From the NCBI GenBank assembly GCA_031082225.1, contig JAVHLG010000007.1, positions 31,663 to 89,554 on the forward strand: a stretch of 57,892 nucleotides of DNA. The letters are read 5' to 3'. The number at the start of each line of letters is the position of its first letter. Positions within the stretch are counted from its first letter, which is position 1. Positions 1-57,892 of this stretch are shown here, piece by piece. This stretch comes from Desulfovibrionaceae bacterium. GTDB lineage: Bacteria > Desulfobacterota > Desulfovibrionia > Desulfovibrionales > Desulfovibrionaceae. Both the position numbers and the translations under genes were made by a program. The notes beneath the pieces were generated by a model. That model had not been told where the DNA came from, did not search any database, and saw only the letters and a program-made list of their open reading frames with translations.

Positions 1-1
1 C

Positions 2-415
2 AACGAAAGCGTCGATTATTTCTTGCACTATTTCAATGAATCCGTGGTGCAGGGAATCCAGATTCAAACCCTTTTGAAATCAACGGACATCGACGGAAAG
101 GACGTCATTTTCTATACCGACCTTGCCAACCGCCTGGAAAAGACGCTTGGGCTTGTTTTGAACCTCAAGGATCTATATTACTTGTACGGCAAGACCACCT
201 ACTGCTTCACCAAGGACGAACGGCGGTATATCCTGGACCGCATCGCCAACACCAGCCAGATGCTCAAGCAGATTGCGGCCAACGATTTCGAAATCAACTT
301 AAGCGGCGACGAAAAGGACATTCGGATCAGGGAGAGCCAGAACATCGCTGCCTTCCGCGACAGAGTCGACCGGCTCCTGGCTTTTCTGGAAACATCCCTG
401 CATATCTTCAAGTAG
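2..415 (+). CDS. Hypothetical protein, 5' end outside the window
   Basis: The reading frame is open from base 2 without a start, so the gene begins upstream of the window; the TTG at 23 is only an internal alternative. The visible 137 residues are mostly helical and charged, with the stretch KTTYCFTKDERRYILDRIAN and a C-terminal segment rich in Arg, Asp and Leu that ends LETSLHIFK. No catalytic motif, signal peptide or membrane segment is visible. I do not recognise the family. Codon use fits the neighbourhood. It ends 52 bp before the amidohydrolase gene on the same strand, so the two could be cotranscribed. Confidence 0.7.
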   Translation, partial: NESVDYFLHYFNESVVQGIQIQTLLKSTDIDGKDVIFYTDLANRLEKTLGLVLNLKDLYYLYGKTTYCFTKDERRYILDRIANTSQMLKQIAANDFEINLSGDEKDIRIRESQNIAAFRDRVDRLLAFLETSLHIFK

Positions 416-467
416 CCGCAAGGCCCGTCGCCAGGCGCCCCGTCAGGCGATCCACCGGGAATCCGCC

Positions 468-1784
468 ATGCCCTCCGCCAACGCCCGCCCCCCCGTTCCT
501 CCGGCGTCTCCCGGACCCAGCCCCGGACCGCGGCACGAGACGGTAGCCCATGTGGCCCGCCGGGTCATGACCATGGTTCCGGGGGCCGCCCCGCTTTTTG
601 ACGCGGCCGTTGTCGTCCGTGGGCCGGACATCCTGGAGGTGGGCCCCCGCCGCACCGTTCTCAAGGGCTTTTCCGGGCCCGTGCGGGACCATGGCCCGGC
701 CACCCTTGTCCCCGGGTTGATCAACGCCCACTGCCACCTGGAACTGGCCCACCTGCGCGGGGCCATCCCCCCCGGCCTGGGATTTACCGGCTGGGTGCGC
801 CGTCTGGTGTCCCTGCCCATGGCCAAGTTCGATGAGGCGGCGGCCAGGACGGCGGCCAGGGAGATGCTCGCGAGCGGCACATGCGCCGTGGCCGACATCG
901 CCACCCGCCACCCGGGGCAGGCGGCCCGGACGCTGGCCCGGGAGGGCCTGGCGGGCATGGTCTTTTTCGAGGCCTTCGGCTACTCGCCGCCCCCAGGCCC
1001 CGAGCCGGAATGGCCCGCCGACCTCGCGGGCCTCGATGTCCGCCCGGATCACGCGCCACACTCCGACTCACCCGACGCACCCGGCTCAACCGGCTCAACC
1101 GGCTCAACCGGCTCAACCGGCTCAACCGGCATGCCGTTCGCGCCGGACCTGCCGGACATCTCCCTGGCCGGCCACGCCCTGTATTCCACCCACCCGGAGC
1201 GGCTGCAGGCGGCCAAGGCCTGGACCATCCGCCACGGCAGGCCCTTCTCCCTGCACCTGGCCGAACATGAGGGCGAGGTGGCGCTTCTGGCCGACGGCTC
1301 CGGGGAATTCGCCGCGCTTGTGCGCCAGCGGGTGCTTCCTGCCGACTACCGGCCGCCCGGCCGCTCTCCCGTGGCCCAGGCCGATGCCCTGGGCCTTCTG
1401 GACGCCCGGACCCTGGCCGTGCACGTGGTGCATGTCGATGACGCGGATATCCGCATCCTGGCGCAGCGCGGCTGCGGGGTGTGCCTGTGCCCGCGCAGCA
1501 ACGCCTACATCGGCGTGGGCCGCGCCCCCTGGGAAAAGCTGGCCGCAGCCGGGGCCAGGCTGTGCCTGGGCACGGACAGCCCGGCCTCGAACACCGACCT
1601 TGACCTGTGGAATGAAGTCCGCTATCTGCTTGAGCATTGGGAAAGGTTTTCCCTGCCCGCCGCCCTGGCGGCCATGACCACGACCCCGGCCCAGATGCTG
1701 GGGCTAAAAAAAACCATGGGAATGCTTGCGCCGGGCATGCGTTCCGGGGTGACCCTCCTTCCCGGCGATCTCGACGACGCGTAA
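468..1784 (+). CDS. Amidohydrolase family protein (chlorohydrolase/nucleoside-deaminase type)
   Basis: A 438-residue metal-dependent hydrolase of the amidohydrolase superfamily. The metal site is visible as N-A-H-C-H (His88 and His90), HLAEHEGE near residue 264, HVVHVDD near 320 and GTDSPASN with the metal Asp near 370. This layout matches cytosine, methylthioadenosine or aminodeoxyfutalosine deaminases. An aminofutalosine deaminase for menaquinone synthesis is possible in this kind of organism, but nothing here proves the substrate. Oddly, a (GST)n tract encoded by a 9-bp tandem repeat interrupts the protein near residues 206-220. ATG 468 has no good ribosome site, and ATG 567 is an in-frame alternative. 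The gene ends about 180 bp before sat. Confidence 0.88.
   Translation: MPSANARPPVPPASPGPSPGPRHETVAHVARRVMTMVPGAAPLFDAAVVVRGPDILEVGPRRTVLKGFSGPVRDHGPATLVPGLINAHCHLELAHLRGAIPPGLGFTGWVRRLVSLPMAKFDEAAARTAAREMLASGTCAVADIATRHPGQAARTLAREGLAGMVFFEAFGYSPPPGPEPEWPADLAGLDVRPDHAPHSDSPDAPGSTGSTGSTGSTGSTGMPFAPDLPDISLAGHALYSTHPERLQAAKAWTIRHGRPFSLHLAEHEGEVALLADGSGEFAALVRQRVLPADYRPPGRSPVAQADALGLLDARTLAVHVVHVDDADIRILAQRGCGVCLCPRSNAYIGVGRAPWEKLAAAGARLCLGTDSPASNTDLDLWNEVRYLLEHWERFSLPAALAAMTTTPAQMLGLKKTMGMLAPGMRSGVTLLPGDLDDA
1081..1130 (+). repeat. 9-bp tandem repeat inside the amidohydrolase gene
   Basis: Five and a half head-to-tail copies of CCGGCTCAA. The unit is a multiple of three, so it encodes a Gly-Ser-Thr tract and copy-number change would lengthen or shorten the protein without a frameshift. 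The copies are identical, which points to recent slippage. Confidence 0.95.
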
Positions 1785-1840
1785 AAAAAATTTCCGCGTG
1801 AAAAATTTCACTTTCTCCCCAAAAACAGGCTTTCAGGGGG

Positions 1841-1869
1841 TTGGTATTCTGTACGCCCTCATGTATAGG
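1841..1869 (+). promoter_or_regulatory. Candidate sigma-70-type promoter for sat
   Basis: TTGGTA at 1841-1846 and TATAGG at 1864-1869 are separated by 17 bp in the 181-bp gap before sat. Each box matches consensus at four of six positions. About 95 bp of leader would follow. The gap also holds a short palindrome GTGAAA-AA-TTTCAC at 1798-1811 just after the amidohydrolase stop. Assigned by eye only. Confidence 0.4.
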
Positions 1870-1965
1870 TTCCGTGCGTGAAGGTTTTGCGCGCCCGCGT
1901 GCGGCGGCTCTGACACCGCCCACGAGACGAACGAACGAAAAAAATCCATTGTAAGGAGGCATTAC

Positions 1966-3258
1966 ATGTCCAAGCTGGTTCCGCCGCATGGAGGCAAAGG
2001 TCTCGTTATCAAACTGCTCGAAGGCGCCGCCAAGGAAGCCGAACTGAAGAAGGCCGCCGGCCTGAAGAAGATCGAGATCACCGCCCAGGAAAAGGGCGAC
2101 CTGATCATGATCGGCATCGGTGGTTTCTCGCCTCTGGGCGGCTTCATGACCAAGGCCGACTGGAAGAGCGTGTGCGAGAAAATGACCCTGGCCGACGGCA
2201 CCTTCTGGCCGGTTCCGGTCGTTCTGGCCGTGTCTGCCGAAGACGCCGCCGGGATCAAGGACGGCGACGAGATCACCCTTGAGCGCAAGGGCGAAATCTT
2301 CGCCACCATGAAGGTCACCGAAAAGTTCGAGCTGTCCGAGGCCGAGAAGAAGGCCGAGTGCGAGATGGTCTACAAGGGCGCCGGCGACGACTCTGCCGAC
2401 GACAAGTTCTGGAAGATCGCCGAAGCCGAGCATCCCGGCGTGAAAATGGTCATGGAGCGCAAGGCCGTGTGTTTGGCCGGCCCGGTCAACGTGCTGTCCG
2501 AGGGCGAGTACCCGACCAAGTACAAGGGCGTGTACCTGCGCCCGGCCGAGACCCGCAAGATCTTCGACGAGAAGGGCTGGAAGAACGTGGCCGCCCTGCA
2601 GCTGCGCAACCCCATGCACCGCTCCCACGAGTTTCTGTGCAAGATCGCCGTGGAAGTCTGCGACGGCGTCATCATCCACTCCCTGATCGGCAACCTGAAG
2701 CCGGGCGACATTCCGGCCGAAGTGCGCGTGGAGTGCATCGACACCCTGGTGAAGGGCTACTTCGTCGAGAAGCACGTGGTCCAGGGCGGCTATCCCCTCG
2801 ACATGCGCTACGCCGGTCCCCGCGAGGGCCTGTTGCACGCCACCTTCCGCCAGAACTACGGCGTCAACAAGATGATCATCGGCCGCGACCATGCCGGCGT
2901 CGGCGACTTCTACGGCATGTTCGAGGCCCAGGAAATCTTCGACCGCATCCCGTACAAAGACGACGAGGCGGCCGATCCGGGCAAAAAGCTCCTGTGCGAG
3001 CCGCTCAAGATCGACTGGACCTTCTACTGCTTCAAGTGCGACGGCATGGCCTCCCTGCGCACCTGCCCGCACAGCAAGGAAGACCGCGTCATCCTGTCCG
3101 GCACCAAGCTGCGCAAGATGCTGTCCGAGGGCGGCGAGATTCCGGATCACTTCGGCCGCGACGAGGTTCTGGTCATCCTGCGCAAGTACTACGAAGGCCT
3201 GACCGAGAAGGTCGAGATCAAGATGCAGGGCGCCGCCAGCGGCGATGCCTTGAAGTAA
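1966..3258 (+). CDS. sat: Sulfate adenylyltransferase (ATP sulfurylase)
   Basis: Activates sulfate with ATP to adenosine 5'-phosphosulfate and pyrophosphate, the first cytoplasmic step of dissimilatory sulfate reduction. The 430-residue protein is the usual length of the single-chain homo-oligomeric enzyme. It carries [12 protein letters not shown] at about 212-223 (the Q-x-R-N and H-x-x-H nucleotide-binding motifs) and GRDHAGVG at 306-313. A C-rich segment, [17 protein letters not shown], lies near 352-368 and could bind metal. The start is clear: AAGGAGG at 1953-1959 lies 6 bp before ATG 1966. The gene stands alone, with a promoter candidate upstream and a strong terminator 44 bp downstream, as expected for a highly expressed energy-metabolism enzyme. 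Confidence 0.98.
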
Positions 3259-3301
3259 ACTCCCGGGGCGGCCTTCGGGCCGTACTGCGGATCTGGTTTG
3301 A

Positions 3302-3329
3302 GGGGGGGCGCAAGCCCCCCCGTTTTTTT
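3302..3329 (+). terminator. Intrinsic terminator of sat
   Basis: A perfect 8-bp stem GGGGGGGC / GCCCCCCC closes on a GCAA tetraloop (GNRA type) and is followed by G and seven T. This is a textbook rho-independent terminator 44 bp after the sat stop codon. Confidence 0.93.
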
Positions 3330-3392
3330 GCTTTGGGGCCGGGCGCCGCTGCATTCAGGGACTTCACGATGTCGCGTTTCGGCGCGTCGCCA

Positions 3393-3421
3393 TTGACAAT
3401 TTGGGAAAACGAGGTCATGGT
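3393..3421 (+). promoter_or_regulatory. Candidate promoter for the amino-acid ABC operon
   Basis: A perfect -35 box TTGACA lies at 3393-3398 and a weak -10 (CATGGT) 17 bp later, within the 233-bp gap between the sat terminator and the ATPase gene. The weak -10 suggests activator dependence or a different start. No other gene is visible in the gap. Confidence 0.35.
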
Positions 3422-3562
3422 GACAAATCCACCACGACGCCTGGAATGTCCGTAGCGGCAAGCTTTTTGCGACGTGGCCCGATACAACGGTTTTTTTTCT
3501 GTGCAGATTTCGACACGGTGCGCGGCCTTTGACTCCGGCGGGCATCCAGGGACGGTTCAGGC

Positions 3563-4291
<729 letters not shown>

Positions 4292-4335
4292 CGACCGGCT
4301 CAAAAAACTTTCACTTCAACCCAAGGAGGCATCCC

Positions 4336-5151
4336 ATGCGCAGATTGGCACTGTTTCTCGTCGTCGCCGCCCTCGTGGCCCTGGCCGCCACCCCGGCCCT
4401 GGCCGGAAAACTCGACGACATCAAGGCCCGGGGCACGCTCATCGCCGGGGTCAAAGACTCCCAGCCCCCGTTCGGCTTTGTGGACGAACAGAGCAAGCAG
4501 ATCGTGGGTTTTGAAATCGACATCTGCAAGGCCCTGGCCGACAAGCTGGGCGTGAAGCTGGAAACCAAGCCCGTGACCTCCTCCACCCGCATCCCCATGC
4601 TCACCCAGGGGGCCATTGACCTGGTGGCGGCCACCATGACCCACAAAAAGGACCGCGAAGACCAGATCGACTTCTCCATCACCTACTTCATGACCGGCCA
4701 GAAGCTGCTCGTGAAAAAAGACGGCGGCATCAAGAGCGTCAAGGATCTGGCGGGCAAGAAGGTCGGTTCGGTCAAGGGCTCCACCTCCGAGCAGAACGTG
4801 AAAAAGGCCCAGCCCGAATGCACCGTGATCTCCTTTGAGACCTACCCCGAGGCCTTTTTGGCCCTCAAGCAGGGCAAGGTCGAGGCCGTGACCACCGACG
4901 AAAGCATCCTGGTGGGCCTGCAGAACAGCGACGCCAAGCCCGACGACTTCGCCATCGTGGGCGAGTACATCTCCCCCGAGCCCTACGGCCTGGGTCTTGC
5001 GGAAAACGATTCCGACTTCCGCGACTTCGTCAACGTGGCCCTCATGGACATGTGGACCTCGGGCGAATTCCAGAAGATCTACACCAAGTGGTTCGGCAAG
5101 GACACCAAGTTCTACATCCCCCTGGAATGGGAAATGGAGCTTTGGCCCTAG
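4336..5151 (+). CDS. glnH: Polar amino-acid ABC transporter, periplasmic binding protein
   Basis: A 271-residue solute-binding protein with a clear Sec signal peptide (MRR, then a Leu/Ala core, cleavage after ALA near residue 23). The mature part has the family-3 pattern RGTLIAGVKDSQPPFGFVDE, then VGFEIDICKALADKLG, ending in the YTKWFGK region common to glutamine/glutamate binding proteins. It would deliver the amino acid to the permease pair encoded downstream. AAGGAGG lies 7 bp before ATG 4336, a stronger site than those of its operon partners, which suits the excess of binding protein such systems need. Confidence 0.95.
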   Translation: MRRLALFLVVAALVALAATPALAGKLDDIKARGTLIAGVKDSQPPFGFVDEQSKQIVGFEIDICKALADKLGVKLETKPVTSSTRIPMLTQGAIDLVAATMTHKKDREDQIDFSITYFMTGQKLLVKKDGGIKSVKDLAGKKVGSVKGSTSEQNVKKAQPECTVISFETYPEAFLALKQGKVEAVTTDESILVGLQNSDAKPDDFAIVGEYISPEPYGLGLAENDSDFRDFVNVALMDMWTSGEFQKIYTKWFGKDTKFYIPLEWEMELWP

Positions 5152-5392
5152 CATGTGCCCGCGTCCCGCCCTCCGGTCACCCCGGCGGGCGGGACGCCAT
5201 GGATGCCGGGCCACCCGAGTCTTGCCCCGGTAACAGGATACGCTGCACATCCCTTTTTGGGCGCCGCTTCGCGGCATGGCCCGGGACAGCCCGGGATACG
5301 CCGGAAAGCCGCGCACACCTCGACGCCTTGCGGCGTCGCCACCCCCAACCGGCCCCAAGCCCTGTGCCCGGACGCCCCGTGGAGATGCGTGA
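5152..5392 (+). other. Structured 241-bp gap inside the ABC operon
   Basis: No gene. Three hairpins stand out. GCGTCCCGCC 5161-5170 pairs with 5188-5197 across a 17-nt loop. A GCCGC/GCGGC hairpin lies near 5262-5275. CGACGCC 5321-5327 pairs with 5332-5338 around a TTGC loop. None is followed by a T run, so these look more like mRNA 3'-end stabilisers or processing sites than terminators. They sit just after the binding-protein gene, where differential mRNA stability is common in ABC operons. Confidence 0.6.
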
Positions 5393-6094
5393 TTGAGCTA
5401 CACCGTTGACTTTGGCCTGGTCCTTAACGAACCCTACCGCGAATGGATCCTGCAAGGGCTTGGCGTCACCCTGCAGATATCCGCCGTGTCCATCGTCTTG
5501 TCCCTGCTGCTGGGCACCATCATCGCCGTGTTCCGCCTGTCCCGGGTCAAGCCCCTGGTCTGGTTCAGCCTGGCGTTCACGGAGTTTTTCCGAAACACCC
5601 CGCTCCTGGTCCAGATCTTTTTCTGGTACTTCGGCTCCCACGCCGTGCTGCCCGATGTCGTCAACAAATGGCTGTACAGGCAGGATTTCGAATTCGCGGC
5701 CGGGGTCATCGCCCTGACCGTGTACACCTCGGCGTTTATCGCCGAGGAGATACGTTCCGGCGTCTTCGCCATTCCCAAGACCCAGCTCGAGGCCTCGCGG
5801 GCCTGCGGCCTGTCCTTTCTCCAGGCCATGGGCTACGTCATCCTCCCCCAGGCCTTTCGCATCGTCATCCCGCCTTTGATCTCCCAGTTTTTGAACCTCA
5901 TCAAGAACTCGTCCCTGGTCATGACCATCGGCGTCATGGACCTGACCTATATGGCCCGGCAGATCGAGGCCCACACCTTCCACGGCTTCGAGGCCTTCAC
6001 CGTGGCCACAGCCATCTACCTGACCATTTCGCTCATCGTCTCCTACACCATCAATCTCTACAACAAACGGGTCCTTCGGGTCGCCTCGCATTAG
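5393..6094 (+). CDS. Polar amino-acid ABC transporter permease
   Basis: A 233-residue HisMQ/GlnP-type inner-membrane permease with about five membrane segments. The EAA loop that contacts the ATPase reads ASRACGLSFLQAMGYVILPQ, and ITKNSSL-type residues follow (LIKNSSLVMTIG). It probably forms a heterodimer with the next gene's product. The start is TTG 5393 with GGAG 8 bp upstream; no ATG gives a full-length N-terminus. Confidence 0.93.
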   Translation: MSYTVDFGLVLNEPYREWILQGLGVTLQISAVSIVLSLLLGTIIAVFRLSRVKPLVWFSLAFTEFFRNTPLLVQIFFWYFGSHAVLPDVVNKWLYRQDFEFAAGVIALTVYTSAFIAEEIRSGVFAIPKTQLEASRACGLSFLQAMGYVILPQAFRIVIPPLISQFLNLIKNSSLVMTIGVMDLTYMARQIEAHTFHGFEAFTVATAIYLTISLIVSYTINLYNKRVLRVASH

Positions 6095-6107
6095 CGGAGC
6101 CAATACG

Positions 6108-6803
6108 GTGCACTGGGACGTCATTTCCAACAACTTCAGCTACTTCCTGATAGGAGCCTATCCCCAAGGCCCCCTCGGCGGGCTGGCCATGAGCATCCTC
6201 TTGGCCCTGGGCGGCATTTTCGGGGCCTTCTGGCTGGGGCTTTTGATCGGGCTTATGCGCATCTCCAAAAGCCGGTTCTGCCGCATCTTCGCCCTGGTCT
6301 ACACCGAGATCATCCGGGGCACGCCGCTGCTCATGGTCATCTTCTGGTTCTATTTCCTGGCCCCCATCGCCTTCGGCCACACCCTTCCCGAGGCGGAAAG
6401 CGCGCTCATCGCGCTTATCGTCTTCACCAGCGCCTACATCGCGGAGATCGTGCGGGCCGGGATCGAATCCCTGCCCAAGGGACAAAGCGAGGCCGCCCGG
6501 GGCACCGGACTTTCCCGCCTCCAGGCCATGCGCTACGTCATCCTGCCCCAGGCGCTTTTCAACATGATCCCGTCGTTCGTGAACCAGTTCGTGTCCCTGA
6601 CCAAGGACACCTCCCTGGCCTTCATCATTGGCGTCAACGAACTCACCAAGGCCGCCACCCAGGTCAACAACCGCACCCTGAACGCCCCCACGGAAATTTT
6701 CATCACCATCGCCGTGCTCTACTTCATCATCTGCTACGTCCTGACCGCCCTCTCCCGCCGCCTGGAAAAACGCATCAACCGCTATCAGGCCCGCGACCGC
6801 TAG
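6108..6803 (+). CDS. Polar amino-acid ABC transporter permease
   Basis: The second permease of the importer, 231 residues, with the same fold and an EAA loop AARGTGLSRLQAMRYVILPQ followed by VSLTKDTSLAFIIG. The start is GTG 6108 with GGAG 8 bp upstream, 13 bp after the previous stop. Last gene of the glnQ-glnH-permease-permease operon. No convincing terminator is visible in the 145 bp that follow, and that gap holds no gene. Confidence 0.93.
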   Translation: MHWDVISNNFSYFLIGAYPQGPLGGLAMSILLALGGIFGAFWLGLLIGLMRISKSRFCRIFALVYTEIIRGTPLLMVIFWFYFLAPIAFGHTLPEAESALIALIVFTSAYIAEIVRAGIESLPKGQSEAARGTGLSRLQAMRYVILPQALFNMIPSFVNQFVSLTKDTSLAFIIGVNELTKAATQVNNRTLNAPTEIFITIAVLYFIICYVLTALSRRLEKRINRYQARDR

Positions 6804-6948
6804 CCTGGCGGCGCAACCTGCGGCGTCTCCCCTTCCCAGATCAGGGAATATCTGCTAAACGTAGTCTCCGGCATAGCCGCATAAAGGTCGCTTTGCGCGG
6901 GGCTCTCCCCCAGCCACAGTCTCTTCGGCACGAAGGATATGGCGCATT

Positions 6949-8088
6949 GTGCGATACGGTTTCACTCTCATGGCCAAACCGGTTGGCGCTGACTGCAACA
7001 TGGCGTGCTCTTACTGCTTTTACCGCCACAACCGACGCCTGTCCCCGAAGACCCCGTCCCGCATGGACCGTGGCGTGCTCGAACGGTTCATCAAGCGCTA
7101 CCTGGCCGCGCACCCGGGCCCGGTGGTTCATTTCGCCTGGCAGGGCGGCGAACCGCTCCTGGCCGGGCTTGACTTTTTCGAGCTGGCCCTGAGTCTGGAG
7201 CGCCGCCACGCCCCGCCGGGGGTGATGGTCACCAACGCCGTCCAGACCAACGCCACCCTCATCGACCGCGATTTCGCCAGGTTTTTCGCCCGAAACAACA
7301 TTCTGGTCGGGGTCAGCCTGGACGGACCGGCCGACTGTCACGACGCCTTCCGCCATCTTGAGGGCGGCCCGTCCCATGACCGGGTCATGGCCGGGCTAAT
7401 GCTTTTGCAAGAGCACGGCGTGGCCTGCAACATCCTGTGCGCGGTGCATGCCGCCAACCAGGATCGGCCCGGCGAGGTCTACCGCTTTCTGCGCCAGACC
7501 GCCCGGGCGGACTTCATCCAGTTCATCCCCATCGTTGCCGCAGGCCCCAGGGGGCTGTGCGAGGAAAGCGTCGATCCGGCCGCGTTCGGGGCCTTCTTGT
7601 CCCATGTCTGGGACCTGTGGTTTGCAGGCGATGTAGGCCGGGCCTTCGTGGGCCACTTCGACGCCGCCCTGGCCGCCCGCCTGGACCAGCCCGGGGGGCT
7701 GTGCGCCATGGCCGGGGACTGCGGCCGAGCTCTGGTCGTTGAGCGCGACGGCAGCCTTTACGCCTGCGACCATTTCGTGGATGCGGCGCACCGGCTGGGA
7801 AACCTGGCCAGGCAGCCCCTGCCCGACCTCTTGGCCTCCCCGGTTCTGGCCGGGTTTGCCGCCCGCAGGTCTGCAACCCTTCCGGCCGAATGTCGGGAGT
7901 GTCCCATGCAAAGCGCCTGCGGCGGCGGCTGTCCCAAGGACCGCATCCTCCCGGACCCGGAGGGGGGCTCTCCCCGGCACTACCTGTGCGCCGGGTACAG
8001 GGCCTTTCTGGCCCACGCCGACCCGGTCCTGGGCGCCATGGCCTCCGCCATCCGCAAACGCCCCGATTTCGCGCGAATCACCGCCTGA
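6949..8088 (+). CDS. Anaerobic sulfatase-maturating enzyme (radical SAM/SPASM)
   Basis: Converts an active-site Cys or Ser of a sulfatase to C-alpha-formylglycine in the cytoplasm, using a radical SAM [4Fe-4S] cluster and auxiliary clusters. The N-terminus MAKPVGADCNMACSYCFY is diagnostic, with cluster Cys16, Cys20 and Cys23. The C-terminal SPASM region has the expected Cys set (CAMAGDCGRAL, YACDHFVD, CRECPMQSACGGGCPKD). At 379 residues it matches the family. GTG 6949 and ATG 6970 are both possible starts. The sulfatase gene begins 20 bp downstream and supplies the likely substrate, so the pair forms a self-contained modification unit. Confidence 0.94.
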   Translation: MRYGFTLMAKPVGADCNMACSYCFYRHNRRLSPKTPSRMDRGVLERFIKRYLAAHPGPVVHFAWQGGEPLLAGLDFFELALSLERRHAPPGVMVTNAVQTNATLIDRDFARFFARNNILVGVSLDGPADCHDAFRHLEGGPSHDRVMAGLMLLQEHGVACNILCAVHAANQDRPGEVYRFLRQTARADFIQFIPIVAAGPRGLCEESVDPAAFGAFLSHVWDLWFAGDVGRAFVGHFDAALAARLDQPGGLCAMAGDCGRALVVERDGSLYACDHFVDAAHRLGNLARQPLPDLLASPVLAGFAARRSATLPAECRECPMQSACGGGCPKDRILPDPEGGSPRHYLCAGYRAFLAHADPVLGAMASAIRKRPDFARITA

Positions 8089-8108
8089 TCCGAAAAGGAG
8101 CCGAAGCC

Positions 8109-9773
8109 ATGTCCCGGAACGAAAACCAGAACCTCACCCGCCGCCAGTTCCTGAAAGGCGCGGCCCAGGCCCTGACCGTCAGCGTGGTGGCCCAGGCCCT
8201 GCCCGGCCTGGGAAACGCCCCGGCGGGCGCAGCCGCCGCGTTTCCCGCCCGGCCCAATATCCTCATGCTCCTCACCGACCAGGAACGCTCCCCTCGCAAC
8301 TGGCCGGACGGCTGGGCCGAATCCCATCTCACAAAGGCCAGAAAGCGCCTGCTTGACAACGGCCTGGACTTCTCACGGGCCTTTTGCAGCGCCTCCATGT
8401 GCTCACCCAGCCGGGGCTGCCTGTTCACCGGACTCTATCCCGCCCAGCACGGCGTGGTCCTGACCCTGACCGAGGACGGCGAGAATTCCGACAACGAGGT
8501 CACCCTGTCGCCAAAGCTGCGCAACCTGGGCAACCTCCTGGCCGAATCCGACTACAACGTGCAACTTCGCGGCAAGTGGCACCTGTCCAAAAGCGCCGAC
8601 GGACACTGTCCCACCGCCGCCGATCTGGCTGGATTCGGATTCAACGGCTGGGTTCCCACCGAGGCCGGACAGTACCTGTCCGCCGACACCTTCGGCGGCG
8701 GCTGCGCCGACGAGGACCAGGGCATCGTGAACGACGCCATCGCGTTCCTCCAGACCCAGACCCCGGCCTCGACCCAGCAGACGCCCTTCTTCCTGGTCGT
8801 GTCCCTGGCCAACCCCCATGACATCCTGTCCTACCCGAACATCATAAACGACGAATCCTGCCCCGAAAGCTACAACAACACCGCCGACTTCGACATGGGC
8901 ATCGCACTCCCTGCCTCCCGCACCGATGACTTGACCAAAAAACCCGGCGTGCAGACCCAGGCCAGGGAACTCTACGCCTACGGCCTGGGACCTCTGATCG
9001 AAGAGGACAAACAGCTCAAGTACGTCAATTTTTACGCTTACCTGCAAACCATCGTGGATGGGCAGTTGGAGACCATCCTGCAGACCCTGGAGGACCAGGG
9101 CCTGACGGATTCCACCCTGGTGGTGCGCACCGCGGACCACGGCGAATTGGGATTGTCCCACGACGGCCTGCGCCAAAAGATGTTCAACGTCTATGAAGAA
9201 TGTCTGAACATACCCTTCATCTTCTCCAACCCCGTGCTTTTTCCCGAGGCCCGGCAGACCGCCGCCTACGCCACGTTGGTGGATGTCCTGCCGACAATCG
9301 CCAGCCTGTGCGGCGTGCCGCAATGGAAATGGTCCTACCTGCCGGGCCAGGACTTAAGCCCGATCCTTCTGGGGACGAAGACCGCCGTGCAGGACACGAT
9401 CCTTTTCACCTTCGACGACGAATATGCGGGCCTCAGCGGCAAGCCCCCCTTCATCACCGAGCCCTGCCACATCCGGTGCATCATCACCACGGACGCGGAC
9501 GGGGAATGGAAATACGCCCGCTATTTCGATCCAGGCGGCGTGGCGGCCGAGGAATACGAAATGTACCGCCTCACGGACGGCGACGGAAACCCCGTCGATC
9601 CCCTGGAGATGGACAACGTGGCCAACAGCGCCAGTCCCAATTATGCGGCCTACGCGACAAAAAGGGCCGCCCTGGCCGACCTTCTGGCCCAGGTTGAGGC
9701 CGAGCGCCTGGGTCCGCTCGCACCGCCGGGGCCGCCTCTGGGCGGGGCGAACCTGCTGCTGCTCGGGGACTGA
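8109..9773 (+). CDS. Tat-exported Cys-type sulfatase (arylsulfatase family)
   Basis: A 554-residue type I sulfatase. The active-site signature is C-S-P-S-R-G with Cys98 as the residue matured to formylglycine. Metal ligands are in ILMLLTDQ near residue 55 and TADHGELGLSHDG in the middle. The N-terminus has a twin-arginine motif (NLTRRQFLKG) followed by a hydrophobic, Ala-rich signal, so the enzyme should be folded and matured in the cytoplasm before export. ATG 8109 is chosen because AAAGGAG lies about 10 bp upstream and it gives the Tat signal at the very N-terminus. It ends in a hydrophobic GANLLLLGD tail. The sulfate ester it cleaves is unknown. Confidence 0.93.
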   Translation: MSRNENQNLTRRQFLKGAAQALTVSVVAQALPGLGNAPAGAAAAFPARPNILMLLTDQERSPRNWPDGWAESHLTKARKRLLDNGLDFSRAFCSASMCSPSRGCLFTGLYPAQHGVVLTLTEDGENSDNEVTLSPKLRNLGNLLAESDYNVQLRGKWHLSKSADGHCPTAADLAGFGFNGWVPTEAGQYLSADTFGGGCADEDQGIVNDAIAFLQTQTPASTQQTPFFLVVSLANPHDILSYPNIINDESCPESYNNTADFDMGIALPASRTDDLTKKPGVQTQARELYAYGLGPLIEEDKQLKYVNFYAYLQTIVDGQLETILQTLEDQGLTDSTLVVRTADHGELGLSHDGLRQKMFNVYEECLNIPFIFSNPVLFPEARQTAAYATLVDVLPTIASLCGVPQWKWSYLPGQDLSPILLGTKTAVQDTILFTFDDEYAGLSGKPPFITEPCHIRCIITTDADGEWKYARYFDPGGVAAEEYEMYRLTDGDGNPVDPLEMDNVANSASPNYAAYATKRAALADLLAQVEAERLGPLAPPGPPLGGANLLLLGD

Positions 9774-9800
9774 CGGACAGGGGGGGAATGCCTCCGGCGG

Positions 9801-9824
9801 CCAAAGGGGACACGTCCCCTTTGG
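9801..9824 (+). repeat. Perfect hairpin between convergent genes
   Basis: CCAAAGGGGA 9801-9810 pairs perfectly with TCCCCTTTGG 9815-9824 around a CACG loop. It lies in the 148-bp gap between the convergent sulfatase and TIM-barrel genes. There is no long T run, so it may be a weak two-way terminator or a dispersed hairpin repeat. Confidence 0.7.
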
Positions 9825-9921
9825 AAACCCCACGCGGGAAGACGAAGCCTCGTTCGCCCAACCTGCGTCCTCAAACCATGACGCCCAGGCCGGGCGACGG
9901 ATTCGCCGCCGGAGTCACTCG

Positions 9922-10764
9922 CTAAGGAGTCGAGGTCGAAACAAAGGGAAACACATCCGCATACGTCGCCACAAATGGCGCGATGCCCGGGCGGTAGCCC
10001 GGATCATGGGTCTCGAAGGTGACCGAGGGGGCAAGCCCCAGCCTGCCCAGGATGGCGAAAAACTCCGCCCAGGGGATGGTCCCCGTCCCAGGGGCCAGAT
10101 GCTGGTCGAACGTCCCGTCGTTGTCGTGCAGATGCAGGTGCGTCAGGACCGGGGCCAGGGTCTCGACCCAGTCGACGAGATTTCCCAGGGCATGCCCACC
10201 CGCAAAGCTGTGCCAGTGTCCCACGTCGAAGCACACCCCGATGCGTCCGGCGCTCTCCGGCAGACGCTCCCGCAGGGCCAGGGCCAGACCGGACACCGTG
10301 GCCGGGTCGGTCTCATGCACGTTTTCCAGATGCAGGGGCGGGTGGTCCGGCCAGGTTGCAAGCACGGCGGCCCAGGTCTCCACGGCCCGGTCCCGCCATT
10401 CCGGATAGGACCTGATGTAGAGAAACCGTTCATAGGCCGCATGGCCCACCAGATGCGATGCCCGATACCCCCGGGCCACGTCCATGGCCCTCCCGAGCCG
10501 TTCCCTGGTGGCCTCACGCACCAGCGCATCCGCCGCCCCGGGCTGCAGATCGAAAAAGGGCAGGTGCAGGGCCGCGTCAACCCGGGCGGCCGCCAGGGCC
10601 TCCTGGATGGATCGATGCCAGTCCGGACCCACGGCGTCCATCAGCACCGGATCGAGCCCAAGTTCCGGATGCAGGCCCTGATCCAGGAACTGGCGCAGCC
10701 GTCCCGGTTCTCCGTACACGGCCCGCAGGGACAGGCTGACATGATGGGGACGGGCGGCGGTCAT
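9922..10764 (-). CDS. Xylose isomerase-like TIM-barrel protein (AP-endonuclease-2/CbiR-like)
   Basis: A 280-residue protein of the sugar-isomerase/AP endonuclease-2 barrel family. Metal-binding His, Glu and Asp residues are at the expected strand ends: LHLPFFD, HLVGHAAY, LHLENVHETD, GVCFDVGHWHSF and LTHLHLHDNDGTFDQHLAPGTG. Known members include sugar isomerases, endonuclease IV and the cobamide-remodelling phosphodiesterase CbiR. The length and the FDVGHWH and DNDG..D.H motifs would suit a CbiR-like enzyme, but that is inference. It lies 44 bp after the anchored coiled-coil gene, last in the long minus-strand run. Confidence 0.82.
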   Translation of the reverse strand: MTAARPHHVSLSLRAVYGEPGRLRQFLDQGLHPELGLDPVLMDAVGPDWHRSIQEALAAARVDAALHLPFFDLQPGAADALVREATRERLGRAMDVARGYRASHLVGHAAYERFLYIRSYPEWRDRAVETWAAVLATWPDHPPLHLENVHETDPATVSGLALALRERLPESAGRIGVCFDVGHWHSFAGGHALGNLVDWVETLAPVLTHLHLHDNDGTFDQHLAPGTGTIPWAEFFAILGRLGLAPSVTFETHDPGYRPGIAPFVATYADVFPFVSTSTP

Positions 10765-10808
10765 GGTTCGCCTCGGCGCAAAATGCAGGAAAACGGGGCC
10801 AGGCGGGG

Positions 10809-11564
10809 TCAGGGCCGCTCGAAGGGGTACACGGAATTGTAGATGGTCTTCCCGGACGGATCGACGATGGTGATCCGCAGGCCGTAGATGTCCGCCACGC
10901 TGACGCCCTGGGGCATCGGCATCTGGACGGCCACCTGCTTGAAACGCTGGATCTGGAAGGTCAGATCGTCCTTGTCCGCCTTGACGGGATGCAGGGAGCC
11001 GTCATTGCTCAAAATCTGCAGTTCCGCCTTCCCGGACAGGGCCGTCTGGGGGGAAAGGTTGCTCAGGTCGAAACCCACCGCCAGCTTGCCGCCATCGACC
11101 TTGACCTTGAAATTGTCCACCCCGGCCTGGTTGAGATCCACCTTGTCCAAAAGCTTTCGCAAATCGATTTTCGCGGCGGCGGATTCGGCTTTTTCCGGGG
11201 CCGCAGGCGTCGGCGGGGTCTCCATGGCCGGCTTCCACCAGTCGGCCGCCTCCGGGTTGTAGGAGGCAAGCAGGGTTTGCAGTTCCGTGAGATCCTTGGC
11301 GCGCAGGATGGTCTCTATCTCGTCCAGACGCTTCAGGCGCTGCGAGGCCTCTGCGGCCTCCTGTCGGGCGTCCCTGGCCCCGCGCTCCGATTCCGCGACG
11401 ATGCCCCGGTAATACAACGCCCCGGAGGCGAACGCCGCTGCCGCCAGGATCAAAAAGACCACGGCCCATACAGCGGATTTGATGACCAGGGGGCTGACAC
11501 GCATGCGCCGCACGCCGGCGTCGTCGCGCATGATGAGGATGCTGATTTTTCCGCCGGACGCCAT
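10809..11564 (-). CDS. Membrane-anchored coiled-coil protein of unknown function
   Basis: 251 residues. A basic cytoplasmic N-terminus (MRDDAGVRRMRVSPLVIKS) precedes one membrane helix at about 29-52. A short coiled coil follows (GARDARQEAAEASQRLKRLDEIETIL), then a Pro-rich linker and a C-terminal beta-rich domain that ends KTIYNSVYPFERP. The bulk should lie in the periplasm. I do not recognise a named family. It sits between the L,D-transpeptidase-type gene (96 bp upstream) and the TIM-barrel gene, so a role in envelope structure is plausible but unproven. AAGGAG lies about 11 bp before the ATG. Confidence 0.82.
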   Translation of the reverse strand: MASGGKISILIMRDDAGVRRMRVSPLVIKSAVWAVVFLILAAAAFASGALYYRGIVAESERGARDARQEAAEASQRLKRLDEIETILRAKDLTELQTLLASYNPEAADWWKPAMETPPTPAAPEKAESAAAKIDLRKLLDKVDLNQAGVDNFKVKVDGGKLAVGFDLSNLSPQTALSGKAELQILSNDGSLHPVKADKDDLTFQIQRFKQVAVQMPMPQGVSVADIYGLRITIVDPSGKTIYNSVYPFERP

Positions 11565-11660
11565 AGGATCATCTGCTCCTTGGGAACATTTACGCGCTCA
11601 AAATCCGCCGTCGGAGCCAAGGCCTGGGGCCGCAGGCGTCGTCGGGGCGGACGAATCGGA

Positions 11661-13427
11661 CTACAAGGCGCTCCACTGCTCGTCGACGATGATGATCCGG
11701 GGACCGGCCTTGACCAGCACCATCCGCTTCATCCCTTTGTCGGCGAATCCATCCTTGCTCGCATACTCCTGGACAAACTCCACCCGCCAGCCGTTTTTGC
11801 GTTCGGTGACGCGCATGTCCTCCAGACGCACCATTTTCGGTGGCCGTTCGGTCCACAGGGAACGCTTGTGGTCGCGGATGGCCTCCAGACCACGCCGATC
11901 CCCCTGCGCGGCCCGGTCGCCGTAAAAAGACATATACGTCTCCACATCGCCCCGCTCCCAGGCTGTACGCCAGTTTTCCAGAAATGCCTCCACCTGCCCC
12001 CTGCCTGCGGACGCCGCCGCATCCGTCGCGGCCTTTTCCGGGGCCTTTTCCGAAATCGCGGCGACCACGACAATCTCCTGCGCCGACGGCTCCACCGTGG
12101 GGATGACGGCGGGCAAGCCGCCCAAAGCGGCAGCGGCGGGCCCGGGGGCCGACGCCGACCGGCTGGCGAAAAGCGCCCCGGGCCGGGGCCCGGGGGCCGC
12201 AGCCAGGAGCGGATATTCGGATGGCGCGGGCGACGCCGCAACGGACGGCGGCAGGGCCGTCGCGTCCTGTTCGGCCGGGCTTTCGACAGCCGCCAGTCGC
12301 GCGGCCTGGCTGGGGCTGGCGGGCAGGACGGCGGGGGGCGGGGTTTTTCCCGGCTCCGACGCCACATGGGCCACGGCGGAGGAAGGGGCATAGGTGGCCT
12401 GGGGGGCGTCCGTGGCCGTGCCCAGGTCTTCCTCGCTGGTCTTGTCCAGGACAGGGGTCACCCGCTCCCGTTCCCCGGTCTCGGCGGCGGCCAGAACGAC
12501 CTGCCCCGGCTTCACGTATTTCCCGGCCAGGGTGGGCTCCATCTGTTCGAACTCCATGCCCACCACGACCCATTTGTCCGTGTCGTTTTTCTGCCAGTAC
12601 AGGCGCTTGACGCCCTGGGAAATCAGCGAGGGCGACCGGTAGAACTGGATGAAATAGGTCACCCAGTAATCCGGCCCGGCCACGGCCCGCACATCCTCCA
12701 CCGCCACCAGGATCCAGGGCAGCTTTCTAAAAAGCCCCTCTTTCTGGTTGCGGAAGGCGGAAAACGGCTGTCCCTGGGAGATGGCGAACTTCTGGGCGTC
12801 GTGAAATTCGAAAAAGGCCTCGGACTTGGACTCCCAGGCCTTGGCCCAGGCGTAGGTGGCGGCCACCACCTCGTCGGCCTCGCGGCCCAGGGTTTCCGGG
12901 GTCTTGTCGAGCTTGAGTCGGTTGCCGATGATCACGGGCATGCGCCGCTCGAGTTGGCCGTCCAGATTGCGGATGTCCGGGGTGTTGAGGGCCACGCATC
13001 CCCTGGTCTCGTACGGGGTGATGGTGTTGCCCCGGCCGTGGATCCAGATGCCGTGGCCGGTCTTGCCCTTGATGACGTCCACGGGGTTGGGAAAATTCAG
13101 CGGAAAGGCCAGGTCGCCGTACTGCTCCCAGTCGAGCCCCCCGTCCAGGCGCGAGGTGATGAAATAGACCCCCTCGGGGGTGCGCAGGTCGCCCTCTTTG
13201 AGCTTGTCGCCTAGGAGCAGTCCGGTGGTGCAGGGAATCTTCTCCACCACGCGCAAGGGGCTTTTACGCTCAAAAAGGAAAAACGTCTGGGAATTCTTGT
13301 CGATGGCCACAAAACGCGTAGGCCCCTTGTCGGAGTCGGTCAAAGGGGCCTGCCAGCCCTCCCCGAACCCTGCTTCGGGAACGAGACAAAGCGCAAACAG
13401 GATGGCGATAAACGCTTTGCGCATCAT
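11661..13427 (-). CDS. L,D-transpeptidase/L,D-carboxypeptidase-fold protein with NTF2-like tail
   Basis: 588 residues with a Sec signal peptide (about 1-23). The YkuD catalytic domain follows: VEKIPCTTG, TPEGVYFIT, and the active-site stretch HGRGNTITPYETRGCVAL with His130 and catalytic Cys144. A second region near 165-275 and a C-terminal domain near 475-588 (VEAFLENWRTAWERGDVETYMSFY) look like NTF2-fold modules, separated by a long Ala/Pro-rich linker. YkuD plus NTF2 is the architecture of Helicobacter Csd6 and Campylobacter Pgp2, which trim peptidoglycan peptides and set cell curvature, so a cell-shape role is a fair inference. Its ATG overlaps the pyrE stop by 4 bp. Confidence 0.92.
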   Translation of the reverse strand: MMRKAFIAILFALCLVPEAGFGEGWQAPLTDSDKGPTRFVAIDKNSQTFFLFERKSPLRVVEKIPCTTGLLLGDKLKEGDLRTPEGVYFITSRLDGGLDWEQYGDLAFPLNFPNPVDVIKGKTGHGIWIHGRGNTITPYETRGCVALNTPDIRNLDGQLERRMPVIIGNRLKLDKTPETLGREADEVVAATYAWAKAWESKSEAFFEFHDAQKFAISQGQPFSAFRNQKEGLFRKLPWILVAVEDVRAVAGPDYWVTYFIQFYRSPSLISQGVKRLYWQKNDTDKWVVVGMEFEQMEPTLAGKYVKPGQVVLAAAETGERERVTPVLDKTSEEDLGTATDAPQATYAPSSAVAHVASEPGKTPPPAVLPASPSQAARLAAVESPAEQDATALPPSVAASPAPSEYPLLAAAPGPRPGALFASRSASAPGPAAAALGGLPAVIPTVEPSAQEIVVVAAISEKAPEKAATDAAASAGRGQVEAFLENWRTAWERGDVETYMSFYGDRAAQGDRRGLEAIRDHKRSLWTERPPKMVRLEDMRVTERKNGWRVEFVQEYASKDGFADKGMKRMVLVKAGPRIIIVDEQWSAL

Positions 13428-13993
13428 CCGGCCTCGTGGTGCGCGCTTCCTGCCGCCAGAAGATCGCGCCGGGTGAAAATGGCCCGCAACCCGAACCCCC
13501 GCGCGGACAGGGTGTCCGCGCCGCCTTCCTCGCGGTCCAGCACGCAGTACACGCCAGCCACGACCAGGCCCGCGTCCGTCACCCGGTCAATGACCTTAAG
13601 CAGCGTGCCGCCGGTGGTCACCACGTCTTCCAACAGGGCCACCCGGTCCCCTGGCGCAAAATTGCCCATGCCCTCCAGGTACTGGTTGGTGCCGTGGCCC
13701 TTGGGGTTTTTGCGCACGATGAACCCCGGCAAGGGGCGGCCTCGCACCTGCGAGACGACAGACACCGCCGTCACCAGGGGATCGGCCCCAAGGGTCATGC
13801 CCCCGACGCCGACAATGTCCTCGGACAGCATGTCCAGGAACAGATTGCCAAGCAGATACGCCCCCTCGGGATGCAGGGCCGTCTGCTTGCAATCGAAATA
13901 ATAGTCGCTTTTCTTGCCCGAGGTGAGAACCACCTCGCCTTCGATATAGGATTTCTCCAGGAGCAGCTGCGCCAGTCTACCCTTCATGCTCAT
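13424..13993 (-). CDS. pyrE: Orotate phosphoribosyltransferase
   Basis: Transfers ribose-5-phosphate from PRPP to orotate, giving OMP in pyrimidine synthesis. The PRPP loop reads VALLEDVVTTGGTLL, and the N-terminal SGKKSDYYFDCKQTALHPEGA is typical of PyrE. I chose ATG 13993 (MSMKGRLAQLL, 189 aa) because AAGGGA lies 9 bp upstream and the family starts near there. A GTG at 14029 would add 12 residues with no motif. It overlaps the downstream L,D-transpeptidase-type gene by 4 bp, so the two are translationally coupled. Confidence 0.95.
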   Translation of the reverse strand: MSMKGRLAQLLLEKSYIEGEVVLTSGKKSDYYFDCKQTALHPEGAYLLGNLFLDMLSEDIVGVGGMTLGADPLVTAVSVVSQVRGRPLPGFIVRKNPKGHGTNQYLEGMGNFAPGDRVALLEDVVTTGGTLLKVIDRVTDAGLVVAGVYCVLDREEGGADTLSARGFGLRAIFTRRDLLAAGSAHHEAG

Positions 13994-14127
13994 GCCCGGA
14001 TGTCCCTTGTGAAACGGCCCGCGAACCACATCCCTGTCAGATTCTGCGTTTCACCATTATAAAAGTCCCATGCGTTTGAAAAGCTCTTTCCTTAACAATT
14101 CCCGGCCGGGCGCTCCATTTCTCCCCA

Positions 14128-14201
14128 TCCGCCGGGGCTGCCGCCCCGGTGGGCAATCGGGGCTGCCGCCCCGCCCGGCAATCGGGGCTGCCGCCCCGTT
14201 C
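14128..14201. repeat. Three tandem 25-bp hairpin repeats between purB and pyrE
   Basis: The core CGGGGC-TGCC-GCCCCG recurs at 14133, 14158 and 14183, exactly 25 bp apart, with GGCAATCGGGGCTGCC shared by the second and third units. Each unit folds into a tight GC-only hairpin with the same TGCC loop. No T run follows on either strand. Confidence 0.93.
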
Positions 14202-14206
14202 CCCGC

Positions 14207-14229
14207 CCGGGGGGATTCTATCCCCCCGG
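14207..14229. repeat. GC hairpin just after the purB stop codon
   Basis: CCGGGGGG 14207-14214 pairs with CCCCCCGG 14222-14229 around a 7-nt loop (ATTCTAT). It begins 10 bp beyond the purB stop on the minus strand. It may slow or process the transcript, but no T tract follows. Confidence 0.75.
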
Positions 14230-14238
14230 AACGGCCGC

Positions 14239-15531
14239 TCAGGCGAACACCCGGGAAAAGACCGTGTCCTCATGGCGCAGGTAGTAGGCCGGGTTAAACA
14301 GGTCCGAGAGGGCGTTGTGATCGAGAAGGGCCGTGATCTCGGGGTGTTCCCGGACAGCGTCAGGGAAAAACGTCTTGTCGTTCCAGCAGCGCATGGCGAT
14401 GCCCTGCACCAGTTCATAGGCCTTCTGGCGGTCCATGCCCCTCTCGATGAGGGCCAACAGGACGCGCTGGGAATAAAACAGGCCGAAAGAGGCGTCCATG
14501 TTGCGGCGCATGTTGTCGGCGTTGACCACCAGACGCGTCAGGATGCCCGCCAGCCTGGCCAGCATATAATCGGCCAGGATGGTGGAATCGGGCATGATCA
14601 CCCGCTCAACCGAGGAGTGGGAGATGTCGCGCTCATGCCACAGGGCCATGTTTTCCATGGCCGCCAGGGCGTTGGAGCGCACCAGGCGGGAGAGGCCGGT
14701 CAGATTCTCGGCGGAAATGGGGTTTTTCTTGTGCGGCATGGCCGAGGAGCCTTTCTGCCCCTTGCCGAAACCCTCCTCCACCTCCAGCACCTCGGTGCGC
14801 TGCAGATGGCGCAGCTCCACGCACAGCCGTTCCACCCCCCCGGCCAGAAGGGCCAGGGCGGTGAAAAACGCGGCATGACGGTCGCGCTGCACGATCTGGG
14901 TGGAGATGGGGTCGGCCGCAAGCCCCAGGCGCTCGCAGGCCAGCCGCTCCACCTCGGGATCCAGGTGGGCGTAGCCGCCCACGGCCCCGGAGATCTTGCC
15001 CACGCGCACCCCCTCCACCGCAGCGGCCACCCGCTCCCGATGCCGGGCGAACTCGGCGTAAAATCCGGCCAGCTTGAGGCCGAAGCTGGTGGGCTCGGCA
15101 TGAATGCCATGGGTGCGGCCGATCATGAGCAGGCCCTTGTGGCGGCGGGCCATGTCCGACAAAACGCCCAAAAGCGTGTCCATGCCGCGCAGGATGAGGT
15201 CTCCGGCCCGGGTCAAAAGCACGCCATTGGCCGTGTCCACGATGTCCGAGGAGGTGCAGCCCAGGTGGATGAACCGGGCGGGTGGCCCGACCTTTTCCTC
15301 CACGGCGGTCAGAAAGGCGATGACGTCGTGGCGGGTGATCTCCTCGATCTCCAGGATGCGCGCCACGTCGAAATCGGCCGTGCGCCGGATGTGCTCCATG
15401 TCCGCCGGGGGGATGACCCCAAGCTGGCCCCAGGCCTCGCACACGGCCAACTCCACCTCGAGCCAGACGCGAAAACGGTTTTCCAGGGTCCACAAAGCGC
15501 CCATTTCCGGGCGGGTATAGCGGTCGATCAT
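14239..15531 (-). CDS. purB: Adenylosuccinate lyase
   Basis: Cleaves SAICAR and adenylosuccinate, releasing fumarate, in purine synthesis. The 430-residue protein has the fumarase-superfamily signature [12 protein letters not shown] at about 260-272, with the conserved loop residues, plus [14 protein letters not shown] near 140 and TSSDIVDTA near 95. The N-terminus [20 protein letters not shown] is typical. The start has AAGGGGG upstream. FmdB lies 50 bp upstream and pyrE follows after a 245-bp hairpin-rich gap, so purine and pyrimidine genes share this locus. Confidence 0.97.
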
Positions 15532-15581
15532 GGCGCTTTTCCCCCTTGGCGCGTCCCGTCCGGTCCGGGCGAAACGGCGCG

Positions 15582-15908
15582 TCAGGCTTTCTTGGCGGTC
15601 TTTCCCGAAGCGGGCGGGGTTTTCGGTCCAGGCGGCGCGGCCGGGTTCCTGGCCAGACTTGGAACCTCCACGGGCTTGCAGGAAGGCTTTTTATTCTTCC
15701 CGCTGTACTTGTCGATCACGGCAGGCTTGCGGTCGGCATAGTCCGTGGCGTACCAGCCGGACCCCTTCAGAACGAAGGCCGAACCGGACACGACACGCGA
15801 AGCCTGGGCGCCGCATTGCGGACACGGCAGGGTCTTTTCCTCAAACCCCCGCTGCCACTCCTCAAACTGATGCTCGCACTGGGGACAGCGGTATTCGTAG
15901 ATGGGCAT
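15582..15908 (-). CDS. FmdB-family zinc-ribbon protein
   Basis: 108 residues starting MPIYEYRCPQCEHQFEEWQ, the hallmark of FmdB-type putative regulators. One zinc ribbon is formed by Cys8, Cys11, Cys29 and Cys32. The middle SAFVLKGSGWYATDY is also typical, and the tail is Pro/Lys/Ala-rich and probably disordered. I chose ATG 15908 over more upstream starts because MPIYEYRC is the conserved N-terminus and GGAGC lies upstream. Function in the family is poorly known. It precedes purB. Confidence 0.92.
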   Translation of the reverse strand: MPIYEYRCPQCEHQFEEWQRGFEEKTLPCPQCGAQASRVVSGSAFVLKGSGWYATDYADRKPAVIDKYSGKNKKPSCKPVEVPSLARNPAAPPGPKTPPASGKTAKKA

Positions 15909-16294
15909 GGAACTGCTCCAACAATCCGGGGCGTCGCCCCCCTTCGCCCGGACCTGGGCGAAGGCGAAGGCGCGGCAAGGACACGGGACGTTTCGGCCGC
16001 CAGACAACGAGGGCTGCGGCCGCGTTCTCTCTCACGCACGCCGGGCCGTGCGCCGAGCCAGGGACACCAAAGCGCCGTCCGGGGCATGCAGGCATCCTCC
16101 CGGACGGACCACGCTCTCCACGGAAACCGTTTCCGCCCCGTCGATCACCCACGGCTCACGCCGCCGGGGGGGAGGGGGAAAACGCCCCGCGTTTCATCCC
16201 TTACAAACAATCCGGACGTCATTTTTCAAAAAAACAAGCCGGGCGTCTCGGGTACGCCGCCATGCACCCTTTGCCGAATCTCCAGGATTCCGGA
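15909..16294. other. 386-bp gap with no confident gene
   Basis: Between the 37-residue mini-gene and fmdB. Several GC-driven open frames overlap here. One minus-strand frame (about 16033-16149) starts GTG-ATC-GAC and reads like a short protein tail rich in Val, Gly and Arg, but it has no ribosome site. No tRNA fold, terminator or promoter was seen. It may hold a degraded gene. Confidence 0.4.
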
Positions 16295-16408
16295 CTAGGA
16301 CTTCTTGGCGGCCTTGGCCTCGCGGACGCGCTCTTTGAGGCGCTCCTGGCGGCGGCGGCGACGACGGTCCAGTTCCTTTTTCCGTTCATGCCTTTTGTGG
16401 CGGGCCAT
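16295..16408 (-). CDS. Highly basic 37-residue mini-protein
   Basis: An ORF of 38 codons, too short for usual gene finding, that starts MARHKRHERKKELDRRRRRR and ends EAKAAKKS. More than half the residues are Arg or Lys, and the spacing suggests one long charged helix able to bind RNA, ribosomes or DNA. Support for a real gene is strong: AAGGAGG sits 9 bp before the ATG, and a near-consensus promoter with an inverted repeat lies 45 bp upstream. I do not know the family. It leads the fmdB-purB-pyrE run. Confidence 0.8.
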   Translation of the reverse strand: MARHKRHERKKELDRRRRRRQERLKERVREAKAAKKS

Positions 16409-16441
16409 ATATCGTCCTCCTTGGGGAATTATCGCTCTAAA

Positions 16442-16481
16442 GCGAACCTCGCACTATATTCCGGTTCGCCTGCCTTGTAAA
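16442..16481 (-). promoter_or_regulatory. Strong promoter with overlapping inverted repeat
   Basis: On the minus strand, TTTACA (16476-16481) and TATAGT (16453-16458) are separated by exactly 17 bp, each matching consensus at five of six. A perfect 7-bp inverted repeat, GCGAACC 16442-16448 with GGTTCGC 16463-16469, brackets the -10 box and could be a repressor operator. Drives the 37-residue mini-gene. Confidence 0.7.
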
Positions 16482-16501
16482 GCCTCCAGGCCGGGCACGG
16501 C

Positions 16502-17668
16502 CTATTCGGACACGATGCGTTCCTGGGCCTCGGTCAGGGTGAACTCGCCCTTCTCGATCCATTCCTTGAGCTTCTGGGCCACCTCCAGGGACATGGACAG
16601 GCTGGTCAGGGGAACGGCGGCCGTTTCCGAACCATTGACCACCACCCGGCCGGACAACAGCTCCTCGTAGGTCACATGTCCCAGCACGCGGGGGATGCCC
16701 TGGGGATAGTCATGGCCGTAGTCCTTGACCGGCATGAGGATGTCCGCATCGGACACGCCGGTGAAAAAGGCCATGTCCTCGTTGAGGATGGGGATGGGGA
16801 TGCCCACGCCCACCGCCAGGGAGCAGCCGTAGCCCAGGATGCTCACCCCGCGCACATACCGGGGGTTCATGCCCTTGAGGTCGCCCCTGACCATGAGCGT
16901 GCCTGCGGCGGACAGGGGCAGGCCGCGCTCCGTGCGCTTGGGCTTGGGGTCGTGCTGGGTTCCGGCCCCGAGCACGTAGCCCACTGCGCCGCCCAGAAAG
17001 ATCTTCGTCCCCAGGCCGATGGTCCGGAAATAGGGGTCGTTGAAAAGCGGGCTTAGGGCCCCGGCCGTGGCGAAGTTGGCGTTTTTGGCCCCGGGCTTGA
17101 GCGGCCCCATATAGGTATAGATGATGCGGCTGGTGAGGTTCACGGCCACGTTGTAATTCTGGTAGCAGTTGCGCGGGTTGAGCAGCATGGCGGTTTTTAA
17201 GCCCGCCAGGGTGATGTCCTTCTCCAGGGCCGCGCGCGGATAGCAGTCCGTGACGTAGGACTCGCACCACAGCCGCACGGCCTTGCCGCGCAACAGATCC
17301 TCGATGACGTGGCCGCCGCCGTACTTGAACGTGCCGGGATGGACCTTGTTTAGGGGGTCGTCGCGCCGGGGCTCGGTGCAGCCCAGGTAGGCGTCCACGG
17401 CGGCCAGCCCGGCATGGCACTGCACGTTGTTCAAGCGGACCTTGGAGGCCCGCATCACCGGCGGCTCCTGGCCGAAATTGAACAGCATGCCCGACGAGCA
17501 CATGGGGGAAAACGTGCCCGTGGTGACCACGTCCACCTCCCGGGCGGCCTTGACCTTGCCCTTGGCGCGCACGATGTCGGTCATCTCCCGGGCCGTGACC
17601 ACCACGGCCTGGCCGGACTTGATGCGCGCGTTGATTTCGGAAATGGTTTTCGTGACTTCGTGGGACAT
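16502..17668 (-). CDS. DUF39 homocysteine-biosynthesis protein (aspartate-semialdehyde sulfurtransferase type)
   Basis: Members of this family (COG1900/DUF39) are needed to make homocysteine by sulfur transfer to aspartate semialdehyde in methanogens and in Desulfovibrio, which lack the usual O-acylhomoserine route. Visible motifs include TTGTFSPMCSSGMLFNFG near the N-terminus, CESYVTDCYPR, LLNPRNCYQNYNVAVN and GAGTQHDPK; the conserved Cys residues are candidates for the persulfide carrier. I start at ATG 17668 (MSHEVTKTISEINARI), which matches family N-termini; ATG 17689 is also possible. The partner NIL-domain ferredoxin gene often found beside it is absent here. Confidence 0.92.
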   Translation of the reverse strand: MSHEVTKTISEINARIKSGQAVVVTAREMTDIVRAKGKVKAAREVDVVTTGTFSPMCSSGMLFNFGQEPPVMRASKVRLNNVQCHAGLAAVDAYLGCTEPRRDDPLNKVHPGTFKYGGGHVIEDLLRGKAVRLWCESYVTDCYPRAALEKDITLAGLKTAMLLNPRNCYQNYNVAVNLTSRIIYTYMGPLKPGAKNANFATAGALSPLFNDPYFRTIGLGTKIFLGGAVGYVLGAGTQHDPKPKRTERGLPLSAAGTLMVRGDLKGMNPRYVRGVSILGYGCSLAVGVGIPIPILNEDMAFFTGVSDADILMPVKDYGHDYPQGIPRVLGHVTYEELLSGRVVVNGSETAAVPLTSLSMSLEVAQKLKEWIEKGEFTLTEAQERIVSE

Positions 17669-17847
17669 GTTCGTGCTCGCTTCGTTCATGGCCTGGGATC
17701 TGCCTGGTGCAGCGCCCGCAAGGGCGCGTATGGTGGCCGATTTCACACCCGATGGCAAATTTTTTCTCCGGATGCGGCCTTGCGCCGCCCGTCCCCTTGA
17801 CCCGGTTCCCGGGCCGCCCTACACCTTGCCCTGCAAGGAGAGCCTGC

Positions 17848-18081
17848 ATGGACACCATCAAGACCCTCGCGGACGTGCTGTTCAAGATCGCCCTGATCGT
17901 GGCCGTGGTCGCGTTTTTGCGCATCTACGACCAGAAAAAGGACATCGGTCGCTTTGCCTACGTCTCAACCGGCGAACTGGAATACGTGGTGGACACCACC
18001 ACCGGGGTCATCTACCAGGGCGGATTCTCCATGAACCACTTGACCGGCGAGGAACGGACCCAGGTCAAGCCCGGGAAGTAG
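17848..18081 (+). CDS. Small single-pass membrane protein
   Basis: 77 residues: a short N-terminus, one membrane helix (VLFKIALIVAVVAFLRIY, about 10-27), then a hydrophilic domain with GRFAYVSTGELEYVVDTTTG. AAGGAG lies 8 bp before ATG 17848, which settles the start against longer upstream frames. Divergent from the DUF39 gene. Family and function are unknown. Confidence 0.82.
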   Translation: MDTIKTLADVLFKIALIVAVVAFLRIYDQKKDIGRFAYVSTGELEYVVDTTTGVIYQGGFSMNHLTGEERTQVKPGK

Positions 18082-18114
18082 GCCAAACCGTGTCGAGCGC
18101 CCCCGAAAGGGGCA

Positions 18115-18306
18115 TCAGTCCCGACGTCTGGTCAATATGCCGTACACGATGAGCCCAAGCCCGGCCAGCGCCAGCAGAAGGTAGTCGCGCTGGTAGATCA
18201 GAAGGGCCAGAAACATCACGAAAAGCGCCGCCAGCCGACCCGGCGGCATGGGGCCGCGCGATCTGCGGCCCGAAAACAGGCCGTTCAACCGGCCTCCCCA
18301 GCTCAT
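18115..18306 (-). CDS. Small hydrophobic membrane protein
   Basis: 63 residues with a basic N-terminus (NGLFSGRRSRGPMPPGRL) and two closely spaced hydrophobic segments (ALFVMFLALLIYQ and YLLLALAGLGLIVYGIL), ending RRRD. Its ATG overlaps the xerC stop by 4 bp, so it is the last gene of the cpoB-dprA-...-xerC operon and likely coupled in translation. Function unknown. Confidence 0.75.
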   Translation of the reverse strand: MSWGGRLNGLFSGRRSRGPMPPGRLAALFVMFLALLIYQRDYLLLALAGLGLIVYGILTRRRD

Positions 18307-19376
18307 TTCCGCCTCCGCCTTCCCCCTGCCGCCGGGCCGGGCGTTGCGCCGTCGGTCTTTGGCGGCGTCGTCGTGTTCCCGGCGTCGGCGTGGCCGGGAC
18401 CGGCGGCGGCCAGGGGATGGGACGTGTCGTAGATCTGCATGATGCGGGTCAGGTCCAGGTGGGTGTAGCGCTGGGTGGTGGTCAGCCGGGAATGCCCGAG
18501 CAGCTCCTGCACGCTGCGCAGGTCCGCCCCGGCCTGGAGCATGTGGGTGGCGAAGCTGTGGCGCAGCATGTGCGGATGCACGTGCTGGGGAAGCCCGGCC
18601 CCGGCGGCCATGTCCGCAAGGATGCGCCCCGCCTGCCGCCTGTTCAGGCGTAAGCCGCGCGAACCCAGAAAAAACGCCCTCTCCCCCGGCCCCGGGGAAA
18701 AGGCCCCGCGCACCGCGAGATAGTCCAGCATGCGCCGTTTGGCCGCCTCGCCCACCGGGGCCAGGCGTTCCTTGCCGCCCTTGCCCGCAACCCGGGCCAC
18801 CCCCCGCGACAGATCCACGTCCAGCATGTCCAGGGACACGGCCTCGCTGACGCGAAGTCCCGCCCCGTAGAGCAGTTCGGCCAGGGCCATGTCCCGCACG
18901 GCCCGGGGGTCCATGGCGTCCCCGGTCTCCACCAGGGCCTTGGCCTGGTCGGCGTTGAGCGCCCCGGGATGGCGCTTCTCGCTTTTGGGATTTTTCACCC
19001 CGGCCAGGGGATCGGCGGCCACCAGCCGCCTGCGCAAAAAATGCCGAAACAGGCCGCGCAGGCTGGAGAGCTTGCGGCCCATGGAGGTCTTGGACAGGCG
19101 GGCCCGGTGCAGGTCGGCCAGAAAGCCGCGCACATGGTCCCGGGTCACCGTGGACGGATCGGCCAGGGTCAGGCCCCGGCGGGCCAGATAGTCTTCGAAC
19201 TGGGCCGCGTCCCCGGCATAGGCCGCCACCGTGGCCGCAGAATAGCCCTTCTGCCCGGCCAGGTAGTCCACGAATCCCTGCACGGTGTCCGGCAGGCGGG
19301 TCGGGCCGTCTCCGGCGTCAGCCGGGGAGGCCCGGCGTGTGTTGCGGGGAGCCCCCGCGCCGTTGGTCCAGGACAT
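18303..19376 (-). CDS. xerC: Tyrosine recombinase XerC/XerD
   Basis: A 357-residue tyrosine recombinase with a SAM-like N-terminal core-binding domain (about 30-115) and a catalytic domain carrying the full set: Arg175 (GAGLRVSE), Lys199/Lys202, His269 and Arg272 (HPHMLRHSF), His295 (LLGHSRLTT) and the nucleophile Tyr304 (QRYTH). Such enzymes resolve chromosome dimers at dif. The chromosomal operon context, with no phage genes nearby, supports a housekeeping Xer role rather than an integrase; XerC versus XerD cannot be told here. The first 59 bp overlap the end of the GGDEF gene; a GTG near 19286 is an alternative start. Confidence 0.93.
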   Translation of the reverse strand: MSWTNGAGAPRNTRRASPADAGDGPTRLPDTVQGFVDYLAGQKGYSAATVAAYAGDAAQFEDYLARRGLTLADPSTVTRDHVRGFLADLHRARLSKTSMGRKLSSLRGLFRHFLRRRLVAADPLAGVKNPKSEKRHPGALNADQAKALVETGDAMDPRAVRDMALAELLYGAGLRVSEAVSLDMLDVDLSRGVARVAGKGGKERLAPVGEAAKRRMLDYLAVRGAFSPGPGERAFFLGSRGLRLNRRQAGRILADMAAGAGLPQHVHPHMLRHSFATHMLQAGADLRSVQELLGHSRLTTTQRYTHLDLTRIMQIYDTSHPLAAAGPGHADAGNTTTPPKTDGATPGPAAGGRRRRK

Positions 19377-20331
19377 AGCAGCTCTTGGGGTTTTCCTTGG
19401 CCTTTTTTTTCAGCGACATGGCGATCTGGGAGGCCTCGCCGTAGTGTTTGAGGCTGCCGTCGCGGTTAAAGACCACGGCCAGGGAGATGGCCATGAGCGG
19501 AAAGGTGCGCAGATGCCCCTCCCGATCCGTGGACTGGATGTCGCCGCGCTCCCGATCCTCGGGATCGTAAAAGCTGGGCACGATGTTGTCGAAGGTGGCC
19601 ACCAGCCGCTGGCAGGCGTCCTCGGCCACCTCCGGGGGCACGATGAACACGAAGTCGTCGCCGCCCACATGGCCCACGAAGGACCGGATGCCGGGGAGGC
19701 TGCGGATGGTGTTGACAATGACCCGGGCGGTCATCATCAGCACCTCGTCGCCCCGGGAAAAGCCGTATTTGTCGTTGAAGGACTTGAAATGGTCCAGGTC
19801 GGCGTAGACCAGGGCGAAGTCCTCGCGGCGGTCGATGAGCTCCTGGATGCGGTGGATGATGGAGGTGTTGCCCGGCAGCCTGGTCAGGGGGTTGGCGTCG
19901 AAGGAGCGCGACGCCCGGGCCAGGGTCAGGAGCACCCGGGCCCGCACTTCGGCCGGGCGAAGGGGGCGGGCCAGGAAATCGTCTATCTCGGCGGCCAGCC
20001 AGTCCCGGCCGGACTCCAGTTCCTGCTGCGAGATGACGTAGATGACCGGAAGCTGGCGGTAGACGTTTTCGCTTTTGACCAGCGAGACCACATCGAGCCC
20101 GGGCATGTCGGACAGCTCCCCGTCCACGATGAGCAGATCCGGCGGGTCGTTGAACAGGGTCTCGATGGCCCGGCGGCCCCGGGTGAAATGGGTGACCTGC
20201 ATGACGGACGTGGGCCACAGCCCCTGCATGAGCGCGGCGAACTCCGCGTCCGGGGTCAGAAGCGTGACCACCTGGGTGCGGGTGAAGCCGTATCCGGCGG
20301 CGCTGGCGTCCGTGTCCGTGTCCGTGGTCAT
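19318..20331 (-). CDS. Receiver-GGDEF protein with a degenerate GGDDF active site
   Basis: 337 residues. An N-terminal receiver-like domain has Asp70 (DLLIVDGELSDMPG), but the conserved switch Lys appears replaced (FLARPLRP). The C-terminal GGDEF domain keeps NPLTRLPGN, YADLDHFKSFND and FSRGDEVL for GTP binding, but the signature is GGDDF (223-227), with Asp for the catalytic Glu, and there is no obvious RxxD inhibitory site. It may be a weak diguanylate cyclase or a GTP/c-di-GMP sensor. ATG 20331 is chosen because the upstream extension is low-complexity and lacks a ribosome site. It lies 104 bp after the HDOD gene and overlaps xerC. Confidence 0.9.
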   Translation of the reverse strand: MTTDTDTDASAAGYGFTRTQVVTLLTPDAEFAALMQGLWPTSVMQVTHFTRGRRAIETLFNDPPDLLIVDGELSDMPGLDVVSLVKSENVYRQLPVIYVISQQELESGRDWLAAEIDDFLARPLRPAEVRARVLLTLARASRSFDANPLTRLPGNTSIIHRIQELIDRREDFALVYADLDHFKSFNDKYGFSRGDEVLMMTARVIVNTIRSLPGIRSFVGHVGGDDFVFIVPPEVAEDACQRLVATFDNIVPSFYDPEDRERGDIQSTDREGHLRTFPLMAISLAVVFNRDGSLKHYGEASQIAMSLKKKAKENPKSCYVLDQRRGGSPQHTPGLPG

Positions 20332-20434
20332 GGCGCGGTCGGCGTTTCGGCCGGAGGTCTGTCTTGCAATGGTTCCTGCACGGCACGATGCTCTTTTCCC
20401 GTGACGACGGTTTCGCGCCGCCACGGATGGGGGG

Positions 20435-21274
20435 TCAGGCGAAGGACAGGTCGGAAATCTCCAGGAACTGCTCGCCCAGGTGATCCAGAATGCCTTCCAC
20501 GTCGGCCGGTTTGAGCTTCAGGCGCTTTAAGGCCTCGGGCCGCAGGTAGGGCGCGTTGTCGTCGCCGCCGAAGCCGTATTCGAAGACCCGGGCCATGAAG
20601 TCGCCGATATGCACGGCGCAGGCCATGTCCGGATAGAGCTGGGCTAGGTGCGGCTTGTGGTGGTAGGACAGGCCTTCCTTGATGTTGGGCGGCAGCTTCC
20701 AGTGGTCGGCCAGCCAGGCGTTGATGCGGTCGTGGCCGAAGCCCAGGACTTCCTTTTCGGCCTCGATGTACGTCAGATCCCTGGTCCGGACGGCCTGTTC
20801 GATCTCGCCCTTGAGTTCGGGAAGCTGCACCGTGGCCACCACCTTGCCCAGGTCGTGCAGAAGCCCGGCCACGGAATATTCCTCGGGGTCGCGCAGCCCG
20901 GCGGCCCGGGCCACGGTGGAGCTGGCCAGGGCCACGCCCAGGCTGTGCTCCCAAAGCCCCACCATGTTCTCGCTCATGATCTCGAAAACGGACGTAGACA
21001 CGATGATGCCGCGCAGCACGTTGAACCCCAGAAGCACCAGGGCGTGCTGGATGGAGCTGATGCGGCCGGGGAATCCGTAGATGGGCGAGTTGACCATCTT
21101 TAAGACCTTGGCCGACAGCACCTGGTCCATGGCGATGAGCTTGGCCACCTCGTCCGTGGAGGAGTCGGAACGCTCCACGAGTCTGGCCACCTCGTCCAAG
21201 ACCTTGGGCAGGGTGGGCAGATCCTTGACCGCCAGGATGAGCCCTTTTCGTTCGGTGCGCAGATCCTCGGCCAT
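20435..21274 (-). CDS. HDOD domain protein
   Basis: A 279-residue HDOD (HD-related output) domain protein. Landmarks are LPTLPKVLDEVARLV, DQVLSAKVLKMVNSPIYGFPGRISSIQHALVLLG and the HD-like VAGLLHDLGKVVA, followed by YHHKPH. HDOD proteins act in signalling, often with c-di-GMP or chemotaxis systems, and the gene directly precedes the GGDEF gene. ATG 21274 is supported by GGAGGG about 9 bp upstream and gives the conserved MAEDLRTERKGLILAV start. It begins 5 bp after the previous stop. Confidence 0.92.
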   Translation of the reverse strand: MAEDLRTERKGLILAVKDLPTLPKVLDEVARLVERSDSSTDEVAKLIAMDQVLSAKVLKMVNSPIYGFPGRISSIQHALVLLGFNVLRGIIVSTSVFEIMSENMVGLWEHSLGVALASSTVARAAGLRDPEEYSVAGLLHDLGKVVATVQLPELKGEIEQAVRTRDLTYIEAEKEVLGFGHDRINAWLADHWKLPPNIKEGLSYHHKPHLAQLYPDMACAVHIGDFMARVFEYGFGGDDNAPYLRPEALKRLKLKPADVEGILDHLGEQFLEISDLSFA

Positions 21275-21278
21275 GGCC

Positions 21279-21638
21279 CTAGCCCTCCCGGGGCGGATCG
21301 GCCGCCGCCCTGGCCGCCGCAAGCCCGGCCGCCTTGAGCTTGAAATAGTCGTAGAGGAGCCTTTTAATCTGCTGCATCCACTTGTCCCCGGCATGCTTGC
21401 GGAACAGGTGGTCCAGGCGCTCGGCCCGTTTTTCGTAGGACATGTCCCCGGCCGCGCCCTCCAGGTCCACGGGATTGCCCTCCACCACCACGGCGTCCAC
21501 GCCCATGGTGTCGAAGCGGTCAAGCAGGGCCTGGGACAGTTCCGTTCCCTGGGCGGCCACGGCGATGCCGTCGGCCCGGGCCACGGCCTTGGCCAGGACC
21601 ATGCCCGGACGGGCGAGGCTCAACGGGAGTTTTTGCAT
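21279..21638 (-). CDS. Conserved hypothetical protein upstream of HDOD
   Basis: 119 residues starting MQKLPLSLARPGMVLAKAVARADGIAVAAQGTELS. This LxxARPGMVLAxPV...GxxL pattern is common at the start of HD-GYP/HDOD-associated proteins (DUF3391-like). The second half is a charged helix (YEKRAERLDHLFRKHAGDKWMQQIKRLLYDYFKLKAAG). The gene overlaps the end of dprA by 19 bp and is followed 4 bp later by the HDOD gene, so it likely works with HDOD. No enzymatic motif is seen. Confidence 0.82.
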   Translation of the reverse strand: MQKLPLSLARPGMVLAKAVARADGIAVAAQGTELSQALLDRFDTMGVDAVVVEGNPVDLEGAAGDMSYEKRAERLDHLFRKHAGDKWMQQIKRLLYDYFKLKAAGLAAARAAADPPREG

Positions 21639-22999
21639 GGCGGGGGGGTCTCCATCTGCTCCAGCCCGTAGTACATTCCCGGCCATTTTCGCACAAGCCC
21701 CTTGAGTTCCAGCCCGACCAGGGTCCGGCTGACCATATGGCTGGCCAGGCCCAGTTCCTGGGCCACGGCGTCCATGTGCAGACGCTTGCCGTCCGTGAAA
21801 AGGCCAAGGACGCTGCGCTCCAGGTCCGTGAGGTCGGCTGGCGGAGGCGGGGGCGCCAGGGACGCCGGAGGCGGGGCAGGCGCCACGGCGTCGGCCCCCG
21901 GGGGCGGCACGCGCTCGGGGGGCAGGCTCGGCGGCAGGGACACGGCGGGACGTTCGCGCAAAAGATCCGGCCCGGCCACTGCGGCGTCGGCCTCGGCCCC
22001 GGTGTGCCGGGCAGGCTGGCGCACATAGTCCGCCAGCCTGGGGGCCAGGGCCTCCAGGATGTCCTGGCCGTTTTGCACTAAAAGCGCCCCTTCCTTGATG
22101 AGCTTGTGACAGCCTTCGAAGGTGGGTAGGTGCACCGGCCCTGGCAGGGCGAAGACCTCGCGGCCCTGCTCCAGGGCCAGACGGGCGGTGATCAGGCTGC
22201 CGCTTCGGCCTGCGGCCTCGATGACCGCCACCCCCAGGGACAGGCCGCTGATGATCCGGTTGCGCACCGGGAAATGCCCCGGGCAGGGATGGGCGCCGGG
22301 GGGAAATTCGGAGACGATGAGCCCGGCGGCGGCCAGGGCCTTCCACACGTCCATGTTGGAGTCGGGATAGACCAGGTCGATGCCCGTGCCCAACACGGCG
22401 ATGGAGCCGCCCACCTCGGACAACCCGGCCAGATGGGCCTGGCGGTCGATGCCGTGGGCCAGCCCCGAGACCACGGCCACCCCGGCCCGGGCCAGATCGC
22501 GCCCCAGGCGCATGGCCGCGTCGAATCCGTAGCGGGAGCACTGCCTGGCCCCCACCATGGCCACGGCCGGGGATTTGAGCAGGGAGACGTCCCCCACCAC
22601 GTACAAAAGAAGCGGCGGGTCCGGGATGTGGCGCAGGGGATCGGGGAAGCATGGATCGAAAAAGGTGACAAACCGCAGGCCTTTTCCCCGGGCCGCGTCG
22701 TATTCCGCCCGGGCCGCCTCGCGATACCGGCCCCTGGCGTAGGCCTCGGCGGCCCGGGTGTCCACGAGGCGTTTCTGGGTCCATTCGGCGTGGCGTCGGC
22801 AGGCCTCCCGGGCGCTGGGAAAGGCGGAAAACAGGCGTTTCCAGGTCTTGGGTCCGATGCCCGGAGAGTGGCGCAGGGCCAGACAGGCCTTGAACTCCTG
22901 GTCCGCGTCGACCGGGGAGGGGCCGGGGAGGGACTCGGGCGATGCGACGGATCCGGGCGGTTGCGGATGGCCCATACAGGATGCGACCTTGGCGCTCAC
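21620..22999 (-). CDS. dprA: DNA-processing protein DprA/Smf
   Basis: 459 residues. The Rossmann-type DprA core binds single-stranded DNA and loads RecA during transformation. Core motifs: MVGARQCSRYGFDAA, VSGLAHGIDRQAH, GTGIDLVYPDSN, SEFPPGAHPCPGHFPVRNRIISGLS and EAAGRSGSLITARLALEQGREVFALPG. An N-terminal helix-hairpin-helix-like segment (LRHSPGIGPKTWKRLF) precedes it. A Pro/Ala linker leads to a C-terminal winged helix (LTDLERSVLGLFTDGKRLH...). It overlaps cpoB by 4 bp. No competence pilus genes are in the window. Confidence 0.95.
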   Translation of the reverse strand: MSAKVASCMGHPQPPGSVASPESLPGPSPVDADQEFKACLALRHSPGIGPKTWKRLFSAFPSAREACRRHAEWTQKRLVDTRAAEAYARGRYREAARAEYDAARGKGLRFVTFFDPCFPDPLRHIPDPPLLLYVVGDVSLLKSPAVAMVGARQCSRYGFDAAMRLGRDLARAGVAVVSGLAHGIDRQAHLAGLSEVGGSIAVLGTGIDLVYPDSNMDVWKALAAAGLIVSEFPPGAHPCPGHFPVRNRIISGLSLGVAVIEAAGRSGSLITARLALEQGREVFALPGPVHLPTFEGCHKLIKEGALLVQNGQDILEALAPRLADYVRQPARHTGAEADAAVAGPDLLRERPAVSLPPSLPPERVPPPGADAVAPAPPPASLAPPPPPADLTDLERSVLGLFTDGKRLHMDAVAQELGLASHMVSRTLVGLELKGLVRKWPGMYYGLEQMETPPPCKNSR

Positions 23000-24450
23000 C
23001 GGGGGAGCTGTTCGAGTTTGCGTTTGGCGTTGCCCGCAAGTTCCGAGGCCGGATAGTCCTTGACCAGGGATTCGTAGGCCGTCCGGGCGGCGGCCGTGTT
23101 TCCGAGCTTCTCCTGAACCATGCCCAGCTTGTACAGGGAGTCCGCCGCCTTGTGGTGTCCGGCGTAGCGGGTGCTGACGTCGGTGAAGCTCTGGGCGGCC
23201 TGGGACATGTCGCCCAGGATGTAGTCGCTCTCCCCTATCCAGTAGCGCACATTGGGCTCCAGGGCGCTATGGGGATGGCGGGCCAGAAATTCGTTGAACG
23301 CGGCCTTGGCCTCGCGGGGCTTGCCGTTTAGGGCCAGTTTGAGGGCCCGGTTGTAGTCGGCCTCCTGGCCCGGGGAGGCCTTGCCGGACGCGGGCGCGGC
23401 CGGGGCGGCGGACGGCGCAGGGCCGGAGGGCGCGGCATAGGGCGTGGGCACGGGACCGGAGGCGGGCCCGGCGGCCTGCACGGCCGTGGCCACCGGCGTC
23501 ACAGGGGGCGGGGCCGCCCCATCGACCGGCGGCAGCGCGGGCGGGTAGGGCGACAACGTCGAGGCTGGCGTCGCCGGGACCGGGCCGGTATGGCCGGTCT
23601 GGCCGGTCGGCGTTGATCCGGGCTTTTCCACCGCCACGACGGCGTCGCCTGGGCCGGGCAACTCCCAGGTCTTGGCCTGGTTCCCGCCCGGCGCGGCCGC
23701 AGTCGCCGGGGCCGAGACCGGGGCCGGAATCGGGACGGATGCGCCAGCCGCCGCCAGTTCGGCCGCCGGACTCGGCGGCCCAGGCACGGCCGATGGCGCA
23801 GCCTCCGGGGAGGCCGGGGTGGCGTCCGGCGTCATGGGGAACGGCGTGGGCTCGGAAGAGGCGGCGGCCTGGACAGCCCGGGCCGTTTGGCCGGGCGGGG
23901 TCGCCGGGAAGGGACGTCCGACGTCGGAGGCCTGCGCGGGCTGGCCTTTTCCGTTTTGGGCCAGGGCGGCGCGGTCCGAGGCCCCGTAGGGCTTGGGTGG
24001 CCTGTCGGCGGGGGAAGCGGCTGGCGACGCCGGGGCGGAGGGGGAAGACGGACCCGCAGCAGCGGCCCCCAGACCGGCCGGGGCCATGGACTGCCCGGCC
24101 CAGGGGGGCGGCGCATCCTGGGCGGACGCGGCCCCGGGCTCGCCGGTGCGGGCGCGCACAAGCTGGGCCAGTTCGTCAAGCTTGGTCCGCACCTCGCCCC
24201 AGGTCTTGTCGCCCTCGGCCTGTCTGGCCTCCAGGGCCTGGACCTCGCCCTGGATCTTGACCAGGGCGGCCTCGATGTTCTGCAGGCGAAAATCCGTGCT
24301 GGACTGGGCGATGGGGCCGGTGGTCCGGCACCCCGCACACAGCAGCACGAAAAGCGCCACGCAACACCCCTTCGCCCAGGCCGCCGGAAGCGGTCGGGAC
24401 AGGCGTCGGCGCAACATGCCCAAAGGTGATGCTTTTGCCCTTTTTCCCAT
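22996..24450 (-). CDS. cpoB: CpoB/YbgF-like lipoprotein with TPR domain
   Basis: 484 residues. The lipoprotein signal ends in LLCAGC with the lipidated Cys41. A short coiled coil follows (FRLQNIEAALVKIQGEVQALEARQ), then about 250 residues of Pro/Ala/Gly-rich low-complexity linker, and a C-terminal YbgF-type TPR domain (ADYNRALKLALNGKPREAKAAF ... YPASELAGNAKRKLEQLPR). CpoB/YbgF coordinates outer-membrane constriction with peptidoglycan synthesis alongside Tol-Pal, but no tol or pal genes are visible. The linker is much longer than in the E. coli protein. First gene of a seven-gene operon. Confidence 0.88.
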   Translation of the reverse strand: MGKRAKASPLGMLRRRLSRPLPAAWAKGCCVALFVLLCAGCRTTGPIAQSSTDFRLQNIEAALVKIQGEVQALEARQAEGDKTWGEVRTKLDELAQLVRARTGEPGAASAQDAPPPWAGQSMAPAGLGAAAAGPSSPSAPASPAASPADRPPKPYGASDRAALAQNGKGQPAQASDVGRPFPATPPGQTARAVQAAASSEPTPFPMTPDATPASPEAAPSAVPGPPSPAAELAAAGASVPIPAPVSAPATAAAPGGNQAKTWELPGPGDAVVAVEKPGSTPTGQTGHTGPVPATPASTLSPYPPALPPVDGAAPPPVTPVATAVQAAGPASGPVPTPYAAPSGPAPSAAPAAPASGKASPGQEADYNRALKLALNGKPREAKAAFNEFLARHPHSALEPNVRYWIGESDYILGDMSQAAQSFTDVSTRYAGHHKAADSLYKLGMVQEKLGNTAAARTAYESLVKDYPASELAGNAKRKLEQLPR

Positions 24451-24651
24451 ATCTTATTGGATGGATATGCGACATGGAGCAAATTGGCAAGCCGCATTCC
24501 CCAGCTTGCGCTTCTTTCCATTTCCGGCGGCTTTCCCGCCGTTTCCGATGCGTCTTGCATCACCGCCCGATTTAGGGCAAGAAAACCGGCGCAAGGCCGG
24601 TCTTTGCGGCGCCGCCGCACACCGCACACGACCCCAAGGAGAGCGCACCGC

Positions 24652-25587
24652 ATGCCCCTGCCCGTCGGAGACGTCGCCTTTTACGTCACGGTGATCCTTC
24701 TCGCCCCACACCTGGCCCTGGCCCTGGCGGCGGCCGGAATGCCCCTGGTCAGCGCCTCGGGGGGCTTTTTCAAGACCAAGCGGATCAAAATCTTCCTGGA
24801 CAAATTCGGCCAGCAGACCACGACCTTCGCCCTGCTCGGCGGGGGATACGTCTTTTTGCTCGCCGTCCTGGCCGCCGTGGCCCTGCCGTTCGCTGCCCCT
24901 GAAAGCGCCGCGTTTTTCTTCGCCTGGCCCCTGCCGCTTTTTCCCCTGGCCATCCCGCTCGTTGTCGGCGCGATCCTGTTTCTGGTCTACCGGGGCCTGT
25001 GGCAGCGCATGAAAAACAGCAAGTCCATCCATTCCCTCATCGGCATCGCCTCGGGGCTGGCCCTTTTCGCCGCGCTCTACGCCCTGGTCTCGACCTTCCG
25101 GCTCTATTCCCTGCACGCCCCCCTGCCCCTGTCGGGCTGGGATTTCTTCGTGCCGCCCCAAAACGCCTTTTTCTGGCCCATCCTTTTCGGGGTCATGACC
25201 CTGGCCCTGTGTCTGGCCGGGGGCTTCGGGGGGCTGTATCTGGTGGCCCGGCGCACCAAGGACGACTTCGGCCGGGACTATTACGGATTCACCCTGAAGC
25301 TGGCCGCCCGCTGGGCGTTTTTTGCAGGGCTCGTGCACCTGGCCGCCCTGGGGCACATTTATAACGGCCTGTGGCCCTTCGCCACGGTCCATGCCGCCTC
25401 GGACCTGCTGTTCTGGGCCATGACCGCCTCCCTGGGCCTGTGGGCCCTGGCCCTGGTCCTGTGGGGGGTCACGGCCTTCAGTTCCTACGCCCTGCGCCTG
25501 AAATGGGCCCTGCTCGCGGCCCCGTCCCTGGCCGTGGCCGCCCTGGCCTGCGTCTGCGCCTACTTCTGGCTTCTGTTTTTCGGGTAG
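24652..25587 (+). CDS. Polytopic membrane protein of unknown function
   Basis: 311 residues with about eight hydrophobic helices and few polar loops (RRTKDDFGRDYYGFTLKLAARW, YRGLWQRMKNSKSIHS). Several His, Arg and Trp residues near helix ends (LVHLAALGHIYN, VHAAS) could bind haem or metal, but no family signature is recognised. AAGGAG sits 10 bp before ATG 24652, which decides the start. Divergent from cpoB across about 200 bp that hold no other gene. A cytochrome-like or quinone-interacting subunit is one possibility, unproven. Confidence 0.85.
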   Translation: MPLPVGDVAFYVTVILLAPHLALALAAAGMPLVSASGGFFKTKRIKIFLDKFGQQTTTFALLGGGYVFLLAVLAAVALPFAAPESAAFFFAWPLPLFPLAIPLVVGAILFLVYRGLWQRMKNSKSIHSLIGIASGLALFAALYALVSTFRLYSLHAPLPLSGWDFFVPPQNAFFWPILFGVMTLALCLAGGFGGLYLVARRTKDDFGRDYYGFTLKLAARWAFFAGLVHLAALGHIYNGLWPFATVHAASDLLFWAMTASLGLWALALVLWGVTAFSSYALRLKWALLAAPSLAVAALACVCAYFWLLFFG

Positions 25588-25702
25588 GCCCCCCGTTGGC
25601 CGCCTCCGCCATACGCCCCCACGTCACCGGCCAACGGGCCGACCCCGGCAGGGGGGCGTCGGCGTTCCCGCCGCATCCCCCCTCCCCGTGCGGCCTGCAG
25701 CC

Positions 25703-27073
25703 CTATTTCCGGGTCGGCGCGACGTCCGCGCGCACCAGCCCCAGCACGCACTCGATGTGCGGGCCGTGGGGGAACATATCCACCGGGGTCACGCCCTCCA
25801 CCCGGTAGTCCCCCACCAGGGCGGCGGCGTCCCGGGCCAGGGTGGAGGGATTGCAGGACACGTAGACCACCCGGGTCGGGCGCAGAAGCCGCAGGGCGGC
25901 CAGCACCTCGGGGTGGGTTCCGGCCCGGGGGGGATCCAGAAAGACCACGTCGGGCTTTTTGACCCGCAGGGTCTCCAGACTCTGGCGCACGTCGCCCTTG
26001 ACGAACTCGCAGTTGACCAGCCCGTTTTCCCCGGCCGAGGCCTTGGCGTCGCGGATGCTCATGGTCGAGGAGTCTACGCCGATGACCTGTTTGGCCCGGG
26101 CCGCCGCGTACAGGGCGATGCCCCCCGAACCGCAATACAAGTCCCACACGTTCTGCGTCCCCGTGAGCCCGGCAGCGGCCATGGCCGTGTCGTACAGCTT
26201 TTGGGCGCCAAGGGAGTTGGTCTGGAAAAAGGAGTCCGGGGAGATGCGGAACACGGTCCCCCCCAACTGCTCCTCGATGAATCCCTGGCCCGTGGCCGAT
26301 TCGATGCGCTCGCCCGCAGCCACGGCGGCCTTGGTCTCCCGGGTGGAGTGCACGAAGGTGGTCAGGTCCGGGAAGGCCGCCGCCAGATGCTCGGACAGGC
26401 CCTTGGCGGCCTTGGCCGCGTCGCCCCGGGGGGCGGTGATGAGATGGACCATGGTCTGGCCCGTGGCCTGGGCCTCGCGGAGGATCAGGTGCCGCCACAG
26501 GCCCTTGCCGGTCTTGTGGTCATAGGCGGGCTGGCCGAAGGCCCGACAGAAGTCCCGGGCGGCATTGAGCATGTCCTGGCCTTTTTGGGACAAAAGGCCG
26601 CAGCCGGTCACGTCGCACACCCGCCCCGGGGCGTTTCGCTCGTAAAGCCCAAGATGCAGGTTCCCGGCAAAGGCGAATTCCATCTTGTTGCGGTAGTGGC
26701 GGGTCACTGGCGACGGCACGGTGGCGGCCACGACCACGTCGGCGATCCCGGCCAGGTGGCGCAGGCTCTCCACCACCTGTTCGCGCTTCCAGAAAAGCTG
26801 CCCGGCATAGTCCAGATCCTGCCAGGAACAGCCGCCGCATTGGCCGAAATGCCTGCAAAACGGCTCGACCTGCGCGGGGGAGGGGACGAGCACCTCCACA
26901 AGCCGGGCCTCGGCGAACCCCTTTTTGACCGTGGTCACCTCGGCCCGCACCGTCTGGCCGGGCAACGCCCGGTCGCAAAAGACCACGAAGCCGTCCACCC
27001 GGGCCAGCCCCTTGCCGCCGAAGGCCAGCTTTTTCACCTCGATCTCTATGATGCTTCCTTTTTCCATGTGCAT
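25703..27073 (-). CDS. 23S rRNA (uracil-C5)-methyltransferase, TrmA/RlmD family
   Basis: 456 residues. An N-terminal TRAM domain (IEIEVKKLAFGGKGLARVDG) is followed by a [4Fe-4S] motif, C-x5-C-x2-C in CRHFGQCGGCSWQD with a fourth Cys in VTGCGLL. The Rossmann methyltransferase has VWDLYCGSGGIALYAA, VFLDPPRAG and the nucleophile Cys in YVSCNPSTLARD. It would methylate a uridine at C5 in rRNA or tRNA. ATG 27073 has AGGGAG 9 bp upstream and fits better than ATG 27082 or 27067. Which uridine is modified cannot be told, so no symbol is given. Confidence 0.93.
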   Translation of the reverse strand: MHMEKGSIIEIEVKKLAFGGKGLARVDGFVVFCDRALPGQTVRAEVTTVKKGFAEARLVEVLVPSPAQVEPFCRHFGQCGGCSWQDLDYAGQLFWKREQVVESLRHLAGIADVVVAATVPSPVTRHYRNKMEFAFAGNLHLGLYERNAPGRVCDVTGCGLLSQKGQDMLNAARDFCRAFGQPAYDHKTGKGLWRHLILREAQATGQTMVHLITAPRGDAAKAAKGLSEHLAAAFPDLTTFVHSTRETKAAVAAGERIESATGQGFIEEQLGGTVFRISPDSFFQTNSLGAQKLYDTAMAAAGLTGTQNVWDLYCGSGGIALYAAARAKQVIGVDSSTMSIRDAKASAGENGLVNCEFVKGDVRQSLETLRVKKPDVVFLDPPRAGTHPEVLAALRLLRPTRVVYVSCNPSTLARDAAALVGDYRVEGVTPVDMFPHGPHIECVLGLVRADVAPTRK

Positions 27074-27166
27074 GCGTATCATCTCCCTGAAACGGGGGGT
27101 ATCCGGGCCGGAGGCCCTTGGCAAGGGAAAGCGCACGCCTGCGACGGGACGGGGTCGGCCGCATCA

Positions 27167-27205
27167 CCGGCCAAGGCCCGGCCCAAGGCCCGGCCCAAGA
27201 CCCGG
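27167..27205. repeat. 12-bp tandem repeat in a divergent promoter region
   Basis: About three copies of CCGGCCCAAGGC between the divergent methyltransferase and histidine kinase genes. One copy lacks a base and one has a substitution. The rest of the 200-bp gap shows nothing definite. Confidence 0.85.
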
Positions 27206-27272
27206 CATTGTTGCACCATCGGGCGATTCCGGATACTTGGAACAGACCCGGACCAAGACCGGCAAGGGAACC

Positions 27273-29030
27273 ATGACCCGAAAATTTCTGGCCGCCGCCG
27301 TGGGGCTTTTCGTCATCCTGGCCTCGGTGGTGGCCTTCATGGGCTGGCGGGCCAAAAACGAGATCGAACAGGTCGCCACCGACCAGTTCAACAGCCAGCA
27401 ATTGCTCCTGGCCCAGAAGATCGCCGACGACATCGACGAACACTTCACCTTTCTCAAAACCAGCCTGCACAGCCTGGCCACGATATGGGGCCGGACGCCC
27501 TCCGACACATCCGATCCGGCCGCCGCCATCCAGCCGTATTACCAGATGCTTAAGCACTGGAAGGTGCTGGCCATGGGTTTTTCCCCGGAAGCCGACGCCC
27601 GGACGCAGTGGTTCGACGACGCCGGCCGCCTTGGCGGCGACCTCGGCCTCGACGCCACGACGGCCCTGGCCTTTGTCCGCGATCCGGCCCGGCCCGGGGC
27701 GGTGTTCGTGGGCCGGGTGGCCGTGCCCAAGACAGGGCCGTTTACCGGGAAGCGGGTGATGCTCATGGCCGTGGGGGCGCCCGGCAAGGATGATCCGGGC
27801 AGGATGGCCGGGGCCATCCTGCTGGTGCTGGACGCCATGGCCATCGCCCGGGAGTACGCCCACGGGGTGCGTTCCGGGGAGACGGGCTACGCCTGGGTGG
27901 TGGATGACCAGGGCTTTTTCCTGGACCACTACGAGGATCGCTTCCTGGGCCAGCATTCCATCGAAACACGGCGCGAACGCAATCCCTCCCTGGACTGGTC
28001 GCGCATTGAAAGCCTGCTGCGCGACCGCATCCTCACGGGCCAGACGGGCACGGACTGGTACGTGTCCGGATGGCACCGGGGGGTCATCTCCGAAATGAAG
28101 AAGCTGGCGGCCTTCTGTCCGGCCCTGCCCTCGGGCACGGACGACCCGGGCAACATCTGGGGGGTGTGTCTGGCCGCCCCGGTCACCGAGGTGCATGGAC
28201 TCATCGGGCGTCTGGTGGTGCGGGAATGGCTGATGGTCGGACTCTTCGAGTCCGTGGTCTTTTTCGGATTCGTGGTGGCCATGTATTTTTCCCTGCGCTT
28301 TTCCCGGATGCTCGGCACGGAGGTGGAGCGCAAGAAGGAGGAACTGGTCAAGGCCCAGGAAAAGCTCATCCGCTCGGAGCGGTTCGCGGCCATCGGCCAG
28401 GCTGCGGCCCACATCTCCCACGAGATCAAAAACCCGCTCATGCTCATGGCCGGGTTCGCCCGGCAGGTCCGCAAACGTCTGCCCGAGGACGACAAGGACG
28501 CGGAGAAGCTCAAAATCATCGAGCAGGAGGCCGGACGCCTGGAGAACCTGCTGGGCGAGGTGCGCGACTTCAGCCGTCCCACGCCGCCGCGCATTGATTA
28601 CGGGGACATCAACGCCACCGTTGAAGAAACCGCGAAGATGATGGCCGAGGGGTTCAAGACCCGCCAGATCACGGTGCGCATGGCGCCGGGGCGGGGCATC
28701 CCGGCCGTGCCCCACGACCCCAACCGGGTGCGCCAGGTGCTCATCAACCTGATGAAAAACGCGGCCGAGGCCATGCCGGGCGGCGGCGAGATACGGGTCG
28801 CCACGGATTTTGCGGACGGGTTTGCCGTGCTGCGCGTGTCCGACACCGGCGGCGGCATCCCGCCGGATGTGGCCGGGCACATCTTCGAGCCCTTCTGCAC
28901 CACCAAGGAGAGCGGCACGGGGCTTGGGCTGGCCGTTTGCCAGCGCATCGTGGAGGACCACAAGGGCGAGATCGCCTATGCCTCCTCGCCGAGCAAGGGG
29001 ACCACGTTCACGGTGAAGCTGCCGGTGTGA
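27273..29030 (+). CDS. Membrane sensor histidine kinase
   Basis: 585 residues. Two membrane helices (about 5-25 and 320-345) flank a periplasmic Cache-like sensor domain that contains GYAWVVDDQGFFLDHYEDRFLG. The cytoplasmic kinase has the phospho-acceptor His383 (AAHISHEIKNPLMLM), N-box NLMKNAAEAM, G1 DTGGGIPP and G2 [13 protein letters not shown] lies before ATG 27273. There is no adjacent response regulator. The last 53 codons plus the 10 bp after the stop are repeated at 30035-30205, across a toxin-antitoxin-like island, and the C-terminal SPSKGTTF differs from the SPGKGTTF of the second copy. Confidence 0.94.
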   Translation: MTRKFLAAAVGLFVILASVVAFMGWRAKNEIEQVATDQFNSQQLLLAQKIADDIDEHFTFLKTSLHSLATIWGRTPSDTSDPAAAIQPYYQMLKHWKVLAMGFSPEADARTQWFDDAGRLGGDLGLDATTALAFVRDPARPGAVFVGRVAVPKTGPFTGKRVMLMAVGAPGKDDPGRMAGAILLVLDAMAIAREYAHGVRSGETGYAWVVDDQGFFLDHYEDRFLGQHSIETRRERNPSLDWSRIESLLRDRILTGQTGTDWYVSGWHRGVISEMKKLAAFCPALPSGTDDPGNIWGVCLAAPVTEVHGLIGRLVVREWLMVGLFESVVFFGFVVAMYFSLRFSRMLGTEVERKKEELVKAQEKLIRSERFAAIGQAAAHISHEIKNPLMLMAGFARQVRKRLPEDDKDAEKLKIIEQEAGRLENLLGEVRDFSRPTPPRIDYGDINATVEETAKMMAEGFKTRQITVRMAPGRGIPAVPHDPNRVRQVLINLMKNAAEAMPGGGEIRVATDFADGFAVLRVSDTGGGIPPDVAGHIFEPFCTTKESGTGLGLAVCQRIVEDHKGEIAYASSPSKGTTFTVKLPV

Positions 29031-29040
29031 GGAGACACGG
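28870..29040 (+). repeat. Left 171-bp direct repeat (3' end of the histidine kinase gene)
   Basis: Covers the last 53 codons, stop and 10 bp of flank. Matches 30035-30205 at 166 of 171 bases without gaps. Four of the five differences are synonymous third-position changes; the other changes Ser to Gly. Confidence 0.95.
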
Positions 29041-29107
29041 ACGGCGTCAGAGCGGGAGGCCTGCCTCGTAGGCGCACGATCCCGGCCGCCGAATGCTTAC
29101 AGATCGA

Positions 29108-29470
29108 TCATGCAGGGCCGCCATGGCTGCGCAATTCCGTCAAAACATCTTTCAGCGCCGACTTTATCAGCCTTACGACCTCTGTCTCACGCTGCGGTTG
29201 TCCTTTCTTGTACACGACGACCGGCACAATCGAACCGCCATCCGTCACCAGAAAAACAACTCGAAGCCCCTTGCGAGACGATATGTTATATTCCGAAAGG
29301 GGAAGGCGGCATTTCCTTAAATGCGCAGACTGAAATCCAGGATACCGATCACCACTCGTGCGATCGATATTTTCCAATCCCCTCTCAAGGCCTTCCTTGC
29401 TTTTCGGATATTTCGACAACGCCTTGTCAAGCGACTTGTCGAACGCCTTAGTTCGATTTGGCAGCGGCAT
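29108..29470 (-). CDS. RelE/ParE-like toxin candidate
   Basis: 120 residues. The pattern [15 protein letters not shown], then LRKCRLPLSEYN, SRKGLRVVFLVTD and VVVYKKGQPQRE follows the RelE/ParE ribonuclease or gyrase-toxin fold: an N-terminal helical hairpin, then a sheet that carries basic residues. Known relatives act as type II toxins neutralised by a partner encoded upstream. The start overlaps the end of the 144-residue upstream gene by 23 bp, the usual antitoxin-first layout. Base composition is AT-richer than the chromosome. The family call is by pattern only. Confidence 0.66.
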   Translation of the reverse strand: MPLPNRTKAFDKSLDKALSKYPKSKEGLERGLENIDRTSGDRYPGFQSAHLRKCRLPLSEYNISSRKGLRVVFLVTDGGSIVPVVVYKKGQPQRETEVVRLIKSALKDVLTELRSHGGPA

Positions 29471-29882
29471 CGACGACGCGGGAAATTTCGAGGGTCAATT
29501 CGAGGATTTCCGGATCACTGGAAACGCTCAATTCTTCCACAAAGTCATCCCAGTCAGAAACAGCCATTTCATAAAACAGCTTTACGTGGTAAATGGCTTT
29601 GTTCTGTTCGATTTTTGGGATCAACAAGGCTAAAGCATTTCGTATCTTTGCCGCCTCGATGCATAGCGACATAAGGTCTGCGTCGGATTTCCCTGCATCG
29701 ACCTTCATCTGAAGCATGATTCTTTCGCAGGCATTCAGGATTTTAAACAGATGCGCAATGGTCTCCATGACATTTTTTGGAATCGGAGACATTTTCTGTT
29801 CCACGACACAAAATGGAACACTGTCGATAAGTCCCGAAACCTCTGAATGGGCCATGGGCTGTTGTGCAGAAAGGCAAGCCAT
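29448..29882 (-). CDS. Probable antitoxin partner of an unrecognised family
   Basis: 144 residues, predicted almost all-helical ([27 protein letters not shown]..., [36 protein letters not shown]). No ribbon-helix-helix, AbrB or helix-turn-helix motif is visible, so it is not a standard antitoxin. GGGGAGGA lies 5 bp before ATG 29882, a better ribosome site than the downstream gene has, in keeping with antitoxin excess. It overlaps the toxin-like gene and is transcribed first. Function is inferred from position only. Confidence 0.62.
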
Positions 29883-29976
29883 ATGTCCTCCCCGGTTTTT
29901 CCGGTTTCCCGTGGAGCCAGGGCAGTTTCAAACCCCCCAGGGTACATGTCGCCCTTATGGTAAACCAAGAATTCAC

Positions 29977-30002
29977 CGCCTCGTCAACAGAGGCGCTTTT
30001 TT
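29977..30002 (+). terminator. Hairpin plus T run; overlaps the toxin-antitoxin promoter
   Basis: Read on the plus strand, CGCCTC 29977-29982 pairs with GAGGCG 29990-29995 around a 7-nt loop and is followed by C and six T: an intrinsic terminator. Read on the minus strand, the same palindrome spans TTGACG, a -35 box, with TTTACC 17 bp later, upstream of the antitoxin gene. It could therefore also be the operator for autoregulation. Confidence 0.65.
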
Positions 30003-30034
30003 CAAAAAAAACAGAGCTTTATATGAAATTTTCT

Positions 30035-30205
30035 TGGCCGGGCACATCTTCGAGCCCTTCTGCACCACCAAGGAGAGCGGCACGGGACTGGGGCTGGCCG
30101 TGTGCCAGCGCATCGTGGAGGACCACAAGGGCGAGATCGCCTATGCCTCCTCGCCCGGCAAGGGGACCACGTTCACGGTGAAGCTGCCGGTGTGAGGAGA
30201 CACGG
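30035..30205 (+). pseudogene. Right 171-bp repeat: orphan 3' end of a histidine kinase gene
   Basis: Encodes only the final 53 residues of the kinase ([20 protein letters not shown]... to the stop) plus 10 bp after the stop. No kinase start lies upstream; the frame enters from AT-rich island DNA. It keeps the more canonical SPGKGTTF box. Confidence 0.93.
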
Positions 30206-30231
30206 CGTGTGCTAAAATTTAATGCGTACAG

Positions 30232-31167
30232 TTATATTGTTGACGAAGCATTGCCTTTGCCAAGAACTGCTTCAATTCGTCTTGCTAATTTCTGTCTGAA
30301 TTCATCAAATCGGGCATTTTCCCAGAGAACACAATTATATTGGCGAATATCGAAATGTAAATCTTCCACATGATCCCTTCTACACGTAAAAAACACTTCC
30401 AGGCCTAAACCATGACCAAATCCCGCCTCGTAGTACACACCGCCTCTATGACCTGTAAAATCAGCAACCACAAATTTACTACGGCGAATTTGAACAATAA
30501 TTTCATCGTCAATTTTTTGATTATGTTCGCCGAAATCAACACGATGTGGCCGGTAGCCAGCTTCTACTATGGCAGGACTAATTGCTTTGGTGTATGCATT
30601 TTCAAGTTCGTCATTGAACCACATCGCGACAAAACCCTGCTGGCTTAATGGGTTCTTTTCTCTTAATTTTTCAAGGTGCTTCCATCCATTAGCTAGAATT
30701 ATTGCTGCATCCTCAGACTTCAATAACTGTATTCTCCCTTCACCAAAAAGGTAGTTCAGCAATGCATGGGTTTCATCTGTGTCATATGACCAAGTCGCGA
30801 CAAGTATTTCGTATTCTTTAAACTCAACTAGCTGACCAATGTGGGCTGTTTTTCTCGATATAAATTTTAGCAGTAAATCTGCTCTATCATTAAACGATGG
30901 GACTCGCATATCTTCGCATCTTTTTAAATCATCGTCATTAATCGTGCTAAACTCATTGCAATAGTAGTGCGCCCAGCTTGAAGCATTGGCAACTGACCGG
31001 GAACTTTGATTTTTGCTATACTTTTCAAACCAGTAACCAACTGCATCTTCTGTTATTTTAAAACGTCCACATCTGTCACAACATACAAACATCACCCCAT
31101 CGCCCGGCTCACATACGGATTCATGACCGACAGAAAAGCATAATGGGCATTTCATCTTGTCCCACAT
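30232..31167 (-). CDS. Zinc-ribbon protein with nucleoside 2-deoxyribosyltransferase/TIR-like domain
   Basis: 311 residues in strongly AT-rich DNA (about 40% GC by eye). The N-terminus has a zinc ribbon: CPLC, a further Cys, then VCCDRCGRF. A helical middle follows. The C-terminal third has GFVAMWFNDELENAYTKAI, KIDDEIIVQIRRSKFVVADF, GHRGGVYYEAGFGHGLGL and HFDIRQYNCVLWEN. This is a family near PF05014/TIR-like NAD- or nucleotide-cleaving domains, with Glu in YYEAG as a likely catalytic residue. Such modules often act as toxic effectors in antiviral systems. ATG 31167 is chosen because AGGGAGG lies 6 bp upstream. It is outside the direct repeats but in the same low-GC island. Confidence 0.85.
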   Translation of the reverse strand: MWDKMKCPLCFSVGHESVCEPGDGVMFVCCDRCGRFKITEDAVGYWFEKYSKNQSSRSVANASSWAHYYCNEFSTINDDDLKRCEDMRVPSFNDRADLLLKFISRKTAHIGQLVEFKEYEILVATWSYDTDETHALLNYLFGEGRIQLLKSEDAAIILANGWKHLEKLREKNPLSQQGFVAMWFNDELENAYTKAISPAIVEAGYRPHRVDFGEHNQKIDDEIIVQIRRSKFVVADFTGHRGGVYYEAGFGHGLGLEVFFTCRRDHVEDLHFDIRQYNCVLWENARFDEFRQKLARRIEAVLGKGNASSTI

Positions 31168-31173
31168 ACTCAT

Positions 31174-31438
31174 CCTCCCTGAAAGCGCAACACAAGCTAT
31201 TAAATATCAACGTTCGCCATTTTTATTATCTGAATGAAGTGAAAGTAGTTTAACATTTATGCATCACCAGGAACTGGTTCAGATAGAAATGCCAAGAAGA
31301 ACAAAACGCCCAGCATGTTCGACAGGCTGGTATCTATAAAACTTTTCTTGACGTTTAATACACCCTTGGCGACAGCGTGGCAACCGAAATAGGTATATAG
31401 ACTGGCAAAATAGCAGCGAATCCTGTAAACGACCGGCG
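31174..31438. other. AT-rich gap at the island's right edge
   Basis: Upstream of the zinc-ribbon gene. It holds that gene's promoter and an open minus-strand frame (about 31257-31438) reading KGVLNVKKSFIDTSLSNMLG followed by FFLAFLSEP, without a start or ribosome site. This is possibly the tail of a gene cut off when the island formed. GC returns to chromosomal level at about 31440. Confidence 0.45.
31225..31253 (-). promoter_or_regulatory. Promoter of the zinc-ribbon/TIR-like gene
   Basis: On the minus strand, TTAAAC (31248-31253) and GATAAT (31225-31230) are separated by 17 bp, with about 50 bp of leader to ATG 31167. The -10 matches consensus at five of six. Confidence 0.55.
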
Positions 31439-32684
31439 TTATTCCCCGCCGCCGCGCAGGGCCTCGATGGGGTCCAGGGAGGCGGCCTTGCGGGCGGGCC
31501 GTATCCCGAAGACCAGGGCGATGCCAAGGGCCGCCGCAAGCGACAGGATGGGGATTTTCGGCGTCAGCACCAGCTTGAGCAGCCCCAGGCTGGAGAGAAT
31601 CTCCCCCAGCCCGATGCCGATGCCGATGCCCAAAACCGCCCCCACCACCGTCAGCACGCAGGCCTCGCACAAAAACTGCACCGTCACCGCCCACCCCGGC
31701 GCGCCCAGCGCCTTGCGCAGCCCGATCTCCTCCCGCCGCTCGCTGACGCTCAAATACATGAGATTGGCCAGCACGAACCCGCCCACCAGGATGGCCACCC
31801 CGGCCGTGACCCCCAAAAAAACGGTCATGCCCCCGGTCACGGCCGACAGAAACTTCAGGATGTCCGCCGCCGACAAGAGGGAAAAATCGTCGGGTTCGCC
31901 AGGGCCGATGCCGTGCTGGTGGCGCAGCAGGGATTTCAGGTTCTCCAGATGGGAATCCATGAGCGAGGGATCGTGGAACTTGACCCGAAGCCCCCGGAAA
32001 TACTTGCGGTCCATGTTGAAACGCTGGGTCAGGGTGGTGATGGGCATGATGATCCGGTCGTCCACCGAGGTGTCCCCGCCGCCGCCCGTGAAGCCCCGGT
32101 AGGCCAGCCGCCCCACCACCTGCACCGGCAGATCCTGGACCAGGATGGTCTTGCCCAGGGGGGAGGCGTCGCCGAAAAGGGCCTTGGCCGGGGCGTCGCC
32201 GATGAGGCAGACCTTGGCCGAACGCTCGATGTCCTCAAGCGTCAGGTCGCGGCCTTCATCCAGGGGCCAGTCCCAGGTGTCGGCATAGTTTTCCGTGGCC
32301 CCCACGACCACCGGCGCCACCACGTTTTTGGCCTCGTGCCGCAGCACCACCGAGGGCTTGGAACGCATGGGGACCACGGCCATGACCCCGGGCAGGGAAC
32401 GGCTGATGGCCCGGGCGTCGTCCCAGGTCAGGGTCAGGACGCGCTGTCCCACGGGCCGGTTCTCGATGTCCCCGCCAAGGACCATCACCGCGTTGGGCCC
32501 GAACCACTCCACGATCTCCAGGGCCTTTTCGCGCGCCCCGTCCACCGAGGCCACGATGACCGTAAGCGCCGCAATCCCCAGGGCCACGGCGCTGGCCACG
32601 AACACGCCGCGCAGCTTCTGGGCCAGGATGGCCGTCACGGCCATGCCCAGGGAGCGCCAAGTCAGGCGCGCCGCATGCGCGGCG

Positions 32685-32704
<20 letters not shown>
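31439..32704 (-). CDS. MacB-like ABC transporter permease
   Basis: 421 residues from ATG 32704 (MTAGWSDAAHAARLTWRSLG); a GTG or ATG 24 bp upstream is possible. One N-terminal membrane helix (VFVASAVALGIAALTVIVASVDG), a large periplasmic MacB core domain and three C-terminal helices make up an FtsX-type permease. The motif VSERREEIGLRKALGAPGWAV is diagnostic. It works with the ATPase (its gene overlaps by 20 bp) and the upstream HlyD adaptor as a MacAB-type exporter or envelope machine. No outer-membrane channel gene is here. It ends at the edge of the AT-rich island. Confidence 0.93.
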
Positions 32705-33407
<703 letters not shown>

Positions 33408-33421
33408 GGCTGTCCCCCCGC

Positions 33422-34738
33422 CTACCGGCCCGGCCCGGAACCGCCGGGGCGTCCCCCGGCCCCGCCGGAACCGCCCGAACCACCGGGTCCGCCGCCCTGG
33501 CCGGATCCGGCCGCCGGACGCGGGGTTCCCGGCAGCACGATCTGCACCGCCACCTTGTCCCCGGCGGCCAATCCCGAGACCACCTCGGTCTCGTTTAAGC
33601 CTGCCAGCCCCAGTTCGGGATGCGTCTCGCGCACCCGGCCCTGGCCCTCCACCACGAACACCACCTGGGTGTTGCCCACCCATTTGAGCGCGGCGTTGGG
33701 AATGACCAGCACGTCTGTTTTCTCCTCGACCACGATCTGGCAGTGGGTGGTCATCTCCGGGCGAAGCTTGCGGGACTGGTCCGGGTCCAGGCGCACCAGG
33801 GCCTGATAATAGACGATGTTGTCGCGAATCTCCGGGGAGGGATAGATCTGGTCCACGGCCCCGGAGAAAAGCTCCCCGGGCATGGAGTCCACGCGAAACT
33901 CCACGCGCATGCCCGGCGTGACCTGCCCCACGTCGGTCTCGTCCACGTAGATCCACATCTCCAGGCGGGTGGGGTCGAGCACGGTGATCAGGTTGGCCAC
34001 CTGGAGCCCGGCCACCACGGTCTCGCCCTGCTGCACGGTGACGCTCGACACCACGCCGTCGATGGGGCTGATGACCCGCGAATAGGTGAGCTTGGTCTCG
34101 GCCGTGCTGAGGGCGGCCTCGGCCTCCTCCTTGGAGCGCTCGGCCTTGATGCGCTCCTTTTCGAATTCGGTCTTGGTGCGCGAGAGCGTGACCTCCCGGG
34201 CGGCCAGCTCGTTTTTGGCCACCAGGGCGTCGCGCCGGGCCTGGTCCAGGACGTCCCTGGACACCAGTTCCTGGGCGAAAAGCTGTTGCTGGCGCGTGAG
34301 GTTGGTGGCGGCGTAGTCGTGTTTGGCCTGGGACAGGGCCAGCTCGGCCTCGGCCTCGGCGATGCGTTTGGGATACACCTCGACCACCTGCTTGCGTTCG
34401 GCCTCGGTTCGCGCCAGGCGGGCCTGGGCCTCTTCCAGGCGGGAGCGGTCCTCACGGGAGTCCACCAGGGCGATGACCTGCCCGGCGCGCACCGCATCCC
34501 CCACCTTGACCCGCATGTCCTCGATGGTTCCCGTGGCCCGGGCCCCGATTTTAATGATGGCCCCCACCTGGGCCTTGATGATGCCCGTGGCCTCCAACAC
34601 CTTGCGGACCTTGCCGGTGCGGACCTCGGCCTCGGCCAGAACTTTTGGGGCCTTGTCCTTGCCGCCGAAATATGTCCAGGCCGCGAGAGCGGCCGCCAGA
34701 CACAGGATGAAGATGATCCAGAATTTTTTACTGCGCAT
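33422..34738 (-). CDS. HlyD/MacA-family periplasmic adaptor
   Basis: 438 residues. An N-terminal membrane anchor (FWIIFILCLAAALAAWTYF) precedes a split lipoyl domain (IKIGARATGTIEDMRVKVGDAVRAG and YSRVISPIDGVVSSVTVQQGE), a long alpha-helical hairpin and a beta-barrel region. It joins the inner-membrane exporter to an outer-membrane channel. The C-terminus is an unusual Gly/Ser/Pro-rich tail of about 35 residues (GQGGGPGGSGGSGG...) that is likely disordered. First gene of the exporter operon. The 166 bp upstream hold no gene, only a small hairpin, CCTTGG 34810-34815 with 34822-34827. Confidence 0.93.
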   Translation of the reverse strand: MRSKKFWIIFILCLAAALAAWTYFGGKDKAPKVLAEAEVRTGKVRKVLEATGIIKAQVGAIIKIGARATGTIEDMRVKVGDAVRAGQVIALVDSREDRSRLEEAQARLARTEAERKQVVEVYPKRIAEAEAELALSQAKHDYAATNLTRQQQLFAQELVSRDVLDQARRDALVAKNELAAREVTLSRTKTEFEKERIKAERSKEEAEAALSTAETKLTYSRVISPIDGVVSSVTVQQGETVVAGLQVANLITVLDPTRLEMWIYVDETDVGQVTPGMRVEFRVDSMPGELFSGAVDQIYPSPEIRDNIVYYQALVRLDPDQSRKLRPEMTTHCQIVVEEKTDVLVIPNAALKWVGNTQVVFVVEGQGRVRETHPELGLAGLNETEVVSGLAAGDKVAVQIVLPGTPRPAAGSGQGGGPGGSGGSGGAGGRPGGSGPGR

Positions 34739-34904
34739 GCGATATGTCCGTAGATGAGGGGAACGCGGGGGATAAGGCCTGCCGCGCCTTTCAGGCTGAA
34801 ACCGTTATGCCTTGGTATGCTCCAAGGATGCGATGATTCGCCCCGGATGTAAAGGTCCGGGAACGCGGCCTGGAGACGTCATCGCGGCGGCTGGGCAAGG
34901 CAAG

Positions 34905-36272
34905 TCATCCGGCCGCCTCGCGTATCCACTCCGCCAGGGGCGCCTCCACCAGACGGCGTATTCCGGCCAGCCTCTCCGGGGTCTCGGCCTCGAAACGCAG
35001 AACCAGGGCGGGCTGGGTGTTGGAGGCCCGCAGCAGGGCCCAGCCGTCGGGAAAGACCAGCCGCACCCCGTCCACGTCGATGATCTCGGCCATGCCCCGG
35101 AAATGGGCCATGGCCCGCGCGACCACCGCGAACTTCGCTGCGTCCGGGCAGTCCACGCGAAGCTCCGGGGTGCTCGACGTCTGCGGCCAGTCGGCCAGCA
35201 TCGCCGACACGGGCACAGACGACCGGCTGACGATCCCGGCCAGACGCAGGGCCGCATAGGCGGCGTCGTCAAAGCCGTAATAGCGGTCCGCGAAAAACAG
35301 GTGCCCGCTCATCTCCCCGGCCAGAAGCGCGCCCGTGCGCCGCATGGCGTCCTTCATGAGCGAATGTCCGGCCGCGCCCATGACCGGCACGCCGCCATGG
35401 GCCGTAATGTCCCGGTACAGCAGATGGCTGCACTTGACCTCGCCGATGACCGTGGCCCCGGGGTGCTCGGCCAGCACCTCCCGGGCGAACAGGGCCAGAA
35501 GCCGGTCCCCGAAAAGGAGCTCCCCCTTCTCGTCCACCACCCCCAGCCGGTCGCCGTCGCCGTCCAGGCCCACGCCGAAATCCGCGCCCGTCTCGCGCAC
35601 CTTCGCCGCCAACTGGCGCGTGTTTTCCTCCACCACCGGGTCGGGATGATGATTGGGAAACGTCCCGTCGGGTTCGCAGAAAAGCGGCCTGACCTCGGCC
35701 CCGACCCGGCGCAGGGCCTCGGCCGCAAGCATTCCGGCCGCGCCGTTGCCGCCGTCCACAACCACCGAGACCGGCCGGGCCAGCCTGATGTCCCGGGTGA
35801 CGCGCTCCAGGTAGGAGGGCGCGATGTCGTGCTCAGAGAGCAGGCCCTGTCCGGTTTCGAAGTCCCCGGAGGCCATGATCCGGTGGATGGCCGCAATCTC
35901 GTCCGTGTGGATGGTCCCCTCCCCGGCCCAGATCTTGAAGCCGTTGAACTGCGGCGGGTTGTGGCTGGCCGTGACCATGACCCCGGCCTGTTTTCCGAGA
36001 TGTTTCACTGCGTAATACAAAACAGGTGTCGGAACCATATGCAAATCGATGACATCCACGCCTGCAGAAAGCATCCCGGCCGCAAGCCTGGCCTCGTATT
36101 CCGGGGAGCTTTCCCGGCAGTCCCGGCCGACCACGGCGCAATCGAATCCCCTGCGGCGAAAAGACGTGCCCACGGCCCGTCCCAGGCGGTCAACCCACTC
36201 GGGGTCGAAATCCTCACCCACCACGCCGCGTATGTCGTAGGCCCGAAAAACGTCCGGCCGGATATCCCTCAC
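34905..36272 (-). CDS. Phosphomannomutase/phosphoglucomutase
   Basis: A 455-residue alpha-D-phosphohexomutase of the AlgC type that interconverts hexose 1- and 6-phosphates for surface polysaccharide and nucleotide-sugar synthesis. The phosphoserine loop is VMVTASHNPPQFNGFK, the metal loop GLDGDGDRLGVVDE, the sugar-binding loop AGEMSGHLFF and the C-terminal phosphate loop LRASNTQPALVLRFE. The start is GTG 36272 with GGAGG upstream. Divergent from hflK. May supply precursors to the sugar cluster near 51-56 kb. Confidence 0.95.
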   Translation of the reverse strand: MRDIRPDVFRAYDIRGVVGEDFDPEWVDRLGRAVGTSFRRRGFDCAVVGRDCRESSPEYEARLAAGMLSAGVDVIDLHMVPTPVLYYAVKHLGKQAGVMVTASHNPPQFNGFKIWAGEGTIHTDEIAAIHRIMASGDFETGQGLLSEHDIAPSYLERVTRDIRLARPVSVVVDGGNGAAGMLAAEALRRVGAEVRPLFCEPDGTFPNHHPDPVVEENTRQLAAKVRETGADFGVGLDGDGDRLGVVDEKGELLFGDRLLALFAREVLAEHPGATVIGEVKCSHLLYRDITAHGGVPVMGAAGHSLMKDAMRRTGALLAGEMSGHLFFADRYYGFDDAAYAALRLAGIVSRSSVPVSAMLADWPQTSSTPELRVDCPDAAKFAVVARAMAHFRGMAEIIDVDGVRLVFPDGWALLRASNTQPALVLRFEAETPERLAGIRRLVEAPLAEWIREAAG

Positions 36273-36368
36273 CCCCGCCTCCAGGTAGTTCTTGTGGTCA
36301 ACAGGTTGAAAAAAAAGCCGATCGAACTTTCCTTGACCTCTTCATCATTCTTCCCTATCCAAGGTATC

Positions 36369-37469
36369 ATGAACTGGGACTGGGAAAGACTCCAAGAGCA
36401 AAAACGTCGGCAAGGGCCCACTCCACCGGATTTCGGACGCATCGGCGACGAGTTCAAACGCCTAACGGATTTGAAAAACCGCCTCCCCGGGGGGCCGAAG
36501 ATCGTCGTCCTGGCCGTAGCCGTCCTGTGGCTGGCCAGCGGCATCTACATTGTGGAGCCCGACGAGACGGGCGTGGTCCAGCGTTTCGGGGCCTACGCCT
36601 ATTCCACCGGGCCGGGGCCGCATTATCATCTACCCTACCCCATCGAGAGCGTCCAGACGCCCAAGGTCTCCCAGGTGCGGCGCATCGAGGTCGGATTCCG
36701 CACTGTGGGCAGTCGCGAGGGGCAGGGGCAGCAGTTCCGCGACGTCCCTGAGGAATCGCTCATGCTCACCGGGGACGAGAACATCGTGGACGTGCAGTTC
36801 ATCGTCCAATACCAGATCAACGACCCCATCAAATACCTGTTCCGCCTGGACCGCCCTGACGAGACCCTGAAAAACGCGGCCGAGGCGGCCATGCGCGAGG
36901 TCATCGGCAACGACAAGATCGACTCCGCCCTGACCGCAGGCAAGGTGGAGATCCAAGACAACACCAGGGCCCTTTTGCAGCGCATGATGGACAAATACGA
37001 AAGCGGCATCGACGTGGTGGCTGTGCAGCTCCAGGACGTGCACCCCCCGCGCGACGTGGTCGACGCCTTCAAGGACGTGGCCAGCGCCCGGGAGGACCGG
37101 GTGCGGCTGGTCAACGAGGCCGAGGCCTACCGCAACGACATCCTGCCCAAGGCCCGGGGGCAGGCCGCGGCCATGGAAAACCAGGCCCTGGCCTACAAAG
37201 ACCAATCCGTGCGCAAGGCCAGGGGCGAGGCCTCCCGTTTTTCCGCCCTGGCCGCCGAATACGCCAAGGCCCCGGAGGTCACCCGGGAACGCCTGTATCT
37301 GGAAAACATGGAGACGATCCTGAAAAATCCGGGTCTGGACAAGATCATCCTTTCCGACGAGGCCCTCAAGCAGGCCGTGCCGTACCTGCCCCTGGAGGCG
37401 GGGTCGCGCCGCGTGCCGCGCTCCGAGGCCGAGGCCGGGAAAACCCTGCGCCAGGATGGAGGAAACTGA
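36369..37469 (+). CDS. hflK: HflK, membrane protease regulator
   Basis: 366 residues. A Gly/Pro-rich cytoplasmic N-terminus, one membrane helix (KIVVLAVAVLWLASGIYIV) and an SPFH/band-7 domain (DETGVVQRFGAYAYSTGPGPHYHLPYPIE...). The C-terminal coiled coil carries DVASAREDRVRLVNEAEAYRN. With HflC it forms the HflKC cage around FtsH and modulates membrane-protein turnover. ATG 36369 gives the conserved MNWDWERLQEQ start; AAGG is weak but close. Confidence 0.95.
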   Translation: MNWDWERLQEQKRRQGPTPPDFGRIGDEFKRLTDLKNRLPGGPKIVVLAVAVLWLASGIYIVEPDETGVVQRFGAYAYSTGPGPHYHLPYPIESVQTPKVSQVRRIEVGFRTVGSREGQGQQFRDVPEESLMLTGDENIVDVQFIVQYQINDPIKYLFRLDRPDETLKNAAEAAMREVIGNDKIDSALTAGKVEIQDNTRALLQRMMDKYESGIDVVAVQLQDVHPPRDVVDAFKDVASAREDRVRLVNEAEAYRNDILPKARGQAAAMENQALAYKDQSVRKARGEASRFSALAAEYAKAPEVTRERLYLENMETILKNPGLDKIILSDEALKQAVPYLPLEAGSRRVPRSEAEAGKTLRQDGGN

Positions 37470-37470
37470 T

Positions 37471-38319
37471 ATGGGCAAGACCTCCATAGTGCTGATCGTC
37501 GCGGCCGTGATCGTGGTTGTGGGCATAAGCCAGAGCGTGTTCATGGTGGACGAGACCGAACGGGCCATCGTCCTGCAACTGGGCAAGCCTGTCAGCGTCA
37601 CCAAGGGGCCCGGGCTGCATTTCAAACTGCCCTTCGTGCAAAACGTGCTCTTTTTCGACTCGCGGATTCTGGACTACGGAACAAAGGCCGCCGAGATCCT
37701 GACCAAGGACAAAAAGACCATGGTCGTGGACAACTATTCCCGGTGGCGGATCACCGACCCCCTGCTCTTCTACCGCACCCTGCGCACCCAGCAGCGGGCC
37801 CAGGCCCGGCTTGAGGACATCATCTACGCCGAACTGCGGGTGGTGCTCGGCCGGTTCACGCTGCACGAGCTGGTCTCGGAAAAGCGCCCGGAGATCATGA
37901 CCCTGGTCACGGCCAAGACCAACGAACTGCTGTCCCCCTACGGCATCGAGGTGGTGGACGTGCGCATCAAGCGCACGGACCTGCCGCCCCAGAACGAGCA
38001 GGCCATCTTCAACCGCATGCGTTCCGAGCGCATCCGCGAGGCCAAGCTGTACCGCTCCGAAGGCCAGGAGGAGATGGACAAGATCAAGTCCGCCGCCGAC
38101 CGGGAGCGCACGGTGATCCTGGCCGAGGCCCAGCGCAAGGCGGACGTCCTGCGTGGCGAGGGCGACGCCGAGGCCGCCGGGATCTTCGCAGAGGCCCTCA
38201 AGAGCGCCCCGGCGTTTTATTCCTTTGTGCGCAGCCTGGAGGCCTACCGGGCCGCGACAGCGGAAAACACCCGGATGATCCTGACGCCGTCGGGCGAGTT
38301 TCTGAAATACATGCGCTAG
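37471..38319 (+). CDS. hflC: HflC, membrane protease regulator
   Basis: 282 residues: a membrane helix (IVLIVAAVIVVVGISQSVFMV), then an SPFH domain (DETERAIVLQLGKPVSVTKGPGLHFKLPF) and a coiled coil with RMRSERIREAKLYRSEG and FYSFVRSLEAYR. Partner of HflK in the FtsH complex. ATG 37471 is preferred to ATG 37456 because GGAGGA is then correctly spaced. It begins 1 bp after the hflK stop. Confidence 0.95.
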   Translation: MGKTSIVLIVAAVIVVVGISQSVFMVDETERAIVLQLGKPVSVTKGPGLHFKLPFVQNVLFFDSRILDYGTKAAEILTKDKKTMVVDNYSRWRITDPLLFYRTLRTQQRAQARLEDIIYAELRVVLGRFTLHELVSEKRPEIMTLVTAKTNELLSPYGIEVVDVRIKRTDLPPQNEQAIFNRMRSERIREAKLYRSEGQEEMDKIKSAADRERTVILAEAQRKADVLRGEGDAEAAGIFAEALKSAPAFYSFVRSLEAYRAATAENTRMILTPSGEFLKYMR

Positions 38320-38343
38320 CGCGGCGTCCCGTAATACGTACCG

Positions 38344-38368
38344 CGCATTTTTTCAGGGAAAAAATGCG
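38344..38368 (+). terminator. AT/GC hairpin after hflC
   Basis: CGCATTTTTTC 38344-38354 pairs perfectly with GAAAAAATGCG 38358-38368 around a 3-nt loop, 25 bp after the hflC stop. The A/T-rich arms could serve as a terminator in either direction. Confidence 0.6.
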
Positions 38369-38376
38369 TATGTGAC

Positions 38377-38423
38377 AAGGCCCTCTCCCCTCCGGCGGGA
38401 AACCGGATCGGGGAGGGGGCCTT
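38377..38423 (+). terminator. Long hairpin after hflC
   Basis: AAGGCCCTCTCCCC 38377-38390 pairs with 38410-38423 (one wobble), and an inner stem TCCGG/CCGGA lies in the loop. Probable terminator structure, though only TTGT follows. The remaining 195 bp to the next gene hold nothing clear. Confidence 0.65.
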
Positions 38424-38618
38424 GTCCGCCGCCCCCTCCGGCCGTGTCATGATCGGCAGACAACCATGAACAAAAATTCACGGTCCCGGGGTTGCCAAAG
38501 CCCGGGAATCCGTTTACGCCCCTGCATGAGAACGTGCGATGAGAAATGTTCTCAAAGCCATATGCATCGCACGACGTCCGCCCGCAGCCGAACGTCTTAC
38601 CTTCAAGGAGAAGCCAGG

Positions 38619-38897
38619 ATGAGTTATTCCCTGAAGTTCTTCCTTTTCGCGGGCCTCTTTGCAGCCTTGTGCGTCAAGGGCGGGGAATGGAGCGTGGCCG
38701 GGGGATCAACGATCCGGGATCTCATGGGGCGGGATGCGGCCCACGCCGCCCAGTCCTTCGACCCCAAGCCCCTCAAGCCCCGGGAAGAGGAATTCCGGGG
38801 GATCAGCCCCGTGCCGGATCTGACGTCGCGGCTTCCCCTGCCCAAACGGGCGGACAAGTCCGCAACAGCCCTCCGGGCTGGCTCGGCCCGCTTCTAG
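38619..38897 (+). CDS. Small exported or membrane-anchored protein
   Basis: 92 residues. A hydrophobic N-terminus (YSLKFFLFAGLFAALCVKGG) acts as signal or anchor. The rest is polar and Pro-rich (FDPKPLKPREEEFRGISPVPDLTSRLPLPKR). AAGGAGAAG lies 7 bp before ATG 38619. Unknown family. It is flanked by terminators, so it is a single-gene unit. Confidence 0.78.
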   Translation: MSYSLKFFLFAGLFAALCVKGGEWSVAGGSTIRDLMGRDAAHAAQSFDPKPLKPREEEFRGISPVPDLTSRLPLPKRADKSATALRAGSARF

Positions 38898-38961
38898 TGT
38901 TGCGTTCGGGGATTCCCGTCATGGCTTGGCAAGAAGCAACACCTTGAATTTATAATTTTTA

Positions 38962-38991
38962 TTCACAAAAAACAGACTTATTTTTTGTGAA
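38962..38991. terminator. Two-way terminator hairpin
   Basis: TTCACAAAAAA 38962-38972 pairs perfectly with TTTTTTGTGAA 38981-38991 around an 8-nt loop. The A run on one arm and T run on the other let it work for either strand between the convergent 92- and 143-residue genes. Confidence 0.8.
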
Positions 38992-39067
38992 CGCCACACG
39001 CCCCCCCCGGGGAAACGCCCCGTGTGGCAAGGCCCGACAGGGCCATGGGATTTCTGCCCCTCGTGCT

Positions 39068-39090
39068 GCGGCTTCACAGCCGCTTTTTTT
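39068..39090 (+). terminator. Plus-strand terminator inside the 3' end of a convergent gene
   Basis: GCGGCT 39068-39073 pairs with AGCCGC 39078-39083 around TCAC, followed by seven T. It overlaps the last codons (Lys-Lys-Arg-Leu) of the minus-strand gene that ends at 39074. Confidence 0.75.
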
Positions 39091-39505
39091 GCGTCTTAGC
39101 GTCTGCCGCCTCGGCCAGGCGGGCCTCCAGATAGGGCAGGACGTCCGGGTCGGGCGACTCGATGTCGAAGCAGCGGGCGTCCTCGCCGAGAAGCCCCCGG
39201 GGCACGCACTGGCCGAATTCTTCCGGGTCGCTCACCGCGTCATCGTAAAAGCACACGGACAAAAACCGCCCCTGCGGGTCTTCCACCACATCGGCCAGGG
39301 CGAACAGGGGCCGGGCTCCGGTCTTCGGCCCTGGGAACGAGGCCCGCAGGCTGGCGGTGATCCCCGGACGCACCACCAGATCCAGTGTCGCGCCGCATCC
39401 GGGCAATGCGGCGGCCATAGCCGAGGCGATGCCCGCGAACAGGGGCTTGACCCGGCGCGGGTCATGGGTCCAGGCCGCAAGGTAGGCACGGATGTCCGGG
39501 GTCAT
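39074..39505 (-). CDS. Hypothetical protein coupled to mltA
   Basis: 143 residues, soluble, starting MTPDIRAYLAAWTHDPRRVKPLFAGIASAMAALPGC and ending with a Lys/Arg-rich tail. ATG 39505 overlaps the mltA stop by 4 bp, so it is translationally coupled. The middle (LRASFPGPKTGARPLFALADVVEDP, FLSVCFYDDAVSDPEEFGQ) is beta-rich. I do not recognise the family. Confidence 0.8.
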   Translation of the reverse strand: MTPDIRAYLAAWTHDPRRVKPLFAGIASAMAAALPGCGATLDLVVRPGITASLRASFPGPKTGARPLFALADVVEDPQGRFLSVCFYDDAVSDPEEFGQCVPRGLLGEDARCFDIESPDPDVLPYLEARLAEAADAKTQKKRL

Positions 39506-40668
39506 GGCCTGCCTCCAAAGGCCCCGGCCTGGCCCGGGGCCAGGGCCTCCCGGGCCACCAGGACGTGGATGGCGGCGGAGTCCTTCATGTGCCCGGCCTG
39601 GAAGGCGGCCTTGTGCCCCGCGCCGCAAAACAGATCCACATGATGCCCCTTCATGCAGCCCGTGTCCTGGGCCAGGAGCAGCCCGGTGAAACGCTCGGGG
39701 GCCTCTCCCTCGGGAAAGCCCGGGAGCATGGCGTCCACGGCCAGAAGCGCGCCGTAGGGCAGAAACGACGGATCGGTGGCCGCGCTGACGTAGGGGGTCA
39801 GCACCACGCCCATGCCGCCCACCGGGCCCCTTTCCGCCAGCTTGAAGAAGATGTAGCTGGGATTTCTGGACAGCACCTCCTGGATCTTGTCAGGATGCTC
39901 CTCGAAGAAGCGGCGGATGCGCTGCATGCTTTTTTCCTCCTCGGCGATGTCCCCGCGCTCCACCAGCACCCGGCCCACGGCCACGTATTTATGGCCGTTC
40001 GAGCCGCCGTAGACCACGTTTCTCGTAGATCCGTCGGGCAGAAGCAGGCGACCCGAACCCTGCACCTGGAGGAAAAAGACGTCGATGAGGCTCTTGGCCC
40101 AGGCGATTTCATATCCCTTGCCTTTGAGCGCCCCGCCGAAGTCGATGGCCGCCCGGGAAGGCTTTCGCCCCTTGCCGGGGCTGCGGTAGAGGGGATGGGG
40201 ATAATCGGGATGCGGGGTCAGGGAGGCCTCCAGCCAGGGTTCGTAGTAGCCGGTCAAAAGCGCATGCTCGTCGGCCGTGACCCAGGCGAAGTGCTCGGCC
40301 AGCCGGGTCGGGTCGCGATCCAGTTCGGGCAGAAGCGAATCCAGACGCTCCAGGGTGGTCTTGAGCTGGCCGTAGGTCAGGGCCACGTCGCCCACGAGCA
40401 TGGCCGTGCCGGACTCGGGCTTCCCGGCCAGATGGGTCAGGCTGGCCCGGATGGCCGGTCGCATGGATTCGTAGGAGGCGATGGACTGGGTGGCCGGAGA
40501 CAGGCGGGCATGCCAGGGCCGCGAATCCGTGACCCCGGCCGGTGCGGCGGCGACCGGAACGGAAACCGCGGGAGCCACGGGACCGGCCTCCGGAGACGGG
40601 ACCGGAGACGCTGGGGCGCAGGCGGCCAGGGCCGCCATCAGGCACAGCCCGGCGGCGAGATGTCGCAT
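39502..40668 (-). CDS. mltA: Membrane-bound lytic murein transglycosylase A
   Basis: 388 residues. The lipoprotein signal ends LAAC, with the lipidated Cys at about residue 17. The MltA barrel has LTGYYEPWLEASL, VQGSGRLLLPDGSTRNVVYGGSNGHKY and NPSYIFFKL, and the C-terminal 3D domain carries three Asp in LLAVDAMLPG, AQDTGCMKGHHVDLFCGAG. It cleaves peptidoglycan glycan strands from the outer membrane, forming anhydromuropeptides. AAGGA lies upstream of the ATG. Confidence 0.96.
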   Translation of the reverse strand: MRHLAAGLCLMAALAACAPASPVPSPEAGPVAPAVSVPVAAAPAGVTDSRPWHARLSPATQSIASYESMRPAIRASLTHLAGKPESGTAMLVGDVALTYGQLKTTLERLDSLLPELDRDPTRLAEHFAWVTADEHALLTGYYEPWLEASLTPHPDYPHPLYRSPGKGRKPSRAAIDFGGALKGKGYEIAWAKSLIDVFFLQVQGSGRLLLPDGSTRNVVYGGSNGHKYVAVGRVLVERGDIAEEEKSMQRIRRFFEEHPDKIQEVLSRNPSYIFFKLAERGPVGGMGVVLTPYVSAATDPSFLPYGALLAVDAMLPGFPEGEAPERFTGLLLAQDTGCMKGHHVDLFCGAGHKAAFQAGHMKDSAAIHVLVAREALAPGQAGAFGGRP

Positions 40669-40742
40669 GGGGGTATCCTTTTTTCAGGCAGACTATCCAC
40701 GGCGCAGGGGAAAGGCAATCGGGGCCGCGACCACGCGCCAGG

Positions 40743-43469
40743 TCACAGGCGGGCGGCCAGCAGGGCCTCCATGTCGTCTGCGGGCGCGGGCCGGGCAAAG
40801 AGATAGCCCTGGCAGTATTCGCATCCGAGGCCAAGCAGGGTCTCCCGCTGGCGGGGATGCTCCACGCCCTCGGCCACCACGCGCATGCCCAGGTTGTGGG
40901 CCAGGTCCACGATGGTCTTGACGATCTCCAGGTGACGCGGGCCGTGGTCCATCATGCGCACGAACCCCAGGTCGATCTTCAGGATGTCCACGGGCAGGCG
41001 GCTTAAGTGGCTCATGCTGGAATAGCCCGTGCCGAAATCGTCCAGGGACAGGCGCACGCCCAGGGCCGTAAGCTCCGCCAGAAGGGCCGTGCTTGCCCCG
41101 CCGACCTGCATGACGGCGGTCTCGGTGACCTCCAGACGCAGCCGGTCGGGAGGCAGGCCATGGACCTCCAGGACGTGCCGCGCCATGGAGGCCAGGTCCG
41201 AGCGCAACAGATCCTTGGCCGAAATGTTGACGGCCATGTACAGGTCCGCCGCCCCGGGCAGCCGGGACCGCCATGCGGCCAGCGTGCCACAGGCCAGGGT
41301 CAGGGCCAGGCTGGTCAATTCCCGGATTTTCCCCGTTTCCTCGGCAATGGGAATGAACTCGGCCGGAGAGATCAGGCCCCGCTCGGGATGCCGCCAGCGC
41401 ATGAGCGCCTCCAGGCCCCGGATGCGATCCTGCCCGCCGTCCGCCCCCAGTTCCACGATGGGCTGGAAGACCAGGAAGAACTCGCCGCTTTGCAGCCCGT
41501 AATTCATGTCCCGCTCCAGGGTCATGCGGGTGACGGCATGCCGGAACAGACGCTCGGTGAAGACCTTGAACCGGTTGCGGCCCTTGGCCTTGGCCCAGTG
41601 CATGGCCAGGTCGGCGTTGCGGATGACCTCCTGGGCGTCGGCCCGAAGCCCGGCCCACAGTTCGGCCCCGATGCTGGCCGTGACCTGGATGCTCCGCCCC
41701 TCCCAGACGATGGGCTCGCAGATGGCCTGCCGGATGCGTTTGATGGCCTGCACCGGGATCCGCCCCGAATCCAGATCCTCCAAAACCACCAGGAACTCGT
41801 CGCCGCCCAGGCGGGCCACGGTGTCGGTCTCGCGCACGCACCTCCTGATGCGGTCGCCGATCCGGATGATCACCTCGTCGCCAAAATGGTGCCCCAGGCT
41901 GTCGTTGATGACCTTGAAGCGGTCCAGGTCGATAAAAAGCACCGCGAACTTGGCGTCCGTATGGCGTTTGGCCCGGGCCACGGCCCGTTCGATGCGCTCC
42001 AGGCACAGGGTCCGGTTGGCCAGGCCCGTGAGGGCGTCGTGCAGGGCCATGTGCCGCAGGCGGTCCTCCATCTCCTTGCGGGCCGTTATGTCCAAATGGG
42101 TGCCCACCACGCGCACGGGGCGGCCTGCCTCGTCGCGTTCCACCACCTTGCCCCGGGACAGCACCCAGCGCCAGCCGCCGTCCCGGGCGCGCAGCCTGTA
42201 TTCGGACTCGTAGCCCTTCATGCCGCCTTGCAGATATTCGGCCTCCCTGGCCCGGGCCATGTCCCGGTCGTCGGGATGCAGCAGGGAAAGCCACGTCTCG
42301 TAGGTCGGGGGCAGGGCGTCCGGCTCATACCCGAGCAGACGGAAATACCCCGGGCTGTAGAACACATGCCCGGTGGCCACGTTCCAGTCCCACAAGCCCT
42401 CGTTGGCGGCCTCCAGGGCCAGCTTGAGGCGGCCCTCGGAAACCTTGAGCGCCCGCTCGGCCTCAAGCAGGGAGCGCACGGTGTTGCCCAGTTCGTCCAC
42501 ATGGGCCCTGGCCTCCTCGTACAGGGTGGCGTTTTGCAGGCCGGTGAACAGGATGCCCGCCAGGGATTCCAGGAAGGGTCCGTGAACCTGGAAATCGCGC
42601 GGCGTCTTCGACCCCAGGGCGATGACCCCGCGCACCTCCCCGAAAAGACGCAGGGGCAAAACGGCCGCCGAACGGATGCCCATGCCCAGGCATTCCTTGC
42701 GGGTGCACAGGGGGTCCGTGGCGATGTCCCGGGAATACAGGGCCGTCCCGCTGGCGGCGACCGCCCCGCACAGGCATTCGGCGGTCACATGGTCGGCGAA
42801 GGCCTCAAAGGAAAGTGACGCATCCTTTGGATCATGGGCGCGCAGGACCAGCCGGTCGCCCTTTTTGACGAAAAAAAGGATCAGATCCGGGCTGATGGCC
42901 TGCCCGATGGAGGTGATGATGTTTTGGATGGCCGCGTCGACGGAGAAGGAGGCCGCCGACTGGTAGCTGATTTCGTTGATGAGCGTCAGTTCGTCCAGGC
43001 GCTGGTTGAGCTCCTTCTGCATCCGGGTGCGCTGGGTGACGTCGCGGGCCATGAGCATGCCGTAGGACTGGCCCTTGACCGTCTGGCGGGACAGGGAAAT
43101 CTCGTAGACCTCGCCCCCGGTGAAGATCATCTCGGCCAGATGCAGGGTCTCGCCGCCTTGTGAATCCGCATGGTCCAGGGTCTTGCCGAGCATGGGGAAA
43201 AAATCCAGGGCGCTTTTGCCGACCACCTCGTCCCGGGGTTTTGCGAGCAGATGCAGGGCCGCGGCGTTGGCCCCCAGGATGGACAGCTTCTCCCAGGCCA
43301 TGAGCAGGATGGCGTCCGGGGCCTGGTCCAGCAGCACGCTGGTCAGTTCCAACTCGCTCAGCCGCTTTTTCAGTTCGGGATAGAAGCTTTTGCGCGAGGA
43401 ACGTTCGCCAAGTCCGATCAGTTCGTCGCGCAGGGTCAGGGATGGGCTGCTCTCAGAGCGCTTGTTCAT
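40743..43469 (-). CDS. PAS-GAF-PAS-GGDEF-EAL signalling protein
   Basis: 908 residues, cytoplasmic. Order: PAS (about 38-155), GAF (170-315, with Cys in HVTAECLCGAV), PAS_3 (335-455, YSPGYFRLLGYEPD), GGDEF (460-625, intact RLGGDEF near 555) and EAL (640-890, GLEALMRW near 685, DDFGTGYSS, VAEGVE). It could both make and break c-di-GMP. The EAL site seems complete, so net phosphodiesterase activity is plausible. ATG 43469 overlaps the end of the alcohol dehydrogenase gene by 17 bp. Confidence 0.95.
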   Translation of the reverse strand: MNKRSESSPSLTLRDELIGLGERSSRKSFYPELKKRLSELELTSVLLDQAPDAILLMAWEKLSILGANAAALHLLAKPRDEVVGKSALDFFPMLGKTLDHADSQGGETLHLAEMIFTGGEVYEISLSRQTVKGQSYGMLMARDVTQRTRMQKELNQRLDELTLINEISYQSAASFSVDAAIQNIITSIGQAISPDLILFFVKKGDRLVLRAHDPKDASLSFEAFADHVTAECLCGAVAASGTALYSRDIATDPLCTRKECLGMGIRSAAVLPLRLFGEVRGVIALGSKTPRDFQVHGPFLESLAGILFTGLQNATLYEEARAHVDELGNTVRSLLEAERALKVSEGRLKLALEAANEGLWDWNVATGHVFYSPGYFRLLGYEPDALPPTYETWLSLLHPDDRDMARAREAEYLQGGMKGYESEYRLRARDGGWRWVLSRGKVVERDEAGRPVRVVGTHLDITARKEMEDRLRHMALHDALTGLANRTLCLERIERAVARAKRHTDAKFAVLFIDLDRFKVINDSLGHHFGDEVIIRIGDRIRRCVRETDTVARLGGDEFLVVLEDLDSGRIPVQAIKRIRQAICEPIVWEGRSIQVTASIGAELWAGLRADAQEVIRNADLAMHWAKAKGRNRFKVFTERLFRHAVTRMTLERDMNYGLQSGEFFLVFQPIVELGADGGQDRIRGLEALMRWRHPERGLISPAEFIPIAEETGKIRELTSLALTLACGTLAAWRSRLPGAADLYMAVNISAKDLLRSDLASMARHVLEVHGLPPDRLRLEVTETAVMQVGGASTALLAELTALGVRLSLDDFGTGYSSMSHLSRLPVDILKIDLGFVRMMDHGPRHLEIVKTIVDLAHNLGMRVVAEGVEHPRQRETLLGLGCEYCQGYLFARPAPADDMEALLAARL

Positions 43470-44622
43470 AGATGGCCGCAATCTCCAAAACGCCAAGGGA
43501 CCGTGGGTTTGTGGCCAGACAGGGGTCGGAGGCCGCCGCCCGGGCCAGTTCGGGAAGATGCGCCCGGGTGACCCCGAGTTCGCCCAGGGTGACCATGGCC
43601 CCAAGCCGGGTCTTGAAGCCGCGCATGGCCGAAACCACCAGCTCCCGGGCCTCGTCCGCCGGGATGTCCGCCGGGATGGCCGCACCCATGGCCCTTCCCA
43701 GGGCCATATACCGCTCCGGGGCCGAGGGGAAGTTGGCCGCCGCCACATGATCGAGCAGGATGGCGTTGCACAGCCCGTGGGGCAGATCCAAAAGGCCGCC
43801 CAGGGCGTGGGCCATGGCGTGCACCGCGCCTAAAATGGCGTTGGAGAAGGCCAGTCCGGCGTACATGCTGCCGAGCATCATGCGTTCGCGGGCCGCGAGA
43901 TCGCCTGGATGGTCCCGGACGCGCTCCAGGTTGGCCGCCACCAGACGCACGGCCTCCAGGGCCAGATGGTCGGCCAGGGGCTGGTGGGCGCTGGAGACAT
44001 AGGCCTCCATGGCGTGGGTCAGGGCGTCCAGGCCGGTATTGACGGTCAGCCCGGGGTCCATGGTCACGGTGGCCGCCGGGTCCACCAGGGCCACGTCCGG
44101 GACCACGGCCTTGGACACGATGGCGATCTTGACCCCGCGCGTGGTGTCCAAAATAATGGCGAACTGGGAGACGTCGGCGGAACTGCCGGCCGTGGTGGGC
44201 ACGCACAGAAGGGGAGGGCTCGGGGCCTCCACCCGGTCCACCCCCTCGAACTCCAGCACATGGCGGCCGGACTCGGCCACCAGGCCTATGCCCTTGGCGC
44301 AATCCATGGGGCTGCCGCCGCCCACGGCCACAATGCCGTCGCAGCCGCGCTCCCGAAAAACCTCGGCCCCCCGCATGACCTCATGGTCCCGGGGGTTAGG
44401 GGTCACTTGGTCGAACGCCACGGCCGAAACCCCGGCCTGGGCAAGGCTCGTAATCACCCTGTCGGCCCATCCGGCGGCCGCCACCCCGGGGTCGGTGACC
44501 ACCAGGGCCCGCTCCATGCCCAGGTTGGCGGCGAAGCGTCCGGCCCGGGCCAGGCAACCCGGCCCGAAAACGATCTCCGGGGCCACGAATTTCCATTCCC
44601 GCAACGACGCATGTTCCGACAT
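43453..44622 (-). CDS. Iron-containing alcohol dehydrogenase
   Basis: A 389-residue group III dehydrogenase that oxidises alcohols or reduces aldehydes with NAD(P) in the cytoplasm. NAD site: AVGGGSPMDCAKGIG. Metal ligands lie in HAMEAY and in AMAHALGGLLDLPHGLCNAILLDH. ATG 44622 has GAGGGG about 9 bp upstream; an in-frame start 30 bp upstream is less likely. Ethanol is a common substrate in sulfate reducers. Cotranscribed with the GGDEF-EAL gene. Confidence 0.94.
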   Translation of the reverse strand: MSEHASLREWKFVAPEIVFGPGCLARAGRFAANLGMERALVVTDPGVAAAGWADRVITSLAQAGVSAVAFDQVTPNPRDHEVMRGAEVFRERGCDGIVAVGGGSPMDCAKGIGLVAESGRHVLEFEGVDRVEAPSPPLLCVPTTAGSSADVSQFAIILDTTRGVKIAIVSKAVVPDVALVDPAATVTMDPGLTVNTGLDALTHAMEAYVSSAHQPLADHLALEAVRLVAANLERVRDHPGDLAARERMMLGSMYAGLAFSNAILGAVHAMAHALGGLLDLPHGLCNAILLDHVAAANFPSAPERYMALGRAMGAAIPADIPADEARELVVSAMRGFKTRLGAMVTLGELGVTRAHLPELARAAASDPCLATNPRSLGVLEIAAIYEQAL

Positions 44623-44681
44623 GGGCGATATCCCCTCAAGGCTGGCCGACACCCCTGGCGCATTCCCAAAACTGTATTATT

Positions 44682-44699
44682 GTGCATAGCCTCATGCAC
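44682..44699. promoter_or_regulatory. Inverted repeat in a divergent promoter region
   Basis: GTGCAT 44682-44687 and ATGCAC 44694-44699 form a palindrome with a 6-bp centre, between the alcohol dehydrogenase and MATE genes. Possible operator for a dimeric regulator. Confidence 0.45.
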
Positions 44700-44740
44700 C
44701 GGGAACATCAATACCATGCGGATATTCCACTGCTGCGGCC

Positions 44741-46213
44741 ATGGGTTCCTTGACCGCACGGTCCGCCTTCCGTAAGGGCTTTGGCCGGAACCACACCATG
44801 CGCACCTCCACCACCTCCGCGACCGGCCCCCGCGCCGTGGGTTTCGCTTCCATCTGGCGTCTGGCCTGGCCCCAGATCCTGACCATGTTCCTGTATTTCC
44901 TCATCGGGCTTGCAGACGTGTATGTCGCGGGACGTCTGGGGCGCGAGGTGCAGGCCTCCATGGGGATGCTCACCCAGGCCATGTTCTTTTTCATGGTCCT
45001 GGCCATGGCCGTGGCCAACGGGGCCGTGGCCGCCGTGAGCCAATCCCTGGGGGCCGGGCGTCCGGCCCGGGCCATGCGCTATGTGGGCCTGTCCCTGGCG
45101 CTCGGGGGCGCCATGTCCCTGGGCATTTTGGGGTTTGGCCTGGCCACCCGAGACCTGTTCGTCTCGCTTTTGCGCGTGCCCGCCGCCATGCACGAACCCT
45201 TCGGCTATATCCTGGACGTTTTTTTGCTGCTTTTGCCCATCCACTACCTCTTTATCATCAGCAACGCCGTGTTTCGGGCCAAAAAGCAGGTCATGGCCCC
45301 CCTGGTCGGCTGGGGCCTGGCGGCGGTGGTCAACGTCATCGGGGATTTCGGTCTGGGACTCGGACTCTGGGGACTGCCGGACATGGGCTACCGGGGGCTG
45401 GCCTGGAGCACCTTCGCCGCCCTGTCCACAGGCTTGGCCTTCAACCTGACCCTGCTGCGTCGGGAGGGCTTTTTGTCCCTGTCGGCGATCCCGCCCTGGC
45501 GCTGGATGCGGCGGGGATTCCCCTACCTGTTCAAGGTGGCCTGGCCCTCCGGGCTCATGCAGATCGTCTGGCACTCGGGATACCTGGTGCTCTACGGCAT
45601 CACCGCCTCCCTGCCCGTGGGCAGCGTGGAGGCCCTGGCCGGGATGGCCGTGGGGGTGCGCATCGAGTCCATCCTGTTCCTGCCGCCCATGGCCTTCAAT
45701 TTCACGGCCGGCATCCTGGTCGGGCACTCCCTGGGGGCGGACAAACCAGGCGAGGCCAAGCGCACGGGCTACCGGGTGGCCCTTCTGGGCACGGCCCTGG
45801 CAGTGGTCCTGGGGGCGGCCCTGTGGCCGTTTCTGGATCAGGCCACGGGACTTCTGGCCCGGGAGGAGGCGGTCCGACTTCAGGCCGTCTCGTATCTGCG
45901 CTACAACATCCTGGCCATTCCCTTTACGGTTTCCGGCCTTATCCTTATCGGCGCACTGGCCGGGGCCGGGGCCACCCTGTACAACATGGCCGTCACCGGA
46001 CCGTCCATCTGGCTGGTGCGGCTGCCCCTGGCCCTGGTTCTGGGGCATGTGGTCCTTGGCCGGGCCGAGGGGGTGTGGATGGCCATGCTGGCCTCCCAGG
46101 CCGTGCAGGCCTCAGCCATGCTGTATGTCTACCATTTCAAGGATTGGCGGCGCTTCGCCATGCCCCGGACACACCCCGGGGTCGTCATGGGGACGAAACC
46201 GACACCGCCGTGA
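44741..46213 (+). CDS. MATE-family multidrug exporter
   Basis: 490 residues with about twelve membrane helices in two MATE repeats (FASIWRLAWPQILTMFLYFL... and FPYLFKVAWPSGLMQIVWHSG). It exports organic cations or metabolites using Na+ or H+. The start is uncertain: ATG 44741 lacks a ribosome site, and ATG 44798 (MRTSTTSATG, 471 aa) is equally possible and closer to family length. Divergent from the dehydrogenase gene. Confidence 0.93.
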   Translation: MGSLTARSAFRKGFGRNHTMRTSTTSATGPRAVGFASIWRLAWPQILTMFLYFLIGLADVYVAGRLGREVQASMGMLTQAMFFFMVLAMAVANGAVAAVSQSLGAGRPARAMRYVGLSLALGGAMSLGILGFGLATRDLFVSLLRVPAAMHEPFGYILDVFLLLLPIHYLFIISNAVFRAKKQVMAPLVGWGLAAVVNVIGDFGLGLGLWGLPDMGYRGLAWSTFAALSTGLAFNLTLLRREGFLSLSAIPPWRWMRRGFPYLFKVAWPSGLMQIVWHSGYLVLYGITASLPVGSVEALAGMAVGVRIESILFLPPMAFNFTAGILVGHSLGADKPGEAKRTGYRVALLGTALAVVLGAALWPFLDQATGLLAREEAVRLQAVSYLRYNILAIPFTVSGLILIGALAGAGATLYNMAVTGPSIWLVRLPLALVLGHVVLGRAEGVWMAMLASQAVQASAMLYVYHFKDWRRFAMPRTHPGVVMGTKPTPP

Positions 46214-46265
46214 ACGGAGAGCGCGGGGCGTTTTTTCCTGACCCGCCGTAAAAGGACAGCCCGAC

Positions 46266-47147
46266 ATGCTGACTTACGAGCCCGTCTGCCTGACGGGGCG
46301 CGAAAAATACCTCAGACGGTGGGCGCTTTGCCCCATGAAGACCTCGGACTACAGTTTCGGCAACATCTGGGGCTGGGCCGAGGAATACGGCCTGGAATGG
46401 GGATTCAGCGCCACCCATGTGTGGCTCCGCCAAACCCGGCCCGAGATCAGGCACTGGGCCCCGGTGGGCCCGTGGAACACCCCGGACTGGGCGCAATGCC
46501 CGGTCCTGGCCGGGGGCATGGAACTGACCCGGGTGCCCGAGGGCCTGGCCGAACTCTGGAAAACGGCCATGCCCGACCGGGTGCGCCTCACCGAGGCCCG
46601 GGAACACTGGGACTACGTCTATTCCGTGCCGGAGCTGACGGAGCTTCGGGGCAACCGCTTCCACAAGAAAAAAAATCTCCTCAGCCAGTTTCGGCGCACC
46701 TACCAGCATGACTTCTCCGACCTGACCCCGGACTGCGTGGAGGCCACCCTGGACATGCAGCGCCAGTGGTACACCTGGCGTGACAGTGAGGATTCCGACA
46801 CCCTTTTGGCTGAAAACCGGGCCATCACCCGGGTACTCCAGAACTGGGACCGACTGGGCGGCGGGCTTTTCGGCGGGGTGCTGCGGGTGGAGGGCGAGGT
46901 GGCGGCCTATACCGTGGCCGAGGCCCTGGCCGAGGACATGCTGGTCATCCACTTCGAGAAGGGCCGCCCCGGGTTCAAGGGCGTCTACCAGGCCGTGAAC
47001 CAGATGTTCCTGGCCGCCCGGGGGCAGGACTTCGCCTTCGTCAACCGGGAACAGGATCTGGGCGACGAGGGCCTGCGCAAGGCCAAGATGTCCTACAACC
47101 CGGTCCGTTTTTTAAAAAAATTCGCGGTTTCCGTGGCCCCGGCTTAA
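46266..47147 (+). CDS. DUF2156 (phosphatidylglycerol lysyltransferase-like) protein
   Basis: 293 residues with two GNAT-like halves. Hallmarks are DYSFGNIWGWAEEYGLEWGF, GNRFHKKKNLLSQFRRTY, GGLFGGVLRVEGEVAAYTVAE, IHFEKGRPGFKGVYQAVNQMF and FVNREQDLGDEGLRKAKMSYNP. It belongs to the cytosolic DUF2156 group, related to the aminoacyl-lipid transferase MprF, but lacks any membrane part. The substrate is unknown. Its last 4 bp overlap the convergent symporter-kinase gene. Confidence 0.9.
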   Translation: MLTYEPVCLTGREKYLRRWALCPMKTSDYSFGNIWGWAEEYGLEWGFSATHVWLRQTRPEIRHWAPVGPWNTPDWAQCPVLAGGMELTRVPEGLAELWKTAMPDRVRLTEAREHWDYVYSVPELTELRGNRFHKKKNLLSQFRRTYQHDFSDLTPDCVEATLDMQRQWYTWRDSEDSDTLLAENRAITRVLQNWDRLGGGLFGGVLRVEGEVAAYTVAEALAEDMLVIHFEKGRPGFKGVYQAVNQMFLAARGQDFAFVNREQDLGDEGLRKAKMSYNPVRFLKKFAVSVAPA

Positions 47148-49999
47148 GACTCCGCCTCTTCCCGCACATCCCGCAGCACCACCCCCGGGGGCAGCCAGAC
47201 CCAGAACACGCTTCCCCCGCCGGGCCGGTCCTCGACCCAGGCCCGGCCGCCATAGCGGGAGGCCACGCTGTGGCAGATGGACAGGCCAAGCCCGGTGCCC
47301 CGGGGCTTGTCGCGCAAAACCCCGCCCTGGTCGATCTGATGGAATTTCTCGAAAACACGCCCCCGGTCCGCCTCGGGAACGCCCGGCCCGTGGTCCGAAA
47401 CGTACAGGCCCAGGCCCCCGTCCGGCATGGGCCTCGCGCCCAGGACGATCTCGCCGACCTCGGAAAACTTGACGGCGTTTTGCAGCAGGTTGCCCAGAAC
47501 CTGGAGCATACGCTCCCGATCCGCCAGGATATGGGGCGTGTTGCCTGGAACCTCCAGGCGCAGGGACAGGCCCGGTTTTTCCGCCATCTCCTCCCGGGCG
47601 GCCCGGGCCGCCTCCCGGGCCAGATCCGCAGGGGCCAGGGGTCTGTCCTTCCAGACCATGCGGCCCTCCTCGATGCGGGTCAGGTCCAGCACGTCGTCCA
47701 CGAGCCTGGTCAGGCGGGCCGCCTCGAAGCGGATGATCTCCAGGTTGCCGATGGCCCGGTCGGCCTTGGTCCGGGCGGCCTCGTCCCCCTTGGCCAGGGG
47801 CAGGAAGGTCTTTTTGAAATCCCGGGCGATAAGGCTTGCGAACCCCAGGATCGAGGTCAGGGGCGTGCGCAGTTCATGGGACACCGAGGACAGAAAGGCG
47901 GACTTCATGCGGTCCAGCTCGCACAGCCGCTCGTTGGCCGTGGCCAGCTCCCGGGCCTTGTCCGCCAGATCCCTGGTCCGCTCCGCCACCCGCTCCTCCA
48001 GTTCCCGGGAATAGTCGCGCATGAGCCTTTCGCGCTCGCGGTGAAAGTCGATGCGGGCCACCAGTTCCTCCGGGCTCAGGCGCAACTCGGACAGCAGGCG
48101 GCCATAGGCCTCGGCCAGCTCCTCGCGCTGGGCCGGGGTGAAGACCCGGCCCACGGCCAAGGCATGGCTGGCCGCAGCGGACCCCACGGCCCCGGCCAGT
48201 TCGGCCTCCAGGGCCTGATGCCATTTCGCCAGCTCGATCACCGTGATGTGCTCCCGGTCCGCCAGCCCCAGGGCGACCGCCCGACGATCCGCCATGCCCA
48301 GGGCCTCGGCGGCGGGAAAATAGACGCCCAGAAGATCGGCCAGAATACGGCGTTTTTCGGCCAGGACCACGCTTTTTTCGAGATGTCCGTGGAATGCCGC
48401 GGCCCGGCCCGGGGCCCTGGCGCAAAAGACGTCGGCCGCCCGGCGGTCCCGGGCGTTTGGCCGAAACGCCAGGCTGCCCGCCACCATGAGGCCCACGTTG
48501 ACGGACAGGCTCCACAACACGGCATGGGACACCCGGTCCAGGCCGTCAAGGCCGAACAGGGCCTCGGGCCGCAGCCAGATATGCCCCAGAAGGCCCTGGT
48601 CCAGGATCCCGGCGGGCAGACCGCCGGAGCGGACCAGGGTGGGCACGATCATGGCGTACAGCCAGACCGCGAATCCGCCGCCAAGACCCAAAAGCGCCCC
48701 GATCCTTCCCGCCTTGCGCCAGAAAAGACCGAAAAGCGCGGCAGGCGCGAACTGGAGCACGGCGGCAAAGGAGATCATGCCCAGGTCGGCCAGCATGAAG
48801 GCCTCGCCCATCCGGCTTTCGTACCAGCCGGCCAGGAGGATGATGCCGACGGCGGCGGCGCGGCGCACGGCCAGGAGCCTGCGGCGCATGAAGCGGATGG
48901 GGGGGAGGGTGTCGGACAAGGGCAAAAGCAGGTGATTCACGGCCATGGTGGCCAGGGTCACGGTGGAGACCATGATCATCCCGACGGCGGCGGAAAAACC
49001 GCCCAGAAAGACCAGGATGGCCAGCCAGGACCGGCCGCTTTGCATGGGCAGCCGCAAAACGAAGGTGTCCGCCGTCTCCGGGGGCAGTCCCTCAAGCAGT
49101 CCGTGAACCGCGATGGGCAGGACAAACAGAGTCATGGCGAACAGATACAGGGGAAAGAACCAGGTGGCTGTGCGCACATGGGATACCGACGGGTTTTCCA
49201 CCACCGCCACATGGAACTGGCGCGGTAAAAACAGGATGGCCGCGCTGGACAGGATCAGGAAGGTGGTCCAGCGGACATATCCCTGGCCCCCCGCAGGCAG
49301 GGACGGCGGCAGGACGCCTGCGACCCGGGCCCTGTCAAAAAGATCCGCGAACCCGTCGCCGACCCCGTACACCACAAAGATCCCCACGGCCGTCAGGGCG
49401 ATGAGTTTCACCACCGATTCGGCAGCCACGACGGCCATCATGCCCGGATGACGCTCCGTGGGATCCAGACGCCGCATCCCGAACACGATGGTGAAAAGGA
49501 TCATGCACACGGCCACGGCCGGGCCCAGGACGGCCTGGGCCTCATGCGCCCCCGGTCCGGCCAGGATGGCGAAGGCGGCGATGACGGACTTGAGCTGCAA
49601 GGCCAGGTAGGGGGCCACGCCGAGCAGGGCCAGGACGGTAGCCAGGGCCGCCACGGCCGGAGACTTGCCGTATCTGGCGCTGATGAAGTCGGCGATGCTG
49701 GTGCTGTGCAGGACGTTTTTCAGGCGGATCATGCGCGGCAGGATCCAGGGCCAGAAAAAGGCCACCAGGGTCGGCCCGAGATAGGTGGTGTAAAATAAAA
49801 GGCCCGAGGTGGCGGCCATGCCCACGCTGCCGTAGAAAGTCCAGGAGGTGCAGTAGACCCCCAGGGACAGGGAGGTGACCAAGGGGTTGCCGGACAGGGC
49901 CCTGGCCCTGGGGCTTTTCTTCTCCACCCACAGGGCCAGGACAAAGAGCAGCAGGACATAGCCCCCCAGGCACATGAACGCCCATGCTGCGTCAACCAT
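47144..49999 (-). CDS. Na+/solute symporter-histidine kinase fusion (CbrA-like)
   Basis: 951 residues. The first half is an SLC5-type symporter with about 13 helices (VYCTSWTFYGSVGMAATSGLLF, YGKSPAVAALATVLALLG). A linker with a STAC-like region (GLADREHITVIELAKWHQALEAELAG) and a coiled coil follow. The kinase has His near 708 (SVSHELRTPLTSILGF), NLLQNAVKF, DHGPGVPEADRGRVFEKF and GTGLGLSI. Such proteins sense and perhaps import a nutrient (histidine, acetate). A 93-residue membrane gene starts just upstream and a CheY-like gene is divergent. Confidence 0.95.
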   Translation of the reverse strand: MVDAAWAFMCLGGYVLLLFVLALWVEKKSPRARALSGNPLVTSLSLGVYCTSWTFYGSVGMAATSGLLFYTTYLGPTLVAFFWPWILPRMIRLKNVLHSTSIADFISARYGKSPAVAALATVLALLGVAPYLALQLKSVIAAFAILAGPGAHEAQAVLGPAVAVCMILFTIVFGMRRLDPTERHPGMMAVVAAESVVKLIALTAVGIFVVYGVGDGFADLFDRARVAGVLPPSLPAGGQGYVRWTTFLILSSAAILFLPRQFHVAVVENPSVSHVRTATWFFPLYLFAMTLFVLPIAVHGLLEGLPPETADTFVLRLPMQSGRSWLAILVFLGGFSAAVGMIMVSTVTLATMAVNHLLLPLSDTLPPIRFMRRRLLAVRRAAAVGIILLAGWYESRMGEAFMLADLGMISFAAVLQFAPAALFGLFWRKAGRIGALLGLGGGFAVWLYAMIVPTLVRSGGLPAGILDQGLLGHIWLRPEALFGLDGLDRVSHAVLWSLSVNVGLMVAGSLAFRPNARDRRAADVFCARAPGRAAAFHGHLEKSVVLAEKRRILADLLGVYFPAAEALGMADRRAVALGLADREHITVIELAKWHQALEAELAGAVGSAAASHALAVGRVFTPAQREELAEAYGRLLSELRLSPEELVARIDFHRERERLMRDYSRELEERVAERTRDLADKARELATANERLCELDRMKSAFLSSVSHELRTPLTSILGFASLIARDFKKTFLPLAKGDEAARTKADRAIGNLEIIRFEAARLTRLVDDVLDLTRIEEGRMVWKDRPLAPADLAREAARAAREEMAEKPGLSLRLEVPGNTPHILADRERMLQVLGNLLQNAVKFSEVGEIVLGARPMPDGGLGLYVSDHGPGVPEADRGRVFEKFHQIDQGGVLRDKPRGTGLGLSICHSVASRYGGRAWVEDRPGGGSVFWVWLPPGVVLRDVREEAES

Positions 50000-50002
50000 G
50001 GC

Positions 50003-50284
50003 TCAGTCCCCGCCCGTGGCGCCCATGTTGCCCGAAACGACCGCCGGGGGGGGCGTGCTGTCGGTCATGGACGCCTGCCCGCCTTCTTCCTGGGCGTCGT
50101 CCCCAAAAACGCCGGAAATCAGGAACAGCCCGGCCAGGGCCGCACCCCACGCCGCCGTCACGCGCCACATGGCCGACGGCAGTCCGGCCCCGACAATAAG
50201 GGACAGGAAGGGCCAGTTGAACATCGCCCATCCCAGGCCGAAGAGCAAAACGGCCAAGGCGTGCCTGGACCAGAAGGTTCTCAT
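50003..50284 (-). CDS. Small two-helix membrane protein paired with the symporter-kinase
   Basis: 93 residues with two membrane helices (ALAVLLFGLGWAMFNWPFLSLIV and VTAAWGAALAGLFLISGVFG) and a polar tail. Its stop lies 3 bp before the symporter-kinase start, and GGAGG precedes ATG 50284. Small membrane subunits often accompany SLC5 symporters (DUF4212-type), so it is probably a partner subunit. Confidence 0.85.
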   Translation of the reverse strand: MRTFWSRHALAVLLFGLGWAMFNWPFLSLIVGAGLPSAMWRVTAAWGAALAGLFLISGVFGDDAQEEGGQASMTDSTPPPAVVSGNMGATGGD

Positions 50285-50402
50285 GTCGCCTCCGGCAAAG
50301 GGACCGCCCCGGGGCACGACCGCCGAACGAAATGGCGAGAGGGAGGTTTCATGACATCTCTACCCTTTTTCCCGGTGAATGCAACGGGGAGCAATACCCA
50401 CG

Positions 50403-50433
50403 GGGTTGCGTTTTGTGTGCAACCCGCTATACT
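50403..50433 (+). promoter_or_regulatory. Candidate promoter/operator for the CheY-like gene
   Basis: The -10 TATACT is at 50428-50433 with a weak -35 TTGCGT at 50406-50411 (16-bp spacer). A perfect inverted repeat, GGGTTGC 50403-50409 with GCAACCC 50419-50425, overlaps both elements. Confidence 0.45.
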
Positions 50434-50501
50434 TTTTTTTACGGGCACGGATGCCCGCGAAACGAATTTGCTGCGACAAAAAGGCATGCACGGCCGGATA
50501 C

Positions 50502-50897
50502 ATGGGCAACTCAGCGCGGATACTGGTGGTGGACGACTCCAAGGTCATGCGCGGCATCATCCGCAAGATGCTTGCCGCGTTTCCCGGGGTGAGCGTCCTT
50601 GAGGCCCGGGACGGCAAGGATGCCTGGGAACTGCTTCAGGTCGAAACCGTGGACCTGATCCTTTCGGACTGGAACATGCCCCGCATGAAGGGCATCGATC
50701 TGTTGCGCCAGGTCCGATCCCATGCCGACATGTCGGAACTTCCCTTTGTCATGGTCACGGCCGAGGCCCGGGAGGACAACCATGCCGAGGCGGACACGGC
50801 CAGGGTGTCCTCCTATCTGACCAAGCCCTTCACCTCGGAAACCTTGCGCCGCGTCCTGGCGCCTTTTCTTCCCCTGGACGAAGCCACGCCGCCTTGA
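50502..50897 (+). CDS. CheY-like single-domain response regulator
   Basis: 131 residues, receiver domain only. The acidic pocket is Asp11/Asp12, the phospho-acceptor Asp56 (LILSDWNMPRMKG), the switch Thr86 (MVTAEA) and Lys108 (LTKPF). ATG 50502 gives the expected MGNSARILVVDDSK start. It is divergent from the symporter-kinase operon and could be its phosphate acceptor, or act in chemotaxis. Confidence 0.95.
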   Translation: MGNSARILVVDDSKVMRGIIRKMLAAFPGVSVLEARDGKDAWELLQVETVDLILSDWNMPRMKGIDLLRQVRSHADMSELPFVMVTAEAREDNHAEADTARVSSYLTKPFTSETLRRVLAPFLPLDEATPP

Positions 50898-50943
50898 CGC
50901 CACGCCGCCAGGCGTTTCAAAGCCCTGCCCGCGACATGCCGCC

Positions 50944-50979
50944 CCCCGGAAGCTGCCCCGGAACCTGCCCCGGAACCTC
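50944..50979. repeat. 12-bp tandem repeat downstream of the CheY-like gene
   Basis: Three copies of CCCCGGAASCTG (S is C or G), the last ending differently. It lies in a 320-bp stretch (50898-51217) that has no supported gene. A T run at 50996-51002 follows GAGGCCGG, giving only a weak terminator candidate. Confidence 0.85.
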
Positions 50980-51217
50980 CCCCTGAAGAGGCCGGTTTTT
51001 TTCCCGATTCCTGCCTTGCCCCGGTCCCCGGTCAACAGGTTCGAAATTTGCATGGCCGAGCCGTACCCGGCGTAGGCCCTGAAAAGCTTGCCGCCGGGGG
51101 GGACGGACGTCGGCCCGTTGACACGCCGCACCCGGCGCAGGTCCTGCGGCCGGTGGCAGCGACCCCGGCCGGGCTTGCCTGCACAAGGCCCCTGCCGCTA
51201 TACACTTGAGGGAGATC

Positions 51218-51289
51218 ATGGCGACGCCCGTTTCAACCCGCATTCCCGACAGGAGGTCAGGCGTTCCCGTCAGCCTGAGTCATCAATGA
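51218..51289 (+). CDS. 23-residue leader ORF coupled to the first epimerase
   Basis: ATG 51218 has GAGGGAG 3 bp upstream. It reads MATPVSTRIPDRRSGVPVSL then SHQ and stops at TGA 51287-51289, which overlaps the epimerase ATG (51286-51288) as ATGA. The epimerase itself has no close ribosome site; AGGAGG at 51251-51256 is 29 bp away. Translation of the epimerase is therefore probably coupled to this leader. Confidence 0.55.
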   Translation: MATPVSTRIPDRRSGVPVSLSHQ

Positions 51290-52359
51290 GCCATACACGC
51301 ATCCTCATCCCCGGAGGGGCCGGTTTCGTGGGTTCCTCCCTCGCCGTGGCCCTGCGGCAGGCCTGCCCCGCAAGCGACATCATCTGCCTGGACAACCTGA
51401 AGCGGCGCGGCAGCGAGGTGATCCTCGCCCGGCTGCGGCAGGCCGACGTGCGCTTCGTGCATGGCGACATCCGCTTCGCCCAGGATCTGGAGCAGGTCGG
51501 CCCTGTGGACCTGATGATCGAATGCTCGGCCGAGCCCAGCGCCGGGGCGGGATACGGCGGCAGCCCCGACTATCTGCTCCAGACCAACCTCGTGGGCGCG
51601 GTCAACTGCCTGGAATACCTGCGCCGCTTCGGGGGCGACCTCATCTTTTTGTCCAGCAGCCGGGTCTATCCCATCACCCCCCTGCGGGCCCTGCCCCTGG
51701 CGGACGCCGGACGACGCCTGGACATCCCGGCCGACGCCTCGGGCCCGGGCTGGTCCCATGTCGGCGTGACCACGGACTTCCCCATGGTCGGCCACCGCAC
51801 CCTGTACGGGGCCACCAAGCTGACCGCCGAGCTGCTCATCGCCGAATACGCGGCCATGTACGGACTGCGGGCCGTGGTCAACCGGTGCGGGGTCATCGCC
51901 GGTCCCTGGCAGATGGGCAAGGTGGACCAGGGATTCATGGTGCTGTGGGTGGCCAGGCATTATTTCCGGGGTACCCTCGGCTACATCGGCTTCGGCGGCC
52001 AGGGACGGCAGGTCCGCGACGTGCTGCACGTGGACGACCTTTTCGATCTCGTCCTTTGCCAAATGCGGTCCATGGACCGGTTTGCCGGGCAGACCTTCAA
52101 TGTCGGCGGCGGCCTGGCCCACAGCACCTCGCTGCTGGAATTGACCGACCTGTGCCGAAACGTCACCGGAAACACCATCGATATCGGTTCTTTTCCGGAC
52201 ACCAGTGCGTATGATGTGCCCTACTATGTCACGGACAACACCCGTATCACCCAGGCCAGCCAGTGGGCCCCCGGCCGGGGTGTGGAACAGGTGGTGCGTG
52301 ACATTCACGCCTGGATCGTGGCCCATGAACGCGAGCTGGCGTCCATTTTGGCGCAGTAG
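51286..52359 (+). CDS. NAD-dependent sugar epimerase/dehydratase (CDP-paratose epimerase-like)
   Basis: 357 residues of the extended short-chain dehydrogenase family. The dinucleotide site is GGAGFVGSS near residue 10, [10 protein letters not shown] holds the catalytic Ser region, and YGATK gives Tyr174 and Lys178. [20 protein letters not shown] and [19 protein letters not shown] resemble the CDP-paratose/tyvelose epimerase branch. It modifies an NDP- or CDP-sugar for surface glycans. Followed 28 bp later by a second epimerase. Confidence 0.9.
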
Positions 52360-52387
52360 CCTTCGCGAACGCAGGAGAGAGGAAACA

Positions 52388-53458
52388 ATGAGCATTGCGA
52401 TCGTCACCGGGTCGGCTGGCCTCATCGGCTCCGAGACCGTCCGGCTTTTCGCCGCCAAGGGCCTGGACGTGGTCGGCATCGACAACAACATGCGCCAGTA
52501 TTTCTTCGGTTCCACGGCCAGCACGGAGTGGAACCGCGACATGTTGCGCCGGGAGGTTCGCGGCTATCGCCACGAGGCCCTGGACATCAGGGACCAGGAA
52601 GGGATGTTCCGCCTGTTCGCCGAACTCGGCAAGGACATCGCCGTGGTGGTGCACTGCGCCGCGCAGCCCTCCCATGACTGGGCCGCCAGCGAACCCCTCA
52701 CCGATTTCACCATCAACGCCAACGGCACCCTGGTCATGCTGGAGGCCGCCAGACGGCATTGCCCGATGGCCCCGTTCGTCTTCACCAGCACCAACAAGGT
52801 CTATGGCGACACCCCCAACCGCCTGCCCCTGGTGGAGGGCCAGACCCGCTGGGAGCTTGATCCGGCCCATGCCTACAGCGCCCACGGCATCGACGAATCC
52901 ATGAGCATCGACACCACCCTGCACAGCGTGTTCGGGGCGTCCAAGGTCGCCGCAGACGTCATGGTCCAGGAATACGGCCGCTATTTCGGCATGCCCACGG
53001 TCTGTCTGCGCGGCGGCTGCCTGACCGGCCCCAACCATTCCGGCACCCCCCTGCATGGATTTTTGGCCTATCTGGTGCAGTGCGCCATCACCGGGCAGCC
53101 GTATACCGTCCTGGGATACAAGGGCAAACAGGTGCGCGACAACATCCATGCCCACGATCTGGTGAACATGATCTGGCACTATGTGCAAAATCCCAGGCCG
53201 GGCGAGGTCTACAACGCCGGAGGCGGCCGGTTCTCCAACTGCTCCATGCTGGAGGCCATCGCCATCTGCGAAGGCTTGACCGGCAAGCCCATGTGCTGGG
53301 AATACAACGAAACCAACCGCATCGGCGACCATATCTGGTGGATCAGCGACACCCGGAAGTTTCAGCGGGATTATCCGGATTGGAAGCAGGAATATCCTAT
53401 CGAACGGATCTTCGCCGAAATCCACGACGGCTTGAAATCCCGGCTGCGCGCGGCCTGA
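52388..53458 (+). CDS. NAD-dependent epimerase-family protein with Phe at the catalytic Tyr
   Basis: 356 residues. The nucleotide site [10 protein letters not shown] is normal, and [17 protein letters not shown] is conserved, but the active-site pair reads FGASK: Phe182 replaces Tyr and Lys186 is kept. [21 protein letters not shown] and [16 protein letters not shown] are typical of a CDP-tyvelose epimerase-like subfamily. It may use another base or be a non-classical dehydratase/epimerase. AGGAGAG lies upstream of ATG 52388. Probably acts with the preceding epimerase. Confidence 0.9.
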
Positions 53459-53600
53459 TCGGCTTGATGCGACGACTTTCCGCGACGGCCTTTTGCCGTG
53501 GCGGCTTGAAATCCCGGCCGCGCCGGGGGACTCTGGCCGGGCGGGCCTGGCCGGCTTGACGCGCCGACTCCCGCGACGGCCTTGCCCCGTCCCGACGTGG
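53429..53600. repeat. Imperfect tandem duplication at the end of the second epimerase gene
   Basis: GGCTTGAAATCCCGGC occurs at 53429 and 53503 (74 bp apart). The following block, GGCTTGAYGCGMCGACT through GACGGCCTT, recurs from 53461 and 53553, so the second unit has gained about 18 bp. The first unit includes the final codons and stop of the epimerase gene. Confidence 0.8.
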
Positions 53601-53658
53601 GGCGGCCTGAGGCAGGGCCGCTGCGTCAGGCCTGCACACAGCGGAGAAAGGAGGAGGC

Positions 53659-54948
53659 GTGTCCAGGCAGGAAGAACATCCGGTGCATGATCCCGCAGTC
53701 CCGGCGGCCGGTTCCCCGGCCCCCACCGCCCCCGGCCGGGCCTTCCCGGGGGTGGCGTTTCACGCCCCGGGCGAGCCGAGCCGGGGCGCCGTGCTCGATG
53801 TGGGCCTCAAATGCCCCCATTCCTGCGCCTTTTGCTATTACAGCTATTATGACGGCGGACCTTCGCAGTTCACGGGCATCCGCCGCGCCCCCATGCGCCC
53901 GACCGAGGCCTGCCTGGAGATCGTGCGCGCCGTGGCGGACAATGGCCTGACGCATCTGGACATCACCGGCGGGGAGCCCACGGTGCATCCCGGACTGCCG
54001 CAGATCGTGGCCGAGGCCGCCCGGCAGGGCCTGGCCGTGCGGTGCATCACCCTCGGGCAATTCCTTTTGCGCGAGCGCGAAGGCCGCCCACTCCTTGACC
54101 TGCTGCTGGACAACGGCCTGACGGACATCCTGTTTTCCCTGCACGCCGCCGACCCGCAGGCCTTCCGCGAAACCTGCGGCGGGGCCCTTGAGTCCGTGTT
54201 TGCAGCCATGGACGTCCTTGATGGGCGCGGATTCCAGTATGCCTGCAACACCGTAATCATGGAGCGCAACCGGCGCGACCTGCCGCGCATCGCGCGACTG
54301 GCCGTCTCCCGGGGCGTCTACGCCATCAACTTCATCGCCTTCAACGCCTACCACGCCTGGCGCGGCCAGGAGCAGGCCGCAGCCCTGGAGGCGTCCTACA
54401 CGAAAATACGGCCGTTCCTGGAAGAGGCCGTGGCCATCCTTTATGCGGGCGGGGTGGCCGTGAACATCCGCTATGTGCCGCTGTGCGCCTTTCCGTCCCT
54501 GGCCCGGCATGTGGTGGGGGTGTTGGGCGTGGCCTACGATCCCTACGAATGGCGCAACCGCTGCCTGAATATCGACAAGCCTGCTGCGTACTGCGCCGAA
54601 CCACTGCCCATCCCGGCATCCGGGGTACGCCCGGCCTACGCCTTTACCAGGTTGCAGGCCTCATCCCTGGACGGCACGGCCCTGTGCGGCATGCGCGGGG
54701 CCCACTTCAAGCTTTTTCCAGCCCAATGCGCGGACTGTCCGGCCCGGGAGGCCTGCGACGGCGTGGATCCGGTCTATCTGTCCAGGCACGGGGCCGGTGA
54801 ATTTTCCCCGCTGCAGGCGACCGTCCAGGGTCCGCTGCTCGCAGCCAGGCTTGGCTATGCGCCGCCCTTTCTGGTCAAGACGACGCCCGAGGCCGACATG
54901 CGGGGGGCCATGGCCGCGCAACGATCCGAAATCGGTTCAAGATCATGA
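53659..54948 (+). CDS. Radical SAM enzyme in the sugar cluster
   Basis: 429 residues. The cluster motif CPHSCAFCYY gives Cys52, Cys56 and Cys59, with DITGGEPTVHPGL for SAM binding. C-terminal cysteines (RCLNIDKPAAYC, CGMRG, QCADCPAREACDG) suggest an auxiliary SPASM/Twitch-like cluster. The start is GTG 53659 with AAAGGAGGAGG upstream, one of the strongest ribosome sites here. The substrate is unknown. The cluster suggests a sugar or a glycosylated surface component, but peptide modification is also possible. Confidence 0.92.
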   Translation: MSRQEEHPVHDPAVPAAGSPAPTAPGRAFPGVAFHAPGEPSRGAVLDVGLKCPHSCAFCYYSYYDGGPSQFTGIRRAPMRPTEACLEIVRAVADNGLTHLDITGGEPTVHPGLPQIVAEAARQGLAVRCITLGQFLLREREGRPLLDLLLDNGLTDILFSLHAADPQAFRETCGGALESVFAAMDVLDGRGFQYACNTVIMERNRRDLPRIARLAVSRGVYAINFIAFNAYHAWRGQEQAAALEASYTKIRPFLEEAVAILYAGGVAVNIRYVPLCAFPSLARHVVGVLGVAYDPYEWRNRCLNIDKPAAYCAEPLPIPASGVRPAYAFTRLQASSLDGTALCGMRGAHFKLFPAQCADCPAREACDGVDPVYLSRHGAGEFSPLQATVQGPLLAARLGYAPPFLVKTTPEADMRGAMAAQRSEIGSRS

Positions 54949-55106
54949 TGCCATGCTGCAGTCAGATCGTTTGCCCGGAGATGGTCATCCTCTGACCGAC
55001 AGGTCACGAACACGGTGTGGCGGTTATCACCTGAGTGGTGTCGGGAATCAGGTCGGCGGCGTCGCGTAGCAGCGACACGCGCTCGCGCTCCAGAAGCACC
55101 GCACGC
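54949..55106. other. Gap between the radical SAM and FkbM genes
   Basis: 158 bp. A short minus-strand frame ending at 55004 reads AILLRGACLLGLERAVLLER... with a stop and looks like a protein tail, but it runs into the FkbM gene in another frame and has no good start. It may be a remnant gene overwritten when the FkbM gene arrived. Confidence 0.35.
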
Positions 55107-56231
55107 TCAAGGCCGAGCAGGCAGGCCCCTCGCAAGAGAATCGCCATGCCGCCCTGCGACAACACGCGGGCGGGCATACAGGATCGTTTCCGTATGCATG
55201 GATGAATGGTGGCCGATATAATAATCATATTCCCTGACGATGCTTTCAATGAATTCTTGCAACTCCCAAAGATGCGACGGCTTGTGGTAGATGGATATCT
55301 GCAATTTCGGATGATGCCTGGCGATGGTCTCGCGTGCGCCTTGCAACGCCTCAAGCTCAGCCCCTTCAATGTCCATCTTGATCAGATGCACCGGCGTTTG
55401 TTTCTGATTGACGAAAGAATCGATAGCAATTACTTCAATCACTTCCATTCCATCCGGATCCACCCGATGGGATCCCGGAGAACCTGGGCAATCGGCATTG
55501 AAGCGCAACGTTTCCTCATGCGACCACGCCCCTTTTTCCACGAGCTCAATGGCGTTTTGATAGCGCCTTGTATGGTGCTGGAATCTGCTTTTATTTGATG
55601 GTGACGGCTCAAAGGAAAACACCTTGCACATGCCGTGTGTTTTTTCCACAAAAAAAATTGCTGTATCTCCATCCAACCCGCCTATGTCCAAAATCACATC
55701 GCCAGGGCAGGCGCAGACCTTTGGGTGGTCATATTGCGCATAGTCCGATTGTTCAATTCCGCCCCAGAATCCGTCGATATAAATCCCGGCAAGTTGCCGG
55801 TACATCCTGCGCGACGTTTCATCCCCCAGGGCCGCCATGGCCTTTTCGAGATTCGCGGTATGCCCGGCCAGAGTATTTTGAGGGGAAAAATGATCATCCG
55901 GCCGATAATAATAGATGGCTTCGCTATCTGGAAGGATATCTCGCAGTTGGAGGAAAATGTCGGTTTCGTACGTGCTGGCGATCACCACGGGTCTGTTGCA
56001 ACCTTTCAGGCAATCCGGCAAACAGATGGGGATGCCGTCTAATATACCTCCAACCTTGTAAACGTCGTTATCAATGACTGCCTCGACGGAAACCCCGCCC
56101 AAGCGAAGCGTTTCGATTGCATCCTTGCCCCGTCCGCCCGCACCGAAGACAAAAGCCCGTTCGAAAGGAAAATGTGAATTGCCCTTTCCAACCACGCGAC
56201 CAGGATGTTTTGGCTTAAATGAGGTGTTCAT
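55107..56231 (-). CDS. FkbM-family methyltransferase with N-terminal Rossmann domain
   Basis: 374 residues from ATG 56231, which has GGAGG 8 bp upstream. The N-terminal half is a CoA/nucleotide-sugar-type Rossmann domain (RAFVFGAGGRGKDAIETL, VVIASTYETDIFLQLRDIL). The C-terminal half is FkbM: DVILDIGGLDGDTAIFF, VFSFEPSPSN, IDSFVNQ, LIKMDIEGAELEALQGA. It likely O-methylates a surface sugar. GC is visibly lower than in its neighbours. The last roughly 20 residues (RPRVVAGRHGDSLARGLPARP) are in GC-rich sequence beyond the usual FkbM end, as if the frame ran on into resident DNA. Confidence 0.9.
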   Translation of the reverse strand: MNTSFKPKHPGRVVGKGNSHFPFERAFVFGAGGRGKDAIETLRLGGVSVEAVIDNDVYKVGGILDGIPICLPDCLKGCNRPVVIASTYETDIFLQLRDILPDSEAIYYYRPDDHFSPQNTLAGHTANLEKAMAALGDETSRRMYRQLAGIYIDGFWGGIEQSDYAQYDHPKVCACPGDVILDIGGLDGDTAIFFVEKTHGMCKVFSFEPSPSNKSRFQHHTRRYQNAIELVEKGAWSHEETLRFNADCPGSPGSHRVDPDGMEVIEVIAIDSFVNQKQTPVHLIKMDIEGAELEALQGARETIARHHPKLQISIYHKPSHLWELQEFIESIVREYDYYIGHHSSMHTETILYARPRVVAGRHGDSLARGLPARP

Positions 56232-56888
56232 CCCCTTCCTCCCATCAATGCGGCAATTTCCTCTCTGTTGCAAAAACCTGGCCCACGCCGAATCAACCTC
56301 GATCTCACCTTGCTCTTCCCACACTATTGAGGCAGCGACAAATGGTTAAACAGGTTTTCCGAAAGGTTAAGCTATGTCGGGTGCTGTTCATGTCGCCCTC
56401 GAGGCCATGTGTTCTTCTGTGCTACGTCCATGGGTCGGAGACCGTCAATGGCCGCCTGCGGCTGGCGCTTATCGAAGATGGCGCACAGGGCATGTACGTG
56501 AAGACCTTCGATGTCACCTCGCCATGCTGGCTTCTACGCATCGTCATGGCCTTGGTTTTCACGGAAATCCTCCACGCCTGGTCCTCGTGCTCAATCGGCC
56601 CGCCTGAGGGCCATGGATTCACCAACTTCACCAGTTGTCCCAAATGCCGCGAGCATCCCTGCCTGCTCTCGGAACCCGGCAAATCAGTTCGAATCAGACA
56701 ATCCCCCTGTTCGAAAGGAGCACCCTCAAATGGAGGGAAACCATGCTTGGCTTGGGAATGAAAATCGGGTAGATTCCTGCCGTGGGAGAAGGGCGGAAAG
56801 AAACACCTTACTTTTCAACATCTTCTCGTAATTTCAAGATTTTTCTGATAATTTCGAGTCCGAGCCCGCCTTCCCAAACGGATGACCC
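56232..56888. other. 657-bp region with no supported gene
   Basis: Intermediate GC. Several overlapping frames of 60-180 codons exist on both strands, but none has a ribosome site with a recognisable protein. One plus-strand frame around 56450-56680 (NGRLRLALIEDGAQGMYVKTF..., CPKCREHPCLL) looks most protein-like and may be a decayed gene. It separates the sugar cluster from the DnaA-like gene. Confidence 0.45.
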
Positions 56889-57892
56889 GTGCTGAAAAAC
56901 GCCTTACGACAACATCTTTCACGAGCCTGCCCGGAGCAGGATCTGAGACGTTGGTATGACCCTCTCGAAGTTGAGGTGATTGAACCAATTCAAGTATTTT
57001 CCGTCGAATTCCCGCATCCTTACTTTGCCCAATGGTTTGGGCAAAATGTGCAGGATATTTTTGAAAAAGAGGTCTCAGAATTTATCGGATCTGGATATAT
57101 TTTGCAATATCATTGCAAAACCATCTCAACAACCGGTGCAAAGGGTCCAGCTTTTACTGATTTTATCAGTCATATTGATTTCCCATATGGACACGGATTT
57201 ATTTTCGATACGTATTTTACAAATGAAAAAAATTATTTTCCTCTATCTCTGGCAAAAGAAATTACAAAAGACAAAGGTATTAAATATAATCCTTTCATAA
57301 TTTGTGGTCCATCAGGTACTGGGAAAACACATCTATTAAAATCTATAGCAAATGAAATTAGTCGACATAATAGTCATAAAGCAATTTTTTTCGGAACAAT
57401 AGACGATGTACAGAATATTTACACTGTGAAATTTCCCGGTAAAACATACGACGCAAGAAAATATTTACAAAATCATGAATGGCTTTTCATTGATGATTTT
57501 CAAACTTGTAGAAAATATATTGAATTTCAAGATGAATTACTTTTGCTTTTTAATTTTTTTTTCGACAAGAAAAGACAGATGGTTTTCAGTTCGTCAGAAC
57601 GCATTTCTTCCTTCGATTTCATGCATTCAACTTTACGTTCACGTCTTGAATGGGGCTTAATCGTTCATTTAAAAGAACCTGACCTTGATGTACGTGTAGA
57701 TTTCATAGATAATATAAATAAGGTAAAAAAACTTGGTCTTGATAATGAGAAAATTTTAACCCTTGCAAGAAGATTCGAAAACATAAGAAAATTACGCGGT
57801 ATTTTGTTAAAAATTTCTGCTTATAGTGAGCATATGCAGCGTGACCAGATCAATGAAATTGAATTCAAAAGAATTATAAGACAAAGCGATGA
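56889..57892 (+). CDS. DnaA-like AAA+ protein, 3' end outside the window
   Basis: Open from GTG 56889 through the last base (334 codons seen). The N-terminus resembles DnaA domain I (ALRQHLSRACPEQDLRRWYDPL, PHPYFAQWFGQNVQDIF). The AAA+ part has FIFDTYFTNEKNYFPLSLAK, Walker A CGPSGTGKTHLL, Walker B WLFIDDFQ, sensor 1 MVFSSSERISS and the arginine-finger segment LRSRLEWGLIVHL. The DNA-binding domain IV is not in view, so initiator versus regulatory (Hda-like) role is open. The first 30 codons or so are GC-balanced while the rest is about one-third GC. Confidence 0.85.
   Translation, partial: MLKNALRQHLSRACPEQDLRRWYDPLEVEVIEPIQVFSVEFPHPYFAQWFGQNVQDIFEKEVSEFIGSGYILQYHCKTISTTGAKGPAFTDFISHIDFPYGHGFIFDTYFTNEKNYFPLSLAKEITKDKGIKYNPFIICGPSGTGKTHLLKSIANEISRHNSHKAIFFGTIDDVQNIYTVKFPGKTYDARKYLQNHEWLFIDDFQTCRKYIEFQDELLLLFNFFFDKKRQMVFSSSERISSFDFMHSTLRSRLEWGLIVHLKEPDLDVRVDFIDNINKVKKLGLDNEKILTLARRFENIRKLRGILLKISAYSEHMQRDQINEIEFKRIIRQSD

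Follow-up and report, generated by a model that had tools for sequence, protein, structure and literature searches.

Small defense and addiction genes often lie isolated among core genes, without a mobility gene close by, and their route of arrival is hard to tell. The 3' ends of tRNA genes are classic integrase sites, and prophage e14, which has its own integrase, brings with it an alternative 3' end of icd. In homology-facilitated illegitimate recombination, homology on one side is combined with an illegitimate junction on the other, and the products to be expected include a duplicated anchor; the process was reportedly described in 2002 by de Vries and Wackernagel and by Prudhomme. The e14 site is given as icd of E. 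coli in one source (PMC5431349), and another describes classical CIMEs (cis-mobilizable elements) of 1.2-13 kb in composite islands of S. salivarius at rpmG, rpsI, fda and rplL (PMC7563491). One-sided homologous addition has been demonstrated experimentally, but its measured frequency in E. coli conjugation was low, at 3x10^-10 per recipient (PMC3240628). It has also been proposed for displaced effector/immunity genes (PMC5361080).

The window analyzed here, a stretch of 57,892 nucleotides from a Desulfovibrionaceae genome, contains a direct repeat of the 3' end of a sensor histidine kinase gene (Table 1). The two copies are identical at 166 of 171 positions without gaps and are spaced 1165 bp apart, as originally described. 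Each copy takes in 2 bases, the 52 final sense codons of the kinase ORF together with its stop, and 10 bp past the stop; the 10-bp flank given originally was correct, but the count of 53 codons was not. The repeat is far beyond chance, as the second copy is recovered with an E value of 2.8e-78 in the 4.08-Mb genome (next best match 1.6e-14; 74 bp, 84%), and these two are the only full-length copies of the 171-bp gene end in that genome. The kinase, which possibly contains a dCache domain (dCache_1, 4.8e-08, under the curated Pfam cut-off), is convergent with a MacB/FtsX-like permease gene, and the insert between the kinase stop and the permease is approximately 2.4 kb. There are two cargo segments, one behind each gene-end copy, and the TIR-like gene behind the second copy is foreign-looking (Pfam Nuc_deoxyrib_tr 0.0079, under cut-off).

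Table 1. Features of the kinase locus (positions in the window).
Feature	Coordinates	Strand	G+C	Basis or remark
Sensor histidine kinase, 585 aa, intact	27273..29030	+	0.66	Pfam HATPase_c 7.5e-29, HisKA 3.4e-12
Gene-end copy 1, inside intact kinase gene	28870..29040	+		direct repeat D1
Cargo 1, 994 bp	29041..30034	.	0.50	unmatched in either congener
RelE/ParE-like toxin candidate, 120 aa	29108..29470	-		predicted fold order and homologues
Antitoxin candidate, 144 aa, upstream overlapping partner ORF	29448..29882	-		position beside toxin candidate
ORF overlapping the scar	29716..30195			end of HATPase_c detected by Pfam
Terminator-like hairpin with T run, just within scar	29977..29995	+		1 found vs shuffle mean 3.0, weak
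Gene-end copy 2, the scar formed by a displaced kinase 3' end	30035..30205	+	0.67	direct repeat D1
Cargo 2 region	30206..31434	.	0.40	unmatched in either congener
TIR/nucleoside deoxyribosyltransferase-like gene, 313 aa	30232..31173	-		PADLOC TIR effector 1.3e-12
MacB/FtsX-like permease gene	31439..32728	-	0.68	right border of insertion site; Pfam/NCBIfam

The first cargo encodes a putative toxin-antitoxin pair. The toxin candidate has no match in Pfam, NCBIfam or PADLOC, four of its homologues likewise have none in Pfam, and a sequence search of the PDB returned nothing informative. Its predicted order of elements is H-H-E-E-E-H, at low confidence (pLDDT 48.7); structures were predicted without alignments, and those of P0003 and P0001 were too poor (pLDDT 35) and suggestive at most, respectively. 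Among 348 genomes searched, 11 others have homologues of the toxin candidate, at 12 loci in all. An ORF of 127-152 aa lies directly upstream at seven of these loci and none does at the other five, suggesting that a two-gene pair with a similar-sized upstream ORF is conserved elsewhere. Six of the seven upstream ORFs were aligned and are 13-23% identical to the 144-aa partner, a weak likeness, and the partner itself has no match outside its own genome among the 297 genomes of the order searched. Phage and plasmid origins of the cargo were also considered and rejected, as the three cargo proteins lack close relatives in viral contigs and the toxin candidate lacks them in plasmids.

Each of the two congeners compared (G001 and G002; one genome per species was sampled) has the gene end only once. 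In G001 the site is empty and 9 bp separate the kinase and permease stops, while G002 has other cargo at the site without a repeat. The kinase gene is unbroken and collinear with both congeners across copy 1, and beyond the repeat nothing common to the kinase and cargo 1 lies to the left of the scar. Neither arrangement named in the original prediction as counting against it, namely empty-site relatives with both copies or tandem copies without cargo, was seen in the three genomes, the congeners being single-copy and the genome itself having two copies. The proposed search for other cargo behind this gene end succeeded as to the cargo (G002) and yielded no second scar at the kinase gene. The question of which copy matches the allele of relatives did not sort resident from incoming, as the two copies are identical to G002 at 151/161 and 150/161 positions. 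A mosaic was considered as well, since identity to G002 is higher on the permease side (93.9%, 3.5 kb) and lower on the kinase side (85.1%, 7.1 kb). This contrast marks no breakpoint because collinear segments longer than 3 kb span 82% to 94% across the window, and the flank divergence profile likewise contains no breakpoint marking an incoming tract. Both copies are of the same species-level lineage, and a scan of genome contigs found no strain closer than 55% protein identity. The site between the two convergent genes is best read as a strain-variable insertion point that has been filled at least twice.

The five differences between the copies consist of four synonymous changes and one Ser/Gly change, in agreement with the earlier count of four synonymous third-position changes and one Ser/Gly. 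When polarized, the private changes of the intact gene are GTT (silent) and AGC (derived Gly to Ser), and the three of the displaced copy (GGA, CTG, CCC) are all silent. The synonymous fraction of 4/5 compares with 26.9% expected (P 0.021), and that of the displaced copy is 3/3 (P 0.019), both from small numbers; a scar at greA (L301) did not enter the pooled count of synonymous changes, as there is an insertion in its second copy. This pattern is consistent with two alleles, each of which evolved as the end of a working gene, and the synonymous excess, within these small numbers, supports the earlier view that the copies are two alleles and not a drifting local copy. The accompanying claim of an element carrying its own gene end found no such backing, as searches of the insert detected neither an integrase or other mobility gene nor att-like repeats of arm sites. 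The same structure can result from a one-sided homologous event between strains, so a dedicated element is not needed and the donor may be on either side.

Scars resembling that at the kinase gene also border certain toxin-antitoxin genes of related bacteria. In another genus, g30, a glycosyltransferase gene (Pfam Glycos_transf_2 2.4e-30) is present in 13 of 15 genomes, three of which have a second glycosyltransferase 3' end with toxin-family genes between (G031, 81 bp, 91%; G222, 88 bp, 98.9%; G109, 106 bp, 74.5%). The junction of scar and HigBA is at the identical position in G031 and G222. The remaining ten genomes showed no second end within the 3.3-5.1 kb searched (0.3 kb only in G133). 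Because the downstream ORFs of these ten sites differ by eye, and a HigA gene occupies the same position in one of them (G275), scars are not an obligatory product of insertion at the glycosyltransferase.

Results from a broader survey indicate that direct repeats of at least 50 bp straddle 11 of 120 toxin loci compared with 1 of 137 family control windows, where the 11 hits are non-independent (L211 and L216 have one gene in common, L307 and L311 another, and L168 and L173 are seemingly one tRNA) and the 120 loci are high-scoring members of two families and not a random sample. In a third control, drawn from other taxa, the count was 3 of 261. Sixty loci were from +-1.5 kb and 60 were trimmed to +-1.5 kb; the toxin position is nominal, and loci at contig ends are possibly misplaced. 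The family control consists of 33 kinase loci and 104 tiles that overlap one another, taken from regions of four relatives in which the kinase locus or its homologues lie. It is unmatched for accessory genes, and the comparison therefore separates toxin loci from core regions and not from other accessory genes. The straddled loci are a mix of tRNA ends, protein-gene ends and one gene start, and the repeats of L206 enclose an integrase gene. L166, L174, L177 (55 bp, 78%), L189 (the G109 scar), L210 (70%), L257, L261, L284, L288, L289 and L291 fell under the threshold for length, identity or flank. A looser count with unequal flanks (6/51 in its 6.3-kb control, 1/33 at its kinase loci) was superseded. 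An integron origin was rejected for the L147 array, as its cassette-like repeats, inspected by eye, hold the 3' end of a tRNA together with TTGGTCAACC-like arms, indicating tandem tRNA integration, and L149, with repeats at a tRNA (by eye), is an ordinary island.

At roughly even odds (about 0.5), the kinase locus is best explained by one-sided homologous addition, with the kinase gene as anchor and the far side joined illegitimately. A donor with the kinase 3' end and cargo 1 would have recombined with a recipient already holding cargo 2, through ordinary homologous recombination inside the common gene on one side and a joint without long homology, approximately 161 bp ahead of the recipient kinase stop, on the other. 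The product would be the kinase end, the toxin-antitoxin-like pair, the displaced end, the TIR-like gene and the permease, with the kinase intact; in a mirror image, the cargo 2 side would be incoming from the permease flank. We infer both the one-sided joining and the strain-to-strain source of the insert, and the donor DNA may have arrived by transformation, conjugation, transduction, or circularization with one crossover. The main rival, which we consider unlikely, is an integrase-made attL/attR pair left by an element whose target is the kinase 3' end, of which it carries its own version, either with all but the toxin-antitoxin-like pair later deleted (CIME-like) or as a tiny cassette moved by an integrase in trans. 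The architecture agrees with elements at the 3' ends of protein genes, and the first 52 bp of the 171-bp direct repeat, in which the copies do not differ, could contain an att core, although this repeat is without known att or arm sites. The shared HigBA junction of G031 and G222 is equally expected from site-specific recombination or common descent, and the tRNA 3' ends among the survey repeats, found around toxin-antitoxin loci of the same family, together with the integrase gene of L206 and the low frequency measured for such addition, also count against one-sided addition. Some of the ten PF00589 (tyrosine recombinase) proteins matched in the six-frame search of the genome could act in trans. 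However, none of these matches is in the insert, and Pfam searches of its ORFs of 60 aa or more, 13 in all, detected no mobility gene, integrase or excisionase-like gene; by both searches, no e14-type integrase lies between the repeats. The sole PF00589 match of the window is XerC-like (NCBIfam XerC 1e-92, just under the curated cut-off) and lies in a stretch collinear with G002. The outer ends of cargo 1 have no 8-mers in common and no repeated arm sites, the insert contains no tRNA or Rfam RNA, and no integrase-bearing related element is at the kinase site in the two congeners. The genome has no third gene-end copy, and the ten glycosyltransferase sites of g30 at which no second end turned up (one of them searched over 0.3 kb only) also argue against an att pair.

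Local duplication of the gene end within one lineage, with the cargo inserted between the copies later, would explain why the copies are in one species-level lineage and share a 10-bp flank that is missing from both congeners. The synonymous bias, small as its numbers are, is unexpected for a free copy, making this origin improbable. An assembly artefact or collapsed strain mixture is scarcely credible: the assembly is a draft of 150 contigs, but more than 27 kb separates each copy from both ends of the 89,554-base contig, and the copies differ in their neighbors on both sides with consistent private differences, and completeness is 99.98 with contamination of 0.01. Improbable as well, finally, is the broader idea that small toxin-antitoxin cassettes bounded by the 3' end of a host gene are portable units that need no integrase. 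RecA would loop out the cassette via the flanking gene ends as a circle that keeps a single gene end. Every cell that has this gene could take up the circle by a single crossover, with the gene restored. The host gene end would then serve as a homology-based attachment site, and hotspots that vary between strains would form behind ordinary genes.

A displaced gene end is a scar that the joining event leaves behind. Should wider surveys bear the pattern out, such scars would measure how frequent one-sided homologous arrival is relative to integrase, and the mechanism would be directly testable in the laboratory. The principle is already known, and free-standing toxin-antitoxin cargo is a variant of it. 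Similar to RelE/ParE-type pairs, the pair here consists of two short overlapping ORFs, the second with a predicted element order that we take to be RelE-like; in contrast to those pairs, neither ORF of this putative pair matches any curated family. The locus would match homology-facilitated illegitimate recombination in a presumed homologous side, a presumed illegitimate junction and a duplicated anchor, although the process is deduced here from structure alone and the toxin-antitoxin-like cargo is unrelated to the anchor gene. As in e14, the incoming DNA would have provided a gene 3' end and left the displaced end behind, but the insert here is about 1 kb and no integrase was found in it. Small integrase-less cargo between copies of a gene 3' end and serial accretion are shared with CIMEs (PMC7563491), whereas the kinase gene has no known att core, parent element or integrase. 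In orphan effector/immunity and Rhs C-terminal displacement, a homology-anchored module likewise displaces the old gene or end and an orphan remains; there the new end is itself the diverging cargo, whereas here the two gene ends barely differ and the cargo stands apart from them (PMC5361080).

The two-copy repeat noted at the kinase locus is borne out: a 171-bp segment occurs twice, 1165 bp apart and 97% identical. The 4.08-Mb assembly has no other full copy, and no tandem copies free of cargo were found in it. Each copy comprises the last 52 residues and stop codon of a sensor histidine kinase of 585 aa, in which Pfam recognises HATPase_c and HisKA, plus 10 bp. The nearest named full-coverage relatives of this kinase are from Solidesulfovibrio (52-55% protein identity), so that the host bacterium is probably a sulfate reducer of the Desulfovibrionaceae. 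Copy 1 ends the intact gene and copy 2 is a displaced end, or scar; the insert discussed below runs from behind copy 1 through the scar and the TIR-like gene behind it. The window also contains a second, weaker direct repeat.

Coordinates of the features discussed (window positions unless a fetched locus, L, is named; G, genome)
Feature	Position	Strand or orientation	Remarks
Kinase gene end, copy 1	28870-29040		intact gene
Two short overlapping ORFs behind copy 1	29108-29470, 29448-29882	minus	120 aa, 144 aa
Kinase gene end, copy 2	30035-30205		displaced
313-aa gene behind copy 2		minus	TIR-effector match, PADLOC E 1.3e-12
MacB-like permease gene		convergent	next after 313-aa gene
Weaker direct repeat	5788-5947 / 6488-6647		160 bp, 72.5%
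XerC-like ORF	18303-19376		
Methyltransferase gene, G002	L099 9309-10733	minus	in kinase-permease gap; composition host-like
Glycosyltransferase gene-end copies, G031	L146 6621-6701 and 7408-7488		
Straddling repeat, tRNA 3' ends	L168, L173, L267, L206		L206 repeats enclose an integrase gene
Straddling repeat, glycosyltransferase gene end	L211, L216		
Straddling repeat, greA 3' end + terminator-like hairpin, G029	L301 2726-3787		82%, around HigB locus; GreA NCBIfam 6.4e-60; insertion near end of second copy
Straddling repeat, 3' part (short of stop) of gene with phage gp5-like domain	L307, L311		two genomes
Straddling repeat, HNH-like genes in tRNA array	L294		weak IscB-like match
Straddling repeat, 5' end of Fic-family gene	L314		
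769-bp unit between two tRNA 3' ends, G122	L267 2518-3388		ParE-family toxin + upstream RelB-like ORF (by eye)
Tandem array at tRNA-Ala-like 3' end (by eye), G165	L147 6100-10640		TTGGTCAACC-like arms

The site was compared across three genomes of the genus, the window's own included. G001 has an empty site, with one kinase end and the permease stop 9 bp further. In G002 the single kinase end is followed by about 1.47 kb with a methyltransferase gene (Pfam Methyltransf_23, 8.7e-18) and then by the permease. Both are single-ended, in keeping with the original prediction that empty-site relatives would not carry both copies. The further idea that the same kinase end might be found with other cargo holds in part: G002 supplies the cargo and has no second gene end. 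Because G001 is empty and G002 carries a methyltransferase, the gap between the convergent kinase and permease genes is a variable slot; elsewhere the window and G002 are collinear over most of the window.

Alignment did not indicate which copy is the native allele, as G002 matches one at 151/161 positions and the other at 150/161. Differences were polarised with G002 and G001 as outgroups, leaving out four more distant relatives whose rows were set by position and of which at least three were out of register. The intact gene has two private changes, GTT (silent) and Gly-to-Ser; those of the displaced copy, GGA, CTG and CCC, are all silent. With a silent share of 26.9% expected among random changes, the probabilities of at least four of five silent differences (0.021) and of three of three in the displaced copy (0.019) support, on small numbers, the suggestion that both copies evolved as functioning gene ends.

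The gene-end-flanked architecture is not unique to the window. In G031, of another genus (g30), a HigBA cassette (HigB, Pfam 2.3e-20) is bounded by copies of the end of a glycosyltransferase gene unrelated to the kinase (81 bp, 91%). Here too a deoxyribosyltransferase/TIR-like gene comes next (Pfam match to Nuc_deoxyrib_tr at 1.8e-4, under its cut-off), and then a convergent gene. The TIR-like gene is not independent evidence, since this locus was reached through a match of the window's TIR-like protein. The glycosyltransferase gene was matched in 13 of 15 g30 genomes, three of which have displaced ends (G031; G222, locus L245; G109, locus L247); the remaining ten showed no second end over the 3.3-5.1 kb searched (0.3 kb in G133). 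At the same place G275 carries a HigA gene (NCBIfam 7.1e-32) but no scar, and G081 gives a partial match to HigB. The glycosyltransferase 3' end looks like a hotspot in g30, where one and the same stop codon is followed by HigBA, by a gene of the ParE family or by other ORFs. Silent differences number 5/7 in G031 (stop codon counted) and 1/1 in G222; pooled with the window they reach 10/13 (P 3e-4, a pooling chosen after the data were seen). G109 has 8/20 (P 0.16), and the pool including it 18/33 (P 9e-4). The displaced G109 copy is 83% identical to two other species vs 74% to its own gene (78 bp), which is compatible with either another lineage's allele or decay.

The toxin-antitoxin label for the two short ORFs of the window is plausible, not proven. 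Neither has a match in Pfam, NCBIfam or PADLOC. Of 348 genomes searched, 11 besides the window's own encode homologues of the 120-aa ORF, at 12 loci and all within the same family; at seven of these loci an ORF of 127-152 aa lies immediately upstream. Six of these seven were aligned with the 144-aa ORF and share only 13-23% identity with it, although a short D-W-containing stretch close to the C end recurs in most. The predicted fold of the 120-aa ORF (pLDDT 48.7) runs helix-helix-three strands-helix, the order of RelE/ParE toxins.

Repeats were also surveyed around 120 loci of two toxin families, all in the window's family. A locus was counted when a direct repeat 50 bp or longer, with an identity of 80% or higher, straddled it within about 1.5 kb each side. 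Eleven loci, not mutually independent, were straddled, vs 1/137 family controls and 3/261 controls from other taxa, none of them matched for accessory genes. The identities of the 11 repeats (Table), assigned by inspection, indicate that repeats around such toxin loci recur through more than one mechanism. Separately, the L147 array carries TIR-like, HNH-like and RelE/ParE genes, and no integrase was noticed among its listed ORFs of at least 90 aa.

The insert shows no trace of a dedicated element of the kind supposed in the original prediction. Pfam identified no mobility gene among 13 insert ORFs of at least 60 aa, none of ten PF00589 matches from a six-frame search of the genome falls within the insert, the window has no tRNA, 28800-31500 has no Rfam RNA, and the outer ends of cargo 1 (29041-30034, between the copies) have no 8-mer in common. 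The sole PF00589 match of the window, the XerC-like ORF (NCBIfam XerC 1e-92; 310.7 bits, below the cut-off of 335), sits in a stretch collinear with G002. These results weigh against the main rival, an integrase-made remnant modelled on cis-mobilizable elements (CIMEs), which have been described from the 3' ends of protein genes, with sizes from 1.2 kb (PMC7563491). The best reading is one-sided homologous addition, in which one side would be joined by homologous recombination within the kinase gene and the other by illegitimate joining; this would give exactly a kinase end, cargo and a displaced end. Such addition requires no missing integrase and fits a type of site with varied neighbours, scarred and unscarred.

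In a literature collection with few subscription journals, no paper was found that mentions both toxin-antitoxin and homology-facilitated illegitimate recombination, and the top matches listed in other searches (titles and abstract starts) included no description of toxin-antitoxin cassettes bounded by protein-gene ends. Among small variable segments surveyed, 10-18% have flanking direct repeats, most <30 bp (PMC2884548). In E. coli conjugation, measurements showed one-sided addition to be rare, and linear DNA has a further described fate there, circularisation with a single crossover (PMC3240628). One-sided addition has been proposed for the displaced immunity genes of V. cholerae (PMC5361080) and, as cited there, likewise for Rhs loci.
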